This document shows, in pieces, positions 1 through 41,835 of a DNA stretch of 41,835 nucleotides (position 1 is the stretch's first letter; each line of letters opens with the position of its first letter). Made by a program: the position numbers and the translations under genes. The notes below the pieces were generated by a model. It saw only the letters and a program-made list of their open reading frames with translations. It ran no database searches and was not told the origin of the DNA. Source of the stretch: Humidesulfovibrio sp. (GTDB taxonomy: Bacteria; Desulfobacterota; Desulfovibrionia; Desulfovibrionales; Desulfovibrionaceae); assembly GCF_030689645.1 (NCBI RefSeq), contig NZ_JAUYFU010000018.1:1-41835 (forward strand), written 5' to 3'.

Positions 1-353
1 TTGGGCTTGGCAAAGGGTCTGGCCTTGGGCGCAGGGTCGTAGTCCCAGCGCGTGGCGTTGTCTTCTTCCGGCGGGGCCGGGGGCTTTGGCGGGCCAAAGG
101 CCGAGCCCGCAGAATAGGGGCTGCTCAAATCCTCCCGCGTCAGTCGGGGCTGGTTCGATTTGCTCAAAATATCTTTAGCCCTGGCTGATCTGATCTTGCC
201 GGTCTGCTTCTTTCCCGTCTTGGCTTTTTTGGCCTTTTGCGCAGGCCTTTCGGTGGGCCTTTGCGTAGCGCCAGCGTTTTGGGCGCACGCATCCCCAAGG
301 CTGGCGAAAGCCAGCAGCAGGGCGCACAGAGTAAGCAAAATCAACCGTTTCAT
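1..353 (-). CDS. Secreted protein of unknown function, partial (C-terminus beyond the window)
   Basis: The reading frame begins at an ATG at 353 and runs off the left edge, so at least 117 residues are present and the C-terminus is missing. Residues 1-24 look like a Sec signal peptide: MKR, then a leucine/alanine-rich core, and an A-C-A cleavage site before Q. The mature part is low in complexity, first rich in Lys/Ala/Thr (residues 30-60), then rich in Pro (85-105). No domain is recognised. It lies 42 nt after the aminotransferase on the same strand and may be its last operon partner. There is no good Shine-Dalgarno sequence at normal spacing. The export call rests on the signal peptide alone. 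Confidence 0.6.
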   Translation of the reverse strand, partial: MKRLILLTLCALLLAFASLGDACAQNAGATQRPTERPAQKAKKAKTGKKQTGKIRSARAKDILSKSNQPRLTREDLSSPYSAGSAFGPPKPPAPPEEDNATRWDYDPAPKARPFAKP

Positions 354-395
354 GGCAGCACAGCGGTCAGGAGCCGCTCCTCACATGTGGCTCTT

Positions 396-1574
396 TTACG
401 CCTGGGCCGCGTACTTCTCAAGCCTGCGCATGGCCTCGGCGATATTTTCCAGTGAATTTGCGTAGGAGAAGCGCAGAAAACCCTCGGCCCCCTGGCCGAA
501 GTCGATGCCCGGCGTGACGCCAACATGGCATTTTTCAAGGATATCATAGGCCAGTTTCAGGGAGCTGCCGCCGAATTTTTCAGCCCAGTGGCGGGCGTTG
601 GCCAGTACGTAGAAGGCTCCGGTGGGGTCGTTGGCCACGCCCAGGCCCAGCGCCTTCAAGCGCGGCAGAAGGAAGCGGCGGCGCTCGTCGTAGATTGCCT
701 TCATGCGCGCCACGTCCGGGGCGGACTCCTTCAGGGCTGCGATGCCCGCGTGCTGGGCCACGGAGTTGGCGCTGATGAAGAAGTTCTGACAGAGCTTCTG
801 CATGGGCCGGATGAATTCTTTGGGTGCGATGAGGTAGCCCAGCCGCCAGCCGGTCATGGCGTAGAGCTTGGAAAAGCCGTTGAGCACAAAGGCGCGGTCG
901 GTGAACTCAAGCGCGCTGTGGTCTTTGCCCTCGTAAACCAGACCATGGTAAATCTCGTCGGAAACGATGTACGCCCCACGCCTGTCGGCCAGGCTGGCGA
1001 TGGTGTCCATGCGCTCCGGCGAAAGCAGGGTTCCGGTGGGGTTGGCCGGGGAGTTGAGCAGGATGGCCTTGGTGCCTTCGGTCATGGCCGCCTCGATGGC
1101 CTCTGGCCGGTACTGGAAGCTGTCGGCCTCGGTGACTGGCACGCGCACGGGGCAGGCGCCGGCGAAGCGGATGAAGTTGTCGTAGCAGGCATAGCAAGGG
1201 TCGGAGAGGATCACCTGGTCCCCGGCCTCCAAAATGGTGGAGAAGAGCAGCAGCATGGCGGGCGAGGTCCCCTGGGTCACGATGACCTGGCCGGGGTCCA
1301 CCTTTGCTCCGTAGCGGTCAAAGAGGTCCTCGCAGATGGCCTCGCGCAGGGACAGCAGGCCCAGGCTGTGGGTATAGTGCGTCTCGCCGTCGGCCAGGGC
1401 CTTCCTCGCGGCCTCCTTGATGCACTCCGGGGTGTCGAAGTCCGGCTCGCCGATCTCCAGGTGGATGACGTTGTGTCCGGCGGCTTCAAGCTTGTGCGCG
1501 GCCTCCAGAATGTCCATGACCAGGAAGGGGGTGATCTCGCTGGCGCGTTTGGAAACGCAGACGTTCTCGCTCAT
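396..1574 (-). CDS. Class I/II PLP-dependent aminotransferase
   Basis: The 392-residue protein has the fold-type I aminotransferase signature set. SPANPTG lies at 175-181 and contains the Asn that contacts the PLP ring oxygen. D206 and Y209 lie in SDEIYH. The Schiff-base lysine is K236 in the stretch FSKLYAMTGWRLGY, and a C-terminal Arg lies in FLRFSYANS, where the substrate carboxylate normally binds. The length is typical of aspartate, alanine and aromatic aminotransferases of this class, so the amino acid used cannot be named. The start has a good AGGAG ribosome site (CAGGAGAAGAGGAAC before ATG). The gene sits downstream of trpS, which allows a link to aromatic amino acid metabolism but does not prove one. 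The trpS terminator ends only 26 nt upstream of the start codon. Confidence 0.9.
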   Translation of the reverse strand: MSENVCVSKRASEITPFLVMDILEAAHKLEAAGHNVIHLEIGEPDFDTPECIKEAARKALADGETHYTHSLGLLSLREAICEDLFDRYGAKVDPGQVIVTQGTSPAMLLLFSTILEAGDQVILSDPCYACYDNFIRFAGACPVRVPVTEADSFQYRPEAIEAAMTEGTKAILLNSPANPTGTLLSPERMDTIASLADRRGAYIVSDEIYHGLVYEGKDHSALEFTDRAFVLNGFSKLYAMTGWRLGYLIAPKEFIRPMQKLCQNFFISANSVAQHAGIAALKESAPDVARMKAIYDERRRFLLPRLKALGLGVANDPTGAFYVLANARHWAEKFGGSSLKLAYDILEKCHVGVTPGIDFGQGAEGFLRFSYANSLENIAEAMRRLEKYAAQA

Positions 1575-1600
1575 GTTCCTCTTCTCCTGTTTCAGAACGG

Positions 1601-1641
1601 AAAAAGGGCCGGAACCAGACCTTTGCGTCCGGCTCCGGCCC
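1601..1641 (-). terminator. Rho-independent terminator of trpS
   Basis: On the minus strand two 15-nt arms (1627-1641 and 1606-1620) pair with only G-U exceptions around a 6-nt loop, and a run of five T residues (1601-1605) follows. It sits 12 nt after the trpS stop and 26 nt before the aminotransferase start codon. Confidence 0.8.
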
Positions 1642-1653
1642 TGCTTGGCCTGG

Positions 1654-2664
1654 CTAGAAATCGAAGTTCAGGGCCTTGCGCACGGCTTCCATGGTTTCCT
1701 GGGCGCGCACTCGGGCGCGGGCGTTGCCCTGCTCCAGAATGTGCCACAGGCGGTCCGGGTCGGCCTCCAACTTGCTTCTGCGCTCGTGGATGGGCGTCAG
1801 GAAGGCCGTCATGGATTCATGGAGCACCTTCTTGCAGTCCACGCATCCCCAGGAGGCGCTCACGCAGCCCTCGCGGATCTCCGCGCATTTTTCTGGGGCG
1901 GTGAGAAGCTTGTGGTAAGGGTAGAGGTTGCACACGTCCGGGTCGCCTGCATCGCTCTTGCGCAGGCGGTTTTTGTCCGTGAGCATGCCCTTGAGCTTGG
2001 GCGCGAGGTTCTCCAGGGGTTCGCCCAGGGCGATGGAGTTGCCGTAGCTCTTGCTCATCTTGCGGCCGTCCAGGCCGGGCAGCTTGGCGTCTTCGGTCAG
2101 CAGAGCCTTGGGCTCTGGAAAGAAAGGCGCGTTTTCCGGGCAGTGCAGAAAGTTGAAGCGCCGCGCGATCTCTCGCGTCAGCTCCAGGTGCGGCAGCTGG
2201 TCCTGGCCCACGGGGACTGCGGTGGAGCGGTACAGGACGATGTCGGCGGCCATGAGCACCGGGTAGCCGAGAAAGCCGTAAGTGGCCAAATCCTTTTGCC
2301 CGGCCAGCTCCGCCGCCACGTCCTTGAAGGTGGGGTTGCGCTCAAGCCAGCCAACCGGGGTGAGCATGGAGAGCAGCAGGTGCAGCTCCGCATGCTCCTT
2401 CACCTTGGATTGCTGGAAGATGATGCACTTGTCCGGGTCAAGGCCTGCGGCTATCCAGTCGATGACCAGCCCAGGCACGAAGCCTTTGACTTTTTTGGGG
2501 TCGGCGTACTCGGTGGTCAGGGCGTGCCAATCGGCCACGAAGAACAGGCAGTCGTGCTGCTCCTGCAGTTCCAGCCAGTTGGCGAGCACGCCGAAGTGGT
2601 GGCCCAGATGAAGCGGCCCGGTGGGGCGCATGCCGGAGACGATGCATTCTTTTTTGGCGGTCAT
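1654..2664 (-). CDS. trpS: Tryptophanyl-tRNA synthetase
   Basis: TrpRS charges tRNA-Trp with tryptophan in the cytoplasm. The 336-residue length is normal for bacterial TrpRS. The class I signatures are present: HLGH at 19-22 and KMSKS at 202-206. The C-terminal part holds a cysteine set C245, C267, C274 and C277, spaced C-x21-C-x6-C-x2-C. This is nearly the spacing known to hold a [4Fe-4S] cluster in the Thermotoga maritima enzyme. The gene lies 25 nt after the site-2 protease gene, and the two are probably co-transcribed. It is followed by a strong terminator. The Shine-Dalgarno sequence is weak. Confidence 0.95.
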   Translation of the reverse strand: MTAKKECIVSGMRPTGPLHLGHHFGVLANWLELQEQHDCLFFVADWHALTTEYADPKKVKGFVPGLVIDWIAAGLDPDKCIIFQQSKVKEHAELHLLLSMLTPVGWLERNPTFKDVAAELAGQKDLATYGFLGYPVLMAADIVLYRSTAVPVGQDQLPHLELTREIARRFNFLHCPENAPFFPEPKALLTEDAKLPGLDGRKMSKSYGNSIALGEPLENLAPKLKGMLTDKNRLRKSDAGDPDVCNLYPYHKLLTAPEKCAEIREGCVSASWGCVDCKKVLHESMTAFLTPIHERRSKLEADPDRLWHILEQGNARARVRAQETMEAVRKALNFDF

Positions 2665-2689
2665 GGCGTATCTTTGTTTAAAAGGTGGA

Positions 2690-3361
2690 TCAGAAAGGCG
2701 AGTTCATGCCGAAAATATCGGCCCCGGCTCTGACGACGGGGAACAGCAGGGTGCCGATGAGGCTGAAGCCGACGACGTTGCCCAGGAGCATGAGGCCGAT
2801 GATGACCAGGATGCCGTAGCGGCCCATCTCCAGGTAGCGCCAGGCCAGATCCTCGGGCAGGAAGCGCGCCAGAATGTTGCTGCCGTCGAGGGGCGGAATG
2901 GGCAGCAGGTTGAAGGCGCCGATGAGCAGGCTCACGTACACGCCCGCCTGGGCCATGGACAAGAGCGGCACCAGCACGCGCACGCCCAGGCCGTCGGGGT
3001 CTGTCACTGGGATGCTGCCCAGGGCGTGGAACAGCGCGGCGCAAAGCGCGGCCACCAGGAGGTTGGCCCCTGGACCTGCAATGGCCACCAGCAGCATTCC
3101 CGTACGCTGATCCTTGAAATAGCGCGAGTCCACGGGCACGGGCTTGGCCCAGCCGATGTGCGGCGGCACGATCATGATGAGGAACCCGAAGGGATCAATA
3201 TGCCGCACGGGATTCAGGGTGATGCGCCCTGCCAGCTTGGCCGTCGGGTCGCCCAGCCAGCTGGCAACAAGGCCGTGGGCAGCCTCGTGGCAGGTGATGG
3301 TGAGCAGCAGCGGCACGATGAGCACCGTCATTTCGCGCAGGTATTGGGCAATGTCGATCAT
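2690..3361 (-). CDS. Site-2 protease family membrane metalloprotease (M50)
   Basis: This is a polytopic inner-membrane protein of about 223 residues. The zinc-binding HEAAH (H25, E26, H29) lies in a first hydrophobic helix. A second motif NLLPIPPLDGS (the NPxxDG-like motif) lies in a later helix and supplies the third zinc ligand, Asp. The block HGLVASWLGDPTAKLAGRIT is typical of the compact bacterial site-2 protease family that lacks a PDZ domain. The substrate is unknown; family members cut transmembrane segments of regulators. An ATG at 3409 is also in frame, but 3361 is preferred because the family normally starts a few residues before the HExxH helix. Neither start has a good ribosome site. 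The gene leads the trpS transcript. Confidence 0.85.
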   Translation of the reverse strand: MIDIAQYLREMTVLIVPLLLTITCHEAAHGLVASWLGDPTAKLAGRITLNPVRHIDPFGFLIMIVPPHIGWAKPVPVDSRYFKDQRTGMLLVAIAGPGANLLVAALCAALFHALGSIPVTDPDGLGVRVLVPLLSMAQAGVYVSLLIGAFNLLPIPPLDGSNILARFLPEDLAWRYLEMGRYGILVIIGLMLLGNVVGFSLIGTLLFPVVRAGADIFGMNSPF

Positions 3362-3436
3362 GGGTATGGCGGCTAGCACGAAGCGCCAGCGCGGGCAAGG
3401 GGAAAGCATCCGGCGGCGGCGTGGGCGCCGGGCGCG

Positions 3437-3468
3437 AAAAAGCCCGGAGGGCTTTCGCCTTCCGGGCC
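3437..3468 (-). terminator. Rho-independent terminator after tRNA-Asn
   Basis: On the minus strand GCCCGGA and TCCGGGC close a stem (3442-3467) with inner AGGC/GCC pairing and a GAAA-like loop. Five T residues (3437-3441) follow. It separates tRNA-Asn from the site-2 protease gene. Confidence 0.8.
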
Positions 3469-3478
3469 TAATCTTGTC

Positions 3479-3554
3479 TGGCTCCCCGGCACGGACTTGA
3501 ACCGCGAACCTAGTGATTAACAGTCACCCGCTCTGCCGATTGAGCTACCGGGGA
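3479..3554 (-). tRNA. tRNA-Asn (anticodon GUU)
   Basis: Read on the minus strand, a full cloverleaf can be drawn. The acceptor arms TCCCCGG and CCGGGGA pair, followed by discriminator G and an encoded CCA (3479-3481). The D arm has GCTC/GAGC, the anticodon stem is GGTGA/TCACT, and the 7-nt loop CTGTTAA places GTT at positions 34-36. The T arm carries GTTCAAG. It stands alone, with its own promoter candidate and terminator. Confidence 0.97.
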
Positions 3555-3579
3555 AAAGCCGCTCTGTGCGGCGGAGGAC

Positions 3580-3609
3580 TCATTACGCCGAACTAAAGCG
3601 CGAGGTCAA
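3580..3609 (-). promoter_or_regulatory. Probable promoter of tRNA-Asn
   Basis: On the minus strand TTGACC (3604-3609) is followed after 18 nt by TAATGA (3580-3585). This would give a leader of about 19 nt before the mature tRNA end at 3554. The -35 is good and the -10 weak. Confidence 0.4.
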
Positions 3610-3867
3610 GAAGATTCTCGCGAAAAGTTTGCCTGCACCCCGTATTTGTCGCCAGGATCATGCCATATGATTATGCTATGAGCTCGAACCGGGCTTGTCG
3701 GCAGGGGCCGCCCCAGCCATGGGCATCATAAGCTTTGACTTCGTGTGCGGGCCGGAGTATCTCCCGCCCTTGACTGCCGGGGGCGTATGGCTTAGGCGTA
3801 CGACGTACCCAGGCGAATGGTTTAAGACATTTTTTAGAGCCCGCACACCCCTAGGGAGAGACCCGTT
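3610..3867 (+). promoter_or_regulatory. Leader region of the lysS-lpxI operon with candidate promoters
   Basis: No convincing gene was found in this stretch. Two candidate sigma-70 type sites face lysS: TTGACT (3735-3740), 16 nt, GTATCT (3757-3762); and TTGACT (3770-3775), 17 nt, TAGGCG (3793-3798). Both have good -35 and poor -10 elements. A GGGAG ribosome site lies at 3854-3858. No riboswitch or T-box pattern was recognised. Confidence 0.3.
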
Positions 3868-5492
<1,625 letters not shown>

Positions 5493-5496
<4 letters not shown>

Positions 5497-6722
5497 ACTT
5501 TGAATTTCTCATCGCCCTGCGCTACATCTTCGCGTTGCGCAAGCAGTCGTTCATCGCCGTGATTTCGCTTTTCGCGGTGTGCGGCGTGGCCATCGGCGTG
5601 GCCTCGCTCATCGTGGTCATCGGGGTCATGAACGGCTTCACCAAGGACCTTCGCGACAAGATCTTGGGCGTCAACGCCCACGTCATCATAAGCGCGTTCT
5701 CCGGCGGCATCCGCGAGCACCAGGCCATGGCCGAGATCTGTCGGCAGGTGCCCGGCGTCACGGGCGTCACGCCCTTTGTCTATTCCGAGGTGATGCTCTC
5801 CGCCAGCGGCGGAGTGAAGGGCGTGGTGCTGCGCGGCATCGAGACCAGCACGGCTGACCAGGTCCTGAGCCTCACCAAGGACATGGTGAGCGGAAGCGTC
5901 AAGGATTTGGAGGACAAGGACGGCCTGCCCGGAGTCGTCATCGGCGCGGAGATGGCCAAGCGCCTGGGGCTTGGCCTTGGGGCCACCGTGAATCTGCTTT
6001 CTCCAACGGGCACGCAGAGTTCCATCGGTTTTACGCCCAAGGTGCGGGTGTTCCGCGTGGCGGGTATTTTCCGCACCGGCATGTACGAATATGACGCCAC
6101 TTTGGGCTATGTGACCGTTGACGCCGCGCGCAACCTGCTGGGGTTCAAGGATAACCTTGTCTCCGGCCTGGAAGTGCGCCTGGCCGACGTGTACAAGGCG
6201 GGCGAAGTGAGCGAGACCCTGCGCGCCAAGCTGCACGACTATCCGGTTTACGTGCGCAACTGGCAGGAGATGAACGCTAATCTTTTTGCCGCGCTGGAAC
6301 TTGAAAAAACAGCGATGTTCATCATCCTGGCCATGATCGTCCTGGTGGGCTCCTTCAGCATCGTCACCATGCTTGTCATGTTGGTGATGCAGAAAACTAA
6401 GGATATCGCAGTTTTGATGAGCCTTGGTGCGGATGAAGGCATGATCCGGCGCATCTTCATGTACCAGGGCAGCTTCATCGGGGTTGTGGGTACGGCTCTG
6501 GGCTACGGCATCGGCATTCCGGTGGCGCTTTTGCTTAAGAAATACCAGTTCATCAAGCTGCCGAGCGATGTATATCCGGTCGATTATCTGCCTGTCCGCC
6601 TGGAATTGTTGGATATGACGTTTATTGGCGTAGCTGCGCTGGCCCTGTGCTTCCTGTCCACTCTGTACCCGGCCAGGCGCGCTGCGGCCCTTAAACCTTC
6701 GGATGCCTTGCGTTATGAATAA
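5493..6722 (+). CDS. lolC: Lipoprotein-releasing ABC transporter permease LolC/LolE
   Basis: This permease partners LolD to release outer-membrane lipoproteins from the inner membrane to the carrier LolA. The 409 residues contain an N-terminal transmembrane helix (about 20-45), a periplasmic domain (about 46-265) and three C-terminal helices (about 272-300, 325-350, 370-395) of the FtsX/MacB type. The opening IALRYIFALRKQ and the block VIGVMNGFTKDLRDKILGVN are typical of LolC/E. Only one permease gene is present beside lolD, so it may act as a homodimer (a LolF-like arrangement); a second copy elsewhere cannot be excluded. It overlaps lysS by 4 nt (ATGA) and lolD by 8 nt. Confidence 0.9.
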
Positions 6723-7401
6723 AGAGCCGCTATATTTCCTGAACAAGGTTGGCAAGGATTTTGCTGGGCCAGGTGAGCGCCTAACGGTGCTGGACGGGAT
6801 CGACCTCTCGATCATGCCTGGTGAATCCATAGCGATCCTTGGCGCATCGGGTTCCGGCAAAACGACCCTCCTGCATCTGCTGGGCACCCTTGATTCGCCG
6901 ACGAGCGGAGAGATTTTTTTCTTCGGGCAGAATCTTGGGAGTCTGGACAACAGGCGTCGGGCCGCGCTTCGCAACAGGGAAATCGGATTCGTCTTTCAGT
7001 TTCATCATCTGTTGTCGGAGTTTACGACCCTGGAGAACGTCGCCATGCCCGGTTTGATCGCGGGGAAGAGCAAGGAGGAATCCTTGGAGCTGGCCCGCGA
7101 AGCTTTGGGAATGGTGGGACTTGGAGCAAGGATGAGCTTTCCCGTGACCACCCTCTCCGGCGGCGAGCGCCAGAGGGCGGCCATAGCGCGGGCAATTTTG
7201 CTCCGGCCGAAGGCCCTGCTGGCCGACGAGCCCACCGGAAACCTTGATGAGAAGACGGGCAGGATGATCGGCGAACTCCTGGTGTCCCTGAACAGGGACT
7301 TGGGGATGACTTTCGTGGTCGTAACGCATAACATCGAACTGGCTAACGTCATGGGGCGGCGGCTGGAGTTGCGTTTGGGAGTGCTCTATGCCCAGGGGTA
7401 G
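6715..7401 (+). CDS. lolD: Lipoprotein-releasing ABC transporter ATPase LolD
   Basis: LolD is the ATP-binding subunit that powers lipoprotein release. The protein has about 228 residues. Walker A is GASGSGKTT, the Q-loop lies in FVFQFHHLLSEFTTLENVAMP (typical of the LolD/MacB class), the signature is LSGGERQR, Walker B is ALLADEPTGNLD, and the switch histidine is in VVVTHN. Two in-frame starts exist (6703 and 6715). The second gives the family-like N-terminus MNKEPLYFLNKV. It overlaps lolC and bamA, which suggests translational coupling. Six of its arginine codons are AGG, whereas lolC and bamA use mainly CGC. Confidence 0.92.
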   Translation: MNKEPLYFLNKVGKDFAGPGERLTVLDGIDLSIMPGESIAILGASGSGKTTLLHLLGTLDSPTSGEIFFFGQNLGSLDNRRRAALRNREIGFVFQFHHLLSEFTTLENVAMPGLIAGKSKEESLELAREALGMVGLGARMSFPVTTLSGGERQRAAIARAILLRPKALLADEPTGNLDEKTGRMIGELLVSLNRDLGMTFVVVTHNIELANVMGRRLELRLGVLYAQG

Positions 7402-10126
7402 AAAGACTAAATTTTTCGCACTGGCGGTTTTGACCATGGCGCTGGCGATGTTCGCCGCGCCACGGGAGTTTTTCGCCGCCGTCACCTCCCCACGGGAGGT
7501 CTCGGTGGTGGTGCTGCCGTTCGAGGTCAACGCCGGCGACGACATGAAGTACCTGCGCCAAGGCTTGCAGGACATGTTGTCCGACCGCCTGAGCGATGCG
7601 GGCTTCACCGTGGTTACCCGTGAGGCCCTGGAGAAGGCTCTGGCCTCCAAGGGGCTTCGGACCACAGACCCCCAGGCCGCCAGAGAGGGCGCGCTTCTGA
7701 CCGGGGCATCATTCGCCATTGTTGGCAGCTTCAGCCAGTTGGGCGAGACCCTGTCCCTCGACGTGCGCGTCACCGACCCATTCGGCCTCAAGCAGGCTGT
7801 GCCCATCTCCGTCAGCAAGGACGGCCTCATCAACCTGCTGCCCGGCGTTGACGAGCTGGTGGCCAAAATGAAGGGCGACCTGCTGGGCCTCGACCGCATC
7901 GTTGACATTCAGGTTGAGGGCGCAGTGGCTCTGGACCGCGAAGTGGTCCTCATGCGCATGAGCGCCAAGAAGGGCGACACCATCGATTTCAAGACCATCA
8001 ACGCCGACGTGAAGACCGTGTTCGAACTGGGCTACTTCGACGACGTGAAGGCGCTCCTGCGCGATGCCCCGGCGGGCAAGATCCTTGTGGTGAAGGTCGT
8101 GGAGAAGCCGCGCATTCTGGCCATCGGCGTCAAGGGCGCCAAGGAGCTCAAGAGCGAAGACATCATCAAGGTCGCCAGCTCCAAGAAAGGCGCGGTGCTG
8201 AACCCCAAGGTTCTGGCTGAAGACATCGGCGCCATCCGCGAAATGTACCGCAAGGACGGCTACTACAACGCCAAGGTCACTCACGAGATCGAGTCTGCCG
8301 GCCAAGGTCAGGCGCGTCTCAACTTCGTCATCGACGAGGGCAAAAAGCTTTACATCAAGAAGATCACTATCCTGGGCGCCAAGCAGCTGCCGGAAGACGA
8401 GCTCAAGGACGAACTGGCCGTGAAGGAACGCGGCATGTTCTCCTGGCTTACCCAGGGCGGCGTGCTGAAAGAGGAGCTCCTTGAACGCGACAGCGCGGCC
8501 CTTGCTGCGTATTACAACAACCGCGGCTTCATCGACGCCAAGGTCGGAGCGCCAGAAGTGGCCATCGGCGAGGACGGCATCACCATCACGTTCAAGGTGG
8601 AGGAAGGCCCGCGCTTCAAGGTCGAGTCCGTGCGCATCGAGGGTGACCTCATCGCCGACGCGCCCAAGTTGCTGGCGCTGACGAAGCTCTCCGATTCCGC
8701 CAAGAATAAGGACTACCTGGATCGCTCCCTGGTGCGCGACGACCTGAAGGCCCTGACCGACTACTACAACAACTTCGGCTACGCCTACGCGGAAGCCAAT
8801 GTGCGCATGAACGACCACCCGGAAGAAAAGTCCGTGGATGTCATCTATGTTATGCGTAAACTCCAGAAGGTCCACATCCGCCGGGTGCTTCTTGAGGGCA
8901 ACACCAAGACCCGCGACAACGTCATCCTGCGCGAAATGCGCCTGGCCGACGGCGACCAGTTCAGCGGTGAGAAGCTTAAGCGCTCCAGTGCGCGCCTTGA
9001 CAAGCTCGGCTACTTCTCCAGCGTGGATATAGAGCCCGTGCCCACAGGCAATCCCGACGAGATGGACCTGAAAGTCAAGGTCAAGGACAAGGACACCGGC
9101 AAGGTCGGCGGCGGCGTGGGCTACTCCACCTACGACAGCGTGTATCTGGCCGCCTCCCTTGAGGAAGCCAACCTCTTCGGCAAGGGCTGGAGCTCCAGCC
9201 TGAACGGGCAATGGGGCGCCAAAAAGACCGCCTATACCTTCCAGGCCATGAACCCCCGCTGGGACGACAGCCTGCTTGGCGTCGGCTTCCAGCTCTTTGA
9301 CCGGAAGGAAGACTACGTCAGCTACAATCGCGACTCCATGGGCGGCAAGGTGAACTTCGCCTATCCCATAGGCGAGTACACCAGCCTGTTGTGGGACTAT
9401 CGCCTTGAGCGCTACAAAATCTACGATGTCGACTCCACCCAGGCTTCGCAGCTCGTGATCGACTCCCTTGGCACCCATACCGCGAGCGTGGCTTCGGCAA
9501 CCGTGATGCGCGACACCACCAATGGCGGCGCCACCTCGTTGCCCACCAACGGTACTGTGAACAGCTTCACCCTCATGTACGGCGGCGGCATGCTTGCCGG
9601 CAGCGACAACTTCGTTAAGGGCATTGTGGATTCCAGCTGGTATCATCCTGTCATCGGCGACCTGGTGTTCCGCTGGCACGGTCAGGTCGGCTGGGTTGGC
9701 AAGAACCTGAGCGACGACTCCGTCCCCGTGAGCGAGCGGTTCTCTCTTGGCGGTTCGGGAACTGTGCGCGGCTATTCGCAGCGCAAGATCACACCGCTTG
9801 AGAACAACGGCTTCGGCGCTGTGTATGGCGATAAGGAAGCTTTCACAAACCTTGAGCTTACCTATCCCCTCAGCAAAAAGATGGGCATTTACGGCACCGG
9901 CTTTTTTGACGCAGGCAATACCTGGAAAGAAGGCGAGGGCTGGTTTAGCGCTCCCAAGCGCGGCGGTGTTGCAGCGCCGTCGTTTGGGTTGTATAAGAGT
10001 GTCGGTCTTGGCATACTCTGGTATTCTCCCATGGGGCCGCTCAAAATTGAGTACGGACACGGCCTTGACGAGCTTTACGACAGCAGCAACAACAAGGTGG
10101 AGTTCAACATGGGGCGCACCTTCTAG
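7388..10126 (+). CDS. bamA: Outer-membrane protein assembly factor BamA with an extra N-terminal domain
   Basis: BamA inserts beta-barrel proteins into the outer membrane. The 912 residues begin with a signal peptide (about 1-31). Next comes an additional alpha/beta domain (about 36-165) opening with VVLPFEVNAGDDMKYLRQGL, which resembles FlgO/CsgG/TolB-N type domains. Five POTRA repeats follow, starting near residues 171, 241, 319, 407 and 492. A 16-strand barrel begins near 575. The barrel hallmark VRGY is at 793-796, and the C-terminus ends in Phe, as outer-membrane proteins usually do. E. coli BamA has about 810 residues, so the excess matches the extra domain. It overlaps lolD by 14 nt and is followed by ompH and lpxD, the common bam-skp-lpx order. 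Confidence 0.93.
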   Translation: MPRGRKTKFFALAVLTMALAMFAAPREFFAAVTSPREVSVVVLPFEVNAGDDMKYLRQGLQDMLSDRLSDAGFTVVTREALEKALASKGLRTTDPQAAREGALLTGASFAIVGSFSQLGETLSLDVRVTDPFGLKQAVPISVSKDGLINLLPGVDELVAKMKGDLLGLDRIVDIQVEGAVALDREVVLMRMSAKKGDTIDFKTINADVKTVFELGYFDDVKALLRDAPAGKILVVKVVEKPRILAIGVKGAKELKSEDIIKVASSKKGAVLNPKVLAEDIGAIREMYRKDGYYNAKVTHEIESAGQGQARLNFVIDEGKKLYIKKITILGAKQLPEDELKDELAVKERGMFSWLTQGGVLKEELLERDSAALAAYYNNRGFIDAKVGAPEVAIGEDGITITFKVEEGPRFKVESVRIEGDLIADAPKLLALTKLSDSAKNKDYLDRSLVRDDLKALTDYYNNFGYAYAEANVRMNDHPEEKSVDVIYVMRKLQKVHIRRVLLEGNTKTRDNVILREMRLADGDQFSGEKLKRSSARLDKLGYFSSVDIEPVPTGNPDEMDLKVKVKDKDTGKVGGGVGYSTYDSVYLAASLEEANLFGKGWSSSLNGQWGAKKTAYTFQAMNPRWDDSLLGVGFQLFDRKEDYVSYNRDSMGGKVNFAYPIGEYTSLLWDYRLERYKIYDVDSTQASQLVIDSLGTHTASVASATVMRDTTNGGATSLPTNGTVNSFTLMYGGGMLAGSDNFVKGIVDSSWYHPVIGDLVFRWHGQVGWVGKNLSDDSVPVSERFSLGGSGTVRGYSQRKITPLENNGFGAVYGDKEAFTNLELTYPLSKKMGIYGTGFFDAGNTWKEGEGWFSAPKRGGVAAPSFGLYKSVGLGILWYSPMGPLKIEYGHGLDELYDSSNNKVEFNMGRTF

Positions 10127-10178
10127 CCAAACAGGCAATGACGCCGCTGGCTGATGTGTCCCTTACTGATGCACTGGC

Positions 10179-10194
10179 TTCAACACACGTTGAA
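10179..10194 (+). promoter_or_regulatory. Small hairpin at the ompH ribosome binding site
   Basis: TTCAAC (10179-10184), loop ACAC, GTTGAA (10189-10194) form a perfect 6-bp stem. Its 3' arm touches the AAAGGAG ribosome site (10193-10199) of ompH, so folding could tune ompH translation. Confidence 0.3.
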
Positions 10195-10207
10195 AGGAGT
10201 TATTCAC

Positions 10208-10735
10208 ATGCGCAAGTTTCTGGCAGCCGCTTTCTTTCTCCTGCTTCTGCAGTCCGTGGCTTTCGCCGCTGGCCCTTCCAAGGTCGGCATCTTTGATCCC
10301 GAAGAAGTTCTGAGAACCTCAGAGCCCGGCCAGGATGCCATCAAACAGTTTGAAGCCAAGATGAAGCCCGACAGCGAGCGCATCGAAAAGCAGCAGAAGG
10401 ACTTCCTCAAGATGCAGGAAGATTTCCAGAAGCAGGCCTTCGCCCTTGCTCCCGAAGCGCGTCAGGACAAGGAACGTGAGCTGCGCCGTAAGGAGTTCGA
10501 GCTTTCCGAGGCCGTGCGGATGTTCCAGAACGCCGCCAACCGCGAGAAGAGCATCAAGCTCAATGAGATCTTCAAAGTCCTGAACGACGCCGTCACCGAC
10601 TACTCCGGCAAGAACGGCTACAGCCTCGTCATGGCTAAGACCCAGGGCATCATCTACTACTTCGACCCTTCCACCGACATCACCAAGGCCGTGACCGTTG
10701 AGTTGAACAAGGCCTGGAAGTCTCGCAAGAAGTAG
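10208..10735 (+). CDS. ompH: OmpH/Skp family periplasmic chaperone
   Basis: Skp-like chaperones hold unfolded outer-membrane proteins in the periplasm on their way to BamA. The protein has about 175 residues with a clear signal peptide (about 1-21, cleaved after AFA). A long charged coiled-coil arm (about 50-125, rich in Glu, Lys and Gln) is flanked by the conserved body strands [12 protein letters not shown] and [22 protein letters not shown]. The start at 10208 is set by AAAGGAG 8 nt upstream and by the signal peptide. An upstream in-frame ATG at 10154 would bury the signal sequence. The place between bamA and lpxD is the usual one for skp/ompH. Confidence 0.9.
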
Positions 10736-10749
10736 TGGAGTCGCCCCAC

Positions 10750-11775
10750 ATGCGCCTGTCTGAAGTGGCCGGGAAGGTCGGGTTGACCTTCTCCGGCCAC
10801 GACATTGACGTCAGCGGGGTGAACACCTTGGCCAAAGCCGGGCCGGGGGACATCGCGCCGCTATTGACCCGCAAATACCTGCCCCAGCTTGCCGAGACGC
10901 AGGCCGGGGCGGTTTTGTGCGAGGAGCAGCACGCCCCAGAGGGCAGGAGCTGCCTCCTGACTGCAAACCCCAAACTCGACTGGGCGCGCGTTGTCGCGCT
11001 CTTCGCCAAGCCGCAAGGCTGCCTGACAGGCATAAGCTCGCAGGCCTTCGTGCACCCGGAAGCCGAGATCGGCGAAGGCGTCACCTTGTACCCCTTCGTC
11101 TTTGTCGGCGCGCGCGCGCAGATCGGCAACGGCTCCACGCTCTTCCCCGGCGTCTACGTTGGAGAAGACTGTGTTGTGGGCGCCGGCGCGACCCTCTACC
11201 CCAATGTGGCCCTCATGGCGGGCACGGTTCTGGGCGAGGGAGTCATCATCCATTCGGGGGCCGTGCTCGGCAGCGACGGCTATGGCTATGCGCAGAGCCC
11301 GGCCGGACACGTTAAAATCGCCCAGGTCGGCAACGTGGTCATCGGCCGCGATGTTGAGATCGGGGCCAACACGGCCATCGACCGCGCCGCGCTGGAATCC
11401 ACCAAGGTGGGCGACGGCACGAAAATCGACAATCTTGTTCAGATCGCCCACAATGTGGAGACGGGCAAGCACTGCCTGATCATTTCCCAGGTGGGCATAG
11501 CTGGCAGCACCAGGCTCGGCAACGGCGTTGTGCTGGCCGGCCAAGTAGGCCTGCGCGACAATATCAGTTTGGGCGACGGGGTCCAGGTGGCCGCACAGGC
11601 CGGGGTGGGCCAAGACCTCCCTCCTGGCGCCATCGCCGGCGGTTCTCCCAGCATGGACGGGGCCACCTACCTCAAGGTGTCCTTAAGCCTGCCCAAGCTC
11701 CCGGAACTCATGCGCCGCGTTAAGCGGCTGGAAAAGGCCGCAGAGGCCCAAGACAAGGAGACAGGCCATGAGTAG
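10750..11775 (+). CDS. lpxD: UDP-3-O-(3-hydroxyacyl)glucosamine N-acyltransferase
   Basis: LpxD adds the second hydroxyacyl chain, from acyl-ACP, to UDP-3-O-acyl-glucosamine in lipid A synthesis. The 341 residues match the E. coli length. An N-terminal uridine-binding domain (about 1-100) precedes a left-handed beta-helix of hexapeptide repeats (about 105-300) and a C-terminal helix. The catalytic base is H234 in [15 protein letters not shown] 10750 is chosen because TGGAG lies 9 nt upstream; a GTG at 10735 is also in frame. It overlaps fabZ by 8 nt. Confidence 0.95.
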
Positions 11776-12226
11776 CGACTGCATCTTCGACATCCGGCAG
11801 ATTATGGAAATGCTGCCGCACCGGTATCCCTTTCTTCTGGTCGACCGCGTGCTGGAGTTCGAATCTGGCGTGCGCGCCAAGGCTTACAAGAACGTGACCT
11901 TCAACGAATCTTTCTTTCAGGGGCATTTTCCCGGCCAGCCCATTATGCCGGGCGTGCTGATCCTGGAAGCCCTGGCCCAAACCGGGGCTGTATTTGTGGC
12001 TAAAAGCCTGGAGATGAACACCGGGGAGAAGCTGTTTCTCTTTACTGGCATCGACGGCGCCAAGTTCCGCAGGCCAGTTGTTCCCGGCGATCAGCTCATG
12101 CTTGAGGCCGTTGTGGTGCGCCGCAAGATGAACATCTGGAAGATGCAGGGCATAGCCACAGTGGACGGCGAGCGGGTGGCCGAAGGCGTGTTCTCCGCTG
12201 CTGTTGTGGACAAGGGGAAAATGTAG
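11768..12226 (+). CDS. fabZ: 3-hydroxyacyl-ACP dehydratase FabZ
   Basis: FabZ dehydrates 3-hydroxyacyl-ACP in fatty acid elongation and so competes with LpxA and LpxD for the same hydroxyacyl pool. The 152-residue hot-dog fold carries the active-site pair H53 (in [12 protein letters not shown]) and E67 (in ILEALAQ). The N-terminal block [14 protein letters not shown] is typical. Placement between lpxD and lpxA is the classical order. It overlaps lpxD and touches lpxA (its stop shares a base with the lpxA GTG), indicating translational coupling. Confidence 0.96.
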
Positions 12227-13035
12227 TGACGACGATTCATCCCACCGCCGTGGTTCATCCCGGCGCGAAGCTCGGCCAGAATGTCCAGGTCGGGCCTTAC
12301 TGCGTCATCGAGGATAATGTTGAAATCGGCGACGAATGCCGCCTCGACGCCTTCTCCCAGGTGAAGAACTACACCAGCATGGGCCCGGGCAACCACGTCC
12401 ATTCTTATGCCTGCATCGGCGACGAGCCCCAGCACCTCGGCTACAAGGGCGAGGAGACCTGGGTGCGCATCGGCGAAAAGAACGATTTCCGCGAGTTCGT
12501 CACCGTGCACCGGGGCACCCCCCAGGGCAACCAGAAGACCACCATCGGCTCCCACTGCCTGTTCATGGCTTATGCCCACGTGGCCCACGACTGTACCGTC
12601 GGCGACCACGTCATCGTGGCCAACGCGGTTAGCATGGGCGGGCATGTGGAGATAGGCGACTACGCCATCGTCTCCGGCATGGCTGCGGTGCAGCAGTTCG
12701 CCCGCGTGGGTGAATACGCCTTCCTGGGTGGCCTTTCCGGCTACAGCAACGACGTGCCGCCTTACATGCTGGCCCAGGGCACTCGCGGCAGGCTCTATGG
12801 GCCGAACCTCATCGGCCTCAAGCGCAAGGGCTTCTCCGCCGCCGCCGTGGGGTCCATCAAGAAGGCCTACCGCATCATTTTCCGCTCCGGCCTCATGCGT
12901 GAGGAAGCCCTGCAAAAGGCCTTGGCCGAACTGCCCGACTCGCCCGAAGTGGCGCGTCTGGTCGAGTTCATCCGGGCCACCACGCGCGGCATCACCTCCG
13001 ACGCCGGGCGCGCTTCGTCGGGCGGCGAGGACTAG
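12226..13035 (+). CDS. lpxA: UDP-N-acetylglucosamine O-acyltransferase
   Basis: LpxA carries out the first step of lipid A synthesis, moving a 3-hydroxyacyl chain from ACP to the 3-OH of UDP-GlcNAc. The 269 residues are close to the E. coli length (262). Hexapeptide repeats cover about residues 1-190, with catalytic H121 in HVAHDCTVGDHVIVANAV. A helical C-terminal domain follows. The start is GTG, overlapping the fabZ stop by one base. The chain-length ruler residue cannot be assigned by eye. Confidence 0.95.
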   Translation: MTTIHPTAVVHPGAKLGQNVQVGPYCVIEDNVEIGDECRLDAFSQVKNYTSMGPGNHVHSYACIGDEPQHLGYKGEETWVRIGEKNDFREFVTVHRGTPQGNQKTTIGSHCLFMAYAHVAHDCTVGDHVIVANAVSMGGHVEIGDYAIVSGMAAVQQFARVGEYAFLGGLSGYSNDVPPYMLAQGTRGRLYGPNLIGLKRKGFSAAAVGSIKKAYRIIFRSGLMREEALQKALAELPDSPEVARLVEFIRATTRGITSDAGRASSGGED

Positions 13036-13061
13036 CCGGGATTCCCGGCCAGGGCTGCACC

Positions 13062-13904
13062 ATGAGCGCGCAGGCCGCCACCTCGAAAGTCATCGGGCTC
13101 ATCGCCGGGGGCCGCCAGTTTCCTGTGCTGGTGGCCCAGGGCGTGAAGGCTCACGGGCACCGTCTGGTGGTGGCTGGCTTCGCGGGCCACACCAATTCAG
13201 AAGTCTATCCCATCGCCGACGTCCACCGCGAGCTGAAGCTCGGCCAACTGGCCAAGCTCCTTGATTTCCTGAAGGAGAACAAGGTCGAGCAGGTGGTCAT
13301 GGCCGGCACCATCAACAAACCCGGCGTTATGGACATCCGCCACCTGGATTCGCGCGCCGTGAAGCTCTTGTTTTCCCTGCCCGGCAAAGGCGATGACGCC
13401 ATCCTGCGCGCTGTGTCCGGCCTGCTGGAGTCTGAGGGCATGGAGCTTTTGCCGCCGCAAACCTTCGCCCTGGGGCTCACCACCCCGCCGGGGGTGCTTA
13501 CCAGGCGTCCGCCGGATGAGCGTGAATGGGCGGATCTGCGTCGTGGAGCCTTCCTTGCCCGCCAGATGGGCGCTCTGGACATCGGCCAGTGCGTCGTGCT
13601 GCGCGAAGGCATCGTGGCCGCTGTGGAAGCCCTGGAGGGCACGGATGCGGCAATTCGCAGGGGCTGCGAGTTGGGCGGGCCCGGCTGCGTGGTGGTGAAG
13701 GTCATGAAGCCCGGCCAGGAAGAGCGCGTGGACCTGCCGAGCGTTGGCCCTGACACCGTTCGCATGCTGGCCAAGGGGCAGGGCACCTGCCTGGGCGTGG
13801 AGGCGGGCAAGAGCCTCTTCTTCGATCTCGAGGCCGCAGTCGCCGCAGCAGACCGCGCGGGCATTGCCATTGTGGGCCTCGCTGGCGGCGACCTGGACGG
13901 CTGA
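13062..13904 (+). CDS. lpxI: UDP-2,3-diacylglucosamine pyrophosphatase LpxI
   Basis: LpxI hydrolyses UDP-2,3-diacylglucosamine to lipid X and UMP, replacing LpxH of gammaproteobacteria. The 280 residues show the LpxI (formerly DUF1009) pattern: an N-terminal Rossmann-like domain starting IGLIAGGRQFPVLVA, the segment MAGTINKPGVMDIRH, then the C-terminal domain with LDIGQCVVLREGIVAAVEA and GCVVVKVMKPGQEERVDLPS. It lies 26 nt after lpxA. The next pathway gene, lpxB, does not follow here and must be elsewhere. It ends the nine-gene operon. Confidence 0.92.
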   Translation: MSAQAATSKVIGLIAGGRQFPVLVAQGVKAHGHRLVVAGFAGHTNSEVYPIADVHRELKLGQLAKLLDFLKENKVEQVVMAGTINKPGVMDIRHLDSRAVKLLFSLPGKGDDAILRAVSGLLESEGMELLPPQTFALGLTTPPGVLTRRPPDEREWADLRRGAFLARQMGALDIGQCVVLREGIVAAVEALEGTDAAIRRGCELGGPGCVVVKVMKPGQEERVDLPSVGPDTVRMLAKGQGTCLGVEAGKSLFFDLEAAVAAADRAGIAIVGLAGGDLDG

Positions 13905-14213
13905 CCTGACATTTGCCCTGCGGCGACATTTGCTGTTGAAGCCTGCCGGAGCAAATACGTTCTCGCGCCTCCATCCCTCCTCCTCCGTCGGCTCGGACCA
14001 CAACGGTCTGTCGTGCCCATCAGCTTGACCCAACTGTGCTGTTGTGCGTGCGTTTTGCCTGCGCAATGGCCTTGAAAAGGCGCTGGAGCTTGCCGGACCA
14101 CCCCAAAGCGGCTATGCCTTGTTTCGAGCCGGAGATTCCAGATTCCCGCGCCCTGGAACGAATATCCAGCAGCCGGGGGAAGCCTCTAATGGGGAGCCTG
14201 TAAAGCGAAGCTC
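13905..14213 (+). other. Intergenic region between lpxI and the AsmA-like gene
   Basis: No gene or clear terminator was found. It contains a direct repeat GACATTTGC (13908-13916 and 13925-13933, 17 nt apart) just after the lpxI stop. A lone good -35 box TTGACC (14025-14030) has no matching -10. GGGGAG near 14191 may be a distant ribosome site for the next gene. Confidence 0.4.
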
Positions 14214-17200
14214 ATGCGCAAGAAACTGCTCATCATTCTTTTGTGCTGCCTGGGCGGACTGGGCATCGCCGTTGGGTCCGCCGTATGGTGGACCTCGCGC
14301 TATTTCCGCACGCCGGAGTTCCGGCTTGAGCTTGGGCAGTTGGTTCAGGAAGCTACAGGGCGCGAGGCCCGGCTGGACGGTGAGATTGTCTTGAGCTTCT
14401 TTCCCTGGTTCGGCCTCAAGGCTCAGGGATTCAGCCTGGGCAACGATCCCCGTTTCGGAAGCACGCCGCTGCTCACAGCCCACGAGATCGGCGCGCGTAT
14501 CAAGGTGCTGCCGCTGCTTCAGCGCCGCCTGGTGTTCGACACGGTGGAGCTGGACAACGCCATCCTGGTGCTGACCATGGACGGCGAGGGCCGCGGCAAT
14601 TGGGAGGGGCTCTTCGAGCACCTGCGCCAAGTTGAGAACGCAAAGGAGAAGACCGGCTCCTACTTCCGCCGCGTCACCGTTCGGGGGCTGCGTCTGCTGC
14701 AAAGTCAGGCCCGCCTGGACGACCATCAGAACAACTACAGCTACATTGCAACCGGCATAGACCTGCGCACCGGACGCATCGAGTCTGGCCGGTCGTTGCC
14801 GTTCAACGTGTCGTGCAGCTTCGCCTGGCCCAGGCCTGGGCTTACGGCCCATCTTGAGGGCGCTGGCAAGCTGCACTGGAGCGCGGATGATCCTGCGCCC
14901 CTGTTCACCGAGACCACGGTGCAGGCCGAGGTGGGCGGAACCTTCATGCCCAAGAGCGCGCCGCTGGCCGGGATCTCCACCACCATCAGCGTGGAGGGCG
15001 GCGGCAAGCATCTCAAGCTCTCGGACGTGCGTTTGCGCATCCTGGGCGCTGATGTCACCGGAGAGGTCACCTTTCTCGACGTCACAGAAATGTTTCGCCT
15101 GGAGGCAAAGCTCGATCTGGGCCGGTTCAGCCCGCGCAACGTGCTGAACTCCTACTGGCCCGGAACCGTCGCCCATGACCATGAGGCCGCGCTGCACACG
15201 GCCCATGGACTTCTGAACCTCAAGGCCGATGTGAACCAGCTGGTGTTCGAGACTCCTGGCTTCACCCTGGACAAGTCCCACCTCAAGGGCTGGGTGCGCA
15301 TGGGGTTTGACAACGGCACCGGCCTTGATTTCGACCTTGCGGCCAATACTCTCGACGCAGACGCCCTCATCACCGCATTCACTTCCAATGCAACCAGCCC
15401 GCCGCTGATAGTGGCCGATCTGCCCATGGACTACCTGCGCGCCGTGCACGGCGCGGGCCACATCAAGGCCGACAGTCTGAAACTCGCAGGCGTAACCGGC
15501 CAGGGCGCGGAGGTCGAGTGGTGGGGCGTCGCTGGAGCGCACAAGGCGCAGCTCAAACCCGTGAAGGCGCAGGGAGGCAGCGTTGCGGGAGATCTTTCTG
15601 TCACCTTCGCCGAGGGGCCGAGGGATCCCAGGCTTTTGGCCGGGCCGGGCGCTCCGGTGCTTGGCTGGGGGGGGGCCTTGCGCATGGAGGGCGTGGATTC
15701 CCGCCAGGTGAGCTGGGTCAACAGGCCGGGGTTTTCCGTCGCCGGGCGCATGGATTTGCGCGCCAAGGCGGAGGCTCCAAAGGCATTGGCGCAGCCCGCC
15801 GCGAAGCTTTCGTTGGTGGTGCGACGGGCCGTGGCCGAGGTGCAGGCCAGCCTGGGCGCCTCCATCATCGAGGTGACGCCGGACAAAGGTCCGGTCAAGG
15901 GCCAGGCCGCAGCCCAGCCCAAGTGCTTGAATTTGTCTTCCCTTCAGGCTCAGGCGCGTTTCTCCCCCGCTGCGGCAGGTGACGCAGAATGGGCCTTGCA
16001 GATGGACAGCGGTCTCTCTGCCGTGGGCACAAAGCCGCTGCTCAACCTGGATGGCAGGTTGTCCGGTCTGTTGCGCGGCCAGCAGGGCAAGGTTCAGCTC
16101 ACCGGGGCCGCAGCCAGCGGCAGGCTCCGGGGTTGGTTCTTGCCCAAGCGGGAGAACGAGGCCAGCTTCTCTGGCCGCGGCAGCCTTGATTTCGCCAGCC
16201 AGAGCCTGAATCTGACCTCGGCTACGCTGCAGGCGTGCGGCTTGAGCCTTGGCGGCGCCCTCACCGGGGCCAAGGTGCTTGGGGCTGATTGGGCATTGGC
16301 CGGGCACATCCGCTGCCAGGAGGGCGACCCCAAACGGGTCATGGCGGCCCTGGACATGGACGTGCCGAAAAGCTCGGACAAGCGCGCCCTGCAACGTATC
16401 ACCGGAGAGGCGGACCTGACCCTTTCGGCCAAGGGCGGCAGTCTGAACAACTTGAACGCTCAGCTGGACGACATGCCGGTGCGGGGATCATACGCGGTGC
16501 AGAACTTCGCTGCCCCGCGCCAGAACCTGAGCCTGACGGGCGGCCACTTCGACCTGGACCGCTACCTGCCTGCGCCGGAGCCCACAAAGCGCGGAGCCCA
16601 GCCAGAGCGGCCCACGCCGGAGCCTTTGAATGTGGACGCCCTGCGCGACCTGAACCTGGAGGGCGGCGTGGCCCTGCGCAGCTTCAAGTACCAAGGGCTC
16701 ATCCTGCGCGATTTTCGCGCCAGCGTTCGCGCCGGGAGCGGCTTGCTTTCGGTGAAGCCCTTTGGCGGAAATTTCTACGGCGGCTCCCTTACCGGGGAAT
16801 TCTCGGCCCAGGTGAATGGGAACGCCATGCAGACCAGGCTGGCAGTCGCGGCAAAGGATTTCCAGGCCGGACCCTTCATGCAGGGCTGGGCGGGCAAGGA
16901 GTTCGTCACCGGGAAGACAGACCTGTTCCTTGATGTGACCGGCTCTGGCGCCACGGATCTGGATGTGATGCGCACCCTGGAGGGGCTGGGCAGTTTCAGG
17001 ATTGTCGACGGGGCCTATGTGCTGTCCGGCTCGGCGGATGCCCAAAACGCCCAGAGCGGGGTCCAGCAGGCTCGGCGCTCCGGAGCCTCGGCCCAGCAGA
17101 CCGCCGGGCAGCAGTCCGTGGGTCAGCCGCAGGGTGCGGCAAAGCGGCCGGGTTCGCCCTTCAACCAGGCATCGGCCAAGCTCAAAGTCAGCCAGGGCGT

Positions 17201-17462
17201 GTTCCGCTCCGACGATTTCCGCATGAGCACCCCGAACATGGTGGTGACAGGCAAGGGCCGCTTCTCCCCGGCGGATGACAGCATCAACGTGAACCTTTCC
17301 GCCAGCATGACCGGCATTCCAGACGTGCCCATCAAGGTTTTCGGGCGGCTTAAGGACCCGGAAATGGAGATCCCCGCGGGCACGCTCATCAGCAACACCA
17401 TCAAGGGGATTCTGGGCATTCCTCTCAAGCCCATAAAGTTCTTCAAGGATCTGCTGTTCTAG
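14214..17462 (+). CDS. AsmA family protein
   Basis: AsmA-like proteins are inner-membrane-anchored and span the periplasm. Several family members are implicated in moving phospholipid to the outer membrane. The 1082 residues start with one transmembrane anchor (about 4-27), then the AsmA N-terminal domain with FRLELGQLVQEATGREARLD. A long beta-rich middle follows, and a conserved AsmA C-terminal part ends in VPIKVFGRLKDPEMEIPAG. A low-complexity Gln/Ala/Ser linker lies near residues 945-985. The gene contains a G9 homopolymer at 15667-15675 (codons about 485-487). It follows the lipid A operon and precedes yihY, fitting an envelope role. Confidence 0.85.
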   Translation: MRKKLLIILLCCLGGLGIAVGSAVWWTSRYFRTPEFRLELGQLVQEATGREARLDGEIVLSFFPWFGLKAQGFSLGNDPRFGSTPLLTAHEIGARIKVLPLLQRRLVFDTVELDNAILVLTMDGEGRGNWEGLFEHLRQVENAKEKTGSYFRRVTVRGLRLLQSQARLDDHQNNYSYIATGIDLRTGRIESGRSLPFNVSCSFAWPRPGLTAHLEGAGKLHWSADDPAPLFTETTVQAEVGGTFMPKSAPLAGISTTISVEGGGKHLKLSDVRLRILGADVTGEVTFLDVTEMFRLEAKLDLGRFSPRNVLNSYWPGTVAHDHEAALHTAHGLLNLKADVNQLVFETPGFTLDKSHLKGWVRMGFDNGTGLDFDLAANTLDADALITAFTSNATSPPLIVADLPMDYLRAVHGAGHIKADSLKLAGVTGQGAEVEWWGVAGAHKAQLKPVKAQGGSVAGDLSVTFAEGPRDPRLLAGPGAPVLGWGGALRMEGVDSRQVSWVNRPGFSVAGRMDLRAKAEAPKALAQPAAKLSLVVRRAVAEVQASLGASIIEVTPDKGPVKGQAAAQPKCLNLSSLQAQARFSPAAAGDAEWALQMDSGLSAVGTKPLLNLDGRLSGLLRGQQGKVQLTGAAASGRLRGWFLPKRENEASFSGRGSLDFASQSLNLTSATLQACGLSLGGALTGAKVLGADWALAGHIRCQEGDPKRVMAALDMDVPKSSDKRALQRITGEADLTLSAKGGSLNNLNAQLDDMPVRGSYAVQNFAAPRQNLSLTGGHFDLDRYLPAPEPTKRGAQPERPTPEPLNVDALRDLNLEGGVALRSFKYQGLILRDFRASVRAGSGLLSVKPFGGNFYGGSLTGEFSAQVNGNAMQTRLAVAAKDFQAGPFMQGWAGKEFVTGKTDLFLDVTGSGATDLDVMRTLEGLGSFRIVDGAYVLSGSADAQNAQSGVQQARRSGASAQQTAGQQSVGQPQGAAKRPGSPFNQASAKLKVSQGVFRSDDFRMSTPNMVVTGKGRFSPADDSINVNLSASMTGIPDVPIKVFGRLKDPEMEIPAGTLISNTIKGILGIPLKPIKFFKDLLF

Positions 17463-17495
17463 CGGCGGATGACAGACGGAGCGCAGGGAGCACAC

Positions 17496-18899
17496 ATGGC
17501 AGGGCAGGGCAGCAAGGGCGTGAAGGGCGCGGTGGAGCGCCATTTTCGGCACGACATCTGGGCCAAGGATGCCGCAGAGGCCGGGGGCGCGCGCAAGGGC
17601 GTCTTTGCCCTGTCGCGGCTCATCTACATGGTGTCCACAGGTTTTTTGGCCGACCATTGCATCATCCGGGCGTCTGCGCTCACCTTCACCACCATTTTGG
17701 CCATCGTGCCGCTTCTGGCCGTGGCCTTCTCCATTTCCAAGGGCTTTGGCCTGCAGAACGCCGAGTTTTTCCGCGACTTCCTCATGGGCGTTTCCGCCGG
17801 GCGCGCCGAGGTGGTGGACAAAATCCTCCAGTACATCGCCAACACCAACGTCAAGACCTTGGGCTGGATCGGCGTGGCCACGCTGCTGCTCACGGTGTTC
17901 ACCACGGTGGGCAACGTGGAGCGCGCCTTCAACTCCATCTGGGGCGTGAAGAAAGGTCGCACAAGCTGGCGTAAATTTACGGATTTCTTCTCCGTCATCG
18001 TCATCTGCCCGATAATCGTCCTGGTGGCCGCCAGCTTCACCGTGGCTGTGCAGAAGTTCGACCTGGTGCGCGACTTCGTCAGCAACCCCGGTTACGATGG
18101 GCTGGAGAAGTTCCTGCTCAAGTTCATCTCTTTGGCGCTTGTGTGGGTTGGCTTCACCTTTGTGTACGCCTTTGTGCCCAACACGCGGGTGCGGCTCAAG
18201 TCCGCCATCGTTGGCGGCATGGTGGCGGGCACCCTGTGGCAGACGGCGCAGTGGCTTTACATCCACTGGCAGATCGGCTTCACCAAGTACAACGCCATCT
18301 ATGGCAGCTTCGCCCAACTGCCCTTGTTTCTGATCTGGCTGTATATCAGCTGGATCATCGTGCTTCTGGGAGCGGAGGTTTCGTATGCCGTGCAGCACCT
18401 GCACGCCTTTGTGCGCCGGGGGCTCTCGGCGCGCCTGAGCCCCCTGTCGCGTCAGAAGGTGGCTGTGGCCGCCCTGACCCACATTGCGGCGCGCTATGCC
18501 GCCGGCCTTTCCCCGCTGCCGGTGGACGCTTTGGCCCGGGCGCTGCACTTGCCGGAAGACGTGGTGATGGACACCCTGGCGGCCTTGGCCGACGCAGGCA
18601 TGGCCGTGCCCCTGGGCGACGAGGAGTCGCGCGGGTACGCTCTGGCCATGGCTGCGGAGAACATCCGCATGGCCGAGGTGCTGGAGGTGCTTGCAGTGTG
18701 CGGGGATTCCGGGGATTGCGGGGGCATGGTGATCCATCCCGGCGTGGACCCGTTGTTTCAGACTTTCTCCGAGGCCCTGCGGCAGAGCCCGGCCAATGTG
18801 ACCCTTGCGGAGTTTGCCCAGAGCGAGACGGCTGAAATGCGCACCCAGGCGGCTCGGGCGCGGGAACTGGCGGCCATTCGAGAGCGCACGGCGAACTAA
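17496..18899 (+). CDS. YihY/virulence factor BrkB family membrane protein
   Basis: The family consists of polytopic inner-membrane proteins, once misnamed RNase BN, whose function is not settled. The 467 residues contain about six transmembrane segments between residues 45 and 300 and the family blocks ASALTFTTILAIVPLLAVAF and YGSFAQLPLFLIWLYISWII, then GAEVSYA. After the membrane region, residues about 320-420 look soluble, with a winged-helix-like pattern (LPVDALARALHLPEDVVMDT). ATG 17496 is chosen because GGGAG lies 6 nt upstream; ATG 17469 is possible. It lies 33 nt after the AsmA gene, so the two are likely co-transcribed. It meets the next minus-strand gene tail to tail with no visible terminator. 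Confidence 0.85.
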   Translation: MAGQGSKGVKGAVERHFRHDIWAKDAAEAGGARKGVFALSRLIYMVSTGFLADHCIIRASALTFTTILAIVPLLAVAFSISKGFGLQNAEFFRDFLMGVSAGRAEVVDKILQYIANTNVKTLGWIGVATLLLTVFTTVGNVERAFNSIWGVKKGRTSWRKFTDFFSVIVICPIIVLVAASFTVAVQKFDLVRDFVSNPGYDGLEKFLLKFISLALVWVGFTFVYAFVPNTRVRLKSAIVGGMVAGTLWQTAQWLYIHWQIGFTKYNAIYGSFAQLPLFLIWLYISWIIVLLGAEVSYAVQHLHAFVRRGLSARLSPLSRQKVAVAALTHIAARYAAGLSPLPVDALARALHLPEDVVMDTLAALADAGMAVPLGDEESRGYALAMAAENIRMAEVLEVLAVCGDSGDCGGMVIHPGVDPLFQTFSEALRQSPANVTLAEFAQSETAEMRTQAARARELAAIRERTAN

Positions 18900-18905
18900 A
18901 GCAAA

Positions 18906-19076
18906 TCAGTACGAGAACGGGAACTTGCGTCCGTCCTTCTCGTAGGTCTTGCTTTTATCGAAGTCGAAGTCCAGGAGCTCCATGTCGTGCTGCTTTCTGG
19001 GCTTGCGCGCCAGGCGGCAGGCCACCAGGCCCAGCACGAACACGCCTCCTAAAACCCATAGGGAAAGTTCCAGCAT
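18906..19076 (-). CDS. Small single-pass membrane protein, 56 aa, unknown
   Basis: The ATG at 19076 has an AAAGG ribosome site 7 nt upstream and a good promoter candidate upstream. Residues 4-24 form one transmembrane helix (LSLWVLGGVFVLGLVACRLA). A basic stretch ARKPRKQ then suggests that the C-terminus faces the cytoplasm. The tail is acidic, then aromatic (FDFDKSKTYEKDGRKFPFSY). A longer in-frame start at 19205 exists but adds an arginine-rich stretch that looks non-coding. It is divergent from the Fur-family gene. No family is recognised. Confidence 0.65.
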   Translation of the reverse strand: MLELSLWVLGGVFVLGLVACRLARKPRKQHDMELLDFDFDKSKTYEKDGRKFPFSY

Positions 19077-19122
19077 GGCCAAACCTTTTGTTGCGTTGCG
19101 GCCATTGCGGCCGCGCCGCGTC

Positions 19123-19151
19123 AATAGACCCCAGGGGTGGGGGTCTGTCAA
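19123..19151 (-). promoter_or_regulatory. Promoter of the 56-aa membrane protein gene, with an inverted repeat in the spacer
   Basis: On the minus strand a perfect TTGACA (19146-19151) is followed after 17 nt by TCTATT (19123-19128). An inverted repeat, AGACCCC (19126-19132) and GGGGTCT (19140-19146), fills the spacer and touches both boxes. It could be an operator. Confidence 0.5.
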
Positions 19152-19185
19152 GACGCGAAACCTCCCGTCCAGGCGTATTCCCGCA

Positions 19186-19213
19186 TTGACAGCAACGCCT
19201 GGCATTCCATAAG
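19186..19213 (+). promoter_or_regulatory. Promoter candidate of the Fur-family gene
   Basis: A perfect TTGACA (19186-19191) is followed after 16 nt by CATAAG (19208-19213). Transcription would start near 19220, only about 3 nt before the ATG at 19223, which would give an almost leaderless message. Confidence 0.45.
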
Positions 19214-19222
19214 AAGCACTTT

Positions 19223-19684
19223 ATGCGCCCAAAAAAAGACTCCACAGACCAGCAGACACCTCACCAGGCGTTCACCTCCTATTTGCAGGAGCACCGTCTG
19301 AAGATCACCCCGCAACGCAGGTTGATCCTGGATATCTTTCTGCTGGAGCCGGGGCACGTGTCCTCTGAAGAACTCTACGCCAAGGTCAAGCGCCGCGACG
19401 GCTCCATCGGTCAGGCCACTGTGTACCGCACGCTGAAGCTCCTGGCGGGGTGCGGGCTGGCAGAGGCCGTGAGCTTCGCCGACGGCATCACGCGCTATGA
19501 GCCGCATTTCGGAGTGGATCACCACGACCACCTCATCTGTGAGGCTTGCGGACACACCATCGAGATCATGGACCCGGTCATCGAGAGCAGGCAGGAGGAG
19601 CTGGCCGCCAAGTACGGCTTTAGTCTGGCGCGGCACAAGATGGACCTGTATGGCCTGTGCCCCAAGTGCAGACCCGCCAACTAG
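19223..19684 (+). CDS. Fur family transcriptional regulator
   Basis: Fur-family repressors sense metal or peroxide and bind DNA as dimers. The 153 residues contain a winged-helix DNA-binding domain (about 15-90) with RLKITPQRRLILDIFL and the recognition region GQATVYRTLKLLAGCGL. The dimer/metal domain follows, with HHDH at 100-103 and two CxxC pairs, C106/C109 and C146/C149, which form the structural zinc site. Fur, Zur and PerR cannot be told apart by eye. An A7 run lies just after the start codon. It is divergent from the 56-aa gene, so the shared 146-nt region may be its own target. Confidence 0.92.
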   Translation: MRPKKDSTDQQTPHQAFTSYLQEHRLKITPQRRLILDIFLLEPGHVSSEELYAKVKRRDGSIGQATVYRTLKLLAGCGLAEAVSFADGITRYEPHFGVDHHDHLICEACGHTIEIMDPVIESRQEELAAKYGFSLARHKMDLYGLCPKCRPAN

Positions 19685-19700
19685 CTTTGCAGCCGCTCCT

Positions 19701-20348
19701 TCACTCCGTTTTGACCGCTCCGCTTGCGCGGAACGGTGTTCCCGCAAAGTAATACAGAAATTTCGCGCACTCGATGATGACGTGCCGGGCTGAGGTCTGG
19801 TGCGTCCACCACTTGCGCTCAAAGCGCTCGTAGGGCGGGGTGGAGAGAATGATCTCGCGTCCTGGCAGCAGGCGCTGCAGAATCAGCTTGGCCCTGCGGC
19901 TGTGGTGGGGCGAGGTGACCACCAGGACGGTCTTGACCTCCGGGCCGAAGAGCTGCGCCAGATGTTCCCCCTCGTCCACGGTGCTGAGCAGATCCTGGCC
20001 ATACAGGCGCACGGCCTCCGGCGGCACGCCCTTGAGGCTCAGGGCCTGCATGGTGCGGACCTCCTCCGGCTCGCTGGGCATGCCCAGGCTGACCAGGGGC
20101 TCCTGGGACTCGTTCATGGGCCGGCAGGTGTAGATCACCGGGGCCAGGCCGCGCAGGTACAAATCCGCGGCATGCACGGCCCGGCGCGGATCGCCGCCCA
20201 AAAGCACCAGGGCGTCGGCTGGCTTCAGCTCGTCGTCCACGCGCAGCCACCACCCGGCGGTGAGCAGGGCCCCTGCGCCCAGCAGCAGCGCCAGCAGGCT
20301 GAGCGCCCCCCAAGCCTTGAGCAGGAACCCCAGCGTCTTGCGGATCAT
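19701..20348 (-). CDS. YdcF family (DUF218) membrane-anchored protein
   Basis: The 215 residues begin with a transmembrane anchor (about 10-33), then a Rossmann-like DUF218 domain. The domain is recognised by [21 protein letters not shown] near the start, [10 protein letters not shown] in the middle (the usual Thr-Glu pair) and [19 protein letters not shown]. Family members include SanA and ElyC, linked to envelope integrity, but biochemical roles are poorly known. It overlaps tgt by 4 nt (ATGA) and is last in the nth-tgt-ydcF unit. Near its end lies an inverted repeat, TCCGC-TTGC-GCGGA, in the coding sequence. Confidence 0.85.
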
Positions 20349-21493
20349 TTGATGCCGTCCGAGTTGCCCGGCGTGAACACGTCCACGTAGCGCGCTTTGA
20401 GCTGCGCGAAACGGCCTTCAGCGATGGCCTCCCGCGCCTGGCGCACCAGGGTGAGGAAAAAAGTGATGTTGTGCAGAGAATTCAGCCGGTAGCTCAGGAT
20501 CTCCTGGGCCACGTAGAGGTGGCGCAGGTAGGCCTTGCTGAAGGTGCGGCAGGTGTAGCAGGGGCAGTCGGGGTCGAGGGGGCTGTCGTCCTCGCGGTAC
20601 TCGGCCCTGCGGATGTTCACCTTGCCGCGTGAGGTGTACAGCGTGCCGTTCCTCGCGTTTCTGGTGGGCAGCACGCAGTCGAACATGTCCACCCCGGATT
20701 CTATGCCCTCCAGAATATCCAGCGGCGTGCCCACGCCCATGAGGTAGCGCGGGGTTGCGGCAGGCATGAGCGGCGTGATGTGGTGCAGCATGTCGTACAT
20801 TTCCGTGGTGCTTTCGCCCACTGAGAGCCCGCCGATGGCGAACCCGTCGAAGTCGATCTCTGCCAGCTGCTCCAGGCTGCGCTCCCGAAGATCCTTGAAG
20901 AAGCCGCCCTGGATGATGCCGAACAGGAGCTGCCCGTTCTTGTGCCTGGGATGCGCCTCGCGGCAGCGCCTGGCCCAGCGCGTGGTGAGCTCCAGTGACT
21001 TGGCGGTGTAGTCGTAGTCCTGTCCGTAGGCCACGCATTCGTCCAGCACCATCATGATGTCCGAGCCGATGTTGTTCTGGATGCTCATGACTTTTTCCGG
21101 CGTGAAGAGGTGCTTGCTGCCGTCAAGGTGGGAGCGGAACTCCACGCCCTGCTCGGAGAGCTTGCGGATCTCCTTCAGGCTGAATACCTGGAAGCCGCCG
21201 CTGTCCGTCAGAATGGGCTTGTTCCAGTTGGCGAAGCGGTGCAGGCCGCCGCGCCGGGCCAGCAGCTCGTCGCCCGGGCGCAGGTACAGATGGTAGGTGT
21301 TGCCCAGAATGATCTGGGACCCGGCGTTCAGCAGGTCGTCCGGGGCCAGGGCCTTGACGCTGCCCTGGGTGCCCACGGGCATGAAGATGGGCGTCTCTAT
21401 GACGCCGTGGGCCGTGGTCAGGCTGCCGCGGCGCGCCTGGCCATCGGTGGCCGTGATGCTGAACTGGCCGAGGGTCGAGGGATCGTACGTCAT
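20345..21493 (-). CDS. tgt: Queuine tRNA-ribosyltransferase (TGT)
   Basis: Bacterial TGT swaps the wobble guanine of GUN-anticodon tRNAs for preQ1; one substrate class is the tRNA-Asn(GUU) encoded in this window. The 382 residues match the family length. DSGGFQVF lies at 97-104 (D97 is an active-site acid), the nucleophile D272 lies in [14 protein letters not shown], and the zinc site is C310, C312, C315 and H341 (C-x-C-x2-C-x25-H). ATG 21493 is chosen because AAGGA lies 6 nt upstream; longer in-frame starts add unrelated sequence. It overlaps nth and ydcF by 4 nt each. Confidence 0.97.
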
Positions 21494-22146
21494 TTGAGTC
21501 CTTTGCGTGGGCAGAGTGCGTTGAGCGGGCATTCGTCGCACTTCGGCCTGCGAGCGTCGCAGATCTCGCGGCCGAAGAAAACCAGGTAGTGGTTGATGTC
21601 CGCCCACTGGGAGCGGTCGAAAAGCGGAATCAGGTCGCGCTCAATGATCTTGGGGTCTAAGCTTTCCGTCAGGCCCAGGCGAAAGGCAAGGCGAGTCACG
21701 TGGGTGTCCACGGCGATGCCTTCGTTGATGCCGAAAGCGCTGCCCAGCACGATGTTGGCCGTTTTCCTGGCCACGCCGCCGAGTGTGATGAGTTCGGCCA
21801 TGGTGCGCGGCACCTCGCCGCCGTACACGGTCATGATGCGCTGCGCCGCAGCCTTCAGGTTCTTGGCCTTGTTGCGGTAGAAGCCCGTTGAGTGCACCAC
21901 GGCCTCAATGTCCTGCACATCGGCCTGCGCCAGGTCGCCGATGGCGGGCCAACGCTGGAAAAGCACGGGCGTCACCTTGTTCACGCGGGCGTCGGTGCAC
22001 TGGGCGGCCAGGGCCGTGGCCACCAGCAGTCCCCAAGGGTCCTTGAAGTCCAGCATGGGCGCGGGCGAGGGGTAGCGCGCCGCCAGCAGGGCGAATATGG
22101 CCTGGGCGCGTTCCCTCAACTGTGCCGGGGCGGGCTTGGCGGGCAT
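21490..22146 (-). CDS. nth: Endonuclease III (DNA glycosylase/AP lyase)
   Basis: Nth removes oxidised pyrimidines and cuts abasic sites in base-excision repair. The 218 residues hold a helix-hairpin-helix motif [17 protein letters not shown] with catalytic K128, then D147 in [11 protein letters not shown]-terminal [4Fe-4S] cluster loop has C196, C203, C206 and C212 (C-x6-C-x2-C-x5-C). All active residues are present. ATG 22146 has AAGGAG 8 nt upstream. A TTGCCT box (22218-22223) may be the promoter -35, but its -10 is poor. It leads the nth-tgt-ydcF overlapping unit. Confidence 0.96.
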
Positions 22147-22306
22147 GGCTGGGACTCCTTGCGAAAAGTTCGCGCGCGGGCGCGATTTCCGGCGTGGGTA
22201 GCATTCGAAGCGTGGCGAGGCAAGGGCGGGCAGGCGGGGTCTAGTGCGGGCCGTTGCCGGACGTGGGGAAACGCCTTGATTTCGTGTTGCCAGGAGCACT
22301 GAAGTG

Positions 22307-22342
22307 TGGTTCAAACCAGGGATGCGGGATGGTTTTAAACCA
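22307..22342 (+). promoter_or_regulatory. Tandem palindromes upstream of the cytochrome c gene (candidate operator)
   Basis: TGGTT-CA-AACCA (22307-22318) and TGGTTT-T-AAACCA (22330-22342) are two related palindromes whose starts are 23 nt apart, about two helical turns. A possible promoter, TTGCCA (22287-22292), 17 nt, TTCAAA (22310-22315), would place the first palindrome on the -10 and the second just after the transcription start. Confidence 0.45.
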
Positions 22343-22376
22343 GCCCGGCCTACAGTACAACAATGAAGGCAGCGCC

Positions 22377-22661
22377 ATGAAAAAGCTCGTTATTTTTGCC
22401 ATCGGCTCCTATTCTCTGCTCATGGTTGTGTCCCTGGTGTTTGCCCAGGCCAGCGCGGGCAAGCTGACTGCCCAGGTCTGCTCCGCCTGCCATAGCACGG
22501 CGCGCATCTGCGAGAAGCTGGGCAACCGCAAGCCCGAGGTCTGGCTGCAGACGGTTGAGCGCATGAAGAGCAACGGGGCCAAGCTGTCCGCTGCGGATGT
22601 GACCACAGTGACCGAGTACCTCGCCACGGCCAAGCCCGGCTCCAAGCCCGTCTGCCAGTAG
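22377..22661 (+). CDS. Small monohaem c-type cytochrome
   Basis: The 94-residue protein has a signal peptide (about 1-27) and one haem-binding motif CSACH (C35, C38, H39). M63 in VERMKSNG is the likely distal ligand, and a C-terminal helix follows. It would act in the periplasm as an electron carrier. Two extra cysteines, C45 and C93 (the next-to-last residue), could form a disulfide. ATG 22377 has GAAGG upstream and is supported by the signal peptide. The redox partner is not shown by context; the next gene is cutA, 7 nt on. Confidence 0.8.
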   Translation: MKKLVIFAIGSYSLLMVVSLVFAQASAGKLTAQVCSACHSTARICEKLGNRKPEVWLQTVERMKSNGAKLSAADVTTVTEYLATAKPGSKPVCQ

Positions 22662-22668
22662 GCCCCAC

Positions 22669-22989
22669 GTGGCCGCGCACCTGGTCTACGTCACCGCGCC
22701 CAGCCTGGCCGAGGCCGAGAGCCTGGCTCGGCTGGCTGTGGAGGGGCGTCTGGCCGCCTGCGCCAACATTCTGCCGGGCATGCGCTCACTCTATTGGTGG
22801 CAGGGCGCGCTGGAAAGCGCCGAGGAAGTCGTGCTGTTGCTCAAGACCTCTGAGGCCCTCGTTCCCGCCTTGACCAAGGCCCTGACCGAGGCCCACAGCT
22901 ACGACTGCCCCTGCGTGGTGGCGCTGCCCATTGTCCAGGGCAACCCGGATTTCCTGCGCTGGATAGAGGCCGAGACAGCGCCCCGCTGA
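22669..22989 (+). CDS. cutA: Divalent-cation tolerance protein CutA
   Basis: CutA is a small trimeric ferredoxin-fold protein associated with copper and other divalent cation tolerance; its exact role is unsettled. The 106 residues are standard for the family, with VYVTAPSLAEAESLARLAVE, ACANILPGMRSLYWWQGALE, and then LLLKT and the YDCPCVVALPI strand. The start is GTG at 22669, 7 nt after the cytochrome stop, with a poor ribosome site, so translation may be coupled to the cytochrome. Confidence 0.92.
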   Translation: MAAHLVYVTAPSLAEAESLARLAVEGRLAACANILPGMRSLYWWQGALESAEEVVLLLKTSEALVPALTKALTEAHSYDCPCVVALPIVQGNPDFLRWIEAETAPR

Positions 22990-23038
22990 AGACGATCATA
23001 CACCCGGCGGACTTTGTTTCGCCTCATCTGGAGGATTC

Positions 23039-23974
23039 ATGCAGCTGTATATTTCCGGTTCCCTGGCCCTTGACCGCATCATGAACTTTCCCGGCAAGTT
23101 CGCCGACCACATCCTGCCGGACAAGATCCACATCCTGAACGTCTGCTTCCTGGTGGACGGGCTGAACGAATATTTCGGCGGCACGGCGGGCAACATCGCC
23201 TACAACCTGTCCATGCTGGGCGAGAAGCCGCTGATCCTGGGCTGCGCAGGCAAGGACTTCGCCCCCTACTCCGAGCGCCTGAAGGGCCTGGGCCTGTCCC
23301 TCGACGGCATTCGCGTCGTGGAGAGCCAGTTCACCGCCGGGGCGTACATCACCACCGACGAGACCGACAACCAGATCACCGGCTTCAACCCCGGAGCCAT
23401 GCGCGAGCCCTGCGGCTACAAGTTTCCGGCCAAGCACGAGGGCAAGGTCATGGGCATCATCTCGCCGGGCAACGTGCAGGACATGGTGGAGCTGCCCGTG
23501 TACTTCAAGAAGGCGGGCATCCCCTACATATTTGATCCGGGCCAGCAGATCACGGCCCTGACGGGCGAGCAGATGGCCGGGGCCATAGACGGCTCCTTCG
23601 CCCTGTGCACCAACGACTACGAGCTGGAGATGGTCATGAAGGCCACCGGCCTTTCCCGCGCGGAGCTGCTCAAGCGCACCGGCGCGCTGGTCACCACCCT
23701 GGGCGACCAGGGCAGCCTCATCGCCCAGGGCGAAACGGAGACCCGCGTGGCCGCCGTGAAGGTCGACAAGGCCCTTGATCCCACGGGCGCAGGCGACGCC
23801 TATCGCGCAGGGCTTTTGAAGGGACTGAGCCTGGGCCAGAGCCTGCCCGAGGCCGCGGCCCTGGGCAGCGTGTGCGCGGCCTTCTGCGTGGCGCACAAGG
23901 GCACCCAGGAGCACAGCTTCACCATGCAGAGCTTCAACGCCAGCCTGACCGCCCACTTCGGCCGGAGCATCTAG
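23039..23974 (+). CDS. PfkB/ribokinase family kinase (adenosine-kinase-like)
   Basis: The family phosphorylates sugars or nucleosides with ATP. The 311 residues include the N-terminal glycine motif EYFGGTAGNIAYNLSMLG (about 44-61) and the catalytic signature DPTGAGDAYRAG (247-258, base D253). NIAYNLSMLG and TNDYELEMVM resemble adenosine-kinase-like and archaeal nucleoside kinase branches more than fructose kinases, but the substrate cannot be assigned. A strong GGAGG ribosome site precedes the ATG. It is the first of three unrelated kinases in a row. Confidence 0.88.
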   Translation: MQLYISGSLALDRIMNFPGKFADHILPDKIHILNVCFLVDGLNEYFGGTAGNIAYNLSMLGEKPLILGCAGKDFAPYSERLKGLGLSLDGIRVVESQFTAGAYITTDETDNQITGFNPGAMREPCGYKFPAKHEGKVMGIISPGNVQDMVELPVYFKKAGIPYIFDPGQQITALTGEQMAGAIDGSFALCTNDYELEMVMKATGLSRAELLKRTGALVTTLGDQGSLIAQGETETRVAAVKVDKALDPTGAGDAYRAGLLKGLSLGQSLPEAAALGSVCAAFCVAHKGTQEHSFTMQSFNASLTAHFGRSI

Positions 23975-24030
23975 CCCGGTCGACACCGCCCCGCGCCTGC
24001 TTCCGGGCGCGGCAACCGGAAGGAGGGTCC

Positions 24031-25122
24031 ATGATCGACCTGAAGCCGGAGAGCGTTTCCGAGTACCTGCGCCGGGCCTTCGGGCCTGGCGCGGTCCTCG
24101 CGGACCTGGGGGCCATCGGCACCCTGGACAAGCAGGGCATCAAGCGTTTCGGCTACGGCAAGCCGCTGCTCGTCCGCTTCAGCGTGGACGGCGAACCCCG
24201 CGAAGGGGTGCTGTCCGTCATGCGCGGCGACAAATACGGCCACCAGTTCTACTGGGATCGCGCCGCCATCCTCATGTTCCAGTTCGAGACCTCGGCCCGC
24301 CTGCCGCGCCACGTGCGGCCCATGGGCTTGGGCTATGTGGACGATCAGAACCGCCTCATCCCCGTGGTCGAGCCCCGCGAATTCTTCATCATGAACGAGA
24401 AACTTGAGGGCTACGACTACTTCCTTGATCTGGAGCGCGTGCGCGAGGGCGACTACCGCCCTGGCGACCTTGAGCTGGCGCGCGGCCTTGCGCGCTGGCT
24501 GGCCGAAATCCACGCCGGGAAAAAGGCCGACCCGGACCTCTATTACCGCCACGTGCGCAACCTGCTGGGCGCCAGCGAGTGCATCATGGGCCTTGTGGAC
24601 GAGGCCTTTCCTCACCCCTGCGAGTTCTTGGCCGACGAAGACTTCATCCGGCTGGAGAAGCGCCTTATCGATTGGCGCTGGAGGCTGCGCGGGTATGCCC
24701 ACCGCTTGAGCGTGGTGCATGGCGACGTGCACCCCTGGAACATCCTGGTGGACGGCCAGGGCGGCTTCTCCGTGCTGGACCGCAGCCGGGGCGAGTGGGG
24801 CGAGCCCGCTGGCGACCTGGCCTCCCTGGCCGCCAACTATCTGCTCTTCGGCCTGCTTGCGAACCCGGATGAGGCGCGGCTTTCCGGCCCCTTTGCCGAG
24901 CTGTGGACCGCGCTCTTCGAGGAATATCTGGCGGGCACCGGCGATGCCGGAATTCTTGAGGCCATGGCCCCGTTCTTCGTATTCCGGGGTCTGGTCATCG
25001 TCTCGCCGGAGTGGTACCCTAACCATCCCGCCCCGGTGCGGCGCGCCCTGGTCCGCTTCCTCACCAGCGTGCTGGAGGACGACTCCTTCGACTGGCGCAA
25101 CGTCAACAAATATCTGGAGTAG
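24031..25122 (+). CDS. Aminoglycoside-phosphotransferase-fold (protein-kinase-like) kinase
   Basis: The 363 residues have the APH/choline-kinase pattern: VVHGDVHPWNILVD (catalytic D232, N237), followed by the metal-binding D250 in SVLDRSRGEWGEPAGDLAS. The N-lobe is unusual for APH. It has VRFSVDGEPREGVLSVMRGD rather than an obvious glycine-rich loop plus lysine. The substrate is unknown; members phosphorylate sugars, choline and other small molecules. ATG 24031 has GGAAGGAGG upstream. It lies 56 nt after the PfkB gene and 2 nt before the APS-kinase-like gene, so the three are very likely co-expressed. An antibiotic-resistance role is not supported. Confidence 0.82.
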   Translation: MIDLKPESVSEYLRRAFGPGAVLADLGAIGTLDKQGIKRFGYGKPLLVRFSVDGEPREGVLSVMRGDKYGHQFYWDRAAILMFQFETSARLPRHVRPMGLGYVDDQNRLIPVVEPREFFIMNEKLEGYDYFLDLERVREGDYRPGDLELARGLARWLAEIHAGKKADPDLYYRHVRNLLGASECIMGLVDEAFPHPCEFLADEDFIRLEKRLIDWRWRLRGYAHRLSVVHGDVHPWNILVDGQGGFSVLDRSRGEWGEPAGDLASLAANYLLFGLLANPDEARLSGPFAELWTALFEEYLAGTGDAGILEAMAPFFVFRGLVIVSPEWYPNHPAPVRRALVRFLTSVLEDDSFDWRNVNKYLE

Positions 25123-25124
25123 CC

Positions 25125-25778
25125 ATGGCCCAAACACAGATGCCGCCGCCGTCCGCACACGCGGGCTGGGCCCTGTGGTTCACGGGCCTGCCCGGCTGCG
25201 GCAAGAGCACCATCGCCCGCGCCGTGCATGGGGAGCTTGCGCGCCGGGGGGTCGACGCCTCGCTCCTGCTCATGGATGAGCGGCGAAAGGCCTATTTCCC
25301 GCACCCGGCCTACAGCGCGGAAGAACGCGCCCAGGCCTACACGCTTTTCGCCCGCGAGGCTGCGGATCTCGTCGCCGCAGGGCGCGGGGTGATTTTGGAC
25401 GCCACGGCGCACCGGCTGGTCATGCGCCAGGAGGCGCGGAGCGTCATTCCCCGCTTTGCCGAGGTGCTGGTGCGCTGCCCGCTGCCTGAGGCCATGCGCC
25501 GCGAGGCCGTGCGCTCCAGCCAGTCCGCCATGGGTGGGCACCACCGGGGTTACGTCATGCCCGGCATGTATCAGAAGGCCATCATGCGCAAGCGCACCGG
25601 CGTGGCCGTGCCCGGCCTGGGCCAGGTGGTTGGCGTGGATGTGCAGTATGAGGAGAACCCGGAGGCCGAGTGCGTGCTCGACGCCATGCGCCCTGTGGAG
25701 GAGAACGCCCGGGCAGTGTTGCAGTTTCTTGATGCCTGGCTGCCTGGCCTGCCTCCGGAGCCTAAGGACGCGGCATGA
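25125..25778 (+). CDS. APS-kinase-like P-loop kinase, divergent
   Basis: The 217 residues match the CysC (adenylylsulfate kinase) fold. The P-loop GLPGCGKST is at 21-29. The equivalent of the DGD motif reads LLMDERRKAYF, the equivalent of the ISP motif reads VILDATAHRLVMRQEARS, and the later VDVQYEENPEAECVLD matches the CysC YE-x-P strand. The residues that differ are those that bind APS in true CysC, so another acceptor is likely (inference). It starts 2 nt after the APH-fold kinase gene and overlaps the methyltransferase gene by 4 nt. No other sulfate-assimilation gene is nearby. Confidence 0.8.
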   Translation: MAQTQMPPPSAHAGWALWFTGLPGCGKSTIARAVHGELARRGVDASLLLMDERRKAYFPHPAYSAEERAQAYTLFAREAADLVAAGRGVILDATAHRLVMRQEARSVIPRFAEVLVRCPLPEAMRREAVRSSQSAMGGHHRGYVMPGMYQKAIMRKRTGVAVPGLGQVVGVDVQYEENPEAECVLDAMRPVEENARAVLQFLDAWLPGLPPEPKDAA

Positions 25779-26416
25779 TGAGCCTCCCGCCCGAGGCCGT
25801 GTCCGATGCCTCCTACGCCTTTGGGCTGTGGACCGGCTGGGGCATTCTGCACAGCATCTTGGCCTCGCGCCGGGTGAAGGCCGCCTGCGAGCTGGTGCTC
25901 GGCCCGCGCTACGCCTTGTATCCCTTCGGCTATGCGGTCATCAGCCTGTGGACCTTCTGGCTGGTGCTGGCCAAGGAGCCGAATTTGCCCCAGGTGCTTT
26001 GGGCCTTGGAAGGCCTGCCGAAGTATCTTCTGTACGCAGCGCAGGGGCTTGGCCTCGGGCTGCTGGCCTGGGCCGCAATCACCGTGGCGGGTCTGAAAAT
26101 GCTGGGCCTGCCGCAACTGGCCGACATGCTGCGGGGCCGCGTGCCCGACGAGGCGGACATCCGGCGCGACTTTCGGGCCAACGGCCCCTACGCCCTGGTG
26201 CGCCATCCCATGCACGCGGGCGGCATCCTCTTTCTTGCCTGCGCGCCGGTGCAGACCCTTGGGGGCCTTGTGTTCGCCGCGTTCGGCTGCGCGTACATGG
26301 TCATCGGCTCGCTTCTGGAGGAGCGCAGGCTGGCGCATGATCTTGGTCCGGTGTGGGACGACTACGCCCGGCGCGTGCCAATGTTTGCGCCATTTTTGGG
26401 CCACCGCCCAAGGTGA
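25775..26416 (+). CDS. Isoprenylcysteine methyltransferase (ICMT/PEMT-like) family membrane protein
   Basis: The 213-residue polytopic protein has about five hydrophobic segments. It carries the family C-terminal signature: GPYALVRHPMHAGGIL (about residues 141-156), then GSLLEERRLAHDLGPVWDDYARRVP, which form the SAM-binding site in ICMT/NnrU-type proteins. The bacterial substrate is unknown; lipid or small hydrophobic thiol acceptors are possible. ATG 25775 overlaps the APS-kinase-like stop (ATGA). It may form the tail of the three-kinase unit, because a promoter candidate for miaB follows it. Confidence 0.78.
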   Translation: MMSLPPEAVSDASYAFGLWTGWGILHSILASRRVKAACELVLGPRYALYPFGYAVISLWTFWLVLAKEPNLPQVLWALEGLPKYLLYAAQGLGLGLLAWAAITVAGLKMLGLPQLADMLRGRVPDEADIRRDFRANGPYALVRHPMHAGGILFLACAPVQTLGGLVFAAFGCAYMVIGSLLEERRLAHDLGPVWDDYARRVPMFAPFLGHRPR

Positions 26417-26496
26417 AGCCAGCCCTCATGATGCCCGGCTCTTTGTCGCGCCGCCTGGAGCCATCCTGAGCGTCGGCCTCTGTTATTATCAGGACA

Positions 26497-26525
26497 TTGA
26501 CCTGGGCCGAGAAGGGGTCTATGCC
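26497..26525 (+). promoter_or_regulatory. Candidate promoter of miaB
   Basis: TTGACC (26497-26502), 17 nt, TATGCC (26520-26525). A start near 26532 gives a leader of about 36 nt to the TTG at 26568. This would separate miaB from the kinase unit. Confidence 0.45.
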
Positions 26526-26567
26526 CGCTTCCGCACGGCCTGCACGAAACGATTTTTGGAGCCCCTT

Positions 26568-28001
26568 TTGGACAAGACTTTTCACATCATCACCTTCGGC
26601 TGCCAGATGAACGTGGGCGACTCGGACTGGCTTGCCCGCGCCTTGACCGCCCGCGGTTGGCGGCAAGCGCCCGAAGAAGGCGCCTCGCTTTTTGTGGTCA
26701 ACACCTGCAGCGTGCGCGACAAGCCCGAGCAGAAGGTCTACAGCGAGCTGGGGCGGCTGGCCGTCCACCTGCGCGCAAGACCCGGCATCATCGCTGCCGT
26801 GGGCGGTTGCGTGGCCCAGCAGATCGGCCGCGGCTTCTTTGACCGCTTTCCTTTTGTCCGCCTGGTGTTCGGGTCAGACGGCATCGCAGGCGCGCCTGAC
26901 GCTCTGGACCGGCTGGCCGAAGATCCGACAGAGCGCATCGCCCTGCTGGATTTTCTTTCCGCCTACCCGGAGCGCGAGGACGTGCTCAAGCCCTTGGCCC
27001 ATGCCCCGCTTCCCGCCTTCGACGCGGACGCGGGCGAACCGGACGCGGGACCGGCGCAAGCTTTCGTGAACATCATGCAGGGTTGTGACAATTTCTGCGC
27101 CTACTGCATCGTGCCTTACACCCGGGGCCGCCAGAAATCGCGCCAGCCCGATGCCGTGCTGTCCGAGTGCCGCCAGCGGGTGGAGCAGGGCGCGCGGGAA
27201 ATCACCCTGCTGGGCCAGAACGTCAACAGCTACGGCCTTGACCCCTCGCAAAAAGGGGGTGGCGCGGGCGTCGGCTTCGCGGATTTGCTGCGGCAGGTGG
27301 CGGCCATTCCCGGCCTGTTGCGCCTGCGTTTCACCACCTCGCACCCCAAGGACATCGATCCACAGGTCATTCGCGCCTTCGGTGAGCTGCCGAACCTGTG
27401 CCCGGCCCTGCACCTGCCGCTCCAGGCGGGCAGCGATGCGGTCCTTAAGCGCATGGGCCGCAAGTACGACCGCGAGAAGTATCTCGGCATAGTGGCGGAC
27501 CTGCGCGCCGCGCGGCCAGACCTGTCCCTGACCACGGACCTCATCGTGGGCTTTCCCGGCGAGACCGAGGCGGATTTTCTTGAGACCTTGGACATGATGG
27601 AGCGCGTGCGCTTCGAGTCCAGCTTCTCGTTCCGATACTCCGACCGGCCTGGTGTTGCGGCCACGCGCATGACGCCAAAAATAGACGAGGCCGAAGCCCA
27701 GGCGCGCCTGTTGCGCTTGCAGTCTTTACAAAATGGCATTACTAAAGAAACTCTAAAAAGCCTGGAAGGCCGGGAAGCCGTTGTGCTGCTTGAGGCGAGG
27801 AGCCGCAAGCAGGATGAGGGGCTGACCTTCTGGCGCGGCCGCGACGAGGCCGGCCGGGTGGTGAACCTGCGGCTTGATAAGCCGGGCAGCGGCGAAAGTG
27901 GCGTCGCCGGGCGTGAGTTGGCGGGCCTCATGGTGCGCGCGCGCATTTTGGAGGCCAAGAACCACTCCCTGGTGGGAGAAAAGGTGGGCCAGCCTTGGTA
28001 G
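26568..28001 (+). CDS. miaB: tRNA-2-methylthio-N6-isopentenyladenosine-37 methylthiotransferase MiaB
   Basis: MiaB is a radical-SAM enzyme that adds a methylthio group to i6A37 of tRNAs reading U-starting codons. The 477 residues hold the N-terminal UPF0004 domain with the auxiliary-cluster cysteines C12 (FGCQMN), C47 (NTCSVRD) and C81 (GGCVAQ). The radical-SAM motif C173, C177, C180 (CDNFCAYC) with IVPYTRGRQKSR follows, and a C-terminal TRAM domain closes the protein. The frame is open 111 codons further upstream, but that part lacks family similarity. TTG 26568 has GGAG 6 nt upstream and gives the expected N-terminus. Confidence 0.94.
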   Translation: MDKTFHIITFGCQMNVGDSDWLARALTARGWRQAPEEGASLFVVNTCSVRDKPEQKVYSELGRLAVHLRARPGIIAAVGGCVAQQIGRGFFDRFPFVRLVFGSDGIAGAPDALDRLAEDPTERIALLDFLSAYPEREDVLKPLAHAPLPAFDADAGEPDAGPAQAFVNIMQGCDNFCAYCIVPYTRGRQKSRQPDAVLSECRQRVEQGAREITLLGQNVNSYGLDPSQKGGGAGVGFADLLRQVAAIPGLLRLRFTTSHPKDIDPQVIRAFGELPNLCPALHLPLQAGSDAVLKRMGRKYDREKYLGIVADLRAARPDLSLTTDLIVGFPGETEADFLETLDMMERVRFESSFSFRYSDRPGVAATRMTPKIDEAEAQARLLRLQSLQNGITKETLKSLEGREAVVLLEARSRKQDEGLTFWRGRDEAGRVVNLRLDKPGSGESGVAGRELAGLMVRARILEAKNHSLVGEKVGQPW

Positions 28002-28501
28002 AAATGAAGATTTTCGGTCTCGCAGTGGACGAGAAGGCCCAGTCGCCGGTGCTTATCCTCAAGGACGAGTCCCGCGATCTGGCCTTGCCCATTTGGGTTG
28101 GGCCTGTAGAGGCCATGGCCATTTCCCTGGCCATAAACGCCGTGGAGACGCCCCGGCCCATGACGCACGACCTCATCGGCAGCGTGGTGGCGGCTCTTTC
28201 CGGCAGCCTCACGGCTGTGGAGGTTGTGTCCCTGCGCGAGGGCACCTTCTACGCTGAGTTGGTCTTGCGCACGCAGGCGGATGGCAAGGAGGAGACCCTC
28301 CGGGTGGATTGCCGCCCCTCCGACGCCATCGCCCTGGCTGCGCGGCTTAATGTGCCGATCCTTGTGGCCGAGAGCGTTCTGGCCGAGGCTGGCACGCGCA
28401 CCCTGGAGAGCGCCAAGGCTGAGTTTTCCGGGTCTGATCGCGACAAGTGGACGGACGAGCTGGAGAATTTTTCCCCAGACGAGCTCAAGTACAAAATGTG
28501 A
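27995..28501 (+). CDS. Bifunctional nuclease domain (DUF151) protein
   Basis: The 168 residues carry the bifunctional-nuclease (BFN, DNase/RNase) domain: MVEMKIFGLAVDE at the start, LPIWVGPVEAMAISLAINAV, then RPSDAIALAARLNVPILVAE near the C-terminus. A Thermotoga relative has been structurally studied, and plant homologues were reported as nucleases; the in vivo bacterial role is unclear. TTG 27995 gives the conserved MVEM opening and follows AAGGTGG. ATG 28004 is an alternative. It overlaps miaB by 7 nt, so the pair is probably co-translated. Confidence 0.85.
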   Translation: MVEMKIFGLAVDEKAQSPVLILKDESRDLALPIWVGPVEAMAISLAINAVETPRPMTHDLIGSVVAALSGSLTAVEVVSLREGTFYAELVLRTQADGKEETLRVDCRPSDAIALAARLNVPILVAESVLAEAGTRTLESAKAEFSGSDRDKWTDELENFSPDELKYKM

Positions 28502-28507
28502 GGGCTC

Positions 28508-29164
28508 ATGATCGACCTGCACACCCATACGACCTTCAGTGACGGCGAACTGATCCCTGCGGAGCTCATCCGCCGCGCCAAGGTGGCAGGGTACCGCGCC
28601 ATCGCCATCACCGACCACGCCGACGCCAGCAACATCTCCTTTATTGTAAGCAACGTGCGCCGCCTCACGGATTCCTACGCGCACTATTTCGACATGGAGG
28701 TGCTGGCCGGGGTGGAGTTGACCCACGTGCCGCCCGCCCTCATGGCCGACTTCGTCAAGATGGCGCGCGACGCCGGGGCGCAGATCGTGGTGTGCCACGG
28801 CGAAACCGTGGTGGAGCCGGTGGCCCAGGGAACCAACCTTGCGGCCATTGAGGCCCGCGTCGATGTGCTGGCCCATCCGGGGCTCATCACCGAGGTGGAG
28901 GTGAAGCTCGCCGCCGAATACGGCGTGGCCCTCGAAATCACCACCCGGCGCGGCCACAGCTATTGCAATGGCCATGTGGCGACTCTGGCGAAGCGTTGCG
29001 GCGCCAAGCTCGTCATCGACAACGACGCCCACGCCCCCGGCGACCTGATCTCCCGTGATCTGCGTCAGAAGGTGGGCCTTGGGGCGGGACTTACTTCCGA
29101 GGACATCGCCCAGGCCGCGAACAACGCCTGGGCCATTGTGGAGCGCTGCCGAGGCAGACGCTAG
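28508..29164 (+). CDS. PHP domain phosphoesterase (histidinol-phosphatase-like)
   Basis: The 218 residues form a single PHP domain. Metal ligands are visible in HTHTTFSDGEL (start), AITDHAD, GVELTHV, VVCHGET, VLAHPG and NDAHAPGD. PHP enzymes hydrolyse phosphate esters, for example histidinol phosphate or 3',5'-nucleoside bisphosphates. Which substrate applies here is not visible, and no his genes are nearby. It starts 6 nt after the BFN gene. A hairpin followed by a T-rich run lies between it and tolQ. Confidence 0.85.
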   Translation: MIDLHTHTTFSDGELIPAELIRRAKVAGYRAIAITDHADASNISFIVSNVRRLTDSYAHYFDMEVLAGVELTHVPPALMADFVKMARDAGAQIVVCHGETVVEPVAQGTNLAAIEARVDVLAHPGLITEVEVKLAAEYGVALEITTRRGHSYCNGHVATLAKRCGAKLVIDNDAHAPGDLISRDLRQKVGLGAGLTSEDIAQAANNAWAIVERCRGRR

Positions 29165-29242
29165 TCATCGCACCCAAGCCCTGGCCACCTGCGGCCAGGC
29201 GGCACTGCGCAGGCCAGCCCGAAGGGGCGGCGGCGCACAGTT

Positions 29243-29270
29243 GGCGGCTTTATTCTCGCCGCCTTGTTTT
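29243..29270 (+). terminator. Terminator-like hairpin directly upstream of the tolQ ribosome site
   Basis: GGCGGC (29243-29248), 9-nt loop, GCCGCC (29258-29263), then TTGTTTT (29264-29270). The tolQ AGGAGG begins at the next base. It may end the miaB-BFN-PHP transcript or modulate entry into tol-pal. Confidence 0.5.
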
Positions 29271-29285
29271 AGGAGGACAACGCGC

Positions 29286-29990
29286 ATGATTCCTGACAGC
29301 GGGTTTTGGGGCTTGATGCTGGGGGCCACCCTGGGCGTGCAGGTCGTTCTGGTGTTCTTGGCCGGCATGTCCTTGTGGAGCTGGACCATCATTTTCCACA
29401 AGATTTTCTTGTACAACCGCATCAAGGGCCAGGTAGGTCGAGGCTATGCGTTGTTCAACGACGCCGCCGACCTCTCCGAGGGCCTTTCGGCCATCAGCCG
29501 GGAAGAGGGCTCGCCCCTGTCCAGGGTGGGACTGCTGGCCGTGGGCGAGTTTCGGAAGCTGGAAAAGGCCGACATTGAGCGCGACCGCAAGCGCATGCTT
29601 GTGAAGGACACCCTTCGGCGCGTGCTGCGCCAGGGCGTTAGCGAGGAGATGAAGCACCTGTCGAGTTCGCTCTCCTTCCTGGCCACCTGCGCCAACGCAG
29701 CCCCGTTCATCGGCCTGTTCGGCACGGTGTGGGGCATCATGCACGCCTTCCACTCCATCGGACAATCGCAGAGCGCGGCCTTGGCCGTCGTGGCCCCCGG
29801 CATATCCGAGGCGCTGGTCACCACAGCCATCGGCCTGGTGGTCGCCATCCCGGCCACCATCGCCTACAACTACCTGCTGTCCATGCTGGGCGATGTGGAG
29901 ACCGAGATGGTCAACTTCGCCGGAGCGTTCCTGAACCGTGTTGAGCGCGAGGTCTCCTGGGCCTCCGGCGCCGGCTCCCGGAACCAGTAG
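29286..29990 (+). CDS. tolQ: Tol-Pal system proton channel subunit TolQ
   Basis: TolQ with TolR uses the proton motive force to energise TolA during envelope constriction. The 234 residues have the three-helix MotA/TolQ/ExbB layout: helix 1 about 8-36, and helices 2 and 3 about 130-155 and 170-200. The signature is FLATCANAAPFIGLFGTVWG, then ISEALVTTAIGLVVAIPATI. ATG 29286 has AGGAGG 9 nt upstream; the frame is open further upstream without family similarity. TolQ rather than ExbB is chosen from the tolR-tolA-tolB-pal context. Confidence 0.94.
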   Translation: MIPDSGFWGLMLGATLGVQVVLVFLAGMSLWSWTIIFHKIFLYNRIKGQVGRGYALFNDAADLSEGLSAISREEGSPLSRVGLLAVGEFRKLEKADIERDRKRMLVKDTLRRVLRQGVSEEMKHLSSSLSFLATCANAAPFIGLFGTVWGIMHAFHSIGQSQSAALAVVAPGISEALVTTAIGLVVAIPATIAYNYLLSMLGDVETEMVNFAGAFLNRVEREVSWASGAGSRNQ

Positions 29991-30002
29991 GAGGGGCGAG
30001 GC

Positions 30003-30473
30003 ATGGGCATGTCCTTGCAGAGAGGGGGCCGAGGCTACATGGCCGAGATCAACGTGACACCCTTTGTGGACGTCATGTTGGTGCTGCTCATTATTTTCAT
30101 GGTCACCGCGCCAATGCTGACGCAGGGCGTGGATGTGGACCTGCCGAAGACCCGCAGCGTGCGCACCCTGCCGGCTGGCACCGACCATCTGGTGCTCTCG
30201 GTGCAGAAGGACGGCGGCATCTTCCTCGACGAGTACAGCGTGCCCTTCGACGACTTGCAGCAGCACCTTCAGAATCTGGTGGTGTCGCAGAAGAAGCAGC
30301 TGTACCTCCGCGCCGACAAGGAAGTGCCCTACGGCATTGTGGTCAAGGTCATGGGAGAGATCAAGAGCGTGGGCATTGAGAAGCTGGGAATCGTCGCCGA
30401 GTCGAGCGAATCCAAGGTTCCTGGCGGCCAGGCTGGCGAGTCTGATCCGGCAAAGACCAAGAAGCCCAACTAG
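30003..30473 (+). CDS. tolR: Tol-Pal system protein TolR (ExbD/TolR family)
   Basis: TolR is the second stator subunit. The 156 residues have a short cytoplasmic N-terminus, and [19 protein letters not shown] begins its single transmembrane helix (about 20-38) with the conserved Asp of the proton path. A periplasmic ExbD domain covers about 45-140. The C-terminus ends in a Lys/Ser-rich tail. ATG 30003 follows AGGAGGGGCGAGGC; ATG 30009 is also possible. It sits 12 nt after tolQ. Confidence 0.94.
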
Positions 30474-30497
30474 GCTCCGGGGTTCAAGGGGTTTTTC

Positions 30498-31421
30498 GTG
30501 CAGGATTCACGGCGGACGACGGGATTTTTCCTCTCATTGGCATTGCACGCGCTGCTTGTGGGCATGGCGATGCTGAACCTGAGCGCTGCCCTCAAGGTGG
30601 ACATGGACAAGCCCATGTACACAGTCGATCTCGTTTCGCTGAATCCTTCCGAAGATCCTGCGGCGGGCGAGACCGGCGAGGCAGCCGGAGCGCCCCCGGC
30701 GCAGGCCGAGGGCCAGACTGAGGAGCAGCAGGCCGCCGCTGCGCCCATTCCGCCCCCGCCAGCCAAGGCCGAGAAGGCCAAGCCCGAGCCCAAGGTGAAG
30801 GACGACGCCAAGGCCATCAGTGAGAAGAAGGTTGAGGAGAAGAAGAAGCCCGAGGAGAAGAAGGAAGAAAAGAAGGAAGAAAAGACCCCGCCCAAGCCCG
30901 AAGAGAAGAAGCTCACCCGCGAGGAACTGCTGAAGCAGGCCTTACAGGACGTGAAGCAGGATGTCTCCTCCAAGGCCAAGGACGCCAAGCACAAGACTCC
31001 GGAAGCAAAGCCGGACCCTGTGGCGGGTGAGCTTGCCGCGCTGCGCAAGTCGACTGGTGGAAATATTTTCACCGCAGGGGGCACCGGCCCCGGCGGAGCC
31101 GGAGGCGGCAAGGGCACCGGCGCCGGCGGCACCGGTTCCGGGCTCATGAGCGTGTACGGCGACATAGTGAAGCAGATCATCAAGAAGAACTGGCGCTACC
31201 CGGCCTTTGGCACGGAGAATAACGTGGCCGTCACCCTGGAGATACACATCGATCCCCAGGGCAAGATTTTGAGCTCCAAGGTGATCACGCCTTCCGGCAA
31301 GCCTGATTTCGACGATTCGACCATGCGCGCCGTGGCGGAGACGCAGACTCTGCCGCCGCCGCGTGTCAAAACCCTGGATACGCTGCGCATCACCTTCAAC
31401 CTGCAGGAACTGCGGAAGTAA
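30498..31421 (+). CDS. tolA: TolA/TonB C-terminal domain energy transducer, TolA of the Tol-Pal system
   Basis: TolA links the TolQR motor to TolB-Pal. The 307 residues have an N-terminal transmembrane anchor (about 9-31) and a low-complexity periplasmic region. That region is Pro/Ala/Gln-rich near 50-95 and then strongly Lys/Glu-rich near 95-160, with KKEEKKEEK-like repeats. A Gly/Thr-rich hinge follows near 190-215, then a TonB/TolA C-terminal domain with VTLEIHIDPQGKILSSKVIT. The start is GTG 30498. The Lys/Glu repeat accounts for the AAGAAG-rich DNA around 30830-30910. Confidence 0.88.
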   Translation: MQDSRRTTGFFLSLALHALLVGMAMLNLSAALKVDMDKPMYTVDLVSLNPSEDPAAGETGEAAGAPPAQAEGQTEEQQAAAAPIPPPPAKAEKAKPEPKVKDDAKAISEKKVEEKKKPEEKKEEKKEEKTPPKPEEKKLTREELLKQALQDVKQDVSSKAKDAKHKTPEAKPDPVAGELAALRKSTGGNIFTAGGTGPGGAGGGKGTGAGGTGSGLMSVYGDIVKQIIKKNWRYPAFGTENNVAVTLEIHIDPQGKILSSKVITPSGKPDFDDSTMRAVAETQTLPPPRVKTLDTLRITFNLQELRK

Positions 31422-31444
31422 TTCCTCAAGGGCCTGAACAAAAA

Positions 31445-32749
31445 ATGAAACTCAAGACCTGGATTCTGACCTGCCTGCTGGTTCTTCTCTTCGCCCAGAG
31501 CTCCAAAGCCGGGGAAGTTCTGTCCGTGGATATCTTCGGCCCCGGGCAGAGCAAGGTGAACATCCTTGTGCTGCCAGCGCGTGGCCCCGGGGGGCCCGGC
31601 AGCAGCGCCCTGGCCAAAAGCTTCAGCGAGAACGTGCAGAGCGACATCAGCTACCTGCCGTTTCTGCGCTTGGCCTACATGAACGAGATTCTGGGCGGCG
31701 ATCCGAGCAAGGGGCTGAAGGCCGACGACATCGACTTCAAGCCTTTGCAGCTTGGCCGCATCGACCTGGTGATGACCGTGGGCGGTCAGGGCCAGGAGAT
31801 TGAGGCCCGCGTGTACGAGACCTACACGCGCAAGCTGTTGCTGGGCAAGTCGTACAGCCAGGTGGACGAGTCCGGCGTGCCTCTGGTGGCCGACCGTTTC
31901 GCGGCCCAGCTCATGCGCGTGCTCACCGGAAAGAGCGGCTTCTTCGACTCCACTCTGGCCTTCTCCAAGCGCGTTAATGGCGGCAAGGAGCTGTTCACGG
32001 GCTCTGCGCTGGGCAGGGGCATCACTCAGATCACCAACGACGGCGGTTTCAACGTCAGCCCCTCCTGGTCCAAGGATGGCCGCTATGTGGCCTACACCAA
32101 CATTTCCGACAAGGGCCACCGCCTGGGCATCTGGGATCGCGGCAAGCGCATCTCGCGGCTGCGCAAGTTCGGCGGCAACGTGGCCATCAGCCCCACCTTC
32201 ACCCCGGACGGCAGCATCGCCATCTCCCTGTCCATCAACGGCCACCCGGACATCTACCTGCTGGACGCCGACATGAACCCCGGCAAGCCCCTGGCCCCCA
32301 GCTGGGCCATCAGCGTCTCGCCCAGTTTCGACCTTTCGGGCCGCAAGATGGTGTTCTGCTCCGGCCGACTTGGCGGGCCGCAGATTTTTCTGCTGAACCG
32401 CGATTCCGGCGTGGTGGACCGCATCACCTACGAAGGCAATTACAACACGCGGCCTTCCCTGAGCCCGGACGGACGCTTCGTGGTTTTCGCCCGGCTGACC
32501 GGCGACGGCCACCGCATCTTCCTGCGGGACCTTGTGGCCAACCAGGAGCGGCAGATCTCCTTTGGGCCGGGCAACGACGAGGATCCGAGCTTCGATCCCG
32601 ACGGTTACTTCGTGTCTTTCGCGTCGTCGAGAAACGGCGGCACCAAGATTTTCGTCACCACGCGCTACGGCGACCCGGCCAAGCAGATTCCCACCGGCGC
32701 GGGCGACGCCATGGCTCCGGCCTGGGGCGTGGCTCCGGCCTTGAATTAA
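31445..32749 (+). CDS. tolB: Tol-Pal system beta-propeller protein TolB
   Basis: TolB is a periplasmic protein that binds Pal and is released from it by TolA. The 434 residues begin with a signal peptide (about 1-22, cleaved after SKA). An N-terminal alpha/beta domain (about 25-165) follows. A six-bladed propeller (about 185-430) is marked by repeated blocks such as SPSWSKDGRYVAYTN, SPTFTPDGSIAISLS, RPSLSPDGRFVVFA and DPSFDPDGYFVSFAS. The length is as in E. coli TolB (430). Confidence 0.95.
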   Translation: MKLKTWILTCLLVLLFAQSSKAGEVLSVDIFGPGQSKVNILVLPARGPGGPGSSALAKSFSENVQSDISYLPFLRLAYMNEILGGDPSKGLKADDIDFKPLQLGRIDLVMTVGGQGQEIEARVYETYTRKLLLGKSYSQVDESGVPLVADRFAAQLMRVLTGKSGFFDSTLAFSKRVNGGKELFTGSALGRGITQITNDGGFNVSPSWSKDGRYVAYTNISDKGHRLGIWDRGKRISRLRKFGGNVAISPTFTPDGSIAISLSINGHPDIYLLDADMNPGKPLAPSWAISVSPSFDLSGRKMVFCSGRLGGPQIFLLNRDSGVVDRITYEGNYNTRPSLSPDGRFVVFARLTGDGHRIFLRDLVANQERQISFGPGNDEDPSFDPDGYFVSFASSRNGGTKIFVTTRYGDPAKQIPTGAGDAMAPAWGVAPALN

Positions 32750-32884
32750 TGGTCAAAAGGCTCTTGCATTTCAATCCAAACAGGCGGAAGATACGCCCCT
32801 GGACAAACTGGACGTTTTCTGTTGAATTCTACTGGTAGCATCAAACAACTCGCGCACGCGCGCAATGGAATTGAAGGAGGAACG

Positions 32885-33436
32885 ATGAACGCCAAACGTC
32901 TTTTCGGAAGCATTCTGTTGATGTGCATGCTGGTGGCCCTTGGCGCCGGCTGCGCCAAGAAGACCACGGACTCCATGCCTGCCTCGGCCACCAAGGTCGA
33001 GATCTCGGACAAGGACACTGACTGGCAGAGCAAGCCCGCCCCTGTCACGCGCAGCCTCTCCGAGGATGAAATGCGCGCCGCTCAGCGTGAGCAGGCCCAG
33101 CGTGACCTTGGCAACATGATTTTCTTCGCCTTTGACTCCTTCGAGCTGACCCCGGAAAGCCGCGACGTGCTGAGCGCCAAGGCCGACGCCATGAAGAAGT
33201 ACTCCCTGTTCAACATCGTCATCGAAGGCCATTGCGACGAGCGTGGCACCAGCGAGTACAACCTCGCCCTGGGCGAGCGCCGCGCCAAGGCTTCCCAGCA
33301 GTTCTTGAACCAGCTGGGCATCCCGGACAGCCGCATGACCATCGTCAGCTATGGCAAGGAGCGCCCGCTTGATCCGGGCAAGAGCGAGGCCGCCTTCTCC
33401 AAGAACCGCCGCGACGAGTTCAAGCTCCAGAACTAG
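32885..33436 (+). CDS. pal: Peptidoglycan-associated lipoprotein Pal
   Basis: Pal tethers the outer membrane to peptidoglycan. The 183 residues begin with a lipoprotein signal peptide ending in LGAGC (lipidated C22). A linker (about 23-75) follows, then an OmpA-like domain (about 80-180) with the peptidoglycan-binding block IEGHCDERGTSEYNLALGERRA. ATG 32885 has GGAGG 6 nt upstream; an earlier in-frame ATG at 32822 would disrupt the signal peptide. As a lipoprotein it should depend on the LolCD system encoded upstream in this window. The last gene of tol-pal; no cpoB (ybgF) follows. Confidence 0.95.
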   Translation: MNAKRLFGSILLMCMLVALGAGCAKKTTDSMPASATKVEISDKDTDWQSKPAPVTRSLSEDEMRAAQREQAQRDLGNMIFFAFDSFELTPESRDVLSAKADAMKKYSLFNIVIEGHCDERGTSEYNLALGERRAKASQQFLNQLGIPDSRMTIVSYGKERPLDPGKSEAAFSKNRRDEFKLQN

Positions 33437-33459
33437 ACCTCGCTGCTAAAGCGTTTGCA

Positions 33460-33493
33460 AACCGCCGTTGCCTTCGGGCAGCGGCGGTTTTTT
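33460..33493 (+). terminator. Rho-independent terminator of tol-pal
   Basis: CCGCCGTTGCC (33462-33472), TTCG loop, GGCAGCGGCGG (33477-33487), then six T residues (33488-33493). The stable UUCG-type tetraloop and T run make this a strong terminator. Confidence 0.9.
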
Positions 33494-33569
33494 GCGTCTG
33501 GTGCGCAAATGGTGTGGCGCAGGCGAGGGGCGAGGCTTTGATAGTCGTTTTGGCGGGTGGCATGCGCAA

Positions 33570-33597
33570 TGGCCAGCCTGCGTCTGGCAGACGGCCA
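33570..33597. repeat. Imperfect palindrome in the pal-pgpA intergenic region
   Basis: CGTCTG (33581-33586), one base, CAGACG (33588-33593), with outer arms TGGCC and GGCCA. It lies after the pgpA stop on the minus strand and lacks a T run, so its role as a terminator is uncertain. Confidence 0.35.
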
Positions 33598-33624
33598 AGC
33601 GCAAGCAAAAGAGGTTGGGGAAAC

Positions 33625-34116
33625 TCAGACGAACAGTCGGATGAGGGCGTAGCTGGCGGCGGCGAACACCCCTGCCAGCAGGTCGTCGAGCATGACGCCG
33701 AGGCCGCCGGGCACTCTGCGCTCAACGACGCGGATTGGCCAGGGCTTCAGGATGTCGAACAGGCGGAACAGGGCGAAGAGCGCCAGAAGCTCCAGGGGCA
33801 TGGTTTGGGTCCAGCCCGCAAGATGAAAGGGCAGAAACGCCGTCCACTGGCCCAGCAGTTCGTCAACCACGATGCAGCCGGGGTCCTTGCGGTCAAGAAC
33901 CTTCTCCGCGCGCGCGGCGGCCCAGGCTCCCGCTCCAAGCACGGCGCACAGCGCGGCGAGTCGCGCAGGCATGGGCAAGGGGATGAAGCACCAGGGCGCA
34001 GCGGCCAGCGCCGCTGCCGAGCCCCAGGTGCCGGGCGCCTTGGGCAGGCGGCCCACCGGGCCAAGGGTGGCGATGAACACGGCGATGCTGTCGGTTATGG
34101 TCGGATGGTGCTTCAC
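33625..34116 (-). CDS. pgpA: Phosphatidylglycerophosphatase A
   Basis: PgpA dephosphorylates phosphatidylglycerol phosphate to phosphatidylglycerol in the inner membrane. The 163 residues contain about four membrane segments and the family motifs GRLPKAPGTWGS, CIVVDELLGQW, LFRLFDILKPWPI and GVMLDDLLAG, which carry the acidic residues of the metal site. The start is GTG 34116, overlapping the response-regulator stop (GTGA). It is the last gene of the gmhA-regulator-pgpA unit. Confidence 0.93.
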   Translation of the reverse strand: MKHHPTITDSIAVFIATLGPVGRLPKAPGTWGSAAALAAAPWCFIPLPMPARLAALCAVLGAGAWAAARAEKVLDRKDPGCIVVDELLGQWTAFLPFHLAGWTQTMPLELLALFALFRLFDILKPWPIRVVERRVPGGLGVMLDDLLAGVFAAASYALIRLFV

Positions 34117-34550
34117 GGCGTGGTCAGCCTCTGCTGCGCCCGCTCCTGGTGGGGTATGATGCCCAGTTTCGAGAGTTCGTCGATGAGCTGCCCTGCACGG
34201 AAGGGCTTGGTCAGATACGAGGCGGCCTGTCCGTGGATGAAGGCGCGCGCGGCTGTCTGGTCGTCATCGAGCACCGTGGTGATGATGACGTGGGCGCGCG
34301 CGGCCTGCGGCACGTCGAAGTCGTCCTCGGCGGCGCGCAGCATCTCCAGGGTCTTGAGCCCGTCGATGCCCGGCAGCATGATGTCCAGAAAGACGACGCC
34401 GAAGGGGTTTTCGGCGGTGAGGCCGCGCCTGTGTTCGTGCAGACCTGCCTCGCCGGTGCCCACGGCCGTGCAGTGGCCGTGCGGCTTCAGGGCCAGGAGA
34501 AGGAACTCCCGGTTCACCTGTTCGTCCTCGATGATGAGAACCCTGAGCAC
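34113..34550 (-). CDS. Receiver-only response regulator
   Basis: The 146 residues are a single REC domain with no output domain. The acidic pocket is E8/D9 (LIIEDE), the phospho-acceptor D56 lies in VVFLDIMLPGIDG, the switch Thr is near 91, and K115 lies in YLTKPF. All phosphorylation residues are present. GTG 34550 is chosen because it sits at the usual first residue (LRVLIIEDE) and has AGGGG upstream. It lies 5 nt after gmhA and overlaps pgpA by 4 nt. No histidine kinase is adjacent, so the partner is unknown. It could work by protein contact, like CheY. Confidence 0.88.
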   Translation of the reverse strand: MLRVLIIEDEQVNREFLLLALKPHGHCTAVGTGEAGLHEHRRGLTAENPFGVVFLDIMLPGIDGLKTLEMLRAAEDDFDVPQAARAHVIITTVLDDDQTAARAFIHGQAASYLTKPFRAGQLIDELSKLGIIPHQERAQQRLTTP

Positions 34551-34555
34551 CGGCG

Positions 34556-35161
34556 CTACCCCTGGCCAAGCTCCATGACGGCCTCGAAGAGGAAGTGGTC
34601 CACCACGTGGCACAGCATGTGTCCGGCGGCGATGTGAACTTCCTGGATCACTGCGGTGTCCTTGCTGGGCACGCTGATCAAATGGTCGCACAGCGGCTCC
34701 ATCTCGCCGGTAGTCGATCCGCACATGCCGATGGTGACCAGCCCGCGGTTCTTGGCCTCGCGCAGGCCGGCGATGACGTTGCGGCTGGTGCCGGAGGTGC
34801 TGATGCCGATGAGTATGTCGCCGGCAAGGCCCAGGGCCTGGATCTGTTTCACGAACACCAGATCAAAGCCGTAATCGTTGCCGATGGCGGTAAGGATCGA
34901 GCTGTCGGTGGTGAGGGCCATGGCTGGAAGGGGCGGCCGCTCAAGCCGGAAGCGGTTGACGAACTCGGCGGCCAGGTGCTGGCTGTCGGCGGCGCTTCCG
35001 CCATTGCCGCAGAACAATATCTTGCCCCCTTCGGTGAGGGTGAGGGCCATGACGCGTGCTATGTCCACGAGGTTCTGGGCGTTTTCCTCAAAGAAGGCTT
35101 CGCGGGTGCGCAAGCCCTCGCGGGCGTGTTCCAATACTTTTCTGACTGCTTTTTCTGACAT
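34556..35161 (-). CDS. gmhA: Sedoheptulose-7-phosphate isomerase
   Basis: GmhA converts sedoheptulose 7-phosphate to D-glycero-D-manno-heptose 7-phosphate, the first step to the LPS core heptose. The 201-residue SIS-fold protein has CGNGGSAADSQHLAAEFVNR (phosphate/substrate loop), ISTSGTSRNVIAGL and the C-terminal EVHIAAGHMLCHVVD with His ligands of the metal-dependent GmhA class. ATG 35161 has GGAG 6 nt upstream. Other heptose genes (hldE, gmhB, hldD) are not in the window. Confidence 0.92.
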   Translation of the reverse strand: MSEKAVRKVLEHAREGLRTREAFFEENAQNLVDIARVMALTLTEGGKILFCGNGGSAADSQHLAAEFVNRFRLERPPLPAMALTTDSSILTAIGNDYGFDLVFVKQIQALGLAGDILIGISTSGTSRNVIAGLREAKNRGLVTIGMCGSTTGEMEPLCDHLISVPSKDTAVIQEVHIAAGHMLCHVVDHFLFEAVMELGQG

Positions 35162-35307
35162 GAATGCTCCGTGGTATCGCAAGATATTTCGCCAAGCAGA
35201 GGGTGAAATACACGAATTCTTTTTGGCAGGCAACGCGGTGCGTAGTGTGGGGCAGGAGAATAATCTTCTGCGTGTGGGTAGACGCCCCGCGTTTGGGAAA
35301 AAATCCT

Positions 35308-35336
35308 TTGAACTCCATTTCCGTTTGGGTTACATA
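35308..35336 (+). promoter_or_regulatory. Promoter of the liv operon
   Basis: TTGAAC (35308-35313), 17 nt, TACATA (35331-35336), giving a leader of about 46 nt to the livK ATG. GGAGGAGG follows at the ribosome site. Good sigma-70 type spacing. Confidence 0.55.
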
Positions 35337-35388
35337 GGCAAATACGAATTGGGTTGCACGGATTTTACAAATTTCGGAGGAGGAACGG

Positions 35389-36573
35389 ATGAAAAAGATG
35401 ACCATCAAGGTTATGATGGCTGTTTTGGCCCTCGCCCTGGGCTCTTTTGCGCTCATGGGGTGCGGCAAGGACAGCGACACTATCAAAGTTGGCTTCAACC
35501 TGGAACTGACCGGCGACATCCCGAAGGTGGGCGAAGCCTCCAAGTTCGCAGCCGAAATGCTGAAGGAAGAAATCAATTCCCAGGGCGGCCTGGAAGTGGG
35601 CGGCAAGAAGTACAAGCTTGAGTTCGTCTACCAGGACAACGAAGCCAAAGCTGAAAGCGCCGTCAACGCCGCGCTGAAGCTCATCAACCAGGACAAGGTC
35701 ATCGCCATCGTCGGCCCCAACTCCTCCAAGCAGGCCATTCCGGCTGGCGCCACCTGCAACGACTCGCAGGTGCCCATGGTGACTCCGTGGTCCACCAACC
35801 CGGACACCACCAAGGACCGCCCCTGGGTGTTCCGCGCCTGCTTCCTGGATCCCTTCCAGGGTCCCGTGGCCGTCAACTTCGCCTCCAAGCAGTTCGGCGC
35901 CAAGACCGCAGCCGTCATTTTCGACATCGCCAACGACTACTCCAAGGGCCTTGCCGAGATCTTCAAGAAGGAATGGGAGAAGAAGAGCGGCCCCGGCACC
36001 GTGGTCGGCTTCGAGTCCCACGGCACCAAGGACCAGGACTTTTCCGCACAGCTGACCAAGATCATCGCCGCCAAGCCTGACTTCATCTTTATCCCCGACA
36101 ACTACAATCAGGTGGCCCTCATCGTGAAGCAGGCCCACGACCTCGGCTACAAGGGCCCCTTCATGGGCTCCGACGCCTGGGGCTCTGCTGAGCTCATGAC
36201 CCTGTGCGGCAAGGACTGCGTCGGTCAGTTCTTCAGCACCCACTACGCCGCCGCTGGTGCTCAGGGCGCCACCAAGGAATTCATCGACCGCTACACCACC
36301 AAGTACAAGTATGTGCCGGACGACGTTGCCGCCCTGACCTGGGACGCCACCCGCCTGGTGCTGCAGGCCATTCAGGCCGTCGGCAAGGTCGAGAAGGACA
36401 TCAAGGCCGAGCGCAAGCTCGTCCGCGACGCCCTGGCTGGCATCAAGGAATTCGCTGGCATCACCGGCAACATGAAGTTCGCCGGCACCGGCGACCCCAA
36501 CAAGTGCGCCGTGGTTGTCCAGATCAGCCCCGAGGGCAAGTTCGAGTTCAAGGAAACCGTCTGCCCCGAGTAG
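35389..36573 (+). CDS. livK: Branched-chain amino acid ABC transporter substrate-binding protein
   Basis: The binding protein captures Leu/Ile/Val or related amino acids for the LivHMGF importer. The 394 residues begin with a signal peptide ending in the lipobox ALMGC (lipidated C25), so it is probably membrane-tethered. A type I periplasmic-binding fold follows: IKVGFNLELTGDIPKVGEAS, IVGPNSSKQAIP, and FIPDNYNQVALIVKQA. The ribosome site GGAGGAGG is very strong, as expected for a binding protein made in excess. A hairpin follows before livH. The ligand cannot be assigned by eye. Confidence 0.92.
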   Translation: MKKMTIKVMMAVLALALGSFALMGCGKDSDTIKVGFNLELTGDIPKVGEASKFAAEMLKEEINSQGGLEVGGKKYKLEFVYQDNEAKAESAVNAALKLINQDKVIAIVGPNSSKQAIPAGATCNDSQVPMVTPWSTNPDTTKDRPWVFRACFLDPFQGPVAVNFASKQFGAKTAAVIFDIANDYSKGLAEIFKKEWEKKSGPGTVVGFESHGTKDQDFSAQLTKIIAAKPDFIFIPDNYNQVALIVKQAHDLGYKGPFMGSDAWGSAELMTLCGKDCVGQFFSTHYAAAGAQGATKEFIDRYTTKYKYVPDDVAALTWDATRLVLQAIQAVGKVEKDIKAERKLVRDALAGIKEFAGITGNMKFAGTGDPNKCAVVVQISPEGKFEFKETVCPE

Positions 36574-36592
36574 ACGAAACGGCATTGTGCGC

Positions 36593-36628
36593 GGCGGGGG
36601 CCGGTTTGGTCCCCGCCCGCTTCGTTTT
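36593..36628 (+). terminator. Hairpin between livK and livH (partial terminator)
   Basis: GGCGGGG (36593-36599) and CCCCGCC (36611-36617) pair around an 11-nt loop, followed by CGCTTCGTTTT. It may lower transcription of the permease genes relative to livK. Confidence 0.5.
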
Positions 36629-36723
36629 GCGCAACGGACCTTCCGCCTCACACCCACCGTCGGGACGGCGGACCAGATAGCAGCCTGCGCGCAACCTACA
36701 CTCTCAAAGCCAAGGTGCCCCCG

Positions 36724-37650
36724 GTGGAAATTTTTCAGCATATCCTGAACGCGTTGCAGTTCGGCAGTTTTTATGCCCTTATCGCTCTGGGCTATACCCT
36801 GGTCTACGGTGTGCTCCGGCTCATCAATTTCGCTCACGGCGACATCTTCATGGTGGGCGCGTACATCGCCTACTTCGTCGCCGTGACGCTTCTGGGCATC
36901 GGCGGTCTGCACCTGGGCATGGACATGCATCCTGCGCTGGCGCTGGCCATCACCGTGCCCGCCACCATGATCCTCACTGCCCTGGTGGGCGTGGCTTTGG
37001 AGCGCACCATGTACCGGCCTCTGCGCCGCAAGGGCGCGAACCGGCTCTACGTGGTCATCACCGCCCTTATGGCCGGCCTGATGCTGGAGAACGGCAATCT
37101 GGCCCTGCTTGGCGCCAGCCGCAAGCGCTTTCCGGACCTGCTGGAAAAGGTGGTGTGGGACTTGGGCGGCGGCGTGTCGGTGACCAACTTGAAGGTCATC
37201 GTCATCGTGGCGGCCATCGCGGTGTTTCTCCTGCTGCAGTTCATCGTCACGCGCACCAAGATCGGCATGGCCATGCGCGGCATCTCTTATGACAAATTTG
37301 CCATTCCGCTCATGGGCATTCCGCTGGACACCATTATCGTGTTCACCTTCATCCTGGGCTCCAGCATGGCCGGGCTCGCTGGAATCCTCTTCGCCATGAG
37401 CTATCCCATCCTCGAGCCTTACATGGGCGCGCTCATTGGCTGGAAGGCCTTCATCGCCGCTGTTGTGGGCGGCATCGGCGACATCCGTGGCGCTATCGTG
37501 GGCGGCTTCCTGCTCGGCTTCATTGAAATCGGCGTTGTTGCCGTGTTCCCCAGCACTCTGCGCGACCTCTTCGCCTTCTCAGTGCTCCTGATCATCCTCT
37601 GGCTCAGACCCACGGGCATTTTCGGCGTGGCTCAGACCACGAAGATCTAG
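36724..37650 (+). CDS. livH: Branched-chain amino acid ABC transporter permease LivH
   Basis: LivH is one of two permeases of the importer. The 308 residues contain about eight membrane segments. The family N-terminus (V/M)EIFQHILNALQFGSFYALI is followed by YTLVYGVLRLINFAHGDIFM, and later GWKAFIAAVVGGIGDIRGAI, the loop that contacts the ATPases. GTG 36724 gives the usual MEIF opening with AAGG 8 nt upstream; GTG 36715 is also in frame. Confidence 0.93.
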   Translation: MEIFQHILNALQFGSFYALIALGYTLVYGVLRLINFAHGDIFMVGAYIAYFVAVTLLGIGGLHLGMDMHPALALAITVPATMILTALVGVALERTMYRPLRRKGANRLYVVITALMAGLMLENGNLALLGASRKRFPDLLEKVVWDLGGGVSVTNLKVIVIVAAIAVFLLLQFIVTRTKIGMAMRGISYDKFAIPLMGIPLDTIIVFTFILGSSMAGLAGILFAMSYPILEPYMGALIGWKAFIAAVVGGIGDIRGAIVGGFLLGFIEIGVVAVFPSTLRDLFAFSVLLIILWLRPTGIFGVAQTTKI

Positions 37651-37663
37651 GCAGGGCGCGCGC

Positions 37664-38677
37664 ATGCAGAAACATACCGTCACAATCGGCGTTTTCGCCC
37701 TCATCGCCCTCATCGCGGTGCTGGCCCAGTTCAATGTGCTCGACGCCTACTACGTGTCCGTGCTCATGTTCATGGGCGTGAACATCATCCTCGCCACCAG
37801 CCTGAACCTGGTCAACGGATACATGGGCGAGTTCTCCTGCGGACACGGCGGGTTCATGTGCGTGGGGGCTTACGTGTCTTCCCTGTGCACTGTGCTCATG
37901 TTCAGCAAAAACGCAATTCTGGGCGCGCCGCTCCTGCCGCCGTCCATGACCTTCATCGGCTTCCCCCTGGCCCTGCTCGTGGGGTCCTTCGCCGCCGCCA
38001 TCGCGGGGCTGGTGGTGGCCATACCGTCCTTCAAGACGCGCGGCGACTACCTGGCCATCATCACCCTGGCGGCCAACTACATCGTCATCTCGGCCATCAA
38101 CAACATGGAGATCATCGGCGGGCCCAGAGGCTTCATGGGTATGAGCGCGACGGAAGTGGGCATGAAGTCCGTGCTCGACATCCCCTGGGTGCTGATCTTC
38201 ACCATGCTTGGCACCTTGGGCTCGGTTTGGCTGTTGCGGCGCTTCGTGTCCTCCACCCTGGGCAAGGGCGTTTCCGCCATCAGCCAGGACGAGATTGCGG
38301 CTGAGATCATGAGCGTGGACACCAACCGCATGAAGCTCATCGCCTTCATGCTGTCCTCGGGCCTTGCGGGATTGGCCGGCGGCCTTTACGCCCACATCCT
38401 GGGCTACGTGAACCCGCAGAGCTTCGACATCATGCGCTCAACCGAGATCATGGTCATGGTCTACCTGGGCGGCATGGGTTCGCTTTCGGGCGCGGCCTTG
38501 GCTGCGGTGCTGTTTACTGTGCTCATGGAGGCCTTGCGCTTCCTCGATGTGTGGAAATGGGTCGTCATCCCCTTGCTTCTGATTCTGCTGATGCAGTTCA
38601 GGCCCGAGGGGCTCATGGGCAACAAGGAGCTTGCCGACCTGTTCCCGAAACTGCGCAAGTTCTATTCGTTTAAATAG
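37664..38677 (+). CDS. livM: Branched-chain amino acid ABC transporter permease LivM
   Basis: LivM is the second permease. The 337 residues are polytopic, with the conserved ATSLNLVNGYMGEFSCGHGG near residue 47, TRGDYLAIITLAANYI, and the EAA-type loop GKGVSAISQDEIAAEIMSVD, then LAGLAGGLYAHILGYVNPQS. It begins 13 nt after livH and 15 nt before livG. Confidence 0.94.
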   Translation: MQKHTVTIGVFALIALIAVLAQFNVLDAYYVSVLMFMGVNIILATSLNLVNGYMGEFSCGHGGFMCVGAYVSSLCTVLMFSKNAILGAPLLPPSMTFIGFPLALLVGSFAAAIAGLVVAIPSFKTRGDYLAIITLAANYIVISAINNMEIIGGPRGFMGMSATEVGMKSVLDIPWVLIFTMLGTLGSVWLLRRFVSSTLGKGVSAISQDEIAAEIMSVDTNRMKLIAFMLSSGLAGLAGGLYAHILGYVNPQSFDIMRSTEIMVMVYLGGMGSLSGAALAAVLFTVLMEALRFLDVWKWVVIPLLLILLMQFRPEGLMGNKELADLFPKLRKFYSFK

Positions 38678-38692
38678 AGAGCCGGAGAGAGC

Positions 38693-39460
38693 ATGTCGCT
38701 TCTTGAGATCAACGGACTCACCCGTCGCTTCGGCGGCCTCATCGCGGTGAACGACTTCAATATCGACCTGGGCGAGCACGAACTGGTGGCCCTCATCGGT
38801 CCCAACGGCGCTGGCAAAACAACCGTATTCAACCTCATCTCCGGTTTTTACCAGCCGAGCGAGGGCAGCATCAAGCTTAAGGGCAAGGACACCAAGGGGC
38901 TTAGGCCCCATCAGGTGACGGCCCTCGGCGTTGCGCGCACCTTTCAGGGCATCCGCCTTTGGGGCGAGATGCACGTGCTGGACAACATCCGCATCGCCCA
39001 GCACTACCGCCTGGGCTACAGCCTTTTGGACTGCTTCCTGCGCACCAAAAACTACGTGCACCGCGAGAAGGCCATCGACGCCATCGCCTGGGAGTTGCTT
39101 GAGGCCATGGACCTGAAGGATGTGGCCTATGAGCTGCCGCGCAACCTTCCGTACGGCGTGCAGCGGAGGGTGGAGATCGCCCGCGCAATGAGTGTGAAGC
39201 CTTCCCTGCTGCTGCTCGACGAGCCCGCCGCCGGTCTTAACTCCTCCGATGTGGAGGGGCTCATCAAACTGGTGCGCTGGATTTACGACAACTTCCCCGT
39301 GACCATTTGGATGATTGAGCACCAGATGAAGGTGGTCATGAGCCTCTGCACGCGCATCAAGGTCATCGACTTCGGAACAACCATCGCCGATGGCAGCCCG
39401 GACGAGATCCAGAAAAATCACGCGGTCATCAAAGCCTACCTCGGAGACGATACGATTTGA
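38693..39460 (+). CDS. livG: Branched-chain amino acid ABC transporter ATPase LivG
   Basis: LivG is one of two ATPases. The 255 residues have Walker A GPNGAGKTT (36-44), a Q-loop in ARTFQGIRLWGEM, a degenerate ABC signature LPYGVQRRVEIARAM where most ABC proteins have LSGGQ (a relaxed signature is usual for LivG), Walker B LLLLDEPAAGL and the switch His in MIEHQM. The C-terminal block IKVIDFGTTIADGSPDEIQ is typical. Its stop overlaps the livF TTG. Confidence 0.95.
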   Translation: MSLLEINGLTRRFGGLIAVNDFNIDLGEHELVALIGPNGAGKTTVFNLISGFYQPSEGSIKLKGKDTKGLRPHQVTALGVARTFQGIRLWGEMHVLDNIRIAQHYRLGYSLLDCFLRTKNYVHREKAIDAIAWELLEAMDLKDVAYELPRNLPYGVQRRVEIARAMSVKPSLLLLDEPAAGLNSSDVEGLIKLVRWIYDNFPVTIWMIEHQMKVVMSLCTRIKVIDFGTTIADGSPDEIQKNHAVIKAYLGDDTI

Positions 39461-40191
39461 AAACGCTCCTGGAAGTCAAAAACCTCAAGGTTCGTTACGG
39501 CAACATCGAGGCCCTGCACGGCATCTCCTTCGACGTGAAAGAGGGCGAAATCGTGACGCTCATCGGCGCCAACGGTGCTGGCAAGTCCACGACGCTTCTG
39601 TCCATCTGCCGCCTGCCGCCCCCGGAAGCGCCACGCGTCGTTGAGGGAGACATCCTCTTTAACGGCCAGAGCCTCCTGAACGTTCCTCCGCACAAGATCG
39701 TGTCCGACCTGGACATGGCCCTTGTGCCGGAAGGTCGGCGCATCTTCGGCAACCTGACCGTTGAGGAGAATCTCAAGCTTGCCACCTACGCCCGCAAAGA
39801 CGGCCACGAAGCCGCCGTGCGCGACTATGAGCGCGTGTACGCCCTGTTCCCCCGCCTGGCCGAGCGCCGCAAGCAGCGCAGCGAGTCCCTTTCCGGCGGC
39901 GAGCAGCAGATGCTGGCCCTGGGCCGCGCCATCATGAGCAAGTGCAGTTTCTTGATGCTGGACGAGCCCAGCATGGGCCTGGCCCCGCTGTTGATGTACG
40001 ACATGTTCCGCACCCTGAAGGAGCTGAACCGCGAGGGCCTGACCATCCTCTTGATTGAGCAGAACGCCAACCTTGCCCTGCGCTTCGCCCACCGCGGCTA
40101 CGTGCTCGACACCGGCGAGATCGTGGCCCATGGCACCAGCGAGCAGCTTCTGGCCGATCCTGAAGTCAAGAAGGCCTACCTGGGCGGGTAG
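39457..40191 (+). CDS. livF: Branched-chain amino acid ABC transporter ATPase LivF
   Basis: LivF is the second ATPase. The 244 residues have Walker A GANGAGKST (37-45), signature LSGGEQQMLALGRA, Walker B FLMLDEPSMGLAP and the switch His replaced by Gln in LLIEQNA, as usual for LivF. The start is TTG 39457, overlapping the livG stop. CGGAG lies about 11 nt upstream. A strong palindromic terminator follows. Confidence 0.95.
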   Translation: MKTLLEVKNLKVRYGNIEALHGISFDVKEGEIVTLIGANGAGKSTTLLSICRLPPPEAPRVVEGDILFNGQSLLNVPPHKIVSDLDMALVPEGRRIFGNLTVEENLKLATYARKDGHEAAVRDYERVYALFPRLAERRKQRSESLSGGEQQMLALGRAIMSKCSFLMLDEPSMGLAPLLMYDMFRTLKELNREGLTILLIEQNANLALRFAHRGYVLDTGEIVAHGTSEQLLADPEVKKAYLGG

Positions 40192-40209
40192 GGCACACGC
40201 CAATCAGAT

Positions 40210-40255
40210 AACGCAAAAGGGGCGGACCGCACGTGCGGTCCGTCCCTTTTGCGTT
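40210..40255 (+). terminator. Long palindromic terminator after livF
   Basis: Two 23-nt arms (40210-40232 and 40233-40255) are exact inverted repeats apart from one G-U pair. The centre is CGGACCGCAC/GTGCGGTCCG and the flanks are AACGCAAAAGGG/CCCTTTTGCGTT, so an A tract and a T tract flank the GC core. It would terminate in both directions. Confidence 0.8.
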
Positions 40256-40280
40256 GAGAATGTTCCTTTGCGGACAAGGC

Positions 40281-40308
40281 TTGCCAAACCCACGGCGCGG
40301 GGTATAGT
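40281..40308 (+). promoter_or_regulatory. Promoter of the GAF-domain gene
   Basis: TTGCCA (40281-40286), 16 nt, TATAGT (40303-40308). A start near 40315 leaves a leader of about 55 nt to the ATG at 40371. The -10 is the best seen in the window. Confidence 0.55.
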
Positions 40309-40370
40309 TGCTCCGGCTTGCGTGTCATGCCGCCAGCGCGCCCCCCGCAAAGTCTACCCAAGAGAGCTTC

Positions 40371-41558
40371 ATGCCCAGCCGCCCACGTTCTCAGGTCTGC
40401 ACCGTGCCGCCCCGGCCCATTCGCCAGGAGCTGCTGGCCGTAATGGCGGCGGCCCCGGCCCCTGTGCGGCGCGCCATGTGCGACCTCCTGCGCTCCATCC
40501 GGGCCGGAATGGAGGCCGCAGGCAAGACGCCGACCTTTGTGGACGGGCACGCCAAGGTGTATGATTGGCGTTCGCTTCTGCCCATGCTGAGCGATGTGCG
40601 CGTCAAGCTGGACCAGCCCGTGGCCGCGCGCCTGCGCCGACGCGGCAAGGCCAAACAGGCCCTGGCAGAAATGGAGCAGCAATTCGCCACCATGCGCCGT
40701 TCCCATGAGGACCTCTCCCTCACCGTGCAGATCATCTACGCGCTGATCAACGTAGGCGGGGAGTTTCAGACCTCCGAGGAAGTGCTGGAGCAGAGCGCCG
40801 AGGTGCTCATCGAATTTCTGGAAGCCGACCTGTTCGTGTGCCGCCTGCGCGACACCTGCGGCGAGTGGATCAACGTGGCCGCCAACACCGCCCATGGCAC
40901 AAGCACGCCCATTCTCGTGCGCGCCATGGAGGAGAGCATCCCCGGCCACCCGGTGATGCAGGCCGTTGCGGAAAAGCAGTGGAGCTACGTGCTCTCGAAC
41001 AACCTCATGAGCTCCGAGCGCGGCGGCGACTCCTATGACTGCGTGGCCTACCAGGAGGGCTACCGTTCCCGCCTGGCCTTCATCCTGCGAGGGCACGATA
41101 CCCGGCCCTTCGGGCTCATCATGCTCTATTCGCGGTCCGTGGACTTCTTCAGCCACTATGACCACAGCTTCCTGTCCGACTGCTCGCGCATCGTGTCCCT
41201 CACCGTGGGCTCGCGCCTTGAAGTGGGTCGCGACGCCCTGTCCAAGGCCGCTGGCGGCATGGCGCACGTGGGCAACAATGCGCTGTCGGTCATCAAGAAC
41301 TGCCTGGAGCTGGTGAAGGAGGACATGGAGGCCGTGGTTCACACCGGCGCCCGCCAGGCCCTGCGCGAACTGGGCACGGGCTTCGACCTAGCGCGCGAGA
41401 TCGAACTCATCGGTTGCGCTTTGGGCGGAGCCGAGCGCCTGCGCGGGGCCATTGCCCTGCTGCTTTCCGCCGTGGATAACCCGCGCATCATGCATTACAT
41501 CCGCGGCGAGGAGGTGCTGGATCTCGACCCCAACACCTGCTTCGGGCCTATCGAGTGA
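40371..41558 (+). CDS. GAF-domain protein ending in a histidine-kinase-like H-box, no ATPase domain
   Basis: The 395 residues contain an Arg/Lys-rich N-terminal region (about 1-95), a coiled-coil-like segment (about 95-125) and a GAF-type sensor domain (about 130-285). The stretch SKAAGGMAHVGNNALSVIKN (291-310) resembles the H-box of histidine kinases (GGxAHxxNN) with H299 in the phospho-acceptor place. The protein then ends without the N, G1 or G2 boxes of an ATPase domain, so it cannot self-phosphorylate in the normal way. It may be a phosphotransfer or decoy protein (inference). No ligand can be named. It stands alone with its own promoter. Confidence 0.7.
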   Translation: MPSRPRSQVCTVPPRPIRQELLAVMAAAPAPVRRAMCDLLRSIRAGMEAAGKTPTFVDGHAKVYDWRSLLPMLSDVRVKLDQPVAARLRRRGKAKQALAEMEQQFATMRRSHEDLSLTVQIIYALINVGGEFQTSEEVLEQSAEVLIEFLEADLFVCRLRDTCGEWINVAANTAHGTSTPILVRAMEESIPGHPVMQAVAEKQWSYVLSNNLMSSERGGDSYDCVAYQEGYRSRLAFILRGHDTRPFGLIMLYSRSVDFFSHYDHSFLSDCSRIVSLTVGSRLEVGRDALSKAAGGMAHVGNNALSVIKNCLELVKEDMEAVVHTGARQALRELGTGFDLAREIELIGCALGGAERLRGAIALLLSAVDNPRIMHYIRGEEVLDLDPNTCFGPIE

Positions 41559-41662
41559 GGGAATAGCCTCCGGCAGGGGTTAAGGGGCGGCGCACCTTGA
41601 TTTCCCTCAACACCTGTCAACCTGCCAATTTCATCCTTTCCCTGTCCAAATCCTTTCCCGTT

Positions 41663-41692
41663 TTGTCCGGCCTCGAAACCCCGTGCTATGCT
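41663..41692 (+). promoter_or_regulatory. Candidate promoter near the window end
   Basis: TTGTCC (41663-41668), 18 nt, TATGCT (41687-41692), facing right. Any gene it serves lies beyond the window. Confidence 0.3.
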
Positions 41693-41739
41693 TGCGCAAT
41701 TTGCGCCGGGCAGCGTGCCGGGTGCGGGCGGGCTGGAAT

Positions 41740-41785
41740 GCAGGGCTCTGCCCCTGCACCCCGCCAGGGGGTATGCACCCCCTGG
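41740..41785. repeat. Twin-hairpin REP-like intergenic element
   Basis: Hairpin 1 is GCAGGG (41740-41745), CTCTGC, CCCTGC (41752-41757). Hairpin 2 is CCAGGGGG (41764-41771), TATGCA, CCCCCTGG (41778-41785). The unit, a CTCTGCCCC motif followed by a CCAGGGGG hairpin and GGACCC, resembles a dispersed palindromic repeat seen in intergenic regions of Desulfovibrio-type genomes (from memory). Only one copy was noticed here. Confidence 0.5.
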
Positions 41786-41835
41786 ACCCGCAAAGGGAAA
41801 ACTATGCTGGCAGCGGCGATGGCCTACCCTCCGCC

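Follow-up and report, generated by a model that had tools for sequence, protein, structure and literature searches.

Two co-inherited kinase genes, one of APH fold and one on an APS-kinase scaffold, as a separable module beside a nucleoside-kinase homologue in Humidesulfovibrio sp.

Two-domain kinases that join an APH-like domain (COG2187) to an AAA_33 P-loop domain (COG0645) are, as we assume, kinases of the Mycobacterium tuberculosis Rv2004c type. In PMC1950094, Rv2004c is discussed within the dormancy regulon alongside stress proteins, and the domain of the COG2187-COG0645 kinases is termed one of function unknown. A second point of comparison comes from the WNK kinases, which have lost the catalytic lysine of strand beta-3 and in which the glycine-rich loop has been shown to give the positive charge; the same loop-charge replacement has been proposed for the CAK-chloro group (both in PMC1821047). 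The locus described here encodes an APH-like kinase and, after it, a P-loop kinase, as the COG2187-COG0645 proteins do, and its APH-fold kinase shares with WNK and CAK-chloro the missing beta-3 lysine and a positive charge in the loop.

The window, that is, the whole stretch of 41,835 nt of Humidesulfovibrio sp. DNA that was analysed, carries the following features around this locus.

cutA, 22669..22989, plus strand: CutA1 (PF03091, E 3e-36), the usual neighbour of K1, outside the kinase pair
K1, 23039-23974, plus strand: 311 aa, PfkB kinase (PF00294, E 4.2e-37)
K2, 24031-25122, plus strand: 363 aa counted from the ATG at 24031, APH kinase (PF01636, E 4.6e-12)
K3, 25125-25778, plus strand: 217 aa, APS_kinase (PF01583, E 3.1e-15)
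M4, 25775-26416, plus strand: 213 aa, ICMT/MddA-like membrane methyltransferase
miaB, 26568..28001, plus strand: TIGR01574 (E 2.1e-128, above the cut-off), the downstream flank, not part of the unit

The mechanical ORF of K2 is longer than 363 aa, and the ATG at 24031 was taken as its start. Gaps of 56 nt and 2 nt separate K1 from K2 and K2 from K3, K3 and M4 overlap by 4 nt, and a purine-rich stretch precedes the start of each of the four genes. A scan for promoters and terminators returned no promoter and four terminator-like sites, against 4.9 expected. The original prediction had described three consecutive kinases of PfkB, APH and APS-kinase fold followed by a methyltransferase; its ORFs, gaps and overlap are exact, and its fold names coincide with the Pfam families. 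It had also known of no named pathway with such a set, and none with K2 and K3 was found in the literature searched.

Of 247 class genomes, 118 carry K2 and the very same 118 carry K3 (at most 12 candidates were scored per genome in this search). At the family level, too, the sets coincide, at 58 of 119 genomes; the two samples share genomes, so that their counts are not independent, and nor are related genomes. K3 lies downstream of K2 within 250 nt in 109 of the 118 class genomes, and the two genes lie within 250 nt of each other in 57 of the 58 genomes of the family that have both. Among the nine class genomes in which they are not adjacent, three keep them linked, at distances of 262, 462 and 2331 nt, while six have them apart or on different contigs; the context was read for two of these six (G130 and G196), the other four being fragmented assemblies, and G130 keeps K2 and K3 on the same contig about 862 kb apart. 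Both genes are absent together from four genomes of one otherwise positive genus and from one genome of another, which shows that they were lost jointly more than once. The pair extends to five further families of the phylum: of 11 genomes of other families with a strong match, 10 have it, and family f54 adds three more, whereas the surroundings of K2 in G443 and G521 hold no neighbouring K3. The 41 loci from a contig scan with K2 all bear the name of a Desulfovibrionales member or a broad one, Deltaproteobacteria or Proteobacteria, and a plasmid search with K2 gave one weak partial match among 72,556 records. Partial ORFs were excluded from one of the K2/K3 sequence sets. The arrangement of K2 and K3 exceeds chance, and the association of K1 with them is looser.

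By its near full-length alignments and its catalytic motif, K1 resembles nucleoside kinases. Residues 3-308 align with PDB entry 3b1n ('ribokinase, putative'; E 9.7e-67), which we take to be the nucleoside kinase of Burkholderia thailandensis, and homology is near full-length to adenosine kinases such as 2pkf (E about 5e-57), presumably the mycobacterial adenosine kinase; the GxGD motif is present as DPTGAGDA (DPTGxGDA). The literature searched gave no paper on this Burkholderia enzyme. K1 is present in 112 of the 119 genomes of the family, where K2 and K3 reach 58 each, and it lies on the same strand within 400 nt of K2 in 37 of the 58 genomes with the pair. In five genomes K1 and K2 share a contig at a distance of 35 kb to 1 Mb, one family genome with K2 and K3 has no K1 match at 1e-30, and no K1 was detected at E 1e-10 in 10 of 12 other-family genomes carrying K2. 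Linkage of cutA and K1 persists in loci in which K2 is not beside K1 (for example, L060 and L064), and in one locus of a distant family (L111) K1 stands head to head with K2. The best reading of these data is that K1 is probably an ordinary kinase of the nucleoside-salvage type, co-located with the pair rather than required by it; as a required part it was rejected on its wider occurrence, its distance from K2 in some genomes and its lack elsewhere. The single stepwise pathway of three kinases in the original prediction is partly supported: stepwise phosphorylation is the best reading for K2 and K3, which are kept and lost together in the class, but not for K1, and the comparison of gene order in relatives divides in the same way. 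The unit is two modules side by side, K1 on the one hand and K2 with K3 on the other.

M4 matched no Pfam family at E 1e-3, and its sole NCBIfam match, MddA (NF045656), scored 72 bits, below the cut-off of 270. Of 71 loci, a number of them short, 21 were found to have it, and on this count it was rejected as a core part; M4 is an accessory, lineage-specific neighbour, optional to the arrangement. Three loci (L117, L119 and L120) have universal stress protein genes (PF00582) no more than about 2.5 kb from K2 and K3. Some of the pairs have a macro domain or a DnaJ-C28 domain encoded nearby. The neighbours of K2 and K3 in other families were compared and include no constant partner; since they differ between families, they indicate no conserved pathway context.

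K2 scores 46.6 bits against PF01636, above the cut-off of 23.2, but matches no NCBIfam model at E 1e-3, the MtnK model TIGR01767 included, and a search of PDB sequences with the K2 profile gave no match at E 0.01. All 81 distinct K2 sequences that cover the region have the catalytic loop HGDxHxxN and the later Asp (two of the 83 do not cover it). The lysine that APH-fold kinases are expected to carry on strand beta-3 is present in 7 of the 83 and missing from 76, including that of the window, and the exchange is reciprocal: the 76 have K38 and not K62 (one of them with a gap at 62), and the seven have K62 and not K38. In the window's K2, K38 lies in the glycine-rich loop and position 62 is Ser; the loop lysine falls within a four-residue insertion, K-x-[FYL]-G-Y-G. 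We presume that the ATP lysine has moved from beta-3 to the glycine-rich loop, much as in WNK. The position of K38 beside ATP is read from sequence and strand order, because the loop is poorly predicted (mean pLDDT 40 for residues 31-40, against 81.7 for the whole AF2 model). K2 differs from WNK and CAK-chloro in being an APH-type kinase, in its loop insertion and in having a sister group with the ancestral lysine. A literature search for WNK together with APH gave no match, and the broader kinase literature, including PMC4702295, led nowhere. The top-ranked fold match of K2 is MtnK, the 5-methylthioribose kinase (Z 23.3 over 319 residues, rmsd 4.2), but identity is only 12% and the lead over PsiK (Z 22.3) is about one Z unit; the best matches, MtnK, PsiK, LxmK and 25-HSK, act on very different substrates, and the first ones are nearly tied. 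A viral structure library gave low-identity kinase folds only.

K3 shares with the APS kinase CysC the fold, Walker A, R68, R105, E113, Y149 and G170. Its AF2 model (pLDDT 92.2) is closest to 7yq1 (Z 23.9, rmsd 1.5, 171 residues), the next structural matches after APS kinases being gluconate kinase and PSTK, a tRNA kinase, and its score is higher for PF01583 (57 bits, above gathering) than for AAA_33 (PF13671, 47.8 bits). Against the apsK model TIGR00455, however, it reaches 62.7 bits where the cut-off is 138.7, and the acceptor site is altered. Three residues that we take to have roles in the APS site, Asn in column 71, the first Asp of DGD in column 49 and the SP proline in column 96, occur in 16, 17 and 17 of 17 APS-kinase homologues of the same class but in 0, 2 and 10 of 54 K3 sequences, and the window's K3 has none of them. 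It has instead Y72 and D92-A-T; Y72 is found in 54 of 54 K3 sequences and D92 in 52, each in 0 of the 17 homologues and in 9 of 9 COG0645 domains. This residue table covers 9 of the 11 fusion kinase domains sought and neither of the two split ones (those missing did not pass the P-loop search or the length filter), and for L066 it took the K3 copy that is not beside K2. In the tree, K3 is placed with APS kinases and away from COG0645, and the APS-kinase homologues group in a clade apart (support 100/100), whereas the K3 of L119 falls outside the others and the node uniting the remaining 53 is supported at 87/53 only. The genome's other APS-kinase homologue, which adjoins a sulfotransferase-like ORF named by eye, groups in the APS-kinase clade. 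On its score, its lost APS-site residues and the separate clade of the homologues, K3 was rejected as an APS kinase; it is best explained as a probable derivative of the APS-kinase lineage with a changed acceptor pocket.

In a profile comparison with an alignment of the COG2187-COG0645 fusions (A5; 15 of 19 used, four long or uncertain ones being left out), K2 matched with prob 96.6 and K3 with prob 99.1, and K3 shares with COG0645 the acceptor signature of Tyr and Asp-Ala-Thr/Ser. Nevertheless, K2 and K3 are separate genes wherever both were read, whereas COG2187-COG0645 are two-domain proteins; K2 belongs to an APH subfamily other than that of COG2187, with a moved lysine; and K3 is built on the APS-kinase scaffold, with PF01583 and not AAA_33 as its best family. 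The pair resembles the COG2187-COG0645 kinases in organisation and is not a member of them. The COG2187-COG0645 profile matched 157 of 247 sampled phylum genomes (six candidates were scored per genome, so that misses are possible) and, with the same scoring, only one of 14 strong-K2 genomes of the phylum sample (G443) had a COG2187-type match, which gave an appearance of exclusion. Mutual exclusion of the two systems was nevertheless rejected: in f54, seven of eight genomes with a K2 match, a fragment in the case of G365, also have a COG2187-type match, and G507 carries both pairs.

Our proposal, to which we give about even chances, is that K2 and K3 work as a single functional unit, acting successively on one small metabolite. 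K2 would phosphorylate a hydroxyl of the metabolite and K3 would phosphorylate the product of K2, or the steps would run in reverse order, and the outcome would be a doubly phosphorylated or activated metabolite; K1 would serve nucleoside salvage without being required, and M4 would be an optional lineage-specific addition. The altered active-site residues of K2 and K3 point to such a two-step phosphorylation. We infer that both kinases work on one molecule, in which order they do so, and that the product has a role in stress or maintenance physiology; a ribose- or polyol-like substrate is a doubtful guess. Co-occurrence alone separates consecutive steps neither from a complex nor from a regulatory pair. 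We consider it rather unlikely that K2 and K3 form such a complex or pair, in which one would be the kinase and the other its activator or sensor, or that they modify RNA or protein. In favour of this are their joint retention even when unlinked, the short gaps or overlaps, which suggest balanced expression, the matches of K3 to gluconate kinase and to the tRNA kinase PSTK, and the match of K2 to LxmK of a lexapeptide dehydratase complex; but catalytic residues are recognisable in both, which does not suggest a pseudoenzyme role for one of them, and among the proteins of the window Pfam finds no domain that binds RNA or peptides.

It is improbable that the two catalyse parallel salvage reactions on different molecules within one programme, such as stress recovery: the universal stress protein genes near three of the loci and the occurrence of the pair with or without K1 agree with this, yet identical sets in 247 genomes demand that each single loss be followed by the other. 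A pathway of K1, K2 and K3 with M4 could draw on the same-strand proximity of K1 in 37 of 58 genomes and on the head-to-head arrangement in the distant family, but we hold it very improbable in view of the wider distribution of K1, its absence or remoteness in other genomes with K2, and the patchy occurrence of M4. Hardly credible is an incidental pairing of an ordinary APS kinase with an unrelated antibiotic-type kinase; it has in its favour the Pfam names and the nearness of the K3 structure to APS kinases, and it conflicts with the low apsK score, the lost APS-site residues, the second APS-kinase homologue in the genome and the complete co-occurrence in the class sample. Within the preferred reading of successive action on one metabolite, we tentatively suggest, as something possible rather than probable, an unrecognised two-kinase pathway to a bisphosphorylated metabolite, in which K2 would have re-invented the WNK trick and K3 would be a neofunctionalised APS-kinase relative, the pair being one of two or more such combinations of an APH and a P-loop kinase that were built independently, COG2187-COG0645 being the other.

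The strict co-inheritance of two kinases in 118 of the 247 class genomes sampled suggests that a metabolite, or a step, is missing. K2, with both lysine states among its homologues, is a natural test of the relocation of a catalytic lysine. The link to the COG2187-COG0645 kinases means that solving either system may help with the other and, if a second APH and P-loop pair is indeed what K2 and K3 represent, it would serve the same kind of chemistry.

The three kinase genes lie in the following order in the window, where rechecking on the sequence confirmed the 56-nt gap between K1 and K2, the 2-nt gap between K2 and K3 and the 4-nt overlap of K3 with M4:

22377-22661, small c-type-cytochrome-like gene before cutA
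22669-22989, + strand, cutA
23039-23974, + strand, K1, PfkB-fold kinase
24031-25122, + strand, K2, APH-fold kinase
25125-25778, + strand, K3, APS-kinase-like P-loop kinase
25775-26416, + strand, M4, ICMT/MddA-like methyltransferase
26568-28001, + strand, miaB

The c-type-cytochrome-like gene neighbours cutA again in many relatives. The original prediction correctly noted three consecutive kinases; the stepwise pathway that it proposed for all three is not supported for K1, which was found in 112 of 119 family genomes (E 1e-30) and is separable, and gains support for K2 and K3, which are co-inherited. Of the 58 family genomes with K2, 37 have K1 no more than 400 nt from it on the same strand. 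One genome (G020) carries the K2-K3 pair with no K1 match at E 1e-30, and in G058, G090, G015, G025 and G080 a single contig holds K1 and K2 at distances of 35 kb to 1 Mb. At two loci (L060 and L064), K1 still adjoins cutA, with the pair on the other strand or 2.2 kb off. Among 12 genomes searched from other families, K1 occurs in two and adjoins K2 only in G335. The gene unit is two modules rather than one, and K1 is of an ordinary, separable nucleoside-kinase type.

K2 (E 1e-3) and K3 (E 1e-20) each occur in 58 of the 119 family genomes, and the two sets are identical; in every one of these genomes K3 follows K2 on the same strand, and in 57 the two are no more than 250 nt apart. In the class sample, K2 (limit E 1e-20) and K3 (matches accepted down to 8e-40, the next being 5e-12) each occur in 118 of 247 genomes, again the same ones, and the 17 weaker K3-scan matches fetched, including one from the window's own genome, all group as APS-kinase homologues. 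The genes are adjacent in 109 of the 118, linked at 262, 462 and 2331 nt in three, and apart in six (about 862 kb on one contig in G130, on different contigs in the other five). Since K3 still adjoins a miaB-like ORF in G130 (L177) and K2 still lies beside K1-like and miaB-like ORFs in G196 (L178; neighbours at both loci named by eye), K2 and K3 have separated at least twice. The relocated K3 of G196 has metK/sahH-like ORFs on one side and an rsmE-like ORF on the other (L179, 669-6232; named by eye), a SAM-cycle neighbourhood that may be chance. K2 and K3 are also absent jointly, for example inside genera g5 and g26. A Solidesulfovibrio magneticus contig (L066) apparently holds two K3-like genes, one after K2 (4300-5040, + strand) and one on the opposite strand (8806-9417, - strand); only the second entered the residue table and tree described below.

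In the phylum sample, 22 of 247 genomes match K2 (E 1e-3), 14 of them strongly. Three of the 14 belong to the window's own family and 11 to five others (f25, f33, f41, f54 and f55); a K3 homologue directly follows K2 in ten of these 11, the exception being G443. At three loci (L117, L119 and L120), the pair has universal stress protein genes (PF00582) no more than about 2.5 kb away, which is suggestive only, because neighbour comparison showed no constant partner gene across the eleven other-family loci. In family f33, a macro-domain gene (L116, 9845-10384, - strand) and a DnaJ-C28-domain gene (L113, 3617-3982, - strand) lie near the pair.

K2, whose nearest named records come from Humidesulfovibrio, Desulfovibrio and similarly labelled metagenome genomes (76-84% identity), scores above the PF01636 cut-off; no solved structure matched it convincingly by sequence (best E 0.17; none at 0.01 with the K2 profile). 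Its predicted model (pLDDT 81.7) is an APH-type kinase resembling MtnK (Z 23.3), PsiK (22.3), LxmK (21.2) and 25-hydroxysteroid kinase (20.2), a ranking of model folds that gives no substrate identification. The HGDxHxxN catalytic loop and the later Asp are invariant in all 81 distinct K2 proteins covering the region. The ATP site is changed: of 83 distinct proteins, 76 lack the beta-3 lysine (column 62, within predicted strand 55-64), with a gap at this column in one, and all 76 carry Lys38 in the loop that follows predicted strand 21-28 and precedes predicted strand 46-52. Lys62 is present in the remaining seven, all from f54, which are without the four-residue insertion bearing Lys38. Passages in the literature describe Wnk kinases as having lost the beta-3 lysine and moved its charge to the glycine-rich loop, propose the same for the CAK-chloro group (PMC1821047), and report that HSK2 has lost this lysine together with the C-helix glutamate (PMC4702295). 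Our searches of open papers found no earlier description of the K2 case.

The K3 model (pLDDT 92.2) has the APS-kinase fold (7yq1, Z 23.9, rmsd 1.5 over 171 residues), although its score is far under the APS-kinase cut-off. We compared 54 K3 proteins with 17 same-class APS-kinase homologues and nine kinase domains from fusions of the COG2187-COG0645 type, in which an APH-like kinase is joined to an AAA_33 P-loop kinase. K3 and APS kinases share the scaffold residues R68, R105, E113, Y149 and G170. The acceptor side, whose columns we presume to be those contacting APS in APS kinases, is changed:

Residue counts in K3, APS-kinase homologues and COG0645 domains
Tyr72: K3 54/54; APS kinases 0/17; COG0645 9/9
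Asp92: K3 52/54; APS kinases 0/17; COG0645 9/9
APS-kinase Asn, column 71: K3 0/54; APS kinases 16/17
First Asp of the DGD motif: K3 2/54; APS kinases 17/17

With midpoint rooting only, the tree gathers the APS-kinase homologues into a single clade (100/100) and places the COG0645 domains at a great distance. The K3 of L119, which lacks Asp92, falls outside the others (97/87), and the node uniting the remaining 53 reaches only 87/53, so that one K3 clade is not supported. K3 is thus an APS-kinase relative whose acceptor has probably changed. In the window's genome, at L002 (contig C32; 241-1176, - strand, and 1157-1777, + strand), the APS-kinase-clade homologue lies beside sulfotransferase-like and metallo-beta-lactamase-like ORFs named by eye, possibly a small sulfation locus.

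A search with AAA_33 turned up many proteins of about 520 aa, which we take to be of the COG2187/COG0645, Rv2004c type. All 19 loci examined, such as L126 (484-2037, + strand), encode an APH-like first half, and Pfam scanning of one protein gave APH, then AAA_33. A profile of 15 such proteins matched at least 157 of 247 phylum genomes (E 1e-40; six candidates scored per genome), many over the APH-like half only. In profile comparisons, K2 joins the first half (prob 96.6, E 5.8e-10, K2 columns 114-322) and K3 the second (prob 99.1, E 1e-18). The pair is like these proteins in organisation but is not a member of them, and both kinds coexist in f54 genomes. Two K2 homologues without a K3 neighbour (G443, L121, 8124-9173, - strand; G521, L170, 4040-5128, - strand) retain the ancestral beta-3 lysine, and each genome also has a COG2187-type match. 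The COG2187-COG0645-type two-domain kinases look under-studied. According to one paper, Rv2004c closely resembles COG2187, a domain whose function is unknown, is similar to a low degree to gluconate kinase, and had the top growth-inhibition score in the section on the devR regulon (PMC1950094); another leaves the molecular function of Rv2004c for future work (PMC5483032).

The findings are most simply read as a relay, in which K2 would phosphorylate a small compound with a hydroxyl group and K3 would act on the product, or the two steps would run the other way round. Joint retention, gene order, the catalytic residues and the altered acceptor and ATP sites are observed, and the common substrate, the order of the steps and a part in stress or maintenance are inferred from them. 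The presumed common substrate may be a ribose or polyol compound, a tentative guess prompted by the MtnK-like and APS-kinase-like folds and the frequent K1 neighbour. K2 and K3 form a pair that is inherited together, has unusual active sites and lacks an assigned function; it may serve in stress or maintenance.
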